From contig NZ_AULZ01000002.1 in assembly GCF_000422545.1 (NCBI RefSeq), positions 186,001 through 250,000 of the forward strand: DNA of 64,000 nt. The letters run 5' to 3'. Shown here piece by piece: positions 1-64,000 of this stretch (the stretch's first letter is position 1; every line of letters starts with the position of its first letter). The stretch is from Desulfocurvibacter africanus subsp. africanus DSM 2603 (GTDB lineage: Bacteria > Desulfobacterota > Desulfovibrionia > Desulfovibrionales > Desulfovibrionaceae). The position numbers were made by a program, and so were the translations under genes. The notes under the pieces are model-generated. The model searched no databases. It was not told the origin of the DNA and worked only from the letters and a program-made list of their open reading frames with translations.

Positions 1-351
1 GAGCCTGCTCCTGCAGCGCAATCCGGCTCGAACACTCTGTCCGGGGCAGCTTCTCCCGCAACGTTGCCTGTACTCGGCATGGTGACCATGGTGGATCTCG
101 GCGCCAAGAGCTGCATTCCCTGCAAGATGATGGAGCCGATCCTGGCCGAACTTGAGAAGGAGTACGAGGGCCGAGCGGCGATTGCCTTCGTCGATGTCAG
201 CATCCACCGTAATCAAGCTGACCGCTTCGGCATCCGTGCCATTCCCACGCAGATCTTCTTCGACGCCAAGGGGCGGGAGATCATGCGTCATGAGGGTTTC
301 ATGGACAAGGGAAGCATCACGGCAGTGCTCAAGGAACTTGGCGTAAGCTAA
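1..351 (+). CDS. Thioredoxin-like protein, 5' end outside the window
   Basis: The reading frame is open at base 1, so the N-terminus, possibly a signal peptide, is missing. The visible part begins with an Ala/Ser/Pro-rich linker of about 25 residues and continues into a thioredoxin fold with a CIPC active-site motif in the context AKSCIPCKMMEP. The family cis-proline follows in the segment RAIPTQIFF. A role in dithiol-disulfide exchange follows from the motif. The linker suggests an exported or membrane-tethered form, but that cannot be shown here. The next gene, 39 bases downstream, is another thiol-redox membrane protein, so the two probably act together. An internal TTG at 64 could be read as a start, but the upstream frame has no stop and looks coding. 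Confidence 0.85.
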   Translation, partial: EPAPAAQSGSNTLSGAASPATLPVLGMVTMVDLGAKSCIPCKMMEPILAELEKEYEGRAAIAFVDVSIHRNQADRFGIRAIPTQIFFDAKGREIMRHEGFMDKGSITAVLKELGVS

Positions 352-390
352 CTTGCCCGGCCTATGGCCGTCATGCAAACAGGAGCCACG

Positions 391-1371
391 ATGAGACGCG
401 CAGCCGCGATTCTCTTTTCCCTGGCCGGGACCGCATTCTGCATCCTTGCTGCTTTAGGCCTGGCCGACGCGGTCTGCGCCACGGAAGGCTGCGCGCTGTT
501 CAAGGGCGCAGCGATTTTAGGGCTGGATCTGTACTGGATAGGCGCGGCCTTTTTCTTCGGCATGTCTCTGCTCCTCCTGCTTCAAAGGCGGCGCAGGGAG
601 TTATCGGCATCCGTCATGCTGCTGCTCGCGGCCGGGCTTGTCGTGGATGCGTTCCTGTTGGCCGTGCAGGCGGTCACGGCGCCATGCCTGAGTTGCCTTG
701 TCGTCGCTGCTTTGCTCGGAATCACTGTGCTCATGCTGCTGCCCGGATCGACCCTGCTGGCCAGGACGGCTGTTGTGTGGGTCGTGATCTTCGCGGCGGC
801 CCTTGCCGGCGTCGCGCGTGATCAACTTACTCCGGTACCGGCCTTCGGCAATCCGACGGCAGCCGTTAAGGTTTTCTTCTCACCCAGTTGCTTCGTATGC
901 CAGATGGAGTTGCAGGAGCTTGCCGGCAAGTCGGATTTGCATAAAGACTTGGCTCTTTATCCCGTCGCCAACGAATCCGGCGACCTGGAGGCCATTCACC
1001 GCTTCCGCCGGGTGGTTGCCGAGTCAGGCTCGCTGCCCATGGCCGTGGATGCCCTGTTTTCCGCAGGGGAGGGCCTGTCCTTGGGCGAGTCCCTGCAGTT
1101 GCAGGCCGTATCCTTTCGAAACAAAGTCTTCCTGGCCAGGGCTGGCGCTCGCAGCATACCCTATGTCTTGACCTCCTCGCCCGCGCTTCTGCAGTCGGCA
1201 TCGGCACGGCAAGCTCCTACTCCCGCCGTGGCAAGCGATATCGGCGCGGCCCCCGGCCTTGCACCGGCCGACGAAGGCTGCGGCTATGCGCGGGAAAGCT
1301 CCTGCGCCGACGAGGCCGCGCGCAATGCGCAGCTGTATAGCCGCAATTCACGCCAGAGCAGCCCGCAGTAA
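391..1371 (+). CDS. VKOR-like membrane protein with C-terminal thioredoxin-like domain
   Basis: This 326-residue protein appears to be a vitamin K epoxide reductase homologue of the bacterial disulfide-forming type. An N-terminal hydrophobic segment is followed by a loop with two cysteines (AVCATEGCALF), further membrane helices, and a CxxC in a later helix (APCLSC), the arrangement of VKOR proteins. A soluble C-terminal part carries a second CxxC (SPSCFVCQMEL) in a thioredoxin-like setting. VKOR-thioredoxin fusions pass electrons between a periplasmic thiol partner and quinone. The start at 391 is chosen because AGGAG lies 5 bases upstream. A start at 364 has no such site. The tail (last 50 residues) is Ala/Ser-rich with two more cysteines and may be disordered. 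The preceding thioredoxin-like gene is a plausible redox partner. Confidence 0.7.
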   Translation: MRRAAAILFSLAGTAFCILAALGLADAVCATEGCALFKGAAILGLDLYWIGAAFFFGMSLLLLLQRRRRELSASVMLLLAAGLVVDAFLLAVQAVTAPCLSCLVVAALLGITVLMLLPGSTLLARTAVVWVVIFAAALAGVARDQLTPVPAFGNPTAAVKVFFSPSCFVCQMELQELAGKSDLHKDLALYPVANESGDLEAIHRFRRVVAESGSLPMAVDALFSAGEGLSLGESLQLQAVSFRNKVFLARAGARSIPYVLTSSPALLQSASARQAPTPAVASDIGAAPGLAPADEGCGYARESSCADEAARNAQLYSRNSRQSSPQ

Positions 1372-1503
1372 AAGCCGCACATCATTTTGCCGGCAGCGCA
1401 AGCCCCAGACTCGTCTGACCAGCATAGGGAATAGGCGGCGAAAGGGCCCGAGCTGGCTGGGCTTCGAGTGACGGCCGATGTGATGCTTGCATTGTTGCGC
1501 AAA

Positions 1504-1523
1504 CATGATAACGTTAGGTCATG
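1504..1523 (+). promoter_or_regulatory. Possible ArsR operator at the arsR start
   Basis: An interrupted inverted repeat CATGA-N10-TCATG, with AACGTT inside it, overlaps the arsR start codon. ArsR proteins commonly bind dyads in their own promoter, so an autoregulatory site is plausible. The assignment rests on symmetry and position only. The rest of the 149-base gap (1372-1520) shows no clear promoter. Confidence 0.25.
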
Positions 1524-1907
1524 AATTGTTGCTCACTACACCCAGCTTGTCTCGCCGCGTTATCCAAACATCTGCAGCCAGAGCTGTTCAAGAGCCTGTG
1601 CGATCCGAGTCGGTTGGCCGTGCTCACTCGTCTGGCCTGCGCGCCTGGACCGCTCACTGTTTCCGAGGTCGCCTCGTGCTGCGGCGCGCACATCTCCGGA
1701 GCCTCGCGGCACCTGAAGATGTTGCGTGAGGCCGGGCTGGTGCAAGCCGAGAAACGCGGTCGCGAGGTGGTTTACCGTCCATGCTTCAATGAGTTCATCA
1801 AGACTCTGCGCGGGCTGGCCGATGCGCTGGAAGATTGCTGCGCCTCGGGGGAGTGCTGCGTCACCGAGAATACCGAGCAACAAGGAGACGAACATGAGCG
1901 AACGTGA
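1521..1907 (+). CDS. arsR: ArsR-family metalloregulator (first copy)
   Basis: This is a 128-residue winged-helix repressor of the ArsR/SmtB family. The core LFKSLCDPSRLAVLTRL and the recognition helix region SGASRHLKMLREAGLV are typical. It is unusually cysteine-rich: CC near the N-terminus, CC just before the recognition helix (VASCCGAHIS), and CC pairs near the C-terminus (EDCCASGECC), a suitable set of arsenite ligands. Its 3' end overlaps the arsM start by 14 bases, so the two are co-transcribed and the regulator probably senses arsenite to control methylation. It is not a close copy of the second arsR at 2997. Confidence 0.88.
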   Translation: MNCCSLHPACLAALSKHLQPELFKSLCDPSRLAVLTRLACAPGPLTVSEVASCCGAHISGASRHLKMLREAGLVQAEKRGREVVYRPCFNEFIKTLRGLADALEDCCASGECCVTENTEQQGDEHERT

Positions 1908-2730
1908 TGTACGCAAGGACGTATCCCGCGCCTACGCGGACGCCTTGCGCAGATCGAAGGCAGGCACTGGCGGCGGATGCTGCGGCGGGTCCGGCTGCTG
2001 CGGCTCGGCGGGAAGCTTCGGCACCCTGGCCGTCGCCGCGGGTTATGGAGAGGAGCGCGAAGCCTATCGGGACGCCGCCGCAAGCTCCTTTGGCTGCGGC
2101 AATCCCTTGGCTTTCAGCGGCGTGCAGCCCGGCCAGACCGTGCTGGACCTGGGATCTGGTGCGGGTTTCGACCTGCTCGTGGCCTCGGACAAGGTCGGAC
2201 CGCACGGCAAAGTCATCGGCATCGACATGACCGATGATATGCTCGCCACGGCTCGCGAGAACGCCAAACGAGCGGGCAAGGCGAACATCGACCTGCGCAA
2301 GGGCTATATCGAGGCGCTGCCCGTCGAGTCCGGCACAGTGGACTGGGTCATCTCGAACTGCGTCATCAACCTTTCGCCGGACAAGCCGGCCGTGTTCCGC
2401 GAGATCGCCCGCGTGCTCAAGCCCGGAGGCCGCTTCAGCATCTCGGACATCGTGGCCCAGGACCTGCCGGAATGGTTGCGCGAGAGCGCGCGGGCCTATG
2501 CCGCCTGCGTGGCCGGAGCCATCTCCGAGCAGAAGTACCTGCGCGGGCTGGGGGCGGCCGGGCTGTCCGGCGTGGAAGTCGCGGAACGGCTGGTGTACTC
2601 GGCCGAGCAGATGCGGGCGCTGGTGGGAGATGGGCTGAGCGATCTCATCCTGCCGGCCGGGGCGGCCATCTCCTTCGAGGAGCTTGAAGGCAAGATCTGG
2701 AGCGCCAAGTTCATCGGCGGGAAAACATAG
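1894..2730 (+). CDS. arsM: Arsenite S-adenosylmethionine methyltransferase
   Basis: This 278-residue enzyme would methylate As(III) using S-adenosylmethionine. The SAM-binding motif I is [11 protein letters not shown] near residue 85, followed by the acidic loop GIDMTDDML. Three cysteines lie where ArsM enzymes bind arsenite: SFGCGNP, SNCVINL and YAACVAGAI. The N-terminus has a Gly-Cys stretch ([13 protein letters not shown]) that may add metal-binding capacity. The start at 1894 is supported by AAGGAGA six bases upstream and by MSERDVR, a usual beginning for the family. It overlaps the upstream arsR, indicating translational coupling. Confidence 0.93.
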
Positions 2731-2768
2731 GCTGCAAGTGTGGGCCATGCGAACGGCCTACGTTTACT

Positions 2769-2804
2769 CGGGCGGACAGGAACCATCTTGCCCGCCCGTT
2801 TTAA
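2769..2804 (+). terminator. Rho-independent terminator after arsM
   Basis: Stem CGGGCGG pairs with CCGCCCG across a 16-base loop and is followed by TTTTAATT. It sits 38 bases after the arsM stop and would close the arsR-arsM unit. Confidence 0.6.
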
Positions 2805-2805
2805 T

Positions 2806-2933
2806 TAGAGCATTTTGCTTTTGAAAATGCTCTGCAAGCCATGCGTCGGCATGGCTTGCCGCCGCGTAGGCGTTGGCGCAATTCACTTGTGCCGTCAACG
2901 CCGGAACGGGCGTCTTAAAAGCAATCTGCTCTA
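2806..2933. repeat. MITE-like element, intact copy
   Basis: This 128-bp element has imperfect 17-bp terminal inverted repeats: TAGAGCATTTTGCTTTT on the left and, read inward from the right, TAGAGCAGATTGCTTTT (15 of 17 match). It begins and ends with TA. Inside are three hairpins: 2807-2833 (AGAGCATTTT arms), 2834-2859 (perfect 11-bp arms GCAAGCCATGC with a GTCG loop) and 2869-2902 (GGCGTTG/CAACGCC). It has no coding capacity. A diverged partial copy lies at 60356-60445 and another matching end at 62385-62401. TA ends are typical of non-autonomous elements mobilised by IS630/Tc1-mariner transposases, but no transposase is present here. Confidence 0.75.
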
Positions 2934-2955
2934 GATGAGATGCGTTTCGTTAGTC

Positions 2956-2998
2956 TTGACGGCGACTCCGACCTATTGATATCCGTTTATCCGGATAT
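2956..2998 (+). promoter_or_regulatory. Putative promoter and operator of the second arsR
   Basis: A TTGACG hexamer at 2956 is followed 16-17 bases later by GATATC/ATATCC, a weak sigma70 pair. An inverted repeat ATATCCG-N6-CGGATAT at 2979-2998 covers the presumed -10 region and runs into the ATG at 2997. This position would suit autorepression by the encoded ArsR. The adjacent repeat element ends at 2933, so the native promoter must lie in this short stretch or inside the repeat. Confidence 0.4.
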
Positions 2999-3359
2999 GA
3001 AAATAAACTGTGAGAGTCTTTCCGGGCTATTCAAAGCCCTCTCCGAGGAGGTCAGGCTGCGCATGCTGGCCCTGTTGGCGTTCTCCGACAAAGGCGAACT
3101 GTGCGTGTGCGACATCATGTCCGCTCTGGACATTCCCCAGTCCACGGCCTCGCGGCACCTGGCGCACCTGCGCGGGGCCGATCTGGTCAAGGGCCGCCGC
3201 AAGGGGGCCTGGACCTACTACCGGCTTGTGCAGGATGGAGAGGGGCCTTGGAAGTGGCTGGAGCAGGCACTGAACGACCTGCGTCGCGAATGTCCGCAGG
3301 TCGAGCAGGACCTGGAGGCGCTCAAGCGCTATCTGGCGACCAAGCAGGAATCCTGCTGA
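2997..3359 (+). CDS. arsR: ArsR-family arsenical repressor (second copy)
   Basis: This winged-helix repressor has the classical arsenic-binding motif ELCVCDIM at the start of the recognition region, followed by STASRHLAHLRGADLV. It is 120 residues from the ATG at 2997. An upstream ATG at 2940 would add 19 residues that do not resemble the family and would leave only seven bases to the repeat element, so 2997 is preferred. Neither start has a strong ribosome site. It lies 44 bases ahead of the arsenite exporter and probably controls that gene and arsC. Its cysteine arrangement differs from the first arsR, so the two units may respond differently. Confidence 0.85.
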   Translation: MKINCESLSGLFKALSEEVRLRMLALLAFSDKGELCVCDIMSALDIPQSTASRHLAHLRGADLVKGRRKGAWTYYRLVQDGEGPWKWLEQALNDLRRECPQVEQDLEALKRYLATKQESC

Positions 3360-3403
3360 CCCTGACCGCAAGCCGCCATATCGGCGCATAAGGAGGTTGC
3401 ACC

Positions 3404-4507
3404 ATGGCCGAGACCGTGATCAAGCGCCTGTCCTTTCTGGACCGCTACCTGACCCTGTGGATATTCCTGGCCATGTTCATCGGCGTCATGGCCGGCTACC
3501 TGGCCCCGGGCGTGCAGGACGTCATCAACTACTTCCAGGTGGGCACCACGAACATCCCCATCGCCATCGGCCTCATCCTCATGATGTACCCGCCGCTGGC
3601 CAAGGTGCGCTACGAGGAACTGCATCGCGTCTTCCGGGATGCGAAGGTGCTGACCCTGTCTCTCGTGCAGAACTGGATCGTGGGGCCGATCCTCATGTTC
3701 CTGCTGGCCATCGCCTTTCTATCGGGCCATCACGAATACATGGTCGGGCTCATCCTCATCGGTCTGGCCCGCTGCATCGCCATGGTCATCGTCTGGAACG
3801 ACCTGGCCGAGGGCGACTGCGAGTACTGCGCGGGACTTGTGGCCTTCAACTCCATCTTCCAAGTGCTCCTCTTCTCGGTCTACGCCTACGTGTTCATCAC
3901 CGTCCTGCCCGGCTGGTTCGGCCTGGAGGGCGCGGCCGTGGACATCTCCATGGGCCAGATCGCCCAGAGCGTGTTCATCTACTTGGGCATACCCTTCATC
4001 GCCGGCATGCTCTCGCGCTACATAGGCTTGAAGACCAAGGGCCGCGACTGGTACGAGCAGAAATTCGTGCCGGCCATCAGCCCCTTTACGCTCATTTTTC
4101 TTCTGTTCACCATCCTGGTCATGTTCTCGCTCAAGGGCGAGTACATCGTGCAACTGCCGCTGGACGTCATCCGCATCGCCATCCCGCTGTGCGTCTACTT
4201 CCTGGTCATGTTCCTGGTCTCCTTCTTCATGTCCATGAAGGTCGGAGCGACCTACGAGCAGGCCACCACGCTCTCCTTCACCGCAGCCTCCAACAACTTC
4301 GAGTTGGCCATCGCCGTGGCCATCGCGGTCTTCGGCATCAATTCGGGCGTGGCCTTCGCCGCGGTTATCGGGCCGCTCGTGGAAGTGCCCGTGCTCATCG
4401 GCCTGGTCAACGTGGCCCTGTACTTCAAGCGCAAATACTTCCCCTACGCAGTGCAGAGGATCGGCGGCGTGTGCCACGTGACCTGCAAGCCGGACCCGAG
4501 GAGGTAG
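3404..4507 (+). CDS. acr3: ACR3-type arsenite efflux permease
   Basis: This 367-residue membrane protein has about ten hydrophobic segments and belongs to the ACR3 (BART superfamily) group, which exports As(III) using the proton-motive force. The conserved cysteine is visible in [18 protein letters not shown], and the functional glutamate in [13 protein letters not shown] near the last helices. Length and order fit ACR3, not the longer 12-helix ArsB. AGGAGG lies eight bases upstream of the ATG. The stop is four bases before arsC, so export and arsenate reduction are co-expressed. Confidence 0.95.
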
Positions 4508-4511
4508 CCAT

Positions 4512-4940
<429 letters not shown>

Positions 4941-4950
4941 CCTGTTCCGG

Positions 4951-4966
4951 CGCTGACCAGCGTTTT
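4951..4966 (+). terminator. Weak terminator-like hairpin after arsC
   Basis: CGCTGACCAGCG can fold into a short stem and is followed by TTTT, 11 bases after the arsC stop. The stem is short, so the call is weak. The remaining gap up to 5152 shows no clear gene. Confidence 0.3.
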
Positions 4967-5152
4967 CTCGCGGTGGGCTTGAATCGTGAGGATTCATTTC
5001 CACGCCTCAACGCGATGCTTGGACCTTTGGAGCATTGCCGGTGCATACAGAGCAAAGGGTTGGATCCGGCGTTTCCGCGTCAGGGGAAAACCGCTTCTGC
5101 TTCCGCCCAGGACCTGATAAGCACGCTCCAGCAAGGCTGGAGATAATCCAAC

Positions 5153-6586
5153 GTGAAGAACTTTTCCCTGACCCTTAATATCCGTACGAAGATATTACTG
5201 GGCTACATAGTCTGTCTGCTCATCATGAGCGCCATTGGCTTAGTATCTTTGTACTATCTTCTTCTCGTGGGCGAAAAAATCAGACTTCTGGAGACGGCCG
5301 ACGACTTCACCAATGCCGTCCTGGAAGCCCGCCGCTACGAGAAGAACTACCTTCTGTACGGATCACAGGAAGACTACGAAGAGAGCAGGGCTTGGCTTGC
5401 GCGGGGGTTCTCCATGCTCGACAATCAGGAACCCTTGCGTTTCACGCGCCAAAGCCCGGACATGCTCAGCCCGTTGCGCGACGATCTCGTGCGCTACGGG
5501 CAGATCATGGAAGCCATCCGAGTGCAGCGCACCGCCCGTGCCGAGGACGACTTGCGTGATGTCGGCAAGGACCTCGTGGACAAGGCGCTGCATGCCGCCA
5601 ACGTGCAGCGGGTGGAGATTCTGCGCATCACGGACAAGCTCAAGGTTTCGCTGTGGGTCGGCCTTTCGGCCGTTGCCCTCTTCGGCTCCATTCTGCTCGT
5701 GTTCGTGAACCGCAAGTTCATCAGACCCCTGTCGCTCATCGAGCACGCCACCGAGCGCATCGCCCAGGGCCGCTTCGTACCGCTGCCGCTGCCGCCCGGG
5801 CGCGACGAGATCCGCCAAGTCATGGCGGCCCTGAACCACATGGCCACGGAACTCCTCAAGCGTCAGGGACAGCTCGTGCAGGCCCAAAAGCTCTCCTCCA
5901 TAGGCACGCTCTCCTCGGGCATCGCCCACCAGCTCAACAACCCCTTGAACAACATCTCGACCTCCAGCCAGATCCTCAAGGAGGAGCTTGGCGGCGAGGC
6001 TCCGGAGTTCCAGCGCAGAATGCTCGCCAACATCGAGCAGGAAACCTTCCGGGCCAGGGACATCGTGCGCGGTCTGCTCGAATTTTCACGGCACAAGGAC
6101 TTCAATCCGGCGTCCAATCGGGTCAAAGACATCGTGGAGCGCTCCATGCTGCTTATCAAGAGCCAGGCTCCGGCCGGCGTGACCCTGGAAACGGACATCC
6201 CCGAAGACCTTGTGGCATTCTGCGATAAGAACGGCATGCAGGAGGTCTTCATCAACCTCCTGCTCAACGCGGTGCAAGCCATCGACCAGCCGCCGGGCAA
6301 GGTGCGCGTGACGGCCAAGGACGTGCCGGGCCGCAACGAGGTGCGTATCGCCGTGTCCGACACGGGCAGGGGCATGTCCGAGGCTGTCAAAAGTCAGGTC
6401 TTCGACCCCTTCTTCTCCACCAAGGAGGTCGAGGTCGGCACGGGTCTGGGCCTGTTCATCGTCTACGGACTCGTGCTCAAGAACCGCGGGAGCATCTCGG
6501 TGGAGAGCTCCGTTGGCCAGGGCGCGACCTTTTTCATCACCTTGCCCAAAAGCGCGCCTGCCGAGCGCGCCGAGGTCGCCAGATGA
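5153..6586 (+). CDS. Membrane sensor histidine kinase
   Basis: This 477-residue kinase has two membrane helices, at about residues 13-38 and 166-186, enclosing a mostly helical extracytoplasmic sensor of about 125 residues. A HAMP linker follows (about 187-240), then the dimerisation helix with the phosphorylated histidine H259 in SSGIAHQLNNPLNN, and the ATPase domain with NLLLNAVQAI, DTGRGM and GTGLGLFIV. The start is GTG at 5153 with GGAG upstream. The stop overlaps the following regulator by four bases (ATGA), so the two form a two-component pair. The helical sensor resembles domains seen in chemoreceptors, and its ligand is unknown. Confidence 0.92.
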   Translation: MKNFSLTLNIRTKILLGYIVCLLIMSAIGLVSLYYLLLVGEKIRLLETADDFTNAVLEARRYEKNYLLYGSQEDYEESRAWLARGFSMLDNQEPLRFTRQSPDMLSPLRDDLVRYGQIMEAIRVQRTARAEDDLRDVGKDLVDKALHAANVQRVEILRITDKLKVSLWVGLSAVALFGSILLVFVNRKFIRPLSLIEHATERIAQGRFVPLPLPPGRDEIRQVMAALNHMATELLKRQGQLVQAQKLSSIGTLSSGIAHQLNNPLNNISTSSQILKEELGGEAPEFQRRMLANIEQETFRARDIVRGLLEFSRHKDFNPASNRVKDIVERSMLLIKSQAPAGVTLETDIPEDLVAFCDKNGMQEVFINLLLNAVQAIDQPPGKVRVTAKDVPGRNEVRIAVSDTGRGMSEAVKSQVFDPFFSTKEVEVGTGLGLFIVYGLVLKNRGSISVESSVGQGATFFITLPKSAPAERAEVAR

Positions 6587-7947
6587 TCGAGGCGCGCATC
6601 CTGCTTGTCGAGGACGAGGAAATAGCCAGGTCCAACTACGAGTATGTCCTGGCCAAGGAAGGCCATGACGTGACCGGCGTCGGTGACGGACAATCTGCGC
6701 TCGCCGCCCTTGAGCGCAGCACTTTTGATCTGGTCGTCACGGACTTGCGCCTGCCCGACATGGATGGTCTGGATGTCCTCCAGAAAGCCAAGGAGCGCTT
6801 GCCCGAGGCCGAGGTTCTGCTCATCACGGCCTATGGCACGGTGCCCATGGCCGTTGAGGCCATGCGCCTGGGCGCATACCATTTCCTGCAGAAGCCCATC
6901 GGGCTCGACGAGCTCCGCGTCACGGTGAAAAAAGCTCTGGAGAAGGTTCGGCTGCGTCAGGAGGTCAACCTGCTGCGCGAGCAGATCGCGGCCTCGGCCG
7001 GAACCGCGCTCGTGGGGAACAGCCCGCTCACGCGTGCTCTGCGCCAAGCCATCGCCCAGTTCGCGGCCGTGGACTCCAACGTGCTCATTCTGGGCGAGAC
7101 CGGCACGGGCAAGGAGCTGGTGGCCAAGCTCATCCACGTGCAGAGCCCCAGACGCGACAAGCGCTTTCTGGCCGTCAACTGCGCGGCCTTCAGCGAACAG
7201 CTCCTGGAAAGCGAGCTGTTCGGCCATGAGGCCGGGGCCTTCACCGGGGCGCGGAACATGAAGCCGGGGTTGTTCGAAGTGGCCGAGGGCGGGACGTTCT
7301 TTCTGGACGAGATTGGCGACATGCCCCTGCCCATGCAGGCCAAGCTCCTGCGGGTCCTTGAGGACAGGACGCTCATCCGGGTCGGAGGCACGCGGGAGAT
7401 ACCCGTGGACGTGCGCATCGTGGCGGCCACGAACAAGGACCTCAAGAGCGAGGTGGAGCAGGGCGCTTTCCGCCGCGACCTGTTCTACCGGCTCAACGTG
7501 ATCACCCTGAATATCCCGACCCTGGCCGAGCGTCGCGAGGACATCCCTGTCCTGGCCGAGTTCTTCGTCGGCAAGTACGCCCGGCTCATGGGCAAGAACG
7601 TGGAGGGCATATCGGATGCGGCCATGGGCCTGCTCAAGGGCTATTCGTATCCGGGCAATGTCCGTGAGCTCGAGAACATCGTCGAGCGCTCGGTGGCCAT
7701 GTGCAACGGCTCGCTCATTCAGCCCGCCCACCTGCCCGACGATGTGCGCGGCCTCGGCGTCCGCCTGACCCGCGCCACGGGCGACGAGCCCATGACCCTG
7801 CTCGACAACGAGAAGCGGCACATCCTGGCCGTGCTCGAATCCGTAGGCTGGAACAGGACCCGTGCAGCCGAGGTCCTCGGCATCGACCGCGCCTCTTTGT
7901 GGCGCAAGATCAAGCGCTACGGCCTCGGTTCCGGCACGGATTCCTGA
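6583..7947 (+). CDS. Sigma54-dependent response regulator (NtrC family)
   Basis: This 454-residue activator has a receiver domain with phosphorylatable D54 (VVTDLRLPDMDG) and the conserved lysine in FLQKPIG. An AAA+ domain carries Walker A GETGTGKE at 171-178 and the sigma54 contact loop GAFTGA at 218-223. A Fis-type helix-turn-helix closes the protein (NRTRAAEVLGIDRASLWRKI). It is translationally coupled to the kinase and converges on the Lon-like gene with only two bases between stops. A sigma54-like promoter with paired dyads lies beyond that gene (10034-10216) and is a likely target. That link is inferred from position. Confidence 0.94.
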   Translation: MIEARILLVEDEEIARSNYEYVLAKEGHDVTGVGDGQSALAALERSTFDLVVTDLRLPDMDGLDVLQKAKERLPEAEVLLITAYGTVPMAVEAMRLGAYHFLQKPIGLDELRVTVKKALEKVRLRQEVNLLREQIAASAGTALVGNSPLTRALRQAIAQFAAVDSNVLILGETGTGKELVAKLIHVQSPRRDKRFLAVNCAAFSEQLLESELFGHEAGAFTGARNMKPGLFEVAEGGTFFLDEIGDMPLPMQAKLLRVLEDRTLIRVGGTREIPVDVRIVAATNKDLKSEVEQGAFRRDLFYRLNVITLNIPTLAERREDIPVLAEFFVGKYARLMGKNVEGISDAAMGLLKGYSYPGNVRELENIVERSVAMCNGSLIQPAHLPDDVRGLGVRLTRATGDEPMTLLDNEKRHILAVLESVGWNRTRAAEVLGIDRASLWRKIKRYGLGSGTDS

Positions 7948-7949
7948 GC

Positions 7950-9965
7950 CTATCGCTGCAAGGCTTCCTCTATCGCATCGATCGCGGTCTCGGCAAAGAC
8001 GACCCGCACCGCCTGCCTGACATCCTCATCCAAAACCCGCCATTCGATTTCGTTGGGCTTGGGCAGAACCACGGTCACGACTCCGGCGCGCTGGGCGGCC
8101 AGGAGCTTCTCGCGCAGTCCGCCCACGGGAAGGAGCCGTCCGCTCAGGGTCATCTCGCCGGTCATGGCCACGTCGCTGCGCGCGGGCCGGTCCAACAGTA
8201 GCGAGACGAGCGCCACGGCGATGGTCACACCCGCCGAGGGGCCGTCCTTGGGGATGGCCCCGGCCGGGATGTGCACGTGGATGTCGCACTCCTTGAAAAA
8301 GTTCGGAGCGATGCCGAGTTCGCCGGCGCGGCTGCGGATATAGCTGAGGGCCGTCTGGGCCGACTCCTTGAGTACCTCGCCCAGGGAGCCTGTGAGCATG
8401 AGTCCGCCGCCGCCGGCCATGCGCGCGGTCTCGATGAACAGAATCTGGCCCCCGTACTCCGAGTAGACCAGACCCGTGGCCACGCCCACTGCGTCGGCCC
8501 TGGCCGCTGCCTCGGGCCTGAAACGCGGGGGGCCAAGCAGGGCGGTGACCTCGGCTGCGTCGAGACTGGACGGCAGGCGGAGCTTCCCGGCAAGCACTTG
8601 GCGGTCGACCTTTCGGCACAGGGAGCCGATCTCGCGGTCCAGGTTGCGCAGGCCGGCCTCGCGCGTGTAGCCGTCGATTACCGTGTCCAGGGCCGCGTCC
8701 GTGAAGCTCAGGTCCTTGGTTCTCAGCCCTGCGCCGTGCATCTGGCGCGGGGCTATATAGTCCCTGGCGATGCGCCGTTTCTCCAGTGGCGTGTAGCTCT
8801 GGAAGGGTATGGCCTCCATGCGGTCGTACAGGGGGCGCGGCAGCTCCTCGACGACATTGGCCGTGGTGATGAACATGACCCCGGACAGGTCGAAGGGCAT
8901 GTCCAGGTAGTAGTCCAGAAATCGCCGGTTCTGTTCCGGGTCCAGGACTTCCAGGAGCACCGAAGCCGGATCACCGCGGAAATCCTTGCCTATCTTGTCC
9001 ACCTCGTCGAGCATGAACACTGGGTTGTTCACCTCGGCCCGCTTGAGCTCGGCCAGGATGCGGCCGGGCATGGCTCCGACATAGGTGCGCCTGTGGCCGC
9101 GCAGTTCGGCTTCGTCGCGCAGACCTGCCATGGACAGGCGAATGAACTTGCGGCCCAGGGCAGCGGCCACGCCCCGGCCGATGGACGTCTTGCCCGTGCC
9201 CGGAGGGCCCGAGAAGCACAGGATCGGCCCGCGCGCCACTCGGCTCTTGGCCTTGGCGTCGAGAATGTCGCGGCTCACGGAACGGAGCACGTCGAGATTG
9301 AGAGGCTTGGGCAGGTAGTGGGCCGCGCCTTTCTTCAGGGCGTTCACGGCCGTGTCCACGGTGGCGAAACCCGTGACGAGGATGAGTTCGGTCTGCGGGC
9401 TGGCCGCCTTGAGACGCTCCAGGAGTTCCAGGCCGTCCATCTGGTTCATCTTGAGGTCGGTGATGACCAGGTCGCATTCGGTCCGGGCCAGGACTTCCAT
9501 AGCCTGCCGTCCGTTCTCCGCCGTCAGGACTTCGTAGCCGTCCTTGCCGAGTACGTAAGCCATGTTGTCCAGGGCTATGCGCTCGTCGTCGACCACGAGC
9601 ACCCGCCTGGGTCTGCTGCTGACCATGATGCTGGCGGCCAAGTGTTCCAGGACCCGTTCCTTGACCCTGGACAGGCCGAAGTGATCCTCATTGAGGACCC
9701 GCTCGGCCCTGGACAAATCCAGGTTGTCCGGGGTGGCCGCATTCCACGGCAGAGCGAGCACGAACTGGACCCAGTTATAGCCGACGCTGTACTCGGCCAC
9801 GCTTGGATCGGTCTTGTCCAGCCGTTCGAGTTCCTTGGTCACGGCTTGGCGGGCATGCTCCGGAAGGCGCGCCTCGGCTATGGCCTTCCTGAGTTCCGCC
9901 AGCGGCTCAGGCTTTTCCTCGACCGGTCTCTGCGCCGTCTCCTCCATGCGCCTGAAGAAGGGCAT
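7950..9965 (-). CDS. Lon-type protease with an embedded response-regulator receiver domain
   Basis: The 671-residue product combines three parts. Residues about 20-113 match the helical stretch that precedes the ATPase in Lon (EYSVGYNWV...LPW, then DHFGLSRVKERVLEHLAA). A complete receiver follows at about 121-232, with acidic pair D126/D127, phospho-acceptor D170 (VITDLKMNQMDG), T198 and K220 (YLPKP). The Lon AAA+ domain resumes with Walker A GPPGTGKTS (253-261) and FMLDEVDK, and the S16 protease domain has catalytic S577 (KDGPSAG) and K620 (LREKLL). The usual Lon N-terminal substrate-binding domain is missing. The receiver thus sits exactly at the junction that couples the N-terminal helices to the ATPase. 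The start at 9965 has AGAGAGG upstream; a longer frame to 10067 looks non-coding. Phosphorylation-controlled proteolysis is an inference. Confidence 0.93.
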   Translation of the reverse strand: MPFFRRMEETAQRPVEEKPEPLAELRKAIAEARLPEHARQAVTKELERLDKTDPSVAEYSVGYNWVQFVLALPWNAATPDNLDLSRAERVLNEDHFGLSRVKERVLEHLAASIMVSSRPRRVLVVDDERIALDNMAYVLGKDGYEVLTAENGRQAMEVLARTECDLVITDLKMNQMDGLELLERLKAASPQTELILVTGFATVDTAVNALKKGAAHYLPKPLNLDVLRSVSRDILDAKAKSRVARGPILCFSGPPGTGKTSIGRGVAAALGRKFIRLSMAGLRDEAELRGHRRTYVGAMPGRILAELKRAEVNNPVFMLDEVDKIGKDFRGDPASVLLEVLDPEQNRRFLDYYLDMPFDLSGVMFITTANVVEELPRPLYDRMEAIPFQSYTPLEKRRIARDYIAPRQMHGAGLRTKDLSFTDAALDTVIDGYTREAGLRNLDREIGSLCRKVDRQVLAGKLRLPSSLDAAEVTALLGPPRFRPEAAARADAVGVATGLVYSEYGGQILFIETARMAGGGGLMLTGSLGEVLKESAQTALSYIRSRAGELGIAPNFFKECDIHVHIPAGAIPKDGPSAGVTIAVALVSLLLDRPARSDVAMTGEMTLSGRLLPVGGLREKLLAAQRAGVVTVVLPKPNEIEWRVLDEDVRQAVRVVFAETAIDAIEEALQR

Positions 9966-10033
9966 GTCCGACCTCTCTTTGGGTTGGCGATTCTGCTCCA
10001 CCGCTACAAGTTCGATCCTTTGATGTCCATGCG

Positions 10034-10067
10034 TTGCATTCTGCAATCCAGGTGTTGCGCATTGCAA
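10034..10067. promoter_or_regulatory. Paired dyads, candidate activator-binding sites
   Basis: Two copies of TTGC-N5-GCAA lie at 10034-10046 and 10055-10067, exactly 21 bases apart, which is two helical turns. They sit in the divergent gap between the Lon-like gene and the sigma54-like promoter at 10201, about 175 bases upstream of the expected transcription start. This is the geometry of enhancer sites for NtrC-type dimers. The neighbouring regulator at 6583-7947 is the obvious candidate binder. Confidence 0.55.
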
Positions 10068-10200
10068 CGTAGGCCAAAGGCCCTTGTTTTAGCCAACTTT
10101 CCGTAGCGCATACTGCCAGACGTTCGCTTCTGCAACACTCTCGCCGGACAGCCCGCCATCAATTAAAATTATCATGATATATATTAAGTAATTACATGTT

Positions 10201-10216
10201 TGGCGCGCTTCTTGGT
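10201..10216 (+). promoter_or_regulatory. Sigma54-type promoter
   Basis: TGGCGCGCTTCTTGGT matches the consensus TGGCAC-N5-TTGCW, with GG and the -12 G at the correct ten-base spacing. The -12 C is replaced by G. Transcription would begin near 10227, giving a 20-base leader to the ATG at 10247. A regulator of the matching class is encoded next door. Confidence 0.6.
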
Positions 10217-10246
10217 TTTAGGCCAATCATGAAGAAGAGGGCGACC

Positions 10247-10756
10247 ATGCAGAATGTGATGGAAGACTGGGCCGCAGCCGTAGCCTTCGCCGAGCAGGGG
10301 GACTTCACCTCGGCCCTGCTTTTGGCCGAGGGAGTTCAGGAACTTGCCGAGCGCGGTTCCAAGAAGTTCATCGTCATCTCGCCCAATCTCGTTCTTCCCG
10401 AAGGCGTCGCTCGCCATGTGATCGACCTCGCCGAGCGCCTGGGCAGGGATGTTTTCCTGGCCACCTGCTTGCGTGGGCTGAGCGGCTCGCAGGGCAGGGC
10501 TCCCAGCCGGGCGCGCCTGAAGCGGGAAATCGCTGATTCGGCCGCATTCTACAGTGGATTCAAGAGCGCATTGGCCGCCAAGCGGCTGCAGTGCGCCAGA
10601 TTGGCCAGCCTGGAAGGCGCCAAGCACATCATGGACATGCTGTCCATGGGCATGCGCGGCATCGAGTTCGCCATCGTGCATGGCGACAAGAAGATTTTCC
10701 TCGGCCAACGGACCGCCTTGACGGTCTTCTGCATCGAAGACCCCAAGGCTGGCTGA
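10247..10756 (+). CDS. Protein of unknown function in the sigma54-controlled module
   Basis: I do not recognise a family for this 169-residue soluble protein. It opens with MQNVMEDWAAAVAFAEQGDF, then a segment that could be an alpha/beta fold (KKFIVISPNLVLPEG), and ends with a stretch resembling a small beta domain (MRGIEFAIVHGDKKIFLG). The motif AAVAFAE-x-GD near its start recurs at the start of the next gene, which is otherwise unrelated. The start at 10247 is preferred because AGAGGG lies six bases upstream and because the putative promoter would place transcription start near 10227. Longer starts at 10229 or 10196 would be leaderless or inside the promoter. Confidence 0.7.
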   Translation: MQNVMEDWAAAVAFAEQGDFTSALLLAEGVQELAERGSKKFIVISPNLVLPEGVARHVIDLAERLGRDVFLATCLRGLSGSQGRAPSRARLKREIADSAAFYSGFKSALAAKRLQCARLASLEGAKHIMDMLSMGMRGIEFAIVHGDKKIFLGQRTALTVFCIEDPKAG

Positions 10757-10839
10757 GACATCGCAGCATCATGTTGCCCAACCTCGCGCTTCGGGGATGG
10801 GAACAGGACGATACCAACACGAAACTGAAGGAGAGGACC

Positions 10840-11286
10840 ATGAGTTCCGATTCGAACAAACTTGAAACTATCCCGGCCGCCGTGGCCTTCGCCGAGCGCG
10901 GCGACAGCAAGACCGCTATGGAGCTGATGGCCGGCGCCGCCGACCAGGGAACCCGTCCACCGACGCAGCAGCGCAAGGGCAACTCGCAACGCAGAGCCGC
11001 TGCCAAGCGCGCGACCCTCTTCGGCGCCATGAGCCTCGGCTTGTATGGTGTGCTCTTCGCCTACTCCGACACGATCATGCACTACTTCACCATGGGCGGC
11101 GTCCATGCGGTCCTGCCCATCGCCACGGTTTTTCTCTTCTCCTACGTGCACGGCACCTTCGCCGGCGAATTGTGGACATCCTTGGGCATCACGGCTTCCA
11201 AGAAGATCGGCAAGCCCGCGGCCAAGCAGGACGAAGTGCGCAAGCCGGCCCGCGACACGCGCCCGCGTGCGACCTTGAACGCCTAA
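10840..11286 (+). CDS. Small membrane protein of unknown function
   Basis: This 148-residue product begins with a hydrophilic region of about 60 residues containing PAAVAFAERGDSKTAMEL, which shares AAVAFAE-x-GD with the preceding protein. Two hydrophobic helices follow, at about residues 64-82 and 90-108, and the tail is basic. GGAGAGG lies just upstream of the ATG. It sits between the unknown soluble protein and the TauE-like exporter, suggesting a subunit or regulator of that membrane system. No catalytic motif is visible. Confidence 0.72.
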   Translation: MSSDSNKLETIPAAVAFAERGDSKTAMELMAGAADQGTRPPTQQRKGNSQRRAAAKRATLFGAMSLGLYGVLFAYSDTIMHYFTMGGVHAVLPIATVFLFSYVHGTFAGELWTSLGITASKKIGKPAAKQDEVRKPARDTRPRATLNA

Positions 11287-11300
11287 TGGAATCATCGTCC

Positions 11301-11316
11301 CGGCACGGGGCGTGCG
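11301..11316 (+). promoter_or_regulatory. Second sigma54-like promoter, before the exporter gene
   Basis: CGGCACGGGGCGTGCG keeps GGCAC, the ten-base spacing and the -12 GC of the sigma54 consensus. It lies 47 bases ahead of the exporter start. GC-rich DNA gives chance matches, so this is less secure than the site at 10201. Confidence 0.4.
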
Positions 11317-11362
11317 TAGTCAGCTAGTATAAAGAGAATACTAAGAGCAGGAGACAATACCA

Positions 11363-12439
11363 ATGCATGGCGCAGTACCCGGTGAGGTCGTTCAGTTCAT
11401 CGATCTCAACCTCTTGACCTTCACCTTCCTTTTCTTCGTCGGCCTGGTCGGCGGCTTGGTCAGCGGCTTTATCGGTTCGGGCGGAGCCTTCGTGCTCACC
11501 CCCGGCATGATGAGCCTCGGCGTGCCCGGCACCGTGGCCGTGGCCAGCAACATGTGTCACAAGTTCCCCAAGGCTCTGGTGGGCGCCATTAAGCGCTTCC
11601 GCTACAACCAGGTGGACGTGAAGCTCGGCGTTATCCTCGGCGCTTCGGCCGAAGTCGGCGTGCAGATCGGCATCGGCTTCCAGAAATACATCCTGGACAC
11701 CTTTGGCCCGGCCGGCTCCGACTTGTATGTGAGCCTGATGTTCGTGGCCGTGCTCGTCATCGTCGGCGGCATCGTCTTCCGCGACGCCATGAACATCAGG
11801 CGCTCTGGCGGCGAGGAGAAGGCCACCAGCCTGTCCAAGAAGATCCAGAGCATCGAGCTGTGGCCCATGATCACCTTCAAGCGCTCGGGCATCCGCGTAT
11901 CCCTGTGGTTCACCGTGCCGCTGGGCTTGGCAACCGGCCTGCTCGCCGCGACCATCGCCGTGGGCGGCTTCGTCGGAGTGCCCGGCATGATCTACCTCCT
12001 GGGCGTGGCCAGCATCATGGCCTCCGGCACCGAACTGGTCATCGCCTTCGTCATGGGTCTGGGCGGCAGCGCCATCTGGGCCTACTACGGTCTGGTGGAC
12101 ATCCGCCTCACGCTCATCATCCTGTCCGGTTCGCTGCTCGGCGTGCAGCTCGGCGCTATCGGCACGACCTACGTCAAGGAGTACATGATCAAGGTGGTCA
12201 TGGCCACGATCATGCTCATCGTGGCCGTAAGCCGCGGCCTGGCCATTCCCAAGTACCTGACCAAGCTCGGCGTGATGTCCCTGGGCGACACCACCGTGAG
12301 CATCCTCACCACCATAAGCTTCGGCATCATGCTCCTGGCCCTCGTCATCGGCGCGGGGATAATTCTCAAGTCCATCTTCACGGGTTTGCGCCAGGAACGC
12401 GCCCAGGCGGACGCGGCTGCAACCGGACAGGAAGCCTGA
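11363..12439 (+). CDS. TauE/SafE-family sulfite exporter-like permease
   Basis: This 358-residue integral membrane protein has about eight hydrophobic segments in two pseudo-symmetrical halves. Glycine-rich motifs at GLVSGFIGSGGAFVLTP and GLLAATIAVGGFVGVPGMI are the paired signatures of the TauE/SafE family, which exports sulfite or sulfoacetate-type anions. NMCHKFPKALVG is a further conserved-looking stretch. AGGAGA precedes the ATG by nine bases. In a sulfate reducer, a sulfur oxyanion substrate is plausible but not shown. It is flanked by a small membrane protein and a universal stress protein. Confidence 0.88.
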   Translation: MHGAVPGEVVQFIDLNLLTFTFLFFVGLVGGLVSGFIGSGGAFVLTPGMMSLGVPGTVAVASNMCHKFPKALVGAIKRFRYNQVDVKLGVILGASAEVGVQIGIGFQKYILDTFGPAGSDLYVSLMFVAVLVIVGGIVFRDAMNIRRSGGEEKATSLSKKIQSIELWPMITFKRSGIRVSLWFTVPLGLATGLLAATIAVGGFVGVPGMIYLLGVASIMASGTELVIAFVMGLGGSAIWAYYGLVDIRLTLIILSGSLLGVQLGAIGTTYVKEYMIKVVMATIMLIVAVSRGLAIPKYLTKLGVMSLGDTTVSILTTISFGIMLLALVIGAGIILKSIFTGLRQERAQADAAATGQEA

Positions 12440-12489
12440 TCGGCCACCAGCATTAGAGCAGGGATCAAGGCAAGGAGTAGGGCAAACCC

Positions 12490-13338
12490 ATGATCAAGCG
12501 CATCCTTATTGCCGTCGACGGCTCCGAGACCGCCTACCACGCACTGGAGCAGGCCTTGGCTCTGGCCAAGGCCGAGCAGGCCGAAGTGCTCGTCGTCTCA
12601 GTGGTCCCGGCCTATCAGGGCGACCTGCGCCTCATGGGCAGCACAGAGGCCCTGAAGGGCATGCGCGAGCCGTTTGCCAAGGCGTTCGACAAAGCCATGC
12701 GGGCGGCCAAAGCCGCTGGAGTGCCATGCACCGGCAAGCTGCTGGAGGGTGAGCCTTACGAGGCCATTCTATCCCTTGCCGAGGCCGAGCAGGTCGATCT
12801 CGTGGCCATCGGCAAATGCGGGACCGGCTTCCACCATCTCCTGCCCATGGGCACGGTGGCCTCCAGGATTATCGGCTTGTCGACCTGCGACGTGCTCATT
12901 GTCCCGGATAGCGTGCAGCTCGACACAAAGCGCATTCTCCTTCCCTTCGACGGCTCGGCGCATGCGCGCAAAGCCTCGGACAAGGCCATGGAGATCGCGG
13001 CGCGCTATGGCTCGGAACTGGCCGTCCTCACGGCCGTCGATCTCCCCCTGGAGGGTTTCGCTCTGGATTCGAGCCTCATGGAGCGTTTCACGGCGGAGTC
13101 TCGCGGCCTGCAGGCGGAAGTGCTCCGCATGGCCGGTGGGCGCGGCGTGCGCCAGACCCGCGCACTCGTACGCGAAGGTCATCCACGAGCCGAGATCGTC
13201 GCGGCAGTCCGTGAGGAGCAGCCTGGTCTGATCATCATGGGCTCGCATGGTCGAAGCGGCCTCAAGGCCCTGCTCCTGGGCAGCGTGGCCCAGGCGGTCA
13301 TCGCCTCGGGAGTCAGCCCGGTGTTGATAGCCAAGTAG
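12490..13338 (+). CDS. Tandem universal stress protein (UspA-like)
   Basis: This 282-residue protein has two Usp domains. The first begins KRILIAVDGSETA and has the nucleotide-binding motif G-2x-G-9x-GT (IGKCGTGFHHLLPMGT). The second begins KRILLPFDGSAHA and has G-2x-G-9x-GS (GSHGRSGLKALLLGS). Both keep the ATP-binding pattern. It is the last gene of the stress module and is followed by a strong terminator. The partner process is unknown. Confidence 0.93.
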   Translation: MIKRILIAVDGSETAYHALEQALALAKAEQAEVLVVSVVPAYQGDLRLMGSTEALKGMREPFAKAFDKAMRAAKAAGVPCTGKLLEGEPYEAILSLAEAEQVDLVAIGKCGTGFHHLLPMGTVASRIIGLSTCDVLIVPDSVQLDTKRILLPFDGSAHARKASDKAMEIAARYGSELAVLTAVDLPLEGFALDSSLMERFTAESRGLQAEVLRMAGGRGVRQTRALVREGHPRAEIVAAVREEQPGLIIMGSHGRSGLKALLLGSVAQAVIASGVSPVLIAK

Positions 13339-13356
13339 CTTACAGGTTCGCAACGC

Positions 13357-13391
13357 AAAGGCCCACTCTGGTTTTTCCGGGGTGGGCCTTT
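13357..13391. terminator. Bidirectional terminator between the usp gene and tex
   Basis: AAAGGCCCAC pairs with GTGGGCCTTT around a 15-base loop. The A- and T-rich arm ends allow function on both strands, suiting the convergent genes on either side. Confidence 0.75.
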
Positions 13392-13432
13392 GTATTTGAA
13401 TGCTTGATGACCAAGCTAGTCTTGGATTTTTC

Positions 13433-15565
<2,133 letters not shown>

Positions 15566-15727
15566 GATCCCCCCGTGCCGTTGATCCGTGCTCTGGAGCA
15601 GCCGATCGGCTGCCCGCGCCGAGGACGCAGCCGCCCGTCCACCGGAACGGCAGGCGGCACAGTAGGGTCCTTGGCCCTGAAGCGCAAGTGCTTGCGATAC
15701 GAGAAGGGATTCAGGATTCCGTGCGGA

Positions 15728-16228
15728 TTAGCCCTGGCCGTTGGCCCGCCCACCAGCGCCGTTTTCATGGCTGTTCACCGCGCCGCCTCGATGGGCCAGC
15801 AGCCAGTAGCTTATCCCCAGGCTGATGATGATTCCCCCCAAGGCGGCCACGTGCTGCCACTCGGTCTCTTTGAAGTCGAGCACGATGACCTTGCGCGCGG
15901 CGGCCATGAGCGCCGTGGCCAGCACCAGCCGGATGTGTATGACATCCTGCTGCAGATACATGACAATGTTGGCGAAGATCTCGATGGCGATGAGCACGGC
16001 CATGAACGCACCGAAGGTAGCTAGGATGTCGTTGATCTGCAGGAGCATGAAGGGCGGCTCCAGCAGACGCTGATAGAGTACCCAGATCACGTCGAGAATG
16101 CCCCAGAGGATGACCAGGGTCATGAGCACGGCGAGCATGCGCACCGATAAGCGCAGGATGCGCTGAAGAAAGCAGATGAAGGGATCGTTTGAGCCCTGGA
16201 TGTGGCACTCGTCGAAGTTATGGTCCAT
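15728..16228 (-). CDS. PsiE-like inner membrane protein
   Basis: This 166-residue protein has four hydrophobic segments. The stretch INDILATFGAFMAVLIAIEI and the charged region DVIHIRLVLATALMAAARKVIVLD match the phosphate-starvation-inducible PsiE family, whose biochemical role is not established. The start at 16228 (MDHNFDECHIQG) is preferred over an upstream one at 16309 because AGGCAGG precedes it and the extension does not look coding. The C-terminus is Gly/Asn-rich. Confidence 0.8.
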   Translation of the reverse strand: MDHNFDECHIQGSNDPFICFLQRILRLSVRMLAVLMTLVILWGILDVIWVLYQRLLEPPFMLLQINDILATFGAFMAVLIAIEIFANIVMYLQQDVIHIRLVLATALMAAARKVIVLDFKETEWQHVAALGGIIISLGISYWLLAHRGGAVNSHENGAGGRANGQG

Positions 16229-16356
16229 GGCCTGCCTCGTGAAGTGCGGGTGGGAGGCGGCGTGTAGCGGCCGCGCTGTCCAACCTAACACAAACCTGCT
16301 GCCAGGCAACGTACAAACGGCACGTCCACGAGGTCTTTGACTGGCTTTGGAGCGGC

Positions 16357-17295
16357 ATGTATGCAGGCGCGATGCAATCGACCGTGGCCATGGCCCGCCT
16401 GGGGGCCTACGAAGAATCGGCGCTCCTGCGCGAGGCCGGCCTGCTCCTGGAGGCCATTGGCTTTCGGCCTGCTCCCGGCAGTTTAGTGCTGCTCAAACCC
16501 AATCTCGTTTCCGGAACCAATGCGGGTCTAAGCACGACGCATCCGCTGGTGGTGCGAGTCGCTTGTCGTTTGGTCTTGGATTATGGCGCTCGCGTGGTGG
16601 TGGCTGATTCGCCGGCCTTCGGATCGGCCGAGAGCGTGGCGGGTCAGAGTGGGCTTGTCGAGGCCCTGCGCGGTTTGCCCGTTAAGCTGACCACCTTGTG
16701 CAACCCGCGCAGGCTGCCCTTGCGCTTGGGCGGCAGTCTGGGACTGGCGTCTCTGGCTCTGGAGGCGGACGCCATCCTCAACCTGCCCAAGTTCAAGGCC
16801 CACAACCAGATGCGCGTCTCGGCGGCGGTAAAGAATCTCTTCGGTTGTGTGGTAGGCTGCCGCAAGGCCATTGCCCACGCCCGCTGGGGCGATCACGGCA
16901 ACCGTTTCGAGAGCGCGCTCATGGACGTGGCGCAGGCCCTGCTGCCCAAGACCGTGCATCTGCTGGACGGTATCACGGCCATGCACGTGCGCGGCCCCAT
17001 GAAGGGCGATCCGTATCCGCTGGGCATGCTTGCTGCCTCAGTTGACGGCGTGGCCCTGGACACAGCCATGTACGGGCTGCTGGGCCTGCGGCCAGAAGAC
17101 GTGCCCTTATGGGCCGAGGCCCTGCGGCGCGGCGCGCCGGGCGCGGAGCTCTCCAGCTTGGCTTATTCCCTGGCGCAGCCTGCGGACTTTGACTTCTCGG
17201 GCTTCGTCATCCCCGAGGTCCTCGACGTGCAGACCTTCCACCCGTACCGGCTTATTCGCGGCAGGCTCAGGAGTTTGTGCGCGCGGTTCCTCTGA
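16357..17295 (+). CDS. DUF362-domain protein
   Basis: This 312-residue protein has the DUF362 pattern: LVLLKPNLVSGTNAG near residue 47, STTHPLVV, VVVADSPAFGSAE, and the central NLPKFKAHNQMRVSAAVKNLFGCVVG. Members often accompany ferredoxin domains, but none is attached here. Only a few cysteines are present (GCVVGC). The family's function is uncertain. GGAG lies five bases ahead of the ATG at 16357. The gene stands alone, divergent from the PsiE-like gene. Confidence 0.85.
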   Translation: MYAGAMQSTVAMARLGAYEESALLREAGLLLEAIGFRPAPGSLVLLKPNLVSGTNAGLSTTHPLVVRVACRLVLDYGARVVVADSPAFGSAESVAGQSGLVEALRGLPVKLTTLCNPRRLPLRLGGSLGLASLALEADAILNLPKFKAHNQMRVSAAVKNLFGCVVGCRKAIAHARWGDHGNRFESALMDVAQALLPKTVHLLDGITAMHVRGPMKGDPYPLGMLAASVDGVALDTAMYGLLGLRPEDVPLWAEALRRGAPGAELSSLAYSLAQPADFDFSGFVIPEVLDVQTFHPYRLIRGRLRSLCARFL

Positions 17296-17343
17296 TCAAT
17301 ATGCCGACCATAATCTGAACAATAGGTCTCGACAAAACGCAAA

Positions 17344-17367
17344 AGCCCCGGCCTTGCGGCCGGGGCT
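17344..17367 (-). terminator. Terminator of the lactate operon
   Basis: AGCCCCGGCC pairs perfectly with GGCCGGGGCT around a four-base loop. On the minus strand it is followed by TTTTGCGTTTT, so it ends the operon finishing at 17403. It may also stop the convergent DUF362 transcript. A second short stem (GCCTCC/GGAGGC, 17379-17394) lies just before it. Confidence 0.85.
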
Positions 17368-17402
17368 CGGGTGTGAGTGCCTCCGTTAGGAGGCTGGGGG
17401 CG

Positions 17403-19562
17403 CTATTTCTTCTTGCGGGCCTTGGCCAGCAGTTCCGAGGTGTGCATGACCTGGACCTTGCTGCCCTTGTTATGCAGGCCGCCGCGGATCTGCATGGTGC
17501 AGCCGGGGCATTCCGTCACGATGACCTCGGCGCCGGTGGCCTCGATGTTTGCGATCTTCTTGTCCAGCAGTTCCTTGGAGACCTGCGGGAACTTCATGGA
17601 GTAGGTGCCGCCGAAGCCGCAGCACACGTGCTCCTCTTCCATGGGCACGAACTCGTGGCCCGAGGCCCTGATGGCCTCGTGCGGCTCTTCCTTCACGTTC
17701 ATGCCGCGCGCCAAGTGGCACGGGCTGTGGAAGGTGACCTTGCCCTGGCCCTGGTATTCGGCCGGGTCGAGTTTAAGCACCTTGGCCATGAACTCGCTCA
17801 GGCTGATGACCTTGTCCGCGAACTGCTGGGCCTTGACCGGGATCTTGCCGCCCTCGGTGAGTACGCGCGGGTACATCTCCTTGAGGTAGCCGCCACACGA
17901 GGCGCACAAGGTCAGCACGTAATCATACTTGGACTGGTCGAAGGCATTCACGTTCAGCTCGGCCACGTCCTTGGCTGCGTTGAACTCGCCCATCATGCGC
18001 ACGGGCAGGCCGCAGCAGGTCTGGGCCATGGGGAAGTCGAGCTGCACTCCCTTGCCTTCCAGAATATCCACGACCGCTTCCAACTGCTCGGGATACACGA
18101 AGTCCTGCACGCAGCCGGAGAAGAGGGCTACCTTGTAGCGCGGGTTCGCGGGCGAGACCCTGTGCTTGATCTCGTTCCAGCGATCGCGGAAGGGCTTGTC
18201 GGCGATGGCCGGCAGGGCCCGGAAGTTGTGCTCCTTGGAGAAGATGAGCGGCAGATGGCGCAGGTAGCCCTGCTCGGCCTTGAGCGGCTTCTGAGCCAAT
18301 TTGGCCGTGCGCAGCAGGCCGTGGAACAGGGCTCGGTTCTTGAGCACCAGGCCCAGAACCTTGGACTCCGCGGGATGGCCTTCCTCGTTCAGGATGTCGT
18401 TGTAGACTTCCTTGATGATGCGCGGCAGGTCGATGCCCGAAGCGCAGATTTCCTTACAGGCCTGGCAGTTCACGCAGTTCTGCACGAGCGCCTTGGCTTT
18501 TTCCTTGCTGTGGAAGAAGTAGGTCAGGATGAGGCCGATGGCCCCGATGTACACGTCGCCGTACTCGTGACCGCCCACCAGACGGTACACGGGACAGACG
18601 TTGGCGCAGGCTCCGCAGCGCACGCAGCGCAGGACTTCCTTGTAGCTCTCGTGCTTGGCCATGCTGCTGCGGCCGTTGTCCAGAAAGACAACGTGCATGA
18701 CTTTCTTCTGGTCGGGGCACGTGGCGCACTCGTTGGCGCCGGTGATCCAGGTCACGTAGGACGTGATGTTCTGGCCGGTGGCGTTCTTGGGCAGCACGCG
18801 GATGATCTTGAGCGCGTCGTCCAGCGTGGTCGTGAGCTTCTCCAGGCCGACCAGGGCCACGTGCACGCGGGGCAGGGTGGTCACCAGCCGGGCGTTGCCT
18901 TCGTTTGTGATGATGCCGATGGAGCCGGTCTCGGCCACGGCGAAATTGGCGCCCGAGATGCCCATGTCGGCTTCCACGTACTTGGCGCGCAATTCGCGGC
19001 GGGCCACCTTGACCAGCTTGTCGATGTCGACTTCCTGGGCAGCGCCGGTCACGGCCGAGAAGAGGTCGGCTACCTGATGGCGCGAGAGGTGGATGGCCGG
19101 CATGACCATGTGCGTCGGGCCTTCCTTGCGCAGCTGGATGATCCATTCACCCAAATCGGTCTCGGTGACTTCCAGGCCGTACTTTTCCAAGTGGTCGTTG
19201 AGATGGGTCTCCTCGGCCGTCATGGACTTGGACTTGAGGACTTTTTTGACTCCGTTCTCCTGGGCTATGCGCGCGATGATCTCGTTGGCCTCGTGGGCTG
19301 TCTTGGCCAGATGGACCTTGACGCCCAAGGCTTCGGCCTTGCGCTTGAACTCGTCGTACAACTCGTCCAGGCGGGCGATGCCGGCGTCCTTGACGCGCGC
19401 GACCTCGTTGATCAGGGCCTTGACGTCATGGCCCTTGAAGGCGTTGGCCCGGCCTACGGGATAAGCCTTAGCGAACTTGTCCAGGGCCTGGCGTTGGAAG
19501 TCGTTGGACAGCGCGGACTTGATATGCTCGCGGTATTCCTTCAGGTCTTTTGCGTCCTGCAT
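17403..19562 (-). CDS. Fused LutB/LutA-type iron-sulfur lactate dehydrogenase subunit
   Basis: This 719-residue protein joins two proteins that are separate in many bacteria. The N-terminal half is a LUD domain (KVLKSKSMTAEE, FAVAETGSIGIITNEGNARL) followed by two [4Fe-4S] motifs, CVRCGACANVCPVY and CVNCQACKEICASG, as in LutB/LldF. The C-terminal part has two cysteine-rich CCG modules (SGCVQDF...CCGLP and CHLAR...CCGFGG), as in LutA/LldE. With the LutC-like protein it would oxidise lactate to pyruvate and pass electrons to the membrane pool. Its ATG shares a base with the LutC stop (TAATG), showing translational coupling. It is the last gene of the operon. Confidence 0.92.
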   Translation of the reverse strand: MQDAKDLKEYREHIKSALSNDFQRQALDKFAKAYPVGRANAFKGHDVKALINEVARVKDAGIARLDELYDEFKRKAEALGVKVHLAKTAHEANEIIARIAQENGVKKVLKSKSMTAEETHLNDHLEKYGLEVTETDLGEWIIQLRKEGPTHMVMPAIHLSRHQVADLFSAVTGAAQEVDIDKLVKVARRELRAKYVEADMGISGANFAVAETGSIGIITNEGNARLVTTLPRVHVALVGLEKLTTTLDDALKIIRVLPKNATGQNITSYVTWITGANECATCPDQKKVMHVVFLDNGRSSMAKHESYKEVLRCVRCGACANVCPVYRLVGGHEYGDVYIGAIGLILTYFFHSKEKAKALVQNCVNCQACKEICASGIDLPRIIKEVYNDILNEEGHPAESKVLGLVLKNRALFHGLLRTAKLAQKPLKAEQGYLRHLPLIFSKEHNFRALPAIADKPFRDRWNEIKHRVSPANPRYKVALFSGCVQDFVYPEQLEAVVDILEGKGVQLDFPMAQTCCGLPVRMMGEFNAAKDVAELNVNAFDQSKYDYVLTLCASCGGYLKEMYPRVLTEGGKIPVKAQQFADKVISLSEFMAKVLKLDPAEYQGQGKVTFHSPCHLARGMNVKEEPHEAIRASGHEFVPMEEEHVCCGFGGTYSMKFPQVSKELLDKKIANIEATGAEVIVTECPGCTMQIRGGLHNKGSKVQVMHTSELLAKARKKK

Positions 19563-20203
19563 TACTTCTTATCCTCCCAAAGCAGCACGTGCAGCTCAAG
19601 CGGGCCATGGACGCCCAGGGCCAGCACGCGCTCGATATCGGCCGTGCGGCTTGCTCCGGTAACGAAGGCCAGATAGCTGGGGGCCTTGCCGTCCTTGACC
19701 ATGAGGGCCTTGAGTTCGGCCTCCAGGGCGTTGGTTGTGGCCCGCAGAGTGGATTTGCGCACGACGGCCACGTGAATTTCGCTGACCATCGTAGCTAATC
19801 TAAGATCCTCGCTGGAAGAGTCCAGGACCACGGAGCCGGTTTCGGCGACGGCGTAGTCGGCGATGGTGAAGCCGATGTCGATGCCCCCAAGGTGCTTGCG
19901 CAAACCTGATTCAATCAGCATGATTCCGCGCTCGTCGGCCAGCTTCTTGAACTCGGAGAAGTTGTTCTTGCGCATGCCGGGCGCGGCGATGATGCGCGCC
20001 GTGGGCTTGGTTTCGCACAGGGCTTCGGCCTTGGGCGAAAGGTTCTCCTCGCAGCCGGAGACGAGCAGCTGACAGGCTTCTTTCTTCTCGCAAAGGTCCA
20101 CGGTGTACTCGTAGGCCTCCTTGAGCGAGGCGACCTCCGAGACCTTGGCGGAGACCAGTTCCGCCTTCTGCCGGAAAAGGTCCGTCATCTCATTCAATTG
20201 CAT
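19562..20203 (-). CDS. lutC: LutC-like LUD-domain protein
   Basis: This 213-residue single LUD domain contains GFTIADYAVAETGSVVLDSS near residue 108 and EIHVAVVRKSTL, the family pattern. LutC/LldG is a subunit of the flavin-independent lactate dehydrogenase complex, partnered here by the fused LutB/LutA protein immediately downstream. The spacing to ackA is 66 bases. The protein lacks cysteine clusters of its own. Confidence 0.9.
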   Translation of the reverse strand: MQLNEMTDLFRQKAELVSAKVSEVASLKEAYEYTVDLCEKKEACQLLVSGCEENLSPKAEALCETKPTARIIAAPGMRKNNFSEFKKLADERGIMLIESGLRKHLGGIDIGFTIADYAVAETGSVVLDSSSEDLRLATMVSEIHVAVVRKSTLRATTNALEAELKALMVKDGKAPSYLAFVTGASRTADIERVLALGVHGPLELHVLLWEDKK

Positions 20204-20269
20204 ATGTTCCTCCCCAGGGTAAGCGGCGCCGGGCAGGCGGTGCCCGCCCGGCAGCCAGACAGCGGGTTA

Positions 20270-21481
20270 CTAGCCCGCCTTGATGACATCCATGACTTGC
20301 GTGGCGATCTCAAGCTCTTCGTTGGTGGGCACAACGAACACCTTGACCCGGCCGCCAGATTTGGTCAGGTCGCGGGCGCCCTTGGCGCGCTTGAGATTTA
20401 CCGCCGAGTCGATGGCAATGCCCAGGGGCTCCAGCCCCTCGCAGCATTTTGCCCGCACGTGCTCGTCGTTTTCCCCGATGCCGGCGGTGAAGGCCAGGGC
20501 ATCCACTCTGCCGAGCACGGCATAATAGGCGCCTATATAATGCTTGATGCGGTAGCAGAACATGTCGAAGGCAAGCTGGGCCCGCGCGTCGCCCTTTTCG
20601 CGCATGGCATGCACGTCGCGCATGTCGTTGGAACCGCACACGCCCTTGAGTCCGCTCTGCTTGTTCATGACCTGGTCCAAATCCATAACGGACAGGCCCT
20701 TCTGGCTGGCCAGATACGCCAGGATGGCCGGGTCGATGTCGCCGCAGCGCGTGCCCATCATGAGTCCTGCCAGCGGAGTCAGGCCCATGGATGTATCGAC
20801 GCACTTGCCTCCGCGCACGGCGGCCATGGAGCAGCCGTTGCCCAGGTGCAAGGTGATGATATTACATTCCGAGAGGGGCTTGCCAAGCAACTTGGCGGTT
20901 TCCTTGGCCACGAAGCGGTGCGATGTGCCATGGAAGCCGTAGCGCCTGACCTTGAGCTCGGAGTAGTATTCGTAGGGCAGGGCGTAGATGTAAGCTTCGG
21001 ACGGCATGGTCTGGTGAAAGGCCGTGTCGAAAACCACCACCTGCGGAATGCCCGGAAAGAGCTTGCGGGATTCCTCGATGCCTACGATATGTCCGGGGTT
21101 GTGCAGCGGAGCCAAGGGCGACACTTCCCGGATCTTCTCCACCACCGAGTCGTCCACCAGGGCCGGCTCGCTGAAGTACTCGCCGCCATGCACGATGCGG
21201 TGGCCTACGGCGTCGATGTCCGAGGTGTCCTTGACCACGCCCTTGCCGGGCTCCGTGAGCAGCTCCGCGGCCAGTTGCATGCCGGTCTTGTGGTCCGGGA
21301 TGGGCAACTCGCGGACCGATTCGGTCTCATGCGCGCTGTCCGGGGCGTTCTTGTGCTTGATCCTGCCCGTGCCCTCGCCGATGCGTTCCACCAGACCCGT
21401 GGCCAGGACAGAGCCGTTGGCCATGTCCAGAAGCTGGTACTTGATGGAGGAACTCCCCGAGTTGATGACCAGTACGTTCAT
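20270..21481 (-). CDS. ackA: Acetate kinase
   Basis: This 403-residue enzyme makes ATP and acetate from acetyl phosphate and ADP. The N-terminal phosphate-binding motif is LVINSGSSSIKYQL; AFHQTMP, GFHGTSHRF and the C-terminal FTAGIGENDEHVR are characteristic. Length is normal. It follows pta by nine bases, so acetyl-CoA from PFOR is converted to acetate with substrate-level ATP formation, the main ATP gain from lactate in this metabolism. Confidence 0.97.
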   Translation of the reverse strand: MNVLVINSGSSSIKYQLLDMANGSVLATGLVERIGEGTGRIKHKNAPDSAHETESVRELPIPDHKTGMQLAAELLTEPGKGVVKDTSDIDAVGHRIVHGGEYFSEPALVDDSVVEKIREVSPLAPLHNPGHIVGIEESRKLFPGIPQVVVFDTAFHQTMPSEAYIYALPYEYYSELKVRRYGFHGTSHRFVAKETAKLLGKPLSECNIITLHLGNGCSMAAVRGGKCVDTSMGLTPLAGLMMGTRCGDIDPAILAYLASQKGLSVMDLDQVMNKQSGLKGVCGSNDMRDVHAMREKGDARAQLAFDMFCYRIKHYIGAYYAVLGRVDALAFTAGIGENDEHVRAKCCEGLEPLGIAIDSAVNLKRAKGARDLTKSGGRVKVFVVPTNEELEIATQVMDVIKAG

Positions 21482-21490
21482 TGCTCTCCC

Positions 21491-23599
21491 TTAACACACT
21501 TTGGATTTGGACGGCTTGGACTGGGCCTGGATGGCCGTGATGGCCACGGTATTGACGATGTCCGGAACGGTGCAGCCGCGCGAGAGGTCGTTGACCGGCT
21601 TGTTCAAGCCCTGCAGTACGGGACCGATGGCCACGGCTCCGGCTGCGCGCTGCACGGCCTTGTAGGTGTTGTTGCCCGTATTCAGATCCGGGAAGATGAA
21701 TACGGTGGCCTGTCCGGCGACCACGCTGCCCGGCAGTTTGGTCTGGGCCACCTCGGGGTCGATAGCCGCGTCGTACTGCAAGGGACCCTCGATGAGCAGT
21801 TCCGGGGCCCTTTCCTTGGCGATGCGTGTCGCCTCCATGACCTTCTCGACTTCCTCGCCCTTGCCCGAGGAGCCGGTGGAGTAGGACAGCATGGCCACGC
21901 GCGGAAAGACGCCGAAAATCTCGGCCGTGCGCGCGGACTGGATGGCGATTTCAGCGAGCTGCGAGGCAGTTGGATTGGGCACTACAGCGCAGTCGCCGAA
22001 CACGAGCACGCGGTCCTTGAGGCACATGAGGAATACGCTGGAGACAGTGGAAACGCCCGGCTTGGTCTTGATGAACTCGAAGGCCGGCCGGATGGTTTGC
22101 TGCGTGGTGGTGATGGAGCCCGAGACCATGCCGTCGGCGTGATCCTTGTGGACCATCATGGTTCCGAAATAGGTCGGGTCGGCCATCAGATCGCGCGCGA
22201 TCTCCAGGCTGATGCCCTTGTGCTTGCGCAGCTCGTAGTACGTGTTCACGTAATCATCGAAGGACGGCGATCTGATGGGGTCGACGAGGTTGGCTCCGCT
22301 CAGGTTGAGGTCGAGCTGCGAGATCTTGGTGCGCACCTTGGCCTCGTCTCCGAGCAGGGTAAGCTCGGCCACGCCGCGGCGCAGCAGGATGTCCGCCGCC
22401 TGCAGAACGCGATCCGAAACGCCTTCGGGCAGCACTATGTGCTGCTTGGCGCTCTTGGCCATCTGGATGAGGCTGTACTCGAACATCTTGGGCGTGATCT
22501 TTGTGGGGCAGGCGGCGATGAGGCGGCCGCGCAGCTCCTCGGTGTCCACGCACTCCTCGAAGGTGCCCAGGGCCGTCTGGATCTTCTTCTGATCCTCGGG
22601 CTCGATCTTGCCATACAGTTCCGTGAGCACCTGAGCTGTCTTGTAAGTATGGTCCTTGACCAGCAGCACCGGCAGGGGCACGCCTGTCCAACCCTCGATT
22701 AGCTTGGCCACGTTCTTGGACGGGCGAAGGCCACCGGTGAGCACCATGCCGGCCACATCCGGGAAAGAGGCTGACGAGCGCGAGGCGAAGGTGGACAGAA
22801 TGATGTCCGAACGATCGCCCGGAGTGATGACCAGACTGCTCTTTCCGACGTAATCAAGAAAGTTGCCTACCTGCATGGCCGCGATGACGTAATCGTCCAC
22901 CAGGGTTTCCAGGCGATCCTGGCCGTAGAGCACTTCCGCGCCAAGCCACTTTTGAACTTCCGCCACGCTAGGCTTGCCCAGGGAGGCCATCTCGGGGATG
23001 ACATAGAAGAGCATGCCCTTGGCCGTCTTGCGCAGTTCGGCCAGCAGATGCCGGGTGTTTTTGGTGTCGGCGCGGTTGACTACCACGGCCAGGATCTCCG
23101 TGCCTTTCTGCAGGTAGGTATCCATGGCCAGATGCGTGGAGCTGATGATCTCTTCCTCGCTCTTGTGTTGAGCGTTGGCGACCAGCAGCACCGGGCAGCC
23201 AAGGTTGGAGGCTATCTCGGCGTTGATGTCGAACTCGAAGGCAGGGTCACCGCCCAGGAAGTCGGTGCCCTCCAGCAGCACGAAGTCGAAGCGAGATTCC
23301 AAGTCCTTGTACTTGTTCAATATGGTTTCAAGCATGGCCGTATGCTGGCCCTTGTTCACCAGATCGCGCGCCTCTTGGATCGTATAGGCGTAGGCATCCT
23401 CGTAACGCATGCCCAGGTAGAACTGGGAGAGGATGAGATTGATGTCGTGATCCTTTTTGGTCTTGGACGGCGTGCTGATAATGGGCCTGAAGAAGGCCAC
23501 GCGCTGCACATCGCGCAGCACGAGCTGCATGATGCCGAGCACTATGGCCGACTTGCCTGTACGGCTTTCGGTACCGGTAATGTACAAGTTCTTGGACAT
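21491..23599 (-). CDS. pta: Phosphate acetyltransferase, long form
   Basis: This 702-residue enzyme forms acetyl phosphate from acetyl-CoA. The N-terminal third is a P-loop domain of the dethiobiotin-synthetase type (NLYITGTESRTGKSAI), followed by a DRTGG-type regulatory domain (about 230-340). The catalytic PTA domain begins near residue 375 (AKQHIVLPEGVSDRVL) and contains MVSGSITTTQQT and YSTGSSGKG. The three-domain layout is that of E. coli Pta. It is encoded between the lactate dehydrogenase genes and ackA. Confidence 0.96.
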   Translation of the reverse strand: MSKNLYITGTESRTGKSAIVLGIMQLVLRDVQRVAFFRPIISTPSKTKKDHDINLILSQFYLGMRYEDAYAYTIQEARDLVNKGQHTAMLETILNKYKDLESRFDFVLLEGTDFLGGDPAFEFDINAEIASNLGCPVLLVANAQHKSEEEIISSTHLAMDTYLQKGTEILAVVVNRADTKNTRHLLAELRKTAKGMLFYVIPEMASLGKPSVAEVQKWLGAEVLYGQDRLETLVDDYVIAAMQVGNFLDYVGKSSLVITPGDRSDIILSTFASRSSASFPDVAGMVLTGGLRPSKNVAKLIEGWTGVPLPVLLVKDHTYKTAQVLTELYGKIEPEDQKKIQTALGTFEECVDTEELRGRLIAACPTKITPKMFEYSLIQMAKSAKQHIVLPEGVSDRVLQAADILLRRGVAELTLLGDEAKVRTKISQLDLNLSGANLVDPIRSPSFDDYVNTYYELRKHKGISLEIARDLMADPTYFGTMMVHKDHADGMVSGSITTTQQTIRPAFEFIKTKPGVSTVSSVFLMCLKDRVLVFGDCAVVPNPTASQLAEIAIQSARTAEIFGVFPRVAMLSYSTGSSGKGEEVEKVMEATRIAKERAPELLIEGPLQYDAAIDPEVAQTKLPGSVVAGQATVFIFPDLNTGNNTYKAVQRAAGAVAIGPVLQGLNKPVNDLSRGCTVPDIVNTVAITAIQAQSKPSKSKVC

Positions 23600-23615
23600 G
23601 CTGCCTCCGAGCTGG

Positions 23616-24902
23616 TTAGCCTAGCGATTCCGCGTAGAGTTCCATTACATGGCGCACACGGCAACGGGCGCCCTTCTGGGAGAGCATGTCCGTGATCTGG
23701 AGCATGCAGGCCGGGCAACCGGTAGCCACGGTTTCCGCGCCGCTGGCTATAATGTTGTCGGCTTTGTTGCCGCCGATGCGTGCCGATACGTCATAGTGCT
23801 GCAAGTTGAAGCTGCCGCCGCAGCCGCAGCACGTGCCCGCGTCTGTCATCTCCTTGAAGGCGTAGCCGGGCAGCCCGGTCAGAATGGCACGGGGCTGGGA
23901 GGTGATGCCGAAGGAGTTCTTGAGGTGACACGGGTCGTGGTAGGTGACGACCTTGCCGCCGCCGGTCTGCTTTTCGGGTTTGATGCCGAGGACATCCACC
24001 AGGAACTGGTTCACGTCCATGGTCTTGTCAGATATCTCGCGCAACTGGCCGCGGGAGTTGAAACGGTCGGCCATGCGCGGCCAGAGCTTGCGAATCGTCG
24101 CGGTGCACGTGGCGCAGGCCGTGACGAAGTAGTCGAAGTCGCCCTTGCTGAAGACATCCAGGTTGAGCGCCACGAGCTTCTGGAAGGTGTCCGTGTCGCC
24201 ACTGGACAGGGCCGGAATTCCGCAACAGGCTTGGTTGGGGGGCATGTACACACCAACGCCGTGGTGTTCCATGACCTTGAGCACCGACTGAGCCACGTTG
24301 GGGAAGATCTTGTCCATCACGCAGCCGGGGAAGAAGGCCACGCGCAGGCCGCTCTTGCCGGCCGGGGTATCCAGGCTGGGCACGAGCTTGTGGAACGGCT
24401 TTTCGGCCAAGCCCTTGAAGTGCCGGTCGCCTACGATGGGCGCTTGGAAGCGCGCGCAGGACGAGCCCAGCAGGTCGTTAACTTCCTTGGTGAACAGCTT
24501 CTGGAATTTGGCTCCAAAAGAGAGCAGCTGGTTGAAGAGCCTTGGGTTAGCCAGCAGGCCGCGGAAGATGGCCTTCTTGGCCGGCGACAATCCCAGGTAG
24601 CCCGTGAGAATGGCCCTGGCCTTGAAGAAGATGTCCAGGACCTTGACTCCGCTCGGGCAGTTGGCCTCGCAGGTGCCGCACAGCAGGCAGCGATCCAGGC
24701 GTTCCTTGACCCCAACGGGATTCCTGATGAGTTCGTTGGCCAGGCCGTCCAACAGGGATATCTTGCCGCGGGCTACGTCGGCCTCGCGCCCGGTTTGGGC
24801 GAAGAGGGGACATACGGCCTGGCACATGCCGCAGCGCATGCAGCCCACGAGCTGGTCGTCCAGCTCCTTGAGCAGGCCTGCTAATTCATGAATATCAGCC
24901 AC
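23616..24902 (-). CDS. GlcF-like iron-sulfur subunit of lactate/glycolate dehydrogenase
   Basis: This 428-residue protein has two [4Fe-4S] motifs near the N-terminus (CMRCGMCQAVCPLF and CLLCGTCEANCPSG) and two CCG modules (FFPGCVMD...ACCGIP and CHLKN...CCGCGG). It is the electron-accepting partner of the FAD subunit encoded 11 bases upstream. The start is GTG at 24902, preceded by AGGAGGG at six bases; an upstream ATG frame overlaps the FAD gene and looks non-coding. It would move electrons from flavin to the quinone pool. Confidence 0.92.
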   Translation of the reverse strand: MADIHELAGLLKELDDQLVGCMRCGMCQAVCPLFAQTGREADVARGKISLLDGLANELIRNPVGVKERLDRCLLCGTCEANCPSGVKVLDIFFKARAILTGYLGLSPAKKAIFRGLLANPRLFNQLLSFGAKFQKLFTKEVNDLLGSSCARFQAPIVGDRHFKGLAEKPFHKLVPSLDTPAGKSGLRVAFFPGCVMDKIFPNVAQSVLKVMEHHGVGVYMPPNQACCGIPALSSGDTDTFQKLVALNLDVFSKGDFDYFVTACATCTATIRKLWPRMADRFNSRGQLREISDKTMDVNQFLVDVLGIKPEKQTGGGKVVTYHDPCHLKNSFGITSQPRAILTGLPGYAFKEMTDAGTCCGCGGSFNLQHYDVSARIGGNKADNIIASGAETVATGCPACMLQITDMLSQKGARCRVRHVMELYAESLG

Positions 24903-24913
24903 GTTGTGCCCTC

Positions 24914-26302
24914 CTAGAAGCCGATGATCTTGCCGGGATTGAGAATGCCCTTGGGGTCGAGCACGGACTTCATGCGCCGCGAGTAGTCCAGGGCGCCCAG
25001 GCCGCATTCAAGCTTCATGTACTTGGACTTGGCCAGGCCGATGCCGTGCTCTCCGGAGAGCGTGCCGCCCAGGGCCAAGGCGCGGTCGAAGATGGCGTCA
25101 ATGGCCTTCTCCACGCGGTGCCACTCTTCATGGTTGCGCTTGTCCGTGAGAATGGTCGGGTGCAGGTTGCCGTCTCCGGCGTGGCCGAAGGTGCCGATCT
25201 GCAGCTTGTACTCCTTGGCGATCTCGTTCAGGGCCTGCATCATGGCCGGGATCTTGGAGCGGGGCACGGTGGCGTCTTCCAGCACGGTGGTGGGGCTTAC
25301 GCGGGCCAGGGCGGGCAGCGCGTCGCGCCGGGCTTGCCAGACATTGGCGCGCTCGGCGGCGTCCTTGGCGACCTTGACGGAGGTGGCTCCCTGCTCCTTG
25401 CAGATCTTCTCGACCTTCTGGGCATCCTCTTCGACCATGGCCGGGTGGCCGTCGACTTCGATGAGCAGCAGGGCCTGTGCGTCCACGGGCAGTCCGGCCT
25501 TGCGGAAGTTCTCGACCGTGCGGATGGTGAAGTTGTCCATGATCTCAAGGGTCGCGGGCACGATCTTGTTGGCGATGATGGCGGCAACGGCGCGCGAGGC
25601 GGCGATCATGTCGTCGAAGACGGCCATCATGGCCTTGGCGGCCTGGGGCGGCGGAACGAGCTTGAGGATGATCTTTTCGAATACGCCCAGGGTGCCTTCG
25701 GAGGCGACCATGAGCCCGGCCAGGTTATAGCCCGTGACGCACTTCACGGTCTTGGAGCCGGTCTTGATGAGCTCGCCATTCACGTCGAAAAAGTCCACGC
25801 CCATGACATAGTCTTTGGTCACGCCGTACTTGAGGCCACGCAGGCCGCCGGCGTTCTCGGCTACGTTGCCGCCGAGGGTCGAAACGGTCTGGCTGCCCGG
25901 ATCAGGCGGATAGAACAGCCCCTTGGCCGCGACCTCGGCCGCGAATTTGGCGGTGACAACGCCAGGCTGTACCACGGCGTACATGTCTTCCGCGTTGATT
26001 TCCAAAATTTTGTTCAGCGCGCCGGTCACCACGACGACACCGCCCTTCTCAGGGATGGTGCCGCCAGAGAGATTGCTGCCTGCGCCGCGCACGGTGAGCG
26101 GCATGCCGTTATCGTTGCAGAATTTGACCACCTTGCCCATGGCTTCGCTGGTCTCGGGGCGAACGGCCACGGCGGGGGCCTGGCTGGGCAGCACGGCTGC
26201 GTCGTAGGAGTAGCTGTGAAGGTCGGCCTCGGCGGTCATCACGTTATCCTTGCCGACGATGGCCTCAAATTCCTTCTTCAAGGAATCGGGGCTCTTATTC
26301 AT
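24914..26302 (-). CDS. glcD: FAD-binding lactate dehydrogenase (GlcD family)
   Basis: This 462-residue flavoprotein of the vanillyl-alcohol-oxidase fold contains the FAD pyrophosphate loop (LTVRGAGSNLSGGTIP), DPGSQTVSTLGGNVAENAGG, and the C-terminal metal/substrate region (IGTFGHAGDGNLHP, LSGEHGIGLAKS). Family members oxidise D-lactate or glycolate. Its place between a lactate permease and the Fe-S subunit argues for lactate. With the LUD system downstream, the operon encodes two different lactate-oxidising systems, perhaps one for each stereoisomer. Confidence 0.94.
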   Translation of the reverse strand: MNKSPDSLKKEFEAIVGKDNVMTAEADLHSYSYDAAVLPSQAPAVAVRPETSEAMGKVVKFCNDNGMPLTVRGAGSNLSGGTIPEKGGVVVVTGALNKILEINAEDMYAVVQPGVVTAKFAAEVAAKGLFYPPDPGSQTVSTLGGNVAENAGGLRGLKYGVTKDYVMGVDFFDVNGELIKTGSKTVKCVTGYNLAGLMVASEGTLGVFEKIILKLVPPPQAAKAMMAVFDDMIAASRAVAAIIANKIVPATLEIMDNFTIRTVENFRKAGLPVDAQALLLIEVDGHPAMVEEDAQKVEKICKEQGATSVKVAKDAAERANVWQARRDALPALARVSPTTVLEDATVPRSKIPAMMQALNEIAKEYKLQIGTFGHAGDGNLHPTILTDKRNHEEWHRVEKAIDAIFDRALALGGTLSGEHGIGLAKSKYMKLECGLGALDYSRRMKSVLDPKGILNPGKIIGF

Positions 26303-26327
26303 ATGATCACCCTCCGGTGCTTTTTGA

Positions 26328-26355
26328 GTGGGGGCGGACCGAGATCCGCCCCCAC
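26328..26355 (-). other. Intercistronic hairpin
   Basis: GTGGGGGCGGA pairs perfectly with TCCGCCCCCAC around a six-base loop, in the 60-base gap between the permease and glcD. On the minus strand no T-run follows, so it is more likely an RNA-processing or stabilising element than a full terminator. Confidence 0.55.
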
Positions 26356-26362
26356 ATTTAGT

Positions 26363-28075
26363 TTAGAACAAATTGGGGAAGAAGACGAAGCTCATCAGCG
26401 TGGCGATGATGCCCACCACGATGCCGTAGAGCATGAAGGGCCAGAAGGTCTTGCGCAGGATCGCGCCTTCCATGCCGGACAGGCCCACCACGGCGCAAAC
26501 GGCCACGATGTTGTGGATGCAGATCATGTTGCCCATGGCGCCGCCGGCGACCTGCGCGGCCACGATGATCTGGTGCGGCAGGTTCAGCTGCGAAGCCATG
26601 CCCCACTGGAATTCGGCGAACAGCAGGTCGGAGACCGTGTTCGATCCGGTGATGAACGCACCCAGGCCGCCAATGAAGGAGGCGAACATGGGCCAAGCCT
26701 GACCGACGACGCCTGCCATGGACTGTGCCAGGGCCAGGGGCATGGAGGGGTAGGCATTGGGGTTCAGCAACTGATCGGCAACGCCCGAACCGCGGAAGAT
26801 CGACACCAGCGCCACGGAGAAGAACAACGCGATGGTCGGGTTCTTCATGCGTACGATGGAGTCTCTCCAGGCGGCCTTGACCTTCTCACCACGCATGCCG
26901 TGGAGGAAGATGGTCAGGATGGCCACCAGCACGAAGGGAATCGTGCCAGGCAGGTACAGGTACTGGATCGAGGCGCTCACGGAGGAGTAGCCCAGGATGT
27001 TCTTGAAACTGATGGCCTGAGCGGCGAGAATGCCCTTAAGGCCGATTTCAGGGATACGGGTCAGGACCAGGATGATGCCGATGAGGACGTAGGGCAACCA
27101 AGCGCGGAACTGGCTCATGCGCGCCTGGAACTTGCAACCCTCGGAAGCCTTGACGGAGCCGGTCCACTCGGGTTCCCACTTGGCCTGGGAGCCGAAGGTG
27201 AACGTGCCGTCCTTGGGCAGGGCGATGCCCTTCTTGGCGCCCCAGACCACCACGCCCAGGCCGACAAGGCCGCCGATGAGCGCGGGGAACTCGGGACCAA
27301 CGAGCCAGGCGAAGACCAGGTAAGGAACGGAGAAGGCAACGGCCGCGAAGACGCAGAATTTCCAGGCCCGGAAGCCATCGGACCAGGAACGGTTGGGGCC
27401 GAAGAAGCGGGTGATGAAGCCCAGCATGAAGATGGGCAGAATGAAAGCCATGGGCACGTGCAGAAGCGTGACCCACTGGCCGATCAGCATGTTGAAGGAT
27501 TCCATGTTGCTGAAATTCAAGGGCACGCCGCTGGCGACAGCCTTGGCTACCAGGTCCTTCAGGAAGCTCAGGCCCAGGATGATGGGCGTGCCCACGGCGC
27601 CGAAGCTGACCGGGAACGAGTTGAAGACCAGGCAGATGACCGCCGCGGCCAAGGGCGGGAAGCCCAGGGCGAGCAGCAGCGGGGCGGCCAGGGCGGCCGG
27701 GGTGCCGAAGCCTGCCGCGCCTTCGATGAAGGCGGCGAAGAGATAGCCGATGATGATGGCCTGCACGCGCATGTCAGGCGAGATGTTCTGCATCCCGCAC
27801 TGAATGGTTTCCATGCCGCCGCTGTCACGCAGCGTGTACAGGATCAAGATCGCGCCGAAGACGATGATCAGGATGCCGATGGCGGTGATGAAGCCCTGAA
27901 GGGTCAACGCAGCCACATAGCCGACCGGCAGGTTCCAGACGGCAATGGCGCCCGCGGCGGCGGCGAGCCAGGCTACGGGCATGGCGCGAGTAGCCGGCCA
28001 GCGCATGCCCACCATCAGTACCAGCGCCAAAGCGATGGGTACGACAGCGACCAAGGCAAGGAGTCCAATCGACAT
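26363..28075 (-). CDS. L-lactate permease family transporter (second permease)
   Basis: This 570-residue transporter has about 12-14 hydrophobic helices. The LctP signature is clear: [29 protein letters not shown] and [13 protein letters not shown]. Members take up lactate or glycolate by proton symport. It is only distantly similar to the permease at 28370 and carries a longer central hydrophilic loop, so the two may differ in affinity or substrate. It is the permease nearest to glcD. Confidence 0.93.
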
Positions 28076-28369
28076 TGCAAAACCTCCCCAGATAAGACGT
28101 TAAAGGATCAACACGAAAGTGAACACAACGCATGGTGAGGGTGTTGTGTCGCGTGCGCCGCGAGCATCCTCCGGGGCCAGACCGGTGGTCGCGCATGCCG
28201 CGCCGCGACAGGGCAAAGTGGAGCTGCACAGGTTCGACAGGCCAGCCTTCGCGAACTCGTTTCCGAGGAGGGACTTGGTCGTCATGGGTGCTTAACGTGC
28301 TCCTAACGCGTGTTTACTTCAGTATAAATATATTCAGCCAAGGGCTGTAGGCCCTGGCGTCGGTTTCAG
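28076..28369 (-). other. Long gap between the two permease genes
   Basis: This 294-base stretch holds no gene I can defend. A 61-codon minus-strand frame at 28100-28285 begins MTTKSLLGNEF but has a poorly placed ribosome site. The segment near 28320-28335 is AT-rich (TATAAATATA on the plus strand) within otherwise GC-rich DNA and could hold an internal promoter, but I cannot pair a -35 with it. The gap is long enough for separate control of the downstream permease and dehydrogenase genes. Confidence 0.4.
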
Positions 28370-30004
28370 CTAGGGCAATGTCCAGCGCAACGTGTAAGCC
28401 TGCATGAGCGTGAGAACGCTCATGACCAGGACCATGGCGATGGAGTGAAAAAGGGTGAAGCGAAAAAGGTCGCCCTCATGGCCCACAAGCCGGGTGGCGG
28501 CGGTGGCCACGGAGATGGATTGGGGCGATATCATCTTGCCGGCGACGCCGCCGGATGCGTTGGCCGCCACGCACAGCTCGGGAGATACGCCGATTTGTTG
28601 CGCGGTGGTTTTCTGCAGTGCGCCGAACAGAGCATTGGATGATGTGTCCGAGCCGGTCAGGAAGACGCCCAGCCAGCCCAGGATGGGCGAGAAGAACGGG
28701 AACATGGGACCCGTAAGCGTAAAAGCCAGCCCCATGGTCGAACTCATGCCCGAGTAGTTCATGATATAGGCCAAGCCCAGGATCATGGCGATTGTCATGA
28801 TGGGGTAGCGCAGCTGGAACGCTGTGCGGCCGAAACAGGCCGTGGCCTTACCCAAACCATACCTGGGCAGGATGAAAACCGCGATAAGGCCGGCGAAGAG
28901 GATGGCCGTGCCCGCGGCAGACAGGAGATTGAAGGCGTAGGTAGCCGGGTAGGACGTGTCGGTCGCCGCGATGGGCGAGTCCTTGAGCACGGCGTCATGC
29001 AGACCGGGCCACTCGAATGACAGAGCGAAAATGGAATTCAGGAAATTTTTGATATCTTCCAGGCCCCACAGGAAGACCATCAAGGCAAGCACCAGCCAGG
29101 GCAGCCAGGCGCGGATGACCTCGGTCCGGGAGTACGCGCAGGTGGCGCGCGCCTGTGTGGCTGCCGGTTCGTCGGCGAAGCGCCAGATGGACTTTGGCTG
29201 CCAGACTTTGAGAAAGGCGCCCAGTCCCGCGATAGTCACGATGGCCGAAATGATGTCGGGCAAATACGGGCCCATGTAATTGGAGACCAGGAACTGTGAG
29301 CCCGCGAAGCACGCTCCGGCCACAAGGATGGCCGGCAGAACTTCCAGGGAGCGCCTGAAGCCGCACATGGTTACCGATAGCCACAGGGGCACGATGAGAG
29401 ACAGAAGCGGCAGCTGTCGGCCGACGGTCCTGCTGATGGTCATCAGGTCCAGGTCAGTGACCTTGGCCGCGACCACGATGGGAATGCCGATGGCTCCGAA
29501 GGCCACTGGGGCGGTGTTGGCGATGAGGCAAATGCCGGCGGCATATAGAGGGTTGAAGCCCAGGCCCACGAGCATCGCCGCGGTGATGGCCACGGGCGTG
29601 CCGAATCCGGCCGTGCCCTCGATGAAGGAGCCGAAGGCGAAGGCAATGAAGATGGCTTGCAGCCGGCGGTCTTCCGTGATGCAGGCCAGCGAGTTCTTGA
29701 TGATCTCGAATTCGCCGGACTCAACGGTCATGTTGTAGACCCAGATGGCCGTGACGACGATCCAGACGATGGGGAAAACGCCGAAAGCCGCACCATACGC
29801 CGTGGCGTCGAGCGCCAGCTCGGCGGGCATGCCCCAGAAAACCATTGCGAGCAGGATGGCGGCGCCGGTCGCGGCAAGGGCTGCAAGGTGCCCTTTGGAC
29901 CGCCGCACCGCGAGCATATAGAAGAGAATACAGAGCGGAATGGCCGCCACGAAGGCGGACAGGAGGATATTCCCCAAGGGATTATATTCCTGAACCCATT
30001 GCAT
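28370..30004 (-). CDS. L-lactate permease family transporter (first permease)
   Basis: This 544-residue LctP/LldP-type transporter contains FIEGTAGFGTPVAITAAML near residue 125, FGAIGIPIVVAAKVT, and FLTGSDTSSNALFG with ANASGGVAGKMISPQS near the C-terminus, closer to the E. coli LldP pattern than the second permease. About 13 membrane helices are visible. It is the first gene after por and follows a strong hairpin, so its expression may be lower than por. Confidence 0.95.
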   Translation of the reverse strand: MQWVQEYNPLGNILLSAFVAAIPLCILFYMLAVRRSKGHLAALAATGAAILLAMVFWGMPAELALDATAYGAAFGVFPIVWIVVTAIWVYNMTVESGEFEIIKNSLACITEDRRLQAIFIAFAFGSFIEGTAGFGTPVAITAAMLVGLGFNPLYAAGICLIANTAPVAFGAIGIPIVVAAKVTDLDLMTISRTVGRQLPLLSLIVPLWLSVTMCGFRRSLEVLPAILVAGACFAGSQFLVSNYMGPYLPDIISAIVTIAGLGAFLKVWQPKSIWRFADEPAATQARATCAYSRTEVIRAWLPWLVLALMVFLWGLEDIKNFLNSIFALSFEWPGLHDAVLKDSPIAATDTSYPATYAFNLLSAAGTAILFAGLIAVFILPRYGLGKATACFGRTAFQLRYPIMTIAMILGLAYIMNYSGMSSTMGLAFTLTGPMFPFFSPILGWLGVFLTGSDTSSNALFGALQKTTAQQIGVSPELCVAANASGGVAGKMISPQSISVATAATRLVGHEGDLFRFTLFHSIAMVLVMSVLTLMQAYTLRWTLP

Positions 30005-30046
30005 CCTGCGAATCTCTCCGTCGGGCTGTTCAAAAGCGCGTAATTA

Positions 30047-30096
30047 AAAGGCGGGCGCTCCGGGCTGCATGGCTCCCTAACGGAGCGCCCGCCTTT
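30047..30096 (-). terminator. Terminator or attenuator after por
   Basis: A 16-base perfect stem, AAAGGCGGGCGCTCCG with CGGAGCGCCCGCCTTT, encloses an 18-base loop. On the minus strand it is followed by TTTTAATTA. It lies between por and the permease, so it would end a por-only transcript while some polymerase reads through to the lactate genes. Confidence 0.8.
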
Positions 30097-30169
30097 ACTA
30101 TCGAGGCAGCGGTCCTGACATATCAGGACCAGGTATCATGAGTCGCAACGGTCATTTTCGGCCGACGCT

Positions 30170-33952
<3,783 letters not shown>

Positions 33953-34080
33953 CTATTAGCAAAGCAGGGGAAAAAGGAAAGCTGGATAATGTCCGAGCAG
34001 TCCCATCCCTCGGCGCGCGGCGGACCCTTCCGGCACGCCGATCCGGCCTTTGGCTTGGGATCAGCATCCAGACGCCTAAC

Positions 34081-34096
34081 AACAAGAAACGTGCCA
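34081..34096 (-). promoter_or_regulatory. Sigma54-type promoter of por
   Basis: Read on the minus strand, TGGCACGTTTCTTGTT fits the -24/-12 consensus with perfect TGGCACG and correct spacing; only the -12 C is T. Transcription would start near 34070, leaving a leader of about 200 bases before por. The adjacent sigma54 activator gene supports it. In the remaining 33869-34080 leader I see no gene. Confidence 0.65.
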
Positions 34097-34204
34097 TCTG
34101 GCACTATGTTTAAAAAATGCTTAAAGGTCAATATGTTGGAAATTTTTCACAAGCTGCATGCCATGAGTTTCGCCCTGACTCCTAAAAAGAAGAAAGGACT
34201 TCTC

Positions 34205-34218
34205 CCTGCTCGAGCAGG
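34205..34218. promoter_or_regulatory. Perfect palindrome upstream of the por promoter
   Basis: CCTGCTCGAGCAGG is a perfect 14-base palindrome about 140 bases upstream of the expected por start. That is a normal distance for a sigma54 activator site. The binding protein would probably be the regulator at 34359. This is based on symmetry and position only. Confidence 0.4.
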
Positions 34219-34330
34219 CCTGCCAACGGAGGTTAAATGCGGCCAAATGGGGGATGAAGGGCAGAGAAGCGAGGAACTGCCGTATACTCCAGCCAAGTCC
34301 GGATTATCGGAATAGTTGAGGTGCGGTCCG

Positions 34331-34371
34331 AAAAAAAAGAAAGCCGAATGCGACGCTGCTACTCGGCTTTC
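34331..34371 (-). terminator. Terminator of the sensor-regulator pair
   Basis: On the minus strand GAAAGCCGA pairs with TCGGCTTTC and eight T residues follow. The left arm lies in the last codons of the regulator gene. It separates the regulatory pair from the por operon, so the two are independent transcripts. Confidence 0.85.
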
Positions 34372-35816
34372 AAAGCGATGGAGTGTTTCTTGAGCAGTGA
34401 GTAGAGGTGCGACTTGGATAGGCCGGAGGCGGACAACATAGCCTCCACGTCGTTGCCGCACGTGGCCGACAGCTTTTCCAGGTAGTCTTTCTCCATGGAC
34501 GTCTTGTATTCGCGGAGCGTCATGCTGCCTGATTCGACCGTAGGTGGGGTAAGGGTGGCAGCCGGAGCCTTTTGAGCGAGGTCGTCCTGAGACATGCGGG
34601 TGCCTTTGTGCAGACTGGCCCTTGTCACGGCGATGCGTACCTCATTGGGCAGGTGCATGGCATAGAGCACTTTGCTTTCGCCCGACGAGACGAAGGCCAT
34701 CTCCAGCACATTGAACAGTTCACGCACGTTGCCAGGCCAGGAGTAGGCCCGCAGGTAATCGAACAGTTCCGGGTCAAAGCCCTTGTTGGGCACGCCGTAA
34801 CGATCACAAAGGCGATTGACGTGATACATGGCCAGGGGCTTGATATCCTCGGACCGCTCCCGCAGCGGAGGGACGGTAATGTAGATGGTCTTGAGCCGGA
34901 AGAGCAGATCCGAGCGGAAGGAGCCTTGCTCGACCATTGCCGCGAGATTGCGGTTGGTAGCGGCAAGGAGCCGGAAGTCGCTGGTCGTCTCATGCACATC
35001 GCCCAATGGGCGGAAGCGCTTCTCTTGCAGGACGCGCAGGAATGCCTTCTGGATGGTCAAGGGCAGCTCGCCTACTTCATCCAGAAACAGTGTGCCGCCG
35101 TCGGCCGTGCGGATAAGGCCGATGCTGTCGCGGTCCGCGCCCGTGAAGGCGCCTTTCTTGTGACCGAACAGGGCGCTCTCGACCAAGTTCTCGGTGAGCG
35201 AGGCGCAGTCCACCACCACGAAGGCGCGATTCGCGCGGGCGCTGTTGGCGTGGATGGTGCGGGCCAGCAGCTCCTTGCCCGTGCCCGTCTCGCCGGTGAT
35301 GAGCGCGCCAGCGTCCGAGCGGGCGGCCTGGGCCACCAAGTCGAAACACGCGCGCATGCCCGACCCGGAACCGACGACTCCGTTCAGATTCAGGGCCACG
35401 GGAGCAGGCCTGCAGCTCTTCTTTTGTTGATGGTATTTCAGGGCCCGCTCCAAACTGAGCATGGTGTCCTTGATGGAGGTGGGCTTGACCAGATAATCCC
35501 AAACACCGCCTTCGATGGCCAGTTCCGCGCCGTCGGGATCTCCCTGGCCCGTGAGGATGATGACCTCGGGCGAGGAGGGCGAGCCGATGATTGCGGGCAG
35601 GGCGTCCAGGCCGTTGCCGTCGGGCAGGCGCACATCCAGGAATACCACCTCCACATCTCGCTCGCTCAACAGCTTTCGGCCCTCGGCAAGCGAGGACGCG
35701 CGCAGGCTCGCCAGACCCATGCGCGCCACAATGCGCTGCAAGGTCTGACTTACCTGGGGATCATCGTCGATGACCAGCACCGTGGGCGTGGCCGTGCTCA
35801 TTGCCTTGTCGACCAT
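34359..35816 (-). CDS. lurR: Sigma54-dependent lactate-operon activator, LurR-like
   Basis: This 485-residue response regulator has a receiver with phospho-acceptor D61 (FLDVRLPDGNG) and lysine in LVKPTS. The AAA+ domain has Walker A GETGTGKE (175-182) and GAFTGA (222-227). A C-terminal Fis-like helix-turn-helix contains MLSASGLSKSHLYSLLKK. It follows the sensor kinase by six bases. In Desulfovibrio vulgaris the NtrC-type regulator LurR and its sensor LurS precede the same lactate operon. The gene order here is the same, so orthology is inferred from context. A sigma54-type promoter precedes por. Confidence 0.9.
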   Translation of the reverse strand: MVDKAMSTATPTVLVIDDDPQVSQTLQRIVARMGLASLRASSLAEGRKLLSERDVEVVFLDVRLPDGNGLDALPAIIGSPSSPEVIILTGQGDPDGAELAIEGGVWDYLVKPTSIKDTMLSLERALKYHQQKKSCRPAPVALNLNGVVGSGSGMRACFDLVAQAARSDAGALITGETGTGKELLARTIHANSARANRAFVVVDCASLTENLVESALFGHKKGAFTGADRDSIGLIRTADGGTLFLDEVGELPLTIQKAFLRVLQEKRFRPLGDVHETTSDFRLLAATNRNLAAMVEQGSFRSDLLFRLKTIYITVPPLRERSEDIKPLAMYHVNRLCDRYGVPNKGFDPELFDYLRAYSWPGNVRELFNVLEMAFVSSGESKVLYAMHLPNEVRIAVTRASLHKGTRMSQDDLAQKAPAATLTPPTVESGSMTLREYKTSMEKDYLEKLSATCGNDVEAMLSASGLSKSHLYSLLKKHSIALKAE

Positions 35817-35822
35817 CCTTGA

Positions 35823-38800
35823 TTAGACCTCCGCCGGAACGGCATCGAGCACAGCCCGAATGGCTTCGGATAGACCTCTGCCGCTGTAGGGCTTGGTCAA
35901 TACGTGCCGAATGTTGGTAACCCCCATGGCCGCATCGATCGCTCCACGTCGGCCTGAAACCAGGATCACCGGCAAGCCTGGGCGAATCTGATGCAGAGTG
36001 CGCGAGAAATCAACGCCTGTAGCCTCGGGCATGTCGAAGTCCGTGACCACGAGATCGAACCGTGCGTCCTTATCACCGGAGGACAAGGCCGCCAAGGCCG
36101 CGTCCGCGCCGCGGCAGGCCACGACGCTGTAGCCCAGGCGTCCCAGGACCTTGGGGATGGTTTCCAACTGATCCAGATCATCCTCCACGAAGAGAATGCG
36201 TTCGCTGCCCGAGGGTGTGGGACGCTCGGCCAGCTCTTTGGGCTGGGCTCCCTCGTCCTCGTAGGGCAGGAATATCTCGAAACGCGTCTTGACCCAAGGC
36301 TCGCTGGACAGGGAGATGGCTCCCTTATGACCCTTGACGATGCCCTGAACCACGGCCAATCCCAAACCCGTGCCTTCACCCATGCTTTTGGTGGTGAAGA
36401 AGGGGTCGAATATCTTGGACGCGATGGAAGGCGGAATGCCGGGTCCGTTATCGCTTACACTCAAGCACAGAAACTCGCCAGGGGCCAAGGCGAGCAGATC
36501 GGCCCGCTCGGGTTGCAGCTCCACGCGGTGAAGCCCGACCTCGATAACCCCACCGGTCTCCCGCAAGGCCTGGAAAGCGTTAGTGCACAGGTTCATGACA
36601 ACTTGTCGCAGCTGGGTCGGGTCGGCCAGGCAAAGCCCCAAGGATGGTTCCACATCCTCCCGCAGGCGGATGTTGCCGGGCAGACTGGCGCGAATAAGCC
36701 CCAGGGCCTGCTGCACGGTCGCGGCGACCTCCGTGGGCAGGAAGCCCTCGCGCGTGGGTCGGCTGTAGGTATGGATCTGGCTCACAAGATGGCTGCCCTG
36801 CTGGGCGGCGTTCAGGGCCCGCCGCACGTCTTCGGCCGGCTCGGACTCTTCCGGCAAATCCAGTAGAGCCAGCTCGGCGGAGTTGATGATCGTGGTCAGG
36901 ATGTTGTTGAAGTCATGGGCGATGCCGCTGACGAAAGTGCCGATGGCTTCCATCTTCTGGGACTGTAGGAGCTGGCGTTCCAGGCTGACCTTGCGGGTTA
37001 CGTCCTCGGCGGTGGAGAGCACGCCGATGACCCGGCCCTCGTAATCATGCAGCGGCAGCTTGGTCAGCTCCACGATGACCATTTCGCCGTTAGCCATTTT
37101 TAGCTCTAGGGGCGTGCGCGGACAGGAACGGTTTTCGTGCATGACCTCCGCATCCAGCCGCTCGGCGGCAAGAGCGTCGATTACGCGGGGAAGCAGGTCG
37201 CGGTTTGTCTTGCCGATGATTTCGTCCTGATCAGACAGGCCGAAGAAATCGGCGAAGGATTTGTTGGCTCCCATGTAGCGCAGGTCTTTGTCTTTCCAGA
37301 ACACAAGCTGCGGGATGTTATCAAGAACCATACGCAGCATTTTCTGCGAGTCGCGCAGATCGCGTTCGGCCTTGCGGCGCGAGGTCACGTCCTCAACGAT
37401 TCCTTCCAGGCGGGTCGAGCTGCCGTCCTCGGATGTTATCGACCGAAGATACGCCCGCACCGCAAGCTCCTGGCCATCGACGCGCGTAAGGCGGCATTCA
37501 AAGGCCGCGGCGCCGGGGCGGTCCGCGGCCGTCACGGCCAAGGCCTCCAACTCGGCGCAATGCAGATCGGCCAGGATCGTGCGCCCGGAAGTCATAAGTG
37601 CAACCGGCGTTGCGTAGCCGAGCATATGGGCAAGGGCTGGGTTGGCGTCCAGCCAGTCGCCTTCGGCGGTCACGCGGAATATGCCCAGCGCCGAATTCTC
37701 GAAGATGGAGCGGTACTTTTCCTCGGCCCGCCGCAGATCTTCCTCGGCTTTATGGCGATCCGTAAAGTCGTAGAGCACGCCCACAAGACCCTCCACCTCC
37801 CCACTGGCGTTGCGATAGGTGGCCTTGTGCATGAGCACGTTATGGCGCTTACCGTCTATGCTCTCCAGGACCTGTTCGTAGACGCGCACGCCCGGCCTGG
37901 CCAAAAGCTCCTTGTCCGCCGCGTCGGACAATGTCGCTGGATTGCGCAGCCGCGAGCCTCCGGCGGCCTTGATCTCCTTGGGCAGCGTGGCGTTCAGCGC
38001 ATCGCGGTCCGTGCCGAACCAGCGCTGAAAGGCCTTGTTGAAGTCGGTATAAGCCCCGGACTTGCTGCGGAAGTAGATTGGTGTGGGAATGGTGTCCATG
38101 AGCAGCTCCATGAAATAGAGCTGGTCCTTGAGTCTGCGCTCGGCGTATTTGCGCTGGCGGATGTTCAGGGCCAGGAAGAAGAGCACCGCCGTGAGCACGC
38201 CCAGGCTGGCCATGATGGTCCAGAAAACAGGTTTTTCCAATTCGTAGAAGGGCTTGGGCTGGTTGATGATGATGCTTCCCGCAGGCAGTCGGTCATGGGG
38301 AATGCCATGGCGCGCGAGGACGTCGTTGTCGAAGTAGTACTGCTCGTCGGTGCGCTCCAGCACTGGGATGTCGTCAGGCGACTTGCCGGCCAGGATATCC
38401 AGGACCATCTGGGCCGCCAGATGGCCCTGATGCTCGCCCGAGAGGAGCATGCCGCCCAGCATGCCGTGCCCAAGCAGGAAAACCCATCCGCTGTAGATGG
38501 GCACGTCGGTCATTTCCGCTACGGCAGCCTCGACTTCCCAGGGTGTCAGGAATGTCCCGCCTTCATCCATATAATAGGGGATATGGTAGATGATGGTGTT
38601 TCGGTCGGCCGTTTCCACAGTCCGGGTGAGCTCCTCCATGTTGTTCACCCTGCGGTAATCGAAAATGAGTCGATCTTTGAACTGGGGCATGGCGTCGCGC
38701 ACCTGGGCCTCGATGGCCACGGATGTGGTGGACTCGTCGCCGATGACCAGCAGCCGCTTGCGGCCTGGATGCAGGCGCATGGCGAGCTTCAGGGTCTCCG

Positions 38801-39296
38801 CCACGCGGGTATGCTCAAGTACGCCGGTAACGGCGGCCTGGCCGGCAATCGTTTCCGAATCAAAATGGTTGACGCCGCAGAAGACCAGCGGGACCCCGGG
38901 GAACAGTTCCTGGCGGTAATCCAGGGCGAAGCTGAAGGCATCATTGTCGGAAACGATCACCGCGTCGAAGTCGATGTTTCTGAACTTCACGGCCATGAGA
39001 GCGCGCAGTTGTTCACGCACGGCATAGTCCGGGTGCTTTTTGGCATCAAGGTATTCGACCTGCAGGTCGATCTGAAGTCCGCTTTGGACAAACGTTTGGC
39101 GGATGCCGTCAAGAATCGTGTCCGACCAGATGTAGCCGTTCTGGTAGGAATTGATATAAAGGATATTTCGCTTCTTGCCTTTGCCGGCCATAGGGGACTC
39201 GGCCCCCTTGGAGCCCGTTGCGAAAGTAAAGGGGAGCAGCAAAGCCAGCGCAACGATCAACCAGATCGGAGGGAAGGATAGAGAGCGTTTGATCAT
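35823..39296 (-). CDS. lurS: Hybrid sensor histidine kinase, LurS-like
   Basis: This kinase of about 1157 residues has a signal anchor (MIKRSLSFPPIWLIVALALLL), a periplasmic domain of the ABC-transporter substrate-binding type (ILYINSYQNGYIWSD), a second membrane helix near residue 370, and three PAS segments. The kinase core has histidine motif SGIAHDFNNILT and GTGLGLAVV, and a C-terminal receiver contains LVVTDFDMPEATG. The extracellular fold suggests direct sensing of a small solute such as lactate. It is paired with the regulator just downstream. The start at 39296 is chosen because the signal sequence begins there. A frame from 39443 adds 49 residues without signal character. Neither start has a strong ribosome site. 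Confidence 0.88.
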   Translation of the reverse strand: MIKRSLSFPPIWLIVALALLLPFTFATGSKGAESPMAGKGKKRNILYINSYQNGYIWSDTILDGIRQTFVQSGLQIDLQVEYLDAKKHPDYAVREQLRALMAVKFRNIDFDAVIVSDNDAFSFALDYRQELFPGVPLVFCGVNHFDSETIAGQAAVTGVLEHTRVAETLKLAMRLHPGRKRLLVIGDESTTSVAIEAQVRDAMPQFKDRLIFDYRRVNNMEELTRTVETADRNTIIYHIPYYMDEGGTFLTPWEVEAAVAEMTDVPIYSGWVFLLGHGMLGGMLLSGEHQGHLAAQMVLDILAGKSPDDIPVLERTDEQYYFDNDVLARHGIPHDRLPAGSIIINQPKPFYELEKPVFWTIMASLGVLTAVLFFLALNIRQRKYAERRLKDQLYFMELLMDTIPTPIYFRSKSGAYTDFNKAFQRWFGTDRDALNATLPKEIKAAGGSRLRNPATLSDAADKELLARPGVRVYEQVLESIDGKRHNVLMHKATYRNASGEVEGLVGVLYDFTDRHKAEEDLRRAEEKYRSIFENSALGIFRVTAEGDWLDANPALAHMLGYATPVALMTSGRTILADLHCAELEALAVTAADRPGAAAFECRLTRVDGQELAVRAYLRSITSEDGSSTRLEGIVEDVTSRRKAERDLRDSQKMLRMVLDNIPQLVFWKDKDLRYMGANKSFADFFGLSDQDEIIGKTNRDLLPRVIDALAAERLDAEVMHENRSCPRTPLELKMANGEMVIVELTKLPLHDYEGRVIGVLSTAEDVTRKVSLERQLLQSQKMEAIGTFVSGIAHDFNNILTTIINSAELALLDLPEESEPAEDVRRALNAAQQGSHLVSQIHTYSRPTREGFLPTEVAATVQQALGLIRASLPGNIRLREDVEPSLGLCLADPTQLRQVVMNLCTNAFQALRETGGVIEVGLHRVELQPERADLLALAPGEFLCLSVSDNGPGIPPSIASKIFDPFFTTKSMGEGTGLGLAVVQGIVKGHKGAISLSSEPWVKTRFEIFLPYEDEGAQPKELAERPTPSGSERILFVEDDLDQLETIPKVLGRLGYSVVACRGADAALAALSSGDKDARFDLVVTDFDMPEATGVDFSRTLHQIRPGLPVILVSGRRGAIDAAMGVTNIRHVLTKPYSGRGLSEAIRAVLDAVPAEV

Positions 39297-39471
39297 TATA
39301 GTATACTTCGCCTTGCAGTATGGTCGGGTAGGCCTTATGTAAGGAGCAACGCTCTCGAAGGCAACCCACCCAGCGTGCCTCGCCGTAGACAATGGTTGGC
39401 GCGAAAGCTGGAAAATGCGAGATGCGAGGGTGCGAGGTGGCATAAAAAATCGACTTGATCCGATTTGCCCC

Positions 39472-39499
39472 TTGCAATCTAAAAAAAATCGTATATAAG
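39472..39499 (+). promoter_or_regulatory. Sigma70-type promoter of the ribosomal cluster
   Basis: TTGCAA and TATAAG are separated by 16 bases, in an AT-rich stretch (A8 tract) that stands out from the surrounding DNA. It lies about 290 bases before rpsL, the first gene of the cluster. The region 39297-39471, between this and the divergent sensor gene, shows no gene. Confidence 0.6.
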
Positions 39500-39792
39500 A
39501 GCGTGTCCCGTAAGCGGGGCGATGTTTTTAATTCCTGCCGACAGTCCCGATTAATGCGGACAGCCTTCGGCACGGCAGGCCCGATAACCCAAGGGGATCA
39601 CCGCGGTTTACCGCGATTCGTTCCCAGCCCGGCGAAAGCCATCCTTCCGGGCACCCCAAGGGGAGTTATGGGCCGCCAGACGGGAATAGCGCGTATATTT
39701 TTTTATGGAGCGATCGGCGCTCAAAGCAGGAATGCGCTGATTGCGCCGCATGGCCTTTGTGACACGCTAAATTAAAGTACGGAGTTTGGCTC
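39500..39792 (+). other. Long untranslated leader of rpsL
   Basis: About 290 bases separate the promoter from rpsL and no convincing reading frame is present. Several stems can form, including CGCGGT-TT-ACCGCG near 39602-39615 and GCCCGG with CCGGGC near 39628-39653. Such a leader would allow autogenous control by a ribosomal protein, but I cannot match it to a known leader family. Confidence 0.45.
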
Positions 39793-40164
39793 ATGCCCAC
39801 GATTAACCAACTGGTCAGGAAGCAGCGCGAGCTGCAGGTCAAGCGCAAGAAGACCCCCGCGCTGCAGGCTTGTCCGCAGCGTCGCGGCGTCTGTACCCGC
39901 GTTTATACGACCACACCCAAGAAGCCTAACTCGGCCTTGCGTAAGGTCGCGCGCGTGCGTCTCACCAATGGCCTCGAGGTGACAGCCTACATCCCCGGCG
40001 AGGGACACAACTTGCAGGAGCACTCCGTGGTCATGATCCGCGGAGGCCGAGTCAAGGACCTTCCCGGTGTCCGCTATCACATCGTGCGCGGCACTCTTGA
40101 TACCGCCGGCGTTGCAGATCGTCGCCAGGGCCGCTCCAAGTACGGCGCCAAGCGGCCCAAGTAA
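39793..40164 (+). CDS. rpsL: Ribosomal protein uS12
   Basis: This 123-residue protein of the decoding centre contains [17 protein letters not shown] and the loop [17 protein letters not shown], whose lysines and aspartate are the usual streptomycin-resistance and modification sites; both are wild type here. GGAG lies upstream. It heads the cluster. No rpoBC genes precede it, unlike the order in many bacteria. Confidence 0.99.
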
Positions 40165-40176
40165 GGAGGAGTTGAT

Positions 40177-40647
40177 ATGCCCCGTAAAGGTCCGGTTCCC
40201 ACTCGCGAAGTTCTTCCCGATCCGCTCTACAGCAGCGTGCTCGTCAGCCGTTTTATGAATAGGCTGATGTACCAGGGTAAGAAGGGTGTGGCCGAGAAAA
40301 TTTTCTACAAGTGCATGGATTTCCTTGGTGAGAAGACTGGCGATCAGCCTCTGGATGCCTTCGAGAAGGCTCTGAGCAACGTTAAGCCTCACCTGGAAGT
40401 CAAGTCTCGCCGCGTCGGTGGCGCGACCTATCAGGTCCCCGTCGAGGTGCGCCCCGATCGTCAGGTGTCCCTGGCCATTCGCTGGCTCATCAACTACTCC
40501 CGCTCCCGCGGTGAGAAGGGTATGGCCAGCAAGCTTTCCGCCGAGTTGCTGGATGCTTATCATGGCCGCGGCGGCGCCGTTAAGAAACGCGAAGACGTGC
40601 ACAAGATGGCGGACGCCAACAAGGCCTTCGCGCATTACCGCTGGTAG
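40177..40647 (+). CDS. rpsG: Ribosomal protein uS7
   Basis: This 156-residue 30S head protein begins [19 protein letters not shown] and ends with the usual [22 protein letters not shown] precedes the ATG. It follows rpsL by 12 bases. In other bacteria uS7 is the translational repressor of the str operon. Confidence 0.99.
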
Positions 40648-40663
40648 GCTGGGAGTATAGACC

Positions 40664-42736
40664 GTGGCGAGAATTGTACCCATTGTTAAGCAGCGCAATA
40701 TCGGCATCATGGCTCACATTGATGCCGGTAAGACGACTACCACTGAGCGCATCCTTTTCTACACCGGCGTTTCGCACAAGATCGGTGAGGTTCATGACGG
40801 CCAGGCCACCATGGACTGGATGGTTCAGGAGCAGGAGCGCGGCATCACTATCACTAGTGCGGCCACGACCTGCTACTGGAAGGATCACCGCATCAATATT
40901 ATCGATACGCCGGGTCACGTGGACTTCACCATGGAAGTCGAGCGCTCCCTGCGTGTCCTGGACGGCGCTGTAGCCCTCTTCGACGCCGTGGCTGGTGTGC
41001 AGCCGCAGTCCGAAACCGTCTGGCGCCAGGCCGACCGATACAAAGTTCCTCGTATCTGCTTCATCAACAAGATGGATCGCATCGGCGCCAACTTCTTCCG
41101 CGCCACCAAGACCATCAAGGATCGCTTGGGCGCCAAGCCCGTGCCCCTGCAGCTGCCTATCGGCGGCGAGGATGAGTTCAAGGGCATCGTTGATCTGGTC
41201 ATGGGCAAGGCCATCTATTTCGATGACCAGTCCATGGGCAAGGATTACCGCTATGAGGAAATCCCCGCCGACCTGATGGACCAGTACGAAGAGATGCGCC
41301 TGGAGCTCGTCGAGGCAATAGCCGAAGAAGACGATACGCTCATGGAGAAGTATCTCGGTGGCGAGACGCTCTCCACGGATGAGATCAAGGCTGGTATCCG
41401 CAAGGCCACCATCAACATGTCCATCACGCCGGTTCTGTGCGGCTCGGCCTTCAAGAACAAGGGCGTGCAGCCTCTGCTCGACTGCGTGGTGGAATATCTG
41501 CCTTCTCCGCTCGACGTAGCGCAGATGGTGGGCGTGGACCCGGACAAGGGCGATAAGATCGTCTGCAATACCGACGACAATGAGCCCTTGGCCGCTCTGG
41601 CCTTTAAGCTTATGACCGACCCTTTTGTTGGTCACCTGACTTTCCTGCGCATTTACTCCGGTCATATTGAGACCGGCATGACCGTGCTCAACGCCAATAC
41701 CGGCAGGAAGGAGCGCGTCGGCCGTCTGCTCAAGATGCACGCCAACAAGCGTGAGGAAATCAAGGAGTCCTGGGCCGGCGATATCGTTGCCGCCGTGGGC
41801 CTCAAGGCAGTCTCCACGGGCGACACGCTGTGCGAGCCCAAGCGCGCTGTAAAGCTGGAGTCCTTGACCATTCCTGATCCGGTCATCGAAGTTGCCATCG
41901 AGCCCAAGTCGAAGGCCGACCGCGATGCGCTCTCGGACGCTTTGGCCAAGTTGGCTAGGGAGGATCCGTCCTTCCGCGTGTCCACCGACGAGGAGAGCAA
42001 TCAGACGCTCATCGCCGGCATGGGCGAACTGCACCTTGAGATCATCGTCGACCGTCTGCTGCGTGAGTTTAGCGTGAACGCCAACGTGGGTGCTCCTCGC
42101 GTGGCCTATCGTGAGACCATCACCAAGCCGGTCAAGCAGGACACGAAGTACGCCAAGCAGAGCGGCGGCCGCGGCCAGTACGGCCACGTGGTCATCGAGG
42201 TTTCGCCTAACGCCGAAAAGGGCTACGAGTTCGTGGATGCTGTCAAGGGCGGCGTTATTCCCAAGGAATACATTCCGGCCGTAAACAAGGGCATCATCGA
42301 AGCTCTCAAGGGCGGTGTTGTCGCCGGCTATCCGATCGTGGACCTCAAGGTTGAGCTGACCTTCGGCTCCTACCATGAAGTCGACTCCTCGGAGCAGGCT
42401 TTTTATATCGCGGGTTCAATGGCGGTGAAGGAAGCCATCAGAAAGGCTGACCCGATACTGCTGGAACCCATCATGTCCGTTGAGATCGTAACTCCCGAGG
42501 AGTACCTCGGCGATGTCATGGGCGATCTGAACGGGCGTCGCGGCCGTGTGTCCGGCATGGAGGCCACCGGTGGCGCGCAGATCATCCGGTCGTTGGTGCC
42601 GCTGTCCGCAATGTTCGGATACGCAACCGATCTCCGCTCCCGCACTCAGGGTCGTGCGACCTTCACCATGCAGTTCGACCATTATGAGCGGGTGCCCGCC
42701 AACTTGGCGGAAGCCATCATCAAGAAGCAGCAATAG
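40664..42736 (+). CDS. fusA: Elongation factor G
   Basis: This 690-residue translocation GTPase starts with GTG. The G1 motif is [15 protein letters not shown], with DTPGHVDFT and NKMDRIGA following. Domain II and the C-terminal domains are complete, including [10 protein letters not shown] in domain IV. It follows rpsG by 16 bases and precedes tuf by 11. Confidence 0.99.
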
Positions 42737-42747
42737 GGGTACTCACC

Positions 42748-43941
<1,194 letters not shown>

Positions 43942-43945
43942 GACA

Positions 43946-44263
43946 ATGGTTGCAATGACGAGCGATCGCATCCGCATCAAGCTGAAATCCTATGACTACC
44001 GCATCCTCGATAAGGCGGTGGCCGAGATCGTTGATACGGCGCGTAATACTGGAGCGGCCATAGCCGGTCCCATTCCGCTGCCGACCAACATTAACAAGGT
44101 GACGGTCAACCGCTCTGTGCACGTTGACAAGAAGTCGCGTGAACAGTTCGAGCTGCGCATCCATAAGCGCCTGCTGGACATCTTGGAGCCCACGCAGCAA
44201 ACCGTGGACGCGCTCGGCAAGTTGTCTCTGCCTGCCGGCGTGGATGTCGAAATCAAGCTGTAG
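43946..44263 (+). CDS. rpsJ: Ribosomal protein uS10
   Basis: This 105-residue protein begins [24 protein letters not shown] seven bases upstream supports 43946; a second ATG three codons later is also possible. It is four bases after tuf, so the str and S10 groups are continuous. It also takes part in transcription antitermination in other bacteria. Confidence 0.98.
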
Positions 44264-44276
44264 TGTGAGGAAGGAC

Positions 44277-44912
44277 ATGGCCAATCACAATCTAGGATTA
44301 CTCGGACGCAAGCTGGGCATGACCCGGATCTTCGCGGACGACGGCACCATCACTCCGGTGACTGTCATTGCAGTCGGCCCCTGTCCGGTGCTCCAGGTCA
44401 AGAATACGGAGACCGATGGCTACACAGCCCTTCAGGTCGGTTACGATTCTATTCCCGAGCGCAAGATGAACAAGCCCACGCTTGGCCACCAGTCCAAGGC
44501 TGGCAAGGGTTTTTTCCGCTTCGCACGTGAGTTCCGTATTCAGGATGTTTCTGAATATGCAGTTGGTCAGGATCTGACCACCGAGCTGTTCAAGCGCGGC
44601 GACCGCGTCAAGGTCACCGGCACTTCCAAGGGCAAGGGATTCCAGGGCGTCATCAAGCGGCACAACTTCAAAGGCATGCGCGCATCGCACGGCGCCGAGA
44701 AGGTCCACCGCTCTCCGGGTTCCGTAGGTAACAACACGTATCCAGGCCGCGTCATTCCCGGCAAAAAGATGCCTGGCCAAATGGGCAACCGTCGCGTGAC
44801 CTACAAGAATTTGGAGGTCATCGAGGTTCGGCCCGAGGAGAACGTCATCCTCATTAGGGGCCAGATCCCGGGTGCCAAGAACAGCCTGATTATGGTACGT
44901 AAGCAGAGCTAG
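44277..44912 (+). CDS. rplC: Ribosomal protein uL3
   Basis: This 211-residue protein starts [19 protein letters not shown], with AGGAAGG directly upstream, and contains the 50S core extension [21 protein letters not shown] longer in-frame start at 44124 overlaps rpsJ and is rejected. Confidence 0.98.
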
Positions 44913-44922
44913 GGGAAAGACC

Positions 44923-45543
44923 ATGGCTGTTGTTAAAGTAGTCGATCAAGCGAAGAAAGAAATCGGCGACATCGAGTTGGCGCCAGAGGTCTTCGAAGTC
45001 CCGGTCCGCCCCGAGATTCTGAATCTCGTGGTACGCGCCCAGCGCGCGGCCGCCCGCTCCGGCACACATATGACCAAAAACCGTGCGCTCATCACTGGCG
45101 GCGGGAAAAAGCCCTGGCGTCAAAAGGGCACCGGACGCGCCCGCGCGGGTAGCTCCCGTTCCCCATTGTGGCGTCATGGTGCTACGACTTTTGGTCCTCA
45201 GCCCCGGTCGTATGCCTTCAAGGTGAACAAGAAAGTCAGAGCTCTTGCGCTGAAGATGGCCTTGTCCTCCAAGTTAGCCGGTAACGACCTCATGGTGCTG
45301 AACGGCATCATCATGGACGAGATCAAGACCAAGAAGTTCGCCGCGGTCGCCAAGGGTCTTGGGCTGCAAAAGGCCTTGATCGTCCTGAATGAAGTTGATA
45401 ATACGCTCACTCTTTCGGCCCGGAATGTCCCGGACATCAAAGTACTTATGGCGGACCAGCTCAACGTATACGATGTGCTGAAGTACCCGCAGCTGGTGAT
45501 GCTCCAGAGCGCCGTCGAGTCCGTACAGGAAAGGTTGAAATAA
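44923..45543 (+). CDS. rplD: Ribosomal protein uL4
   Basis: This 206-residue protein has the exit-tunnel loop region GGGKKPWRQKGTGRARAGSS. uL4 represses the S10 operon in gammaproteobacteria; whether it does so here is unknown. It lies two bases ahead of rplW. Confidence 0.98.
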   Translation: MAVVKVVDQAKKEIGDIELAPEVFEVPVRPEILNLVVRAQRAAARSGTHMTKNRALITGGGKKPWRQKGTGRARAGSSRSPLWRHGATTFGPQPRSYAFKVNKKVRALALKMALSSKLAGNDLMVLNGIIMDEIKTKKFAAVAKGLGLQKALIVLNEVDNTLTLSARNVPDIKVLMADQLNVYDVLKYPQLVMLQSAVESVQERLK

Positions 45544-45545
45544 CC

Positions 45546-45836
45546 ATGGATTACACACAAATCCTCATTAAGCCTGTAATATCCGAGAAGGCTACGGCAT
45601 TGAAGGACACCGATAATCAGGTAACCTTCTATGTCCACCCGGAAGCCAACAAAATTGAGATCGTGCGAGCTGTGGAAGAGGCCTTCAAAGTGAAAGTCGA
45701 GGCTGTGAACGTCATCCGCAGGCAGCCGCAGGCGAGAAAGCGCTCGGGCCGGAACATTGGCAAGGCGCCTGGCTATAAGAAGGCCTACGTCACATTGGCT
45801 AAGGGCGATAAAATCGAGTTCTTCGAAGGAGTGTAA
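45546..45836 (+). CDS. rplW: Ribosomal protein uL23
   Basis: This 96-residue protein sits at the tunnel exit and docks trigger factor and SRP. It begins [19 protein letters not shown] and has the usual [16 protein letters not shown] segment. Confidence 0.98.
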
Positions 45837-45841
45837 GAGAC

Positions 45842-46672
45842 ATGGCTGTTCGCAAGCTCAAGCCCACGTCTGCGGGACGTCGCTTCCAGACGGTCTCGGA
45901 CTTCGAGGAAATCACAAAGATCGCACCTGAGAAGTCTTTGACCGAAGGCCTTTGCAAGAAGGCTGGCCGCAACAACAATGGCCGCATCACTTCGCGTCGC
46001 CGTGGCGGCGGCCATAAGAAGCTGTACCGCATCATTGATTTCAAGCGCGACAAGGTTGGCGTTCCCGCCAAGGTCGCCAGCATTGAATATGATCCTAACC
46101 GTAGTGCGCGCATCGCACTGCTGCATTACGCCGACGGTGAGAAGCGCTACATTCTGGCTCCGGTTGGCATCAATGCCGGTGATAATGTCGTGGCTGGTGA
46201 TACAGCCGATATCAAGCCCGGCAATGCCTTGGCGCTGATCAAGATTCCCGTTGGCACAATCGTGCACAACATTGAGTTGTACCCGGGCCGTGGAGGCCAG
46301 TTCTGCCGCGCAGCCGGAACGTATGCTCAGGTGATCGCGAAGGAAGGCAACCACGCCTTGTTGCGCATGCCTTCGGGCGAGGTGCGTAAGGTGCTGGCCA
46401 CCTGCACGGCCACTGTCGGCCAGGTGGGTAACATCCAGCACGAGAACATCTCTCTCGGCAAGGCTGGCCGCAACCGTTGGCTCGGCCAGCGGCCCAAGGT
46501 GCGCGGCGTGGCCATGAACCCCGTCGATCACCCGCTTGGTGGCGGCGAGGGCAGAAGCTCCGGCGGACGTCATCCGGTGTCGCCGTGGGGCATGCCCACC
46601 AAGGGCTACAAGACCAGGAGCCGCAAGAAGCAGTCTTCCAAGCTGATCATCAAGCGGCGCGGCGAGAAATAG
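45842..46672 (+). CDS. rplB: Ribosomal protein uL2
   Basis: This 276-residue protein of the peptidyl-transferase region contains [19 protein letters not shown] and the C-terminal [19 protein letters not shown] loop holding the conserved histidine. Confidence 0.99.
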
Positions 46673-46681
46673 GAGTAGACC

Positions 46682-46966
46682 ATGCCCAGATCGCTCAAGA
46701 AAGGGCCCTTTATCGATAACCACCTTCAGAAGAAGGTGGAGAAGGCCAACGAGACCAGGGACCGCCGGGTGATCAAAACCTGGTCCCGGCGTTCAACAAT
46801 CGTCCCGGAAATGGTTGGTATGACTTTCGCCGTGCATAACGGCCGCAAGTTCATTCCTGTGTTCGTTAGCGAGAATATGGTCGGCCACAAACTCGGAGAG
46901 TTTTCTCCGACGAGGACCTATTTCGGCCATGCCGCGGACAAAAAGACCAAAGCGGGCAAGAAGTAA
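46682..46966 (+). CDS. rpsS: Ribosomal protein uS19
   Basis: This 94-residue protein begins [20 protein letters not shown] and contains [17 protein letters not shown]. It lies nine bases after rplB. Confidence 0.98.
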
Positions 46967-46976
46967 GGGGTGAACG

Positions 46977-47309
46977 ATGGAAGCTAGAGCAACCGCTAAG
47001 TTCATCCGCATCTCTCCCCAGAAGACCCGCATAGTTGCTCGCAACATTAATGGTCTTCCAGTTGAAGATGCGATAAATGTGCTGAAGTTCACGCCCAAGA
47101 AGGCCGCATTCGAAGTCGGCAAGGTTCTGCATTCGGCCGTAGCTAATGCCGAGCAGATTCCAGGCGTGGACATTGACTCCCTGAAGGTCAAGCAGGTTAT
47201 CATTAACCCAGGGCCAATGTGGAAACGCATCATGCCCCGGGCAATGGGCCGCGCCTACAGGATACTGAAACGGACCAGCCACATCACCGTGGTTGTCGAG
47301 GAAAGCTAA
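46977..47309 (+). CDS. rplV: Ribosomal protein uL22
   Basis: This 110-residue tunnel protein begins [20 protein letters not shown], and its extended loop includes [21 protein letters not shown] macrolide-contact region of normal length is present. Confidence 0.98.
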
Positions 47310-47318
47310 GAGGCGAAC

Positions 47319-47957
47319 ATGGGTCAGAAAGTCCATCCCTACGGTTTTCGGCTTGGGTACAACAAGAACTGGTTGTCCCGTTGGTACAGCAAGAAAGACT
47401 ATCCTGCATTCGTGTACGAGGACGACAAAGTCCGCAAGTACGTGAAAAAGGCTCTGTACCACGCCGGTCTTTCGCGCATCGAAATCGAGCGCGCAGGGGG
47501 CAAGGTTCGCCTCATAATCCATACTGCTCGCCCCGGCATCGTTATCGGACGCAAAGGCATTGAGATCGAGAAGATTCGCGACACTCTCAAGCATAAGTTC
47601 CAGCGCGACTTCTCCATCGAGGTCATCGAGATCCGTCGTCCGGAAATCGATGCCCAGCTCGTGGCCGAAAACATTGCCTTGCAGCTTGAGCGTCGCGTGG
47701 CTTTCCGCCGCGCCATGAAGCGCACCGTGGGGTTGGCCCGCAAGTTCGGCGCAGAGGGCATCAAGTTGTCCTGTTCCGGTCGCTTGGCCGGCGCCGAGAT
47801 TGCCCGTCAGGAGTGGTACCGCGATGGCCGCGTGCCCCTGCAGACCCTGCGCGCTGATCTCGACTACGGTTTCGCCGAGGCCCGCACCACCTACGGAGTC
47901 ATCGGGGTCAAGGTCTGGATCTTCAAGGGTGAAATCTTGGATGAGGTTGAACAGTAA
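47319..47957 (+). CDS. rpsC: Ribosomal protein uS3
   Basis: This 212-residue protein begins [18 protein letters not shown] and has a KH domain with [16 protein letters not shown]. The stop codon shares one base with the rplP start. Confidence 0.99.
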
Positions 47958-48376
47958 TGCTTAGCCCCAAAAGAGTTAAGTTCCGCAAACGGCAGAAAGG
48001 CCGCCTGAAGGGGAATGCCACTCGTGGCACTGAAATCTCCTTCGGCGATATCGGCATAAAGACACTCGAGCATGGCAAGTTGACCGCTCAGCAGATCGAG
48101 GCAGCCCGTGTGGCCATCATGCGGCATATCAAGCGCGGCGGTAAGGTCTGGATCCGGATCTTCCCCGATGCGCCCATCACTGCCAAGCCTGCTGAAACCC
48201 GTCAGGGAAGCGGCAAGGGCGCACCGGTGGGCTGGGTCGCTCCCGTCCGCCCCGGTCGTGTCCTTTACGAGGTCAAAGGCGTTGCCCTGGAGCTTGCGCG
48301 TGAGGCCCTTGTTCGCGCCCAGCACAAGCTTCCGGTCAAGACCGCCATTGTACTCAAGGAGGGCCTTGGACAATGA
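47957..48376 (+). CDS. rplP: Ribosomal protein uL16
   Basis: This 139-residue protein begins [19 protein letters not shown] and contains the basic segment [20 protein letters not shown] near the A-site tRNA. It overlaps rpmC by four bases. Confidence 0.98.
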
Positions 48377-48567
48377 TGAAGGCAAAAGAAATCCGGGATC
48401 TCGATGCCGGTGCAATGGGGCAGAAGCTCGTGGACTACCGTAAGGAACTGTTCAACTTGCGCTTCCAACACGCCACGGCCCAGCTCGAGAATACGCAACG
48501 GATCAAGGCCGTGCGCAGGACCATTGCCCGCATCGAGACTATCATTCAGGAAAAGACTGGAGCATAG
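48373..48567 (+). CDS. rpmC: Ribosomal protein uL29
   Basis: This 64-residue helical protein near the tunnel exit contains [20 protein letters not shown], the family core. It is translationally coupled to rplP. Confidence 0.96.
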
Positions 48568-48570
48568 GGC

Positions 48571-48840
48571 ATGAGCGAGAGCATGGAAAAGCGCAGCAAC
48601 AAGCGGATCCTCATAGGCGAAGTGGTAAGTGACAAGTGCGACAAGACAATTGTCGTGCGTGTCGAAACCATGGTCAAGCATCCGCTGTTTGGCAAATACG
48701 TCCGCCGCCGGAAGAAGTTCATGGCCCATGACGCGGCCAATGAATGCAAGATCGGCGACAAGGTTGAGATCATAGAATCGCGTCCCTTGAGCCGCCAGAA
48801 ACGTTGGCAGTTGCAAAGAGTGCTCGAGAAAGCGGTTTAA
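48571..48840 (+). CDS. rpsQ: Ribosomal protein uS17
   Basis: This 89-residue OB-fold protein contains [18 protein letters not shown] and [15 protein letters not shown] second ATG four codons in (48583) is a possible alternative start. Confidence 0.97.
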
Positions 48841-48855
48841 GGCAGGGAGTCCGCC

Positions 48856-49224
48856 ATGATTCAGGTTGAATCCACGCTCGACGTGGCCGACAACTCCGGG
48901 GCCAAGAAAGTCGCCTGCATCAAAGTGCTTGGCGGCAGTAAGCGCCGGTATGCCTCCGTGGGCGACATCATCGTGGTTTCCGTCAAGGAAGCCATGCCCC
49001 ACGCCAAGGTAAAGAAGGGCGAAGTTATGAAGGCGGTCGTCGTGCGCACCACTAAAGAAGTGGGTCGTCCTGATGGATCCTTCATCAAGTTCGACACCAA
49101 CTCGGCCGTGCTGCTCACCAAGCAGCTTGAGCCCGTCGGCACACGCATTTTCGGCCCAGTAGCCAGAGAGCTTCGTCAGAAGAACTTCATGAAGATTGTC
49201 TCCCTGGCCCCCGAGGTGCTCTAA
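48856..49224 (+). CDS. rplN: Ribosomal protein uL14
   Basis: This 122-residue protein begins [20 protein letters not shown] and includes the usual [13 protein letters not shown] near the C-terminus. Confidence 0.99.
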
Positions 49225-49225
49225 G

Positions 49226-49549
49226 ATGAAGCAATTTAGAATTCACAAGGACGACAAGGTCCAGGTCATCGCCGGCAAGGATAAGGGCAAGATTGGTAAG
49301 GTCCTTAAGATATTGCGCAAGCATGACCGGGTCCTGGTCGAGAAAGTCAATTTGGTCAAGAGGCATACCCGTGGCAATCCCTATAGCGGTCAGCAGGGCG
49401 GGATTGTGGAGAAGGAAGCCCCCATCCATGTCTCCAATCTGGCAGTCGTTTGCGACGCCTGCGCCAAGCCGACCCGGGTAGGATATAAGTACACGGAAGA
49501 CGGCAAGAAAGTGCGCTTCTGCAAGAAGTGCAATGAGATTATCAAGTAG
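49226..49549 (+). CDS. rplX: Ribosomal protein uL24
   Basis: This 107-residue protein has a KOW motif ([17 protein letters not shown]) and a CDAC...CKKC zinc-ribbon-like tail. The start at 49226, one base after rplN, is preferred over one at 49196 that overlaps rplN. Confidence 0.97.
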
Positions 49550-49559
49550 CAGGTACGCA

Positions 49560-50099
49560 ATGACACGCCTGGAAAAGCTGTATACGGAGAAGGTCGCGCC
49601 TGAGCTAGCCAAGGAGTTTGGTTACAAGTCGCCGATGGAGATACCTAAGATCAAGGCTATCTACCTGAACATCGGTCTTGGCGAGGCGAGCCAGAATCAC
49701 AAGCTCATTGAGGACGCGCATGAAGAGCTTACCCTGATAGCCGGGCAGAAGTCGCTCGTCACCAGGGCCAAGAAGTCTATCGCAGCCTTCAAACTGCGCG
49801 AAGGCATGCCGATTGGCTGCCGAGTTTCCCTGCGTCGCGAACGCATGTGGGACTTCCTGGACAAGCTGGTCAACTTCGCCCTGCCGCGCGTGCGCGACTT
49901 TCAGGGCATTCCTGACCGCGGTTTCGACGGCAGGGGCAATTTCACCCTTGGCATCAAGGACCATACCATCTTCCCCGAGATCACGGTGGACAGGGTGGAG
50001 AAGGTCAAGGGCATGAACGTGACAATCGTCACCACGGCCGGTTCCGACAAGGAAGGGAAGGTACTGCTCTCCCTTCTCGGCATGCCCTTCAAGAAGTAA
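49560..50099 (+). CDS. rplE: Ribosomal protein uL5
   Basis: This 179-residue protein of the 5S rRNA complex begins [20 protein letters not shown] and ends [12 protein letters not shown] longer frame from 49533 overlaps rplX and is rejected; 179 residues is the normal family length. Confidence 0.98.
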
Positions 50100-50109
50100 G
50101 GAGAGTTCA

Positions 50110-50295
50110 ATGGCCCGTACCGCAATGATGGTGAAAGCCCGCCGTAAACCCAAATTTTCCGCTCGGGCGTACAACCGCTGCCCTATTTGTGGCCGCTCTC
50201 GTGCCTACCTGCGCAAGTTCGGCGTTTGCCGCATCTGCTTCAGGAACAAGGCCCTTTGTGGCGAGCTGCCTGGGGTAAGGAAATCGAGCTGGTAG
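50110..50295 (+). CDS. rpsZ: Ribosomal protein uS14, zinc form
   Basis: This 61-residue short form has the zinc-binding pairs CPIC and CRIC around [12 protein letters not shown]. It begins [20 protein letters not shown]. Confidence 0.97.
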
Positions 50296-50308
50296 GAAGG
50301 AGATACCC

Positions 50309-50692
50309 ATGGCTGTAGTTGATCCTATTGCGGATATGCTGACTCGCATCCGCAATGCCCATTCCGCCCTACACGCGGAGACGAAAATCCCGCTCTCCAA
50401 GATTAAGGAGTCCATAGCCGGCATCCTCAAGGATGAAGGCTTCATACAGGACTACTCTCTTGCCGAGCGCGATATCATCATAAAGCTCAAGTACGTCAAG
50501 GGACAGCGCCTGATCAGGGGGATGCGTCGCATCAGCACGCCTGGTCGTCGCGTCTACGTTCCGGCGCAAGAGATTCCGGATGTCCAGAATGGACTCGGCA
50601 TCTGCATTCTGTCCACCTCCAAAGGCTTGCTCGCCGGTGCTAACGCCAAGGCCGATAATGTTGGCGGCGAGCTTTTGTGCGAAATCTGGTAG
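50309..50692 (+). CDS. rpsH: Ribosomal protein uS8
   Basis: This 127-residue protein begins MAVVDPIADMLTRIRNAHSA and ends with GGELLCEIW. uS8 is the spc-operon repressor in other bacteria. AAGGAG lies upstream. Confidence 0.98.
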   Translation: MAVVDPIADMLTRIRNAHSALHAETKIPLSKIKESIAGILKDEGFIQDYSLAERDIIIKLKYVKGQRLIRGMRRISTPGRRVYVPAQEIPDVQNGLGICILSTSKGLLAGANAKADNVGGELLCEIW

Positions 50693-50703
50693 AAGGTGGA
50701 GCC

Positions 50704-51243
50704 ATGTCGCGAATAGGAAAAAATCCCATTGAGATCCCTTCCGGGGTTGAAGTCAAGGTTGGCAGCGAAGCCATTGAGGTCAAGGGACCCAAGGGCATGC
50801 TTGCCACGCCCGTACACCCTAAAATTGAAGTCACGGTCGAGGGCGGTAAGGTTCTCGTACTGCGCAGGGATGAAACCCGCGCTGCTCGCGAGCAGCACGG
50901 CCTGCGGCGCACCCTTATGGCCAACGCCATCCACGGCGTGACCAAGGGGTTCGAGAAGTCCTTGGAGGTCGTGGGCGTGGGCTATAAGGTCCAGGTCCAG
51001 GGCAAGAAGGTCGTTCTTACCGTAGGGTACTCCCACCCAGTGGAGTTTCCCATGCCCGAAGGCATCAATGCCAAGGCCGAGGGCAATAAGCTGACCATTG
51101 CCGGCATGAGCAAGGAGATGGTTGGTGAGGTTGCTGCACAAATCCGCCGGGTGCGTCCGCCTGAGCCGTTCAAAGGCAAGGGCATCAAGTATGTGGACGA
51201 GCAGATTCGTCGCAAGGCTGGCAAGTCCGGCGGCAAGAAGTAG
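50704..51243 (+). CDS. rplF: Ribosomal protein uL6
   Basis: This 179-residue protein begins MSRIGKNPIEIPSGVEVKVG and has the C-terminal signature PPEPFKGKGIKYVDEQIRRK. A longer frame from 50677 overlaps rpsH and is rejected. Confidence 0.98.
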   Translation: MSRIGKNPIEIPSGVEVKVGSEAIEVKGPKGMLATPVHPKIEVTVEGGKVLVLRRDETRAAREQHGLRRTLMANAIHGVTKGFEKSLEVVGVGYKVQVQGKKVVLTVGYSHPVEFPMPEGINAKAEGNKLTIAGMSKEMVGEVAAQIRRVRPPEPFKGKGIKYVDEQIRRKAGKSGGKK

Positions 51244-51252
51244 GATGGCGCC

Positions 51253-51612
51253 ATGAAGGTTACCAAGAAGGATCAGCGTCAGCGGAGAAAAATTCGCATC
51301 CGCAAGAAGATATCCGGCACGGCCGCCCGTCCGAGAATGGTGGTATACCGTTCGAACAAGCACATTTATGTGCAGCTTGTGGACGACGATGCTGGCAAGA
51401 CTCTGCTGTCCACCTCCACGCTTGTGCTGAACAAGTCCGGCGAGCAGACCAAGCTCGACAAGGAAACTGCAGCCAAGGTTGGCAAGGATATGGCGGGTAA
51501 GGCCAAGGAAAAGAACATTTCTACCGTTGTTTTCGACCGCAACGGCTATCTCTACCACGGCCGCATCAAGGCCCTGGCCGACGGTGCCCGGGAAGGGGGG
51601 CTTGAGTTCTAA
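51253..51612 (+). CDS. rplR: Ribosomal protein uL18
   Basis: This 119-residue 5S rRNA-binding protein contains [20 protein letters not shown] and [20 protein letters not shown]. Its stop shares a base with the rpsE start. Confidence 0.98.
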
Positions 51613-52124
51613 TGAACCATCAGAAATCTCCTATGGATCGTGACGATTCCGGGATGATCGAAAAGATCGTCTACCTGAACCGCGTGGCCAAGGTCGTCAA
51701 GGGCGGCCGTCGCTTCAGCTTCAGTGCCCTGGTGGTCGTCGGCGACGGTAAGGGCAAGGTGGGCTATGGCCTTGGTAAGGCCAATGAAGTCCCCGAGGCT
51801 ATCCGTAAGGCTAGCGATCAAGCCAAGAAAAGCCTGATCACCGTACCGGTGCTGGACGGCACCCTGCCTTACGAGGTTCTGGGCCGTTTTGGCGCCGGCC
51901 GAGTGATGCTCAAGCCCGCCTCCAAGGGTACTGGCATCATAGCTGGTGGTCCGGTTCGCGCGGTCATGGAAGCCCTGGGTATTTCCGACATCCTGACTAA
52001 GGCCATCGGGACCAACAACCCGCACAACGTGCTCAAGGCAACCATTGCCGGGCTCGACTCCCTGATGAGCGCCGATTATGTCTCCGGCCTGCGCGGCAAG
52101 GCGCTCTCGACCCCGCGGAAATAA
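51612..52124 (+). CDS. rpsE: Ribosomal protein uS5
   Basis: This 170-residue protein contains [20 protein letters not shown] and [19 protein letters not shown]-like motifs, seen here as [19 protein letters not shown]. The start at 51612 is coupled to rplR; starts a few codons later are possible. Confidence 0.98.
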
Positions 52125-52148
52125 GACCGCGGTACAAGGAACGAACCC

Positions 52149-52316
52149 ATGAAGGTTAAACTGATCAAGAGCAAGATCGGCTGCACGCCCAAGCAGAGGG
52201 CTACCCTCGAAGCTTTGGGTCTGCGCAAGATCCGTCAGGTCCATGAGCTTCCTGATAACGGCGCCACCCGAGGCATGATCATGCAGGTGGCGCACCTGGT
52301 GGAGGTCACAGAGTAA
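52149..52316 (+). CDS. rpmD: Ribosomal protein uL30
   Basis: This 55-residue protein begins MKVKLIKSKIGCTPKQRATL and continues with EALGLRKIRQVHELPDN, the family core. It ends with TAATG, the ATG being the start of rplO. It is easily missed because it is so short. Confidence 0.97.
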   Translation: MKVKLIKSKIGCTPKQRATLEALGLRKIRQVHELPDNGATRGMIMQVAHLVEVTE

Positions 52317-52762
52317 TGCGTCTTAACGAACTCTATCCGTTCGATGAAGAGCGGAAAACGAGGAAGCGCGTAGGTCGCGGCGGCGGCTCGGGTCTTGGCG
52401 GCACATCCGGCAAGGGCCACAAGGGCGCACGCTCCCGCTCCGGCTACAGTGCTAAGCCGGGCTTTGAAGGTGGCCAGATGCCCTTGGCACGCCGCTTGCC
52501 CAAGCACGGCTTCAAAAATCCGTTTCGTGTCGAGTATGCTCCTGTGAATCTGTCGCGCATTGCGGAAGTATTCCAGGGTGCGGCCGAAGTGTCCCTTGAG
52601 GACATGTACGCCAAGGGATTGTGCCCTCGCGGCGTAGCAGTCAAGATTCTCGGAAATGGCGAGCTCGCCGCTGCCATGAGTATCGAGGCGCATCGGTTCA
52701 GCAAATCCGCTTTGGAGAAGATCGCCAAGGCCGGAGGTTCGGCCAAGGCATTGGAAGGCTAG
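52316..52762 (+). CDS. rplO: Ribosomal protein uL15
   Basis: This 148-residue protein begins MRLNELYPFDEERKTRKRVG, followed by a glycine-rich basic arm and FEGGQMPLARRLPKHGF. It is coupled to rpmD and lies four bases before secY. Confidence 0.98.
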   Translation: MRLNELYPFDEERKTRKRVGRGGGSGLGGTSGKGHKGARSRSGYSAKPGFEGGQMPLARRLPKHGFKNPFRVEYAPVNLSRIAEVFQGAAEVSLEDMYAKGLCPRGVAVKILGNGELAAAMSIEAHRFSKSALEKIAKAGGSAKALEG

Positions 52763-52766
52763 AGCT

Positions 52767-54089
52767 GTGGCTGCTTCCGGATTCGAGAATATCGCTAGGC
52801 TGCCGGAGCTCAGGAAGCGTCTTTTTTGGACCTTCCTGCTCCTGGCCGTCTATCGTGTTGGCATTCATATTCCAGTGCCAGGGGTGGACGCTCAGGCTCT
52901 CTCCGATTTCTTTGCTACCGTCAGCAACACCTTATTCGGCTTGTTCGACATGTTTTCTGGCGGTGGCCTGAGCAACCTGTCCATTCTAGCCTTGGGCATC
53001 ATGCCGTACATTTCGGCATCCATTATCTTGCAGTTGCTCACGGTGGTCAGCCCGGAGTTGAGCAGGTTGTCCAAGGAAGAAGGTGCCGCAGGGCGCAAGA
53101 AGATCACCCAGTACACCCGCTACGGCACGGTGCTGATCACCGTCGTGCAGGGTCTGGCGATTGCCATCGGCTTGGAAAACATGACCAGTCCTACCGGTGC
53201 GCCCATTGTGGTCACCGCAGGCTGGGGGTTCCGCCTGGTAACAATCGTGACCATGACCGCCGGCACCATCTTCGTTATGTGGATCGGAGAGCAGATCACG
53301 GAGAAGGGCATCGGCAACGGTATCTCGCTTATCATATTCGCGGGTATCGTAGCAGGCATCCCCAGGGCACTCATCAATACCGGGCGGCTAGTGAGCACAG
53401 GTGAAATGTCCTTGTTCATCCTGCTGTTCATTATGGCCGTCATGGTTTGCGTGCTCGTGTTCATTGTATTCATGGAACGGGGGCAGCGCCGCATTCCAAT
53501 TCATTACGCCAAGCGGATGATGGGGCGGAAGATGTTTGGAGGCCAGACCACCCATTTGCCTCTGCGCATCAATACGGCTGGTGTGATACCGCCTATTTTC
53601 GCCTCGAGCATTCTCATGTTCCCGGCCACACTGGCCAACTTCTCGGACATTGAGATCCTGCAGCGTATATCCGGTTGGTTCAACCCGACCTCGGTGCTCT
53701 ACAATGTCCTCTTCGTGGGCATAATTATCTTCTTCTGCTATTTCTACACTGCGATCATCTTTGATCCGCAGAACATAGCGGAGAATATACGCAAGCAGGG
53801 TGGCTTTATCCCGGGAATACGCCCCGGCGCCAAGACCAAAGAGTACATTGACAAGGTTCTTGCCAGGATTACCCTGTGGGGCTCGCTGTACATCTCGGCC
53901 ATCTGTGTGCTGCCCATGCTGCTGATCGCCCAGTTCAACGTCCCCTACTACTATGGCGGCACCTCGCTGCTCATCGTTGTGGGTGTGGCGATGGACTTCA
54001 TGGGTAAGATCGAGTCTTATCTCATATCGCGCCAGTATGAAGGTCTTATGTCCAAGGCTGGTCGCGTCAAAGGCCGGACCGGGAAGTAG
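52767..54089 (+). CDS. secY: Preprotein translocase channel subunit SecY
   Basis: This 440-residue channel protein with ten membrane helices starts with GTG. The plug and early loop region shows VYRVGIHIPVPGVDAQAL, and the cytoplasmic loop has RGQRRIPIHYAKRMMG. It closes the spc group. No adk gene follows, unlike E. coli-type or Bacillus-type arrangements where adk may be present. Confidence 0.99.
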   Translation: MAASGFENIARLPELRKRLFWTFLLLAVYRVGIHIPVPGVDAQALSDFFATVSNTLFGLFDMFSGGGLSNLSILALGIMPYISASIILQLLTVVSPELSRLSKEEGAAGRKKITQYTRYGTVLITVVQGLAIAIGLENMTSPTGAPIVVTAGWGFRLVTIVTMTAGTIFVMWIGEQITEKGIGNGISLIIFAGIVAGIPRALINTGRLVSTGEMSLFILLFIMAVMVCVLVFIVFMERGQRRIPIHYAKRMMGRKMFGGQTTHLPLRINTAGVIPPIFASSILMFPATLANFSDIEILQRISGWFNPTSVLYNVLFVGIIIFFCYFYTAIIFDPQNIAENIRKQGGFIPGIRPGAKTKEYIDKVLARITLWGSLYISAICVLPMLLIAQFNVPYYYGGTSLLIVVGVAMDFMGKIESYLISRQYEGLMSKAGRVKGRTGK

Positions 54090-54095
54090 GGTGCA

Positions 54096-54863
54096 GTGAA
54101 GAAGTTTCGTGGCGTTTACCTGAAGAATGAGCAGGAAATTGCCATAATGCGCGAGGCAAACAGGATTGTCTCCCGCATCCTGGATGCTTTGGGCCGCGAG
54201 GTAAGGCCAGGGGTTCAGACCATGTTCTTCGAGGAACTGGCCCAGAATCTGTGTGCCGAGTATAAGGTTACGCCTGCCTTTCAGGGCTATCATGGGTATC
54301 CTTTTGCCTTGTGCTGCTCGGTTAACGAGGAGATTGTCCACGGCTTTCCTTCAAAGCGGATTCTTAATGAAGGCGATATCGTCAGCTTTGACATGGGCGT
54401 GATACATGATGGCTTTTTCGGAGATTCAGCCAGGACCTATACAGTGGGTGAAATTTCTGTTAAGGCCATGGACCTTCTGGAGGTGACTCGCAACTCCCTC
54501 CTGAAGGGTATCGCCCAGGCCCGTGAAGGCAACACGGTGCAGGACATATCCAGGGCCATCCAAGGGTATGTCGAGGGCAAAGGCTACAATGTCGTTAAGC
54601 GCTTCGTCGGGCACGGCATTGGCCGACGATTGCACGAAAAGCCAGAAGTGCCCAATTTCGTGCCTCCAGGAACACAGGAGATGCCGCTCAAGGCTGGGAT
54701 GGTTTTGGCCATTGAACCCATGGTGACCGTGGGGCAGGCCGATGTTGATATCCTGGCTGATAATTGGACGGCGGTCACGAAGGACCGCCAACTATCCGCC
54801 CATTTTGAGCACACCGTGGCTGTGACCAAAAATGGACCGGAGATTTTGAGTGTAAGCGATTAG
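54096..54863 (+). CDS. map: Methionine aminopeptidase, type I
   Basis: This 255-residue metalloprotease removes initiator methionine. It starts with GTG. Metal ligands are visible as SFDMGV, FGDSART, VGHGIGR, AIEPMVT and FEHTVAV, with the substrate-contact histidine in CSVNEEIVHGFP. It lies six bases after secY. The usual next gene, infA, is absent. Confidence 0.98.
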   Translation: MKKFRGVYLKNEQEIAIMREANRIVSRILDALGREVRPGVQTMFFEELAQNLCAEYKVTPAFQGYHGYPFALCCSVNEEIVHGFPSKRILNEGDIVSFDMGVIHDGFFGDSARTYTVGEISVKAMDLLEVTRNSLLKGIAQAREGNTVQDISRAIQGYVEGKGYNVVKRFVGHGIGRRLHEKPEVPNFVPPGTQEMPLKAGMVLAIEPMVTVGQADVDILADNWTAVTKDRQLSAHFEHTVAVTKNGPEILSVSD

Positions 54864-54874
54864 ACATCGCTTAC
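54852..54874 (+). terminator. Stem-loop at the end of map
   Basis: GTAAGCGAT pairs perfectly with ATCGCTTAC around TAGAC, overlapping the map stop codon. CTCTTTGTGTT follows, a weak T-run. It could end part of the spc transcript before the promoter at 54884. Confidence 0.45.
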
Positions 54875-54883
54875 CTCTTTGTG

Positions 54884-54912
54884 TTGCAATACCGCGGCAC
54901 GGCATGAATATA
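54884..54912 (+). promoter_or_regulatory. Possible promoter for rpmJ and the alpha group
   Basis: TTGCAA and AATATA are separated by 17 bases within the 105-base gap between map and rpmJ. The -35 hexamer is identical to that proposed before rpsL. Placement after the stem-loop suggests a separate alpha-operon promoter. Confidence 0.4.
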
Positions 54913-54968
54913 TACGGAAGCCGCTCTTTGTATTGGCGGCTAGCGGACAACCAAGTGGAGACGGTACG

Positions 54969-55082
54969 ATGAAAGTCAGGCCTTCCGTTAAAAAGATCTG
55001 CCCCAAGTGCAAGATCATAAGGCGTAACGGAATCCTTCGTATTATTTGTGAAAACCCCAGGCACAAACAGCGTCAGGGTTAA
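54969..55082 (+). CDS. rpmJ: Ribosomal protein bL36, zinc form
   Basis: This 37-residue protein begins [20 protein letters not shown] and has the zinc ligands CPKC, a later C (IICENP) and H in [12 protein letters not shown] lies upstream and the ATG is at 54969. It is followed by rpsM after 12 bases. Confidence 0.97.
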
Positions 55083-55094
55083 GAGGGGTAGATC

Positions 55095-55469
55095 GTGGCT
55101 CGTATAGCTGGTGTAGAACTGCCCAGGAACAAGCGTTTGGATATTGCGCTTACCTATATCTACGGCATTGGCCGTACCACCGCTCTCAAGATTTGCGATG
55201 GTGCCGGTGTGGACTGGGCTCGCAATATCGACAACCTGGATGATAACGAGCTCAATACGGTCCGTCGTGAGCTTGAGACGAACTATAAGGTCGAGGGCGA
55301 TCTTCGCCGCGATGTGACAGGCAATATCAAGCGACTTATGGATATTGGCTGTTATCGTGGACTTCGGCACCGCCGTGGACTGCCTGTCCATGGTCAGCGC
55401 ACGCATACCAATGCGCGCACCCGCAAGGGCCCGCGCCGCGCTGCAGTCGGCGGCAAGAAGAAGAAGTAG
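55095..55469 (+). CDS. rpsM: Ribosomal protein uS13
   Basis: This 124-residue protein starts with GTG ([18 protein letters not shown]) and ends with a basic lysine tail. [20 protein letters not shown] is the family signature. The 87-base gap after it is unusually long for this cluster and holds no gene. Confidence 0.98.
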
Positions 55470-55556
55470 TCCGGGGCAGCAAGCCTCGGCAGGTAGCTAG
55501 CTGGCTCAATCGCTGGCTTACCAATCCCATGAGCATTGTAGAACCGGAGAAAGCCA

Positions 55557-55946
55557 ATGGCTAAACCTCGCCGCGCAGGCAAGAAAAGGGAAAAGAAGAA
55601 TATCCCTATGGGCATTGCCCATATAAAGGCTACATTCAACAATACGATTATTTCCTTCACTGATATGAAGGGTAACGTCATAAGCTGGGCCAGCTCTGGC
55701 GGAGCCGGCTTCAAGGGCTCGCGCAAGTCCACGCCGTTTGCTGCGCAGGTGGCTGCCGAGAGCGCAGCGCGGACTGCCCAGGATAACGGCATGCGTTCCG
55801 TCGGCATTCTGGTTACTGGCCCAGGCGCTGGCCGTGAAGCCGCCATGCGCGCTATCAACAATGCGGGTTTTAAAGTAACCTTCATTCGCGACATCACCCC
55901 CATTCCGCATAACGGCTGCCGTCCTCCTAAGCGGCGTCGCGTCTAG
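55557..55946 (+). CDS. rpsK: Ribosomal protein uS11
   Basis: This 129-residue protein includes [20 protein letters not shown] and ends with [17 protein letters not shown], as expected. GGAG lies upstream. Confidence 0.98.
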
Positions 55947-55965
55947 GTAGAGGAGGATATTTACA

Positions 55966-56592
55966 GTGGCCAGATATACAGAAGCCAAGTGCCGCATCTG
56001 CCGGCGTGAAGCCGGGAAGCTTTTCCTTAAGGGTGATCGCTGCTTCACCGACAAGTGCGCCTACGAACGCCGTCCCTATGCCCCCGGCATGCATGGCCGT
56101 GCGCGCAAGAAGATGAGCGACTACGCTGTCCAGCTGCGCGAGAAGCAGAAGGTTCGGCGCATGTACGGCATTCTTGAAGCACAATTTCATGATTACTTCG
56201 TTGAAGCCGACCGGCAGCATGGCGTTACGGGTACCAACCTGCTGCGCTTGCTTGAGTTGCGGCTTGACAACGTGATCTATCGCATGGGCTTCACCAACTC
56301 GCGCAACCAGGCCCGCCAGCTTGTGCGACATGGCGTGTTCGTGCTCAACGGTCATAAGGTGACCGTTCCTTCGCTGCAGCTCAAGCCGGGTGACACGATC
56401 ACCGTGCGCGAGAAGAACAGGAAGATCCCCGTTATCATGGAAGCTCAGGAAGTCATCGCTCGTCGCGGCCTGCCTGCTTGGCTCGAGGTCGACGGAGCGA
56501 ACTTCAAGGGGACCGTCAAGGACAGGCCCGTCAGAGAAGACATCCAGTTCCCGATTTCCGAGTCCCTCATCGTTGAATTGTATTCTAAGTAA
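55966..56592 (+). CDS. rpsD: Ribosomal protein uS4, cysteine-rich form
   Basis: This 208-residue protein starts with GTG. The N-terminus has the zinc-binding cysteines CRIC and, later, [10 protein letters not shown]. The S4 RNA-binding domain includes [20 protein letters not shown]. uS4 is the alpha-operon repressor in other bacteria. Confidence 0.98.
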
Positions 56593-56604
56593 TAGGTGCA
56601 CGGC

Positions 56605-57648
56605 ATGCTCATCCATAATGGCGACAGACTCATCAACACCCGCAACTGGTCCGAGCTGGTTAAGCCGGAACAGATCGGCAGGGCCGCCAAGTCGACGAAC
56701 ACGTATGCTAAGTTCGTCTGCGAGCCCCTGGAGCGCGGTTTCGGCACGACAATAGGCAATGCCCTGCGTCGTGTGCTTCTGTCCTCCTTGCAGGGAGCGG
56801 CAATCATCTCCGTGCGCATCCAGGGCGTTCAGCACGAGTTCACCACTATTCCAGGGGTTCAGGAGGATGTCACCGACCTTATCCTGAATCTCAAGCTGGT
56901 CAGGTTTTCCATGACCACTGACCAGCCTCAGCACATAGTGCTCCGTGCCGACAAGAAAGGGGCGGTCACCGCGGCGGCGATCCAGGAGAACCAAAACCTC
57001 CGAGTGCTCAACCCGGGCCAGCATATCGCCACTTTGAGCGAGGAGATGGAGTTCAAGATCGACCTGGAAGTGCGCATGGGCAAGGGCTATGTGCCAGCTG
57101 AAATGCACGACGGCCTGCAGAACGAGATCGGGCTCATCCCTCTGGACGCGAGCTTCTCTCCAGTCAAGAAGGTCGCCTACACAGTGGAGCAGGCCCGCGT
57201 TGGGCAGATGACCAACTACGATAAGCTCCTCATGGAAGTTTGGACGGACGGATCGGTGACTCCCGAGGATGCAGTGGCTTACAGCGCCAAGATCCTCAAG
57301 GATCAGCTCTCGGTGTTCATCAACTTCGACGAGCACTCCTCGGACGAGGAAAAGTCCTATCAGCCCTCCAGCGGCGAAGAGAACCCGAACCTCTATAAGA
57401 ACATCGACGAGCTGGAACTCTCGGTCAGGGCTACCAATTGCCTAAAGAGCGCCAATATCCGTCTCGTGGGCGAGCTCGTCCAGAAGACGGAAAATGAGAT
57501 GCTCAAGACCAAGAATTTTGGCCGCAAGTCCCTTGAGGAGATTCGTCGGGTGCTCGAGAACATGGGACTCGAGTTCGGCATGCACGTCGACAGTTTCGAC
57601 GAAAAATACCAAGAGTGGCTGAAGAGGAAAGACAGCGATGAGGCATAA
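56605..57648 (+). CDS. rpoA: RNA polymerase alpha subunit
   Basis: This 347-residue subunit has an N-terminal assembly domain ([20 protein letters not shown]), a linker rich in Ser and Glu (about 240-265) and a C-terminal domain with [16 protein letters not shown] and [17 protein letters not shown], which contacts UP elements and activators. The ATG at 56605 is preferred over GTG at 56596 on spacing to AGGTG. Confidence 0.98.
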
Positions 57649-58075
57649 CGTATCCGGAAAGAAGTTCGGCAAGAGCAGCTCCCATCGCAAGGCTATGTTC
57701 CGCAACATGGCTAAGTCTCTGCTGACTCATGATCGTATAACGACCACCGAAGTCAAGGCAAAGGAACTGCGGAAGTTTGCGGATAGGCTCATCACTTTAG
57801 CCTTGCAGAACGATCTGCACTCCCGTCGTTTGGCTTACCGTGTCCTGGAAAGCCATACCCTGGTCCAGAAGCTGTTCGACGAGATCGGACCGCGCTTCTC
57901 GGGCATGGGGGGAGGATATACCCGCATTGTGAAGTTGGCTCTTCCTCGCCGTGGCGACTGCGCGTCCATGGCTGTAATCGAGCTGGCTACCGATCGCGGC
58001 ACCAAGGCGACCAAGCCTGCTCAGAGCGCCGAGCCGACTCAGGCTGCGAGCTCCGAAGCTTCGAAAGCCGAATAG
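57638..58075 (+). CDS. rplQ: Ribosomal protein bL17
   Basis: This 145-residue protein begins [20 protein letters not shown] and overlaps rpoA by 11 bases. The core ends near residue 120 and the tail is Ala/Ser/Glu-rich, longer than the minimum for the family. It is the last gene of the cluster. Confidence 0.98.
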
Positions 58076-58083
58076 TCAGTAAT

Positions 58084-58115
58084 GAAAAAGGCAGGCAAAC
58101 AGCCTGCCTTTTTTT
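58084..58115 (+). terminator. Terminator of the ribosomal cluster
   Basis: AAAAAGGCAGGC pairs with GCCTGCCTTTTT around AAACA and is followed by more T residues. It lies nine bases after the rplQ stop. Confidence 0.92.
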
Positions 58116-58155
58116 TGTCCTTGTGCATAGATAAAAGCTATCGAGACTATAGCCA

Positions 58156-59049
58156 ATGGATATCCGAAGACTTGAAGCCTTCTGCAAGGTGTACGAATTG
58201 GGAAGCTTTTCCAAGGCGGGACAGGATCTGTTTCTCTCTCAACCAACCATAAGCGCCCATGTTTCCAGCTTGGAGGAAGAGTTGGGCGTTCAACTCTTCG
58301 ATCGCCTGGGTCGCATGATTTTGCCCACACTGGCCGGCAAGGTTCTCTTTCGTTATGCCAAAGAAGCCTTTCTCAGCCTTGAGAATGCCAAGGCGGAGAT
58401 CCAGCTGCTGCAGGATAAGATCTCGGGGGATTTGGTCATCGGCGGCAGTACTATACCCGCGCACTACATACTGCCCCGCGTTCTTGCCGATTTCACCAAA
58501 CGTTACCCCGACGTGCATGTGGATCTCAGGGTCGGGGATACCGTTTCGGTAGTCGATATGGTCACTCGCGGTGATCTCATTTTAGGTGTTGTCGGCGCTG
58601 AACTGGATAGGCCGGAACTCGAGTTCATCCCGCTAAAGGATGACCAGCTCGTTATCGTGGCCTCGCCCAAGCTCAATCGGCCCATAGGCAAGACTCTCGG
58701 CACAAAGGAGATCTGCACATGGCCCTGGGTTATGCGCGAGCGTGGTTCCGGTACGCGTAAGGCCTTTGAAAAAGGCTTGCTGGCAATCGGCTTGGACATT
58801 CGCTGCCTGAATATCTCGCTTACGGTGGAGAGCACCGAGGCGGTGCTGCAATGCGTCCTGTCTGGCTTCGGAGTAGGCATCACTTCCCGCATAGCGGCTC
58901 AGGCCTATATCGACAGAGGCGAACTCCTGGAGTTGAATGCGCCTTCCTTGGCTATCAGACGCCGCTTTTATCTCATTCGTCACGAGAAGCGCCACATATT
59001 CCCTGTCACACGCTACTTCATTGATTTTTTGATGAATGCCTGCCGATGA
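58156..59049 (+). CDS. LysR-family regulator next to selD
   Basis: This 297-residue regulator has the N-terminal helix-turn-helix MDIRRLEAFCKVYELGSFSK, continuing through SQPTISAHVSSLEEELG, and an effector domain of the CysB type (GDLVIGGSTIPAHYILPRVL). It lies 40 bases upstream of selD and on the same strand. LysR-type regulators of this kind are found beside selenium genes in many selenium-using anaerobes, so control of selenium metabolism is likely. The effector is unknown. The contact between the two genes suggests one transcript. Confidence 0.88.
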   Translation: MDIRRLEAFCKVYELGSFSKAGQDLFLSQPTISAHVSSLEEELGVQLFDRLGRMILPTLAGKVLFRYAKEAFLSLENAKAEIQLLQDKISGDLVIGGSTIPAHYILPRVLADFTKRYPDVHVDLRVGDTVSVVDMVTRGDLILGVVGAELDRPELEFIPLKDDQLVIVASPKLNRPIGKTLGTKEICTWPWVMRERGSGTRKAFEKGLLAIGLDIRCLNISLTVESTEAVLQCVLSGFGVGITSRIAAQAYIDRGELLELNAPSLAIRRRFYLIRHEKRHIFPVTRYFIDFLMNACR

Positions 59050-59089
59050 CAGGCGACAGGGATGACGTAAACGAGTTCTGGGAGGCAGC

Positions 59090-60133
59090 ATGAGCAAGAT
59101 CAGCCTGGTGGATAAGGTCAAGGCTTCGGGCTGAGCAGCCAAAATACCTCCGGGGGACCTGGAGGAGATTCTTGTCGATCTGCGGACGGATGCCGATCCG
59201 CGGGTACTCAGTGGTGTGGCGGCTAATGAGGATGCGGCCATCATCAGATTTCCCGTGGGCAAGGCCTTGGTTCAGACCCTCGATTTCTTCACACCCATTG
59301 TCAACGATCCTTACCGCTTCGGTCAGATTGCCGCAGCCAATTCCCTATCCGATATCTACGCCATGGGCGGAGAGCCACTGTGCGCAATGAACATCGTGTG
59401 CTTCCCAGCCAAGCGCATGGACAAGGCAATCTTGCGGGATATCCTGCGCGGAGGCTTGGATAAGGTGCGTGAAGCCGGAGCCCTTTTGGCTGGCGGCCAC
59501 AGCGTCGAAGACGTCGAGATCAAGTACGGTCTCTCCGTTTCCGGTGTTGTGGACGAGGATCGATACGCAACCAATGGCGGTCTTTGCCCTGGCGACAGAC
59601 TCGTGCTGACCAAGCCCTTGGGCACCGGCATTTTGGCTACGGCCATAAAGGCCCGCTGGGAAGGCCACGAGCGCATGGAGGATCTGCTGTATCAATGGGC
59701 AAGCCGGCTCAACCGAGTGGCTGGGCAGATCATCCGCGAAGTGGGACTCAAGGGCGCCACGGATGTCACCGGCTTTGGCCTGGGTGGGCATTTGTTGGAG
59801 ATGGCCAACGCTTCGGGTCAATGCGTTCAGATCGACGCACAGTCCGTGCCGATACTGCCCGAAGCACTGGAATTGGCGGGCATGGGCCTAGTGCCCGAAG
59901 GTAGTCACGCTAATCGTAAATTCTGCAGCCATGCGGTCACTGCTTCAACGGATGTTGATCCGGTCCGACTGGATTGTATTTTCGACGCTCAAACTTCGGG
60001 AGGCATGATCCTGGCCGTGCCAGAAGCTCTGTTGGAACAGGTCCGGGCCATGCTGCAGTCCCATGGCGAACCGGCCGATTGCATCGGCCGGGTGCTGGAG
60101 GATCAAGCGGGTCCGCGTCTCCAGATTGTCTGA
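59090..60133 (+). CDS. selD: Selenide, water dikinase (selenophosphate synthetase), selenocysteine-containing
   Basis: This 347-residue enzyme makes selenophosphate, the selenium donor for selenocysteine and selenouridine. Translation from ATG at 59090 (GGAGG upstream) reaches an in-frame TGA at 59132-59134 (codon 15) in the context KASG-U-AAKIPPGDLEEI. This is exactly where the catalytic Cys or Sec sits in SelD. The frame continues without interruption to a TGA at 60131, with the usual motifs FFTPIVNDPYRFGQIAAANS, DIYAMGGEPL, AGGHSVED and ATDVTGFGLGGH. A SECIS-like hairpin follows the internal TGA. Automated callers will tend to start at 59216 and lose the active site. Reading the TGA as Sec is strongly supported by family and context. 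Confidence 0.95.
59147..59165 (+). promoter_or_regulatory. selD: SECIS-like hairpin in selD
   Basis: CCTCC pairs with GGAGG around the nine-base loop GGGGGACCT. The stem starts 13 bases after the UGA and the loop is 18-26 bases after it, within the window for bacterial SelB-binding SECIS elements. The stem is short but overlapping pairs may extend it. Confidence 0.6.
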
Positions 60134-60294
60134 GCTGTTGCGGGCAGGCCCGTAGGCCAGGGTCCCGCGAATTTCATTTGCATATTGCTATAGTACGGCT
60201 ATGTCATAAGCCTCTGTAGGTTGCTGAGTCAGCCGGGTATTTTGCACAAGCAGTGGTCGAATAATGCAAATCATTATAATATATGGCCCCATGA

Positions 60295-60310
60295 TGTGAC
60301 ACAGTCGTAC
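60295..60310 (+). repeat. 16-bp direct repeat, left copy
   Basis: TGTGACACAGTCGTAC occurs here and again, identically, at 62273-62288. The two copies enclose the aminotransferase and the partial repeat element, a span of about 2 kb. Direct repeats of this length can mark an insertion or a recombination event. Confidence 0.7.
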
Positions 60311-60355
60311 TAGGTCGGTGTCCAAGAAAACCCATGCCGATCTACTCCGTCGAGT

Positions 60356-60445
60356 TCGAGTTTTTTGCTTTTGAAAATGCTCTGCAAGCTATGCGTCGCA
60401 TGGCTTGCCGCCGCGTAGGCGTTGACGCAATTCACTGACAACGCC
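60356..60445. repeat. Partial MITE-like copy
   Basis: This copy aligns with the element at 2806-2933 from its left end through the third hairpin (to GACAACGCC). The left terminal repeat is degenerate (14 of 17) and the first hairpin lost its left arm. The second hairpin keeps GCAAGCTATGC/GCATGGCTTGC. The right end is missing here, but a matching end lies at 62385-62401. Confidence 0.7.
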
Positions 60446-60831
60446 ACCCGCGACACTTGACTTTTGCGTCCCTCTCTCCTTATCATCATTCGATGAAGTC
60501 CATATCCCCTATATGCCCATCCAGTCCGCGCCTCGATGGACGTCGTCCCGAAAGCGTATGGCTTGATGGCGTGGGGAACGCAACCCTGCCGTCCCATTTT
60601 TCTTTCCTCTCCCGTCTTCCCGGGAACGCTCCCGCCTTCGCCTCCGCAGCCGCTGCTGGATAGCCGGGCCGCGCTCCCCAGCGCTCAGCTCGGCTGATCC
60701 TCGTGATCCGGAACAACTCGTTGGTCTTGGCCATATAGTCGCGACCACCCGCCTGCCTGCCGCTTCGCGCGCGCCATTTGCGCCGGCCGGGATGTCGCCC
60801 GTCACAACTCCCGCTGCACGGAGAAGATAGC

Positions 60832-62232
60832 ATGTACGCACCGCGGCCCGCCGACCTAACGCTTTCGCATTCCATGCCCCAACTGCCGTTACGGCCTGTT
60901 TCGATCAGCACAAGCAGTATCCCCGGCTTCCGGACCGTACCGCGTACGGGCGTTATCCAGGTCATGCACCGCGCCCAGACCCTCGGCTTCACCCCCGACC
61001 ATCCGGAGTGGGCCAACCTCGGGCAGGGTGCGCCGTCCACCGCGCAGCTCCCTGACGCGCCGCAGCGCATCAACTGCGATGCCTGGGAGCAGGAGTATGC
61101 GCCGGTCGCCGGCAGACAGGACCTGCGCATGGCGGTGGCAGAGTTTTACAACCACTTCCATCGCCAGGGGAAACGCTCCAAGTACACATGGCGCAACGTC
61201 TGCATCGCGCCGGGCGGGAGGGCGGCACTGACCCGCGTCGCCGCGGCCCTCGGCAATATTAACCTTGGCCACTTCATCCCGGACTACACGGCCTACGAGG
61301 AACTCCTATCCGTATTTCGTTCCTTCACCCCAATCCCCATTCGCCTGGACCCCGCAACCGCCTATCGGACGGCCCCGTCCATTCTGGAGCGGGAAATAGT
61401 CAGCCGGGGCCTCGGGGCGCTCCTTGCCTCCAATCCGTCCAATCCTACCGGACGGCTGGTGGCGGGGGAGGAACTCCGGCAGTGGGTGGAACTTTCCAGG
61501 TCCTACGGCTGCGCCCTGATCATGGACGAGTTCTATTCCCATTACCTCTACGGAAAGCGTGACCTTCGGGTCTCGGCCGCGGAATTCGTGGAGGAAGTGG
61601 ACCGGGACCCGGTGCTCGTGGTGGACGGCGTGACCAAGAATTGGCGTTACCCCGGCTGGAGAGTCGGCTGGATTGTGGGGCCGAGCACGGTGATTGAGGC
61701 CGTAGCTAGCGCCGGATCGTTCCTGGACGGCGGAGCGAACCACCCGTTGCAGCGCGCGGCCATCAAGTTGCTCTCCCTGGAAGGAGCCGGCCGGGAAATC
61801 GCGGCCATCAAGACGGAGTTTAGCCACAAGCGGGACTATCTGCTGGGAGAGCTCACCCGCTTGGGCTTTGTTATTGAGGCCTTGCCAGAGGGAGGCTTCT
61901 ACATCTGGGCGAGCCTCAAAGCGCTGCCCGAGGAGTTCCGCGATGCCATGGTCTTCTTTGAACGGGCTTTGGAGGAAAAGGTCATCGTGGTGCCCGGGGT
62001 GTTTTTCGACGTGAACCCCGACCGGCGGCGCCCCCACTCCTGCTACCGGGACCACATCCGGCTGAGCTTTGGGCCGGACATGGAAGTGCTCCGACGCGGC
62101 GTGATCGGGCTGGAGCGGATGTTCCGGAGCCGTGCCCGGAGGTACGATGGCGCTGGATCGGCGGCACGTGCCGGACTCCGTGGTGAGCATACGGCTTGCG
62201 CTCGCGCGGGAGATCGCACGCCGCCTCCTTAG
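60832..62232 (+). CDS. PLP-dependent class I/II aminotransferase
   Basis: This 466-residue enzyme has the fold-type I layout. NLGQGAPSTAQLPDAP lies near the start, ASNPSNPTGRLV holds the Asn-Pro signature, MDEFYSHYLYG has the cofactor aspartate and tyrosine, and the Schiff-base lysine is in VDGVTKNWRYPGWRVGW. HIRLSFGP carries the carboxylate-binding arginine. GGAGA precedes the ATG at 60832. The last 35 residues (after ERMFRSRAR) are Arg/Ala-rich and do not look like the family. The amino-group substrate is not predictable. The gene stands alone in a repeat-bounded segment, which suggests acquisition. Confidence 0.85.
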   Translation: MYAPRPADLTLSHSMPQLPLRPVSISTSSIPGFRTVPRTGVIQVMHRAQTLGFTPDHPEWANLGQGAPSTAQLPDAPQRINCDAWEQEYAPVAGRQDLRMAVAEFYNHFHRQGKRSKYTWRNVCIAPGGRAALTRVAAALGNINLGHFIPDYTAYEELLSVFRSFTPIPIRLDPATAYRTAPSILEREIVSRGLGALLASNPSNPTGRLVAGEELRQWVELSRSYGCALIMDEFYSHYLYGKRDLRVSAAEFVEEVDRDPVLVVDGVTKNWRYPGWRVGWIVGPSTVIEAVASAGSFLDGGANHPLQRAAIKLLSLEGAGREIAAIKTEFSHKRDYLLGELTRLGFVIEALPEGGFYIWASLKALPEEFRDAMVFFERALEEKVIVVPGVFFDVNPDRRRPHSCYRDHIRLSFGPDMEVLRRGVIGLERMFRSRARRYDGAGSAARAGLRGEHTACARAGDRTPPP

Positions 62233-62269
62233 CTGTCCCTGCTGCGGACGAAGCCCGCAGCAGGGACAG
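62233..62269 (+). terminator. Strong hairpin after the aminotransferase
   Basis: CTGTCCCTGCTGCGG pairs perfectly with CCGCAGCAGGGACAG over 15 bases around a seven-base loop. No T-run follows, so it may be a repeat-derived stem acting as a partial terminator. Confidence 0.5.
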
Positions 62270-62272
62270 GAT

Positions 62273-62288
62273 TGTGACACAGTCGTAC
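62273..62288 (+). repeat. 16-bp direct repeat, right copy
   Basis: TGTGACACAGTCGTAC is identical to the copy at 60295-60310. It lies three bases after the long hairpin that follows the aminotransferase. Confidence 0.7.
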
Positions 62289-62322
62289 CACAGCACCTTG
62301 CAAATATAATGAAAAATGGGGT

Positions 62323-62381
62323 GCAGGGAGCGCCGCTCCCTGCCGGGAGAGAGTCTGAGAGAGGGCAGCGCCCTCTCTCAG
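62323..62381. repeat. Twin hairpins between convergent genes
   Basis: GCAGGGAGC pairs with GCTCCCTGC (62323-62343), and CTGAGAGAGGGC pairs perfectly with GCCCTCTCTCAG around AGC (62355-62381). They lie between the aminotransferase and the convergent receptor gene. They could serve as terminators but look like interspersed-repeat stems. Confidence 0.55.
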
Positions 62382-62384
62382 TTC

Positions 62385-62401
62385 AAACGCAAATTGCTCT
62401 A
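62385..62401. repeat. Isolated terminal repeat of the MITE-like family
   Basis: Read on the minus strand, TAGAGCAATTTGCGTTT matches the 17-bp ends of the element at 2806-2933 (14 of 17 to either end). It includes the stop codon of the receptor gene, so insertion here would have set that gene's 3' end. Its partner end may be the one at 60356. Confidence 0.5.
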
Positions 62402-64000
62402 GAAACGTTCGAAATCCATGTCCCGCTCATCGCCGGGAATGGCCGCTTTGGCGGACGTGGCGGACAAGGTCCTGGCGCTGGACGGGCGATGGGCGAGGAC
62501 GGTTTTCACGGCCAGACCATTCAATTGCACGTTGCCTGAGTTCTTGCCTGCTTGCGCAGCAAGGGCCGCCCTGGGCTGGACGCGGCGCTTGTCGTGACCG
62601 GTCGAGAACCTGAAGAACGAGATGGTCTGCAGCAGCTGCTCGGACTGGCTGGAAAGCTCCTCGGCTGTCGAAGCCATCTCCTCGGCCGCCGCGGCGTTCT
62701 GCTGCACCACGATATCCAGTTGCTGCACGGCGCGATTGACCTGATCGGCGCCGGCGTCTTGTTCCTTGCTCGCTGCGGCGATTTCTTGGACCAAATCAGC
62801 GGTCTTGCGGATCTCGGGCACTATCTTGCGCAGCATTTCGCCTGCCTGGACGGCCACGTCCACGCTGTGGGTGGACAGTTCGCTTATTTCCGCGGCTGCC
62901 GCGCCGCTACGCTCGGCCAGCTTGCGGACTTCCGCTGCGACGACAGCGAATCCGCGGCCTGCCTCACCGGCCCGAGCCGCCTCAATGGCTGCGTTCAAGG
63001 CCAGGAGGTTCGTCTGGCGGGCAATTTCCTCGATGATGGTAATCTTTTGGGCGATATCTTTCATGGCCTGAACCGAACGGTCAACGGCTTCTCCGCCGTG
63101 CTCGGCCTCCGTGGCTACACGCAGGGCGGTCTTCTCCGTCTGGATGGCGTTTTCGGCATTCTGGCGGATGCTCGCGGCCATCTCTTCCATGGAGGCGGTA
63201 ATCTCTTCCACATTGGCGGCTTGCTCCGACGTTGATTGGGACATGGACTCGGAGGATGCCGAAAGCTCCTGGCTGCCCGAAGCCACGTTATCCGCCGCGG
63301 AGGTCACCTCGCCCACGACATCGCGCAGTTTCTCCACCATGGCACGCAGGGATTCGACCATCACGCCGATTTCGTCCTGCTGTTGGATATCCAGATTCGC
63401 ATCAAGATTGCCGTCGGCTATATGTTCGGCCAATTCGGAGCTTTTGCGCATGGGGCCAATAATGCCGCGGGCGATTACCAAGGCCAGGAGCACGCCCAGG
63501 GGCAGGGCGACGGCGGCCGCCACCAGCACGCCTATGCGCGTCGTATTGGCTGCCTGGAGCATGCGCTCGTCGGTCATGATGTTTTCGTCCACAACCGCTC
63601 GGATGTCTTGCAGCAACCCCTGGACGGCTTGAAGATTCGGCAGCGTCTGGTCGGCGTAGATGGCGCGGGCTTCCTCCAGGCTATGCAGGCGGCTATCATG
63701 CAAGCCGATGACCTCGTCCAGGGCGCCGAGGGTGGCATGCGCGGCGGGCAAGGTATCCCTGCGATAGATTTCCATGGCTTGGTCAGGCCGGCGTGATGCG
63801 ATTTGAGCGTTGACGGTCAGCACGCTTCTGTGCAGGGCCTCGTGCGGAGCAAATATCTGGGCAACGACTGCCTCAAGGGCTGGATCACTGCTGCGCAATT
63901 GGGCTGTCTGGTCGGAATGGAGCCATTTGCCGAGGCTGCATAGCCTGGGGTCGGTCTGTACCTCGGCCTTTGCGCCACTTCCTGCCGTGAGAGCTTCGTT
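62399..64000 (-). CDS. Methyl-accepting chemotaxis protein, N-terminus outside the window
   Basis: At least 533 residues are visible and the frame is open at the right edge. The first visible part contains [12 protein letters not shown] with later histidines ([11 protein letters not shown]), a pattern like the zinc-binding CZB domain. A membrane helix follows ([20 protein letters not shown]), then HAMP, then a full signalling domain with the conserved tip [20 protein letters not shown] and [18 protein letters not shown]. The protein ends ERDMDFERF. It would signal to CheA/CheW at the pole. Ligand specificity cannot be judged. Confidence 0.92.

Follow-up and report, generated by a model that had tools for sequence, protein, structure and literature searches.

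A receiver-containing Lon protease of Desulfocurvibacter africanus as a candidate phospho-gated arm of a two-component system

In a 64,000-nucleotide stretch of the Desulfocurvibacter africanus subsp. africanus DSM 2603 genome (hereafter, the window), we analyzed a gene for a Lon protease that carries a complete receiver domain between its N-terminal helices and its AAA+ domain (RR-Lon; Table 1). Such proteins are real, widespread and constrained, and their kind has already been named in print. On balance, we consider it probable that RR-Lon is the phospho-gated, proteolytic branch of a two-component system with two outputs, in which it would share a kinase with the adjacent sigma-54 activator.

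Results

Domain layout and structure model

The RR-Lon frame opens with an ATG at 9965, with GAGAGG six bases upstream; an upstream TTG extension of the frame overlaps the palindrome at 10034–10046. The same start position is possible in the relatives of RR-Lon, although this agreement is partly by construction, because our scripts took the Met closest to the expected start. A chance or artefactual origin of the frame is ruled out by its 671 open codons and by 84 aligned relatives.

Pfam matches covered Response_reg (residues 122–229, 9.5e-29), AAA (249–386, 1.3e-23), Lon_lid (412–461) and Lon_C (469–670, 1.6e-76), and the protein passed the cut-off of the NCBIfam Lon equivalog TIGR00763 (678.8 bits vs. 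608.05). RR-Lon thus has the features of a LonA-type protease (S16), namely an AAA+ domain with Walker A and B, a Lon_lid and a Ser-Lys dyad in Lon_C. It also has those of a response-regulator receiver: the acid pair (D126/D127), the phospho-Asp (D170), the switch Thr/Ser (T198) and the Lys (K220). This bears out the first-pass annotation of the window, which had read a full receiver with intact phosphorylation residues and numbered D170 as we do. The same annotation had placed the receiver between the KERVLEHLAA helix and the GPILCF strand, and Pfam and the model agree on both junctions: KERVLEHLAA spans residues 102–111 within helix 99–117, the first receiver strand begins at 121, and, right after the receiver, GPILCF runs on into AAA strand 248–252. 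Its further claim that the Lon N-terminal substrate-recognition domain is missing holds as well. LON_substr_bdg (PF02190) was not matched in RR-Lon at E ≤ 0.001 in the Pfam search, while L001 and L002, the two further strong Lon genes of this genome, both encode it; the five Lon_C matches found there comprise RR-Lon, these two and two weak ones (42 and 33 bits). RR-Lon is therefore a Lon variant rather than a typical LonA. Where the LON domain would be, the RR-Lon N-terminus (9948–9965) has a conserved start, M-x-F-F-K/R-K, with F4 kept in 71 of 85 sequences; with no LON domain there, this start might contact a membrane or a partner instead.

Table 1. Features of the RR-Lon locus (positions within the window)
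Feature	Position	Strand	Basis
Receiver-Lon (RR-Lon), 671 aa	7950..9965	-	ORF, Pfam, alignment, model
Lon N-terminal helical part, residues 21–117, with three-helix bundle	9615..9905	-	Model; superposes on 4ypn
Receiver domain, residues 121–244; last helix 224–244 reaches the AAA strand	9234..9605	-	Pfam; model; 3crn Z 23.7
D170 codon, predicted phospho-acceptor	9456..9458	-	D in 85/85 aligned RR-Lons
Lon AAA+ alpha/beta domain, residues 245–388; Walker A GPPGTGKT, Walker B FMLDEVD	8802..9233	-	Pfam; alignment
Lon_C protease domain, residues 469–670; catalytic S577 and K620	7956..8561	-	Pfam; alignment
Sensor histidine kinase (HAMP, HisKA, HATPase_c), probable common phosphodonor	5153..6586	+	Pfam; linkage
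Sigma-54 activator (receiver, AAA, Fis-type HTH), DVU3305-like	6583..7947	+	Pfam, NCBIfam, locus comparison
Palindrome TTGCATTCTGCAA, likely activator site in divergent promoter region	10034..10046	.	Pattern counts
Second palindrome, GTTGC-N5-GCAAC	10054..10068	.	Upstream-region scan
Tagged USP-like protein: N-terminal motif (...AAAVAFAEQGDFTSALLLA) and USP-like fold	10247..10756	+	Profile, model, structure search
Tagged small protein: motif (...PAAVAFAERGDSKTAMELM) and hydrophobic part, membrane-like by eye	10840..11286	+	Profile, locus comparison
TauE/SafE-type permease; positional counterpart of DVU3299 'putative anion transporter'	11363..12439	+	Pfam; linkage
Universal stress protein, two Usp stretches	12490..13338	+	Pfam; locus comparison

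An AlphaFold2 model of RR-Lon, built on 70 of the 85 sequences and representing one conformation of the monomer, had a mean pLDDT of 87.7 and a pTM of 0.81, with low confidence at residues 1–18. When residues 19–390 were compared with the three-helix bundle and AAA domain of a LonA (4ypn), 249 of 250 residues superposed at 1.7 Å (Z 32.2, VIA-align). The receiver, itself matching 3crn, stands out in this superposition as a looped-out insert that leaves the bundle/AAA geometry undisturbed. Its alpha5 (224–244) runs into the AAA strand 248–252 beside the P-loop in the model, and a signal might be transmitted through this joint; any placement of the receiver in a hexamer is inferred. The 13 best Foldseek matches were all bacterial Lon proteins, 36–40% identical to RR-Lon. 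Canonical LonA (4ypl, 4ypn, 6u5z, 7fd4) shares with it the three-helix bundle, the AAA+ domain, the lid and the Ser-Lys protease domain, but has the LON substrate-binding domain that RR-Lon lacks, and has no receiver between bundle and AAA strand.

Conservation and distribution

In the alignment of 85 RR-Lons (own sequence included, split-gene locus L267 left out), D126, D170 and K220 were present in all 85 sequences, D127 in 83 (E in two) and T198 in 83 (S in two). The ATPase residues were equally constant, with Walker A K259 and Walker B D320 in 85 and E321 in 84, and the protease dyad (S577, K620) was invariant. In L267 (G043:C11, 7217–9248), the RR-Lon gene is broken into two overlapping frames, while matches to the permease, activator and kinase are near full length; the split is either a real loss or an assembly error.

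Full-length RR-Lon matches scored 5e-210 or better, whereas ordinary Lons reached 4.5e-168 at best and covered only residues ~242–670; the split copy scored 7.0e-171. Of 395 Desulfobacterota genomes, 48 encode RR-Lon (own included), as do 24 of 198 from Nitrospirota and 13 of 39 close relatives, again with the own genome counted. None occurred in 151 Chloroflexi genomes, where the search had no positive control. Among 80 loci of the named genome collection, a receiver lies in the Lon frame in L036 (Halodesulfovibrio) and L037 and is absent from 78. A contig-end fragment of a fragmented genome (G021:C356:2-496), left out of the counts, matches RR-Lon residues 2–167 at 52% and is probably a further RR-Lon, cut short by the assembly. 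We also considered and dismissed an origin from plasmids, as none of 62 matching plasmid records covered 80% of the RR-Lon query, and from phages, as the two viral-contig matches resemble insert-free Lons, going by their lengths of 1,530 and 1,548 bases.

Gene neighborhood

In the window, the sigma-54 activator sits between the kinase and the RR-Lon gene, and the latter lies tail to tail against both. RR-Lon, kinase and activator are found together here, as in the DVU3303-type three-component system (see below), and 10247–13338 holds four linked genes of the DVU3302–3298 kinds, compared by published descriptions rather than DVU sequences. Just upstream (2940–4940), Pfam matches point to an ArsR-type regulator, an SBF-family transporter and an LMWPc-fold protein, which we take to be an arsenic-resistance set.

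To see how common this neighborhood is, we tallied BLAST matches within 9 kb of RR-Lon, with no identity floor for kinase and activator, contig-end loci counted as misses and L267 skipped. Of 85 loci, 65 had a kinase and an activator like those of the window, lying downstream in the same orientation in 24, convergent as in the window in 27 and otherwise arranged in 14. The remaining 20 had no such pair within this distance, six of them being shorter than 16 kb. A TauE-type permease (at least 55% identity) was present in 52 of 85 loci and a USP-type match in 33. Seven modules (L292–L298) from genomes without an RR-Lon match retain kinase and activator. Tagged proteins (see below) are present in them too, with permease and USP matches in five of the seven, and they make a comparison set for the contribution of RR-Lon.

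Origin of the fusion

In the tree of Lon halves, 82 RR-Lon tips and 13 second copies (L006–L018) formed one clade with a support of 1.0, leaving 100 other Lon tips outside. The receivers told a matching story in a FastTree phylogeny of the 120-residue domain, with moderate supports (0.80–0.89): all 85 RR-Lon receivers composed one clade (0.865) among those of the module sigma-54 activators, the 157-tip clade uniting both (0.80) contained none of 65 unrelated receivers, and a narrower one of 153 tips had a support of 0.89. Six module activators fell outside the 157-tip clade, namely the five best-scoring ones of L241–L243, L249 and L252 and one from L295; in the former five loci another activator may be the true partner. 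Since the RR-Lon receivers are nested among those of the activators and the Lon halves form one clade, these sequences suggest that the fusion most likely arose once, when an ancestral Lon acquired the receiver of a neighboring activator.

The kinase-facing helix alpha1 is in line with this ancestry. Over 70 loci, its identity to RR-Lon was 0.53 for the activator of the same locus, 0.50 for activators of other loci and 0.20 for unrelated receivers, while the rest of the receiver gave 0.48, 0.46 and 0.335, respectively. The RR-Lon consensus of alpha1, E-I-A-R-x-N-L-E-H-V-L-x-K-E-G-Y, in which single positions other than the variable ones are 43–97% conserved, recurs nearly unchanged in the activators. 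Given the descent from the activator and the common alpha1, one kinase probably serves both receivers. The excess within loci is slight, which supports a shared kind of kinase and not locus-by-locus matching; coevolution of alpha1 in the latter sense was accordingly set aside. The earlier idea that the neighboring kinase is the phosphodonor thus gains indirect support from the grouping of the receivers and the near-identical alpha1. This kinase does not adjoin the Lon gene.

Palindromes of the divergent promoter region

TTGCA-N3-TGCAA occurs in 26 of 85 regions upstream of RR-Lon and in none of 20 mononucleotide shuffles. Its density was 32.7/Mb in the loci of the 85 RR-Lons and 2.5/Mb in those of 78 ordinary Lons, and 34 of 46 sites fall upstream of RR-Lon at a distance of at most 450 bp. 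It was as dense in six module loci that lack RR-Lon (30.7/Mb, three sites), and the palindrome therefore goes with the activator. Because such modules keep kinase, activator and palindrome, the transcription arm appears to be independent of RR-Lon. The palindrome is likely an activator site and would have a role at the promoter.

Exact copies were found at three places in the own genome, vs. one for the backwards control pattern. The copy at 10034–10046 lies outside the scanned ORF on that side and the other two lie inside ORFs, which led us to discard a genome-wide regulon. No convincing sigma-54 -24/-12 box was seen by eye in the divergent region of the window. Across the 85 upstream regions, a strict -24/-12 pattern was present in six (shuffles 0.1) and a loose one in 31 (shuffles 7.65).

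A motif shared by the divergent proteins

The least expected observation of this analysis is a tag of ~25 residues, about [L/M]E..MxAxAFAEAGExxxAxxLM, at the N-terminus of proteins encoded divergently from RR-Lon. An alignment of 43 rows reads xKxExxxxAxAFAEAGExxxA, with A9, A13, E14, G16 and A21 invariant, although A13, E14 and G16 were imposed by the pattern that chose the pieces. A profile trained on these loci scored 109 copies at 18 bits or more, spread over 53 of the 86 RR-Lon loci (at least two copies in 46), and 54 of these copies fall outside the picking pattern. In 80 control loci, ordinary-Lon or viral, no copy was found and the best score was 6.7 bits. The other 33 RR-Lon loci had no match of at least 18 bits, the motif being degenerate or absent in some. 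The usual tagged pair, directly divergent from RR-Lon, consists of a basic peptide of ~55 residues and a USP-like protein, whereas in the window a small hydrophobic protein accompanies the USP-like one.

In 38 tagged USP-like proteins, mean pairwise identity was 0.40 in the motif region vs. 0.24 in the fold, a comparison favored by the selection of these proteins by their motif. In the model of the USP-like protein, the tag falls within an N-terminal stretch of low confidence, and the body gave six structural matches at E ≤ 0.001, all USP. As a known domain the tag found only weak, below-cut-off matches in Pfam and NCBIfam (TPR_4, PTS_IIA, EIIA-LAC, PPR, Cdc6_lid), and we rejected this reading.

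Genome-wide, the tag was present in 51 of 395 genomes, 29 of the 48 with RR-Lon and 22 of the 347 without it (Fisher 7e-18, uncorrected for kinship and with profile seeds taken from RR-Lon loci). All seven modules lacking RR-Lon carry it (L292–L298; the L295 contig is 4.8 kb long), and in eight loci with histidine kinases (L288, L290, L291, L299, L303, L305–L307) it is found C-terminally on stand-alone receivers, L288 belonging to the own genome. The tag thus belongs first to the kinase/activator module. These occurrences, together with the 33 RR-Lon loci below 18 bits, weaken its reading as an RR-Lon-only degron, and since both motif and palindrome are also found in modules without RR-Lon, we rate the motif as no more than a weak degron candidate. 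It is still tempting to speculate, even if we think this unlikely, that the tag is a recognition tag of the module, which RR-Lon, having no LON domain, would read as a degron or adaptor handle. Phosphorylation would then cause a set of stress proteins, expressed from the promoter region that RR-Lon shares, to be destroyed or exchanged, and the C-terminally tagged receivers would be clients of a related machine.

Discussion

The architecture is not unprecedented, since a receiver-Lon, DVU3303 of Desulfovibrio vulgaris Hildenborough, was published together with the phospho-switch idea in 2011 (PMC3333781). In its passages on this system, that paper describes DVU3303-3304-3305 as a 'three-component system' of receiver-Lon, histidine kinase and sigma-54 activator, proposes phospho-activation of the protease and reports the system in Proteobacteria. 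There, DVU3305 regulates its own operon and DVU3302–3298, and expression of DVU3303–3305 and/or DVU3298–3302 rises at high pH, under heat shock and in stationary phase (PMC3333781). Orthologues of the activator, mostly with receiver-Lon, are reported in Thermodesulfovibrio, Thioalkalivibrio and Dechloromonas in the literature on this system (PMC3333781, PMC10102598, PMC4641369), where DVU3305 is listed with GAFSGA (PMC4641369). The first-pass annotation, which named no characterised phospho-switched Lon, is consequently not supported as to the novelty of the protein and the idea. In the open-licence literature, we found no biochemical study of receiver-Lon phosphorylation, ATPase or protease activity.

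RR-Lon of the window is of the DVU3303 kind, an identity that rests on gene content and not on direct alignment. Both systems have receiver-Lon, kinase and activator, as well as a nearby operon for membrane, hypothetical and UspA-type proteins and a putative anion transporter. They differ in that DVU3303–3305 is treated as one operon, whereas RR-Lon in the window is convergent to kinase and activator, and in that DVU3302–3298 has five genes against four in the window; in both, the transporter gene is next to last, and the last gene of the window, for a USP, matches in kind. According to a 2023 fitness study, DVU3303–3305 have pairwise co-fitness above 0.9 and are detrimental in chlorate, where their target DVU3299, the putative anion transporter, is important (PMC10102598). 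These opposed signs mean that simple activation does not explain the phenotype, and the co-fitness may be polar, the three genes being treated as one operon. The passages of these papers that cover DVU3303 give no insertion point, receiver ancestry or tag motif. The single origin of the fusion, the ancestry of the receiver, its looped-out position in the model, the palindrome and the shared motif are new here.

In NtrC/AtoC-type activators, the receiver stands ahead of the AAA+ domain and its phosphorylation gates that domain. The RR-Lon receiver most likely descends from such a receiver, but it is inserted after an N-terminal bundle and the output of the protein is proteolysis. The pairs RssB/ClpXP and CpdR/ClpXP likewise couple a two-component signal to an AAA+ protease through a receiver. 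There, the receiver belongs to a separate adaptor that serves ClpXP in trans, whereas in RR-Lon it is built into the polypeptide of the protease itself, which is a Lon.

For the window, we propose that the kinase (5153–6586) would phosphorylate both the receiver of the sigma-54 activator and, at D170, the receiver of RR-Lon, which have their recognition helix in common. The phosphorylated activator would switch on the divergent promoter region, with RR-Lon on one side and the tagged USP-like protein, the small tagged protein, the TauE-type permease and the USP on the other. Phosphorylation of D170 would alter the alpha4-beta5-alpha5 face of the inserted receiver, and the altered face might gate (presumably, activate) the ATPase/hexamer or substrate entry, since alpha5 extends directly into the AAA+ strand that neighbors the P-loop. 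As a result, a small set of substrates would be destroyed under the same stress signal that drives transcription. We count the phospho-site, invariant in 85 of 85 sequences, and the intact protease and ATPase residues in favor of such phospho-gating.

The same architecture could be read differently, with the receiver as a built-in adaptor whose phosphorylation enables the capture of substrates in place of the LON domain and does not gate the ATPase. LON_substr_bdg, missing here and kept in both other strong Lons of the genome, would fit this reading, and so would the undisturbed bundle/AAA geometry; phosphorylated RssB, moreover, delivers substrate to ClpXP, as stated in the relevant part of PMC7593790. 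The receiver might in this manner take over adaptor-dependent recognition. A mere adaptor, however, would not need to be inserted so that it lines up with the AAA strand at the P-loop; we regard a built-in adaptor as possible, if rather unlikely.

The frequent linkage of RR-Lon to kinase and activator would also suit a negative-feedback device that removes one of these two partners, and Lon control of the two-component-system regulator FixT is known in Caulobacter. Yet the three DVU genes share the same, not the opposite, fitness pattern (possibly a polar effect; PMC10102598), and we find such feedback quite improbable. That the receiver is a relic or a phosphate sink on a constitutive Lon might be argued from genomes whose kinase/activator module tolerates the absence of RR-Lon; with the phospho-site and switch residues kept in 83–85 of 85 sequences, this reading seems to us very improbable indeed.

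If RR-Lon is indeed phospho-gated, it would be a protease with an in-chain two-component switch, through which a signal reaches protein destruction without an adaptor, and receiver-Lon would offer a compact system for studying how a receiver controls an AAA+ ring. With the phospho-site, the likely kinase, the alpha5-to-AAA-strand joint and the tagged proteins as candidate clients now named, the phospho-switch idea becomes directly testable.
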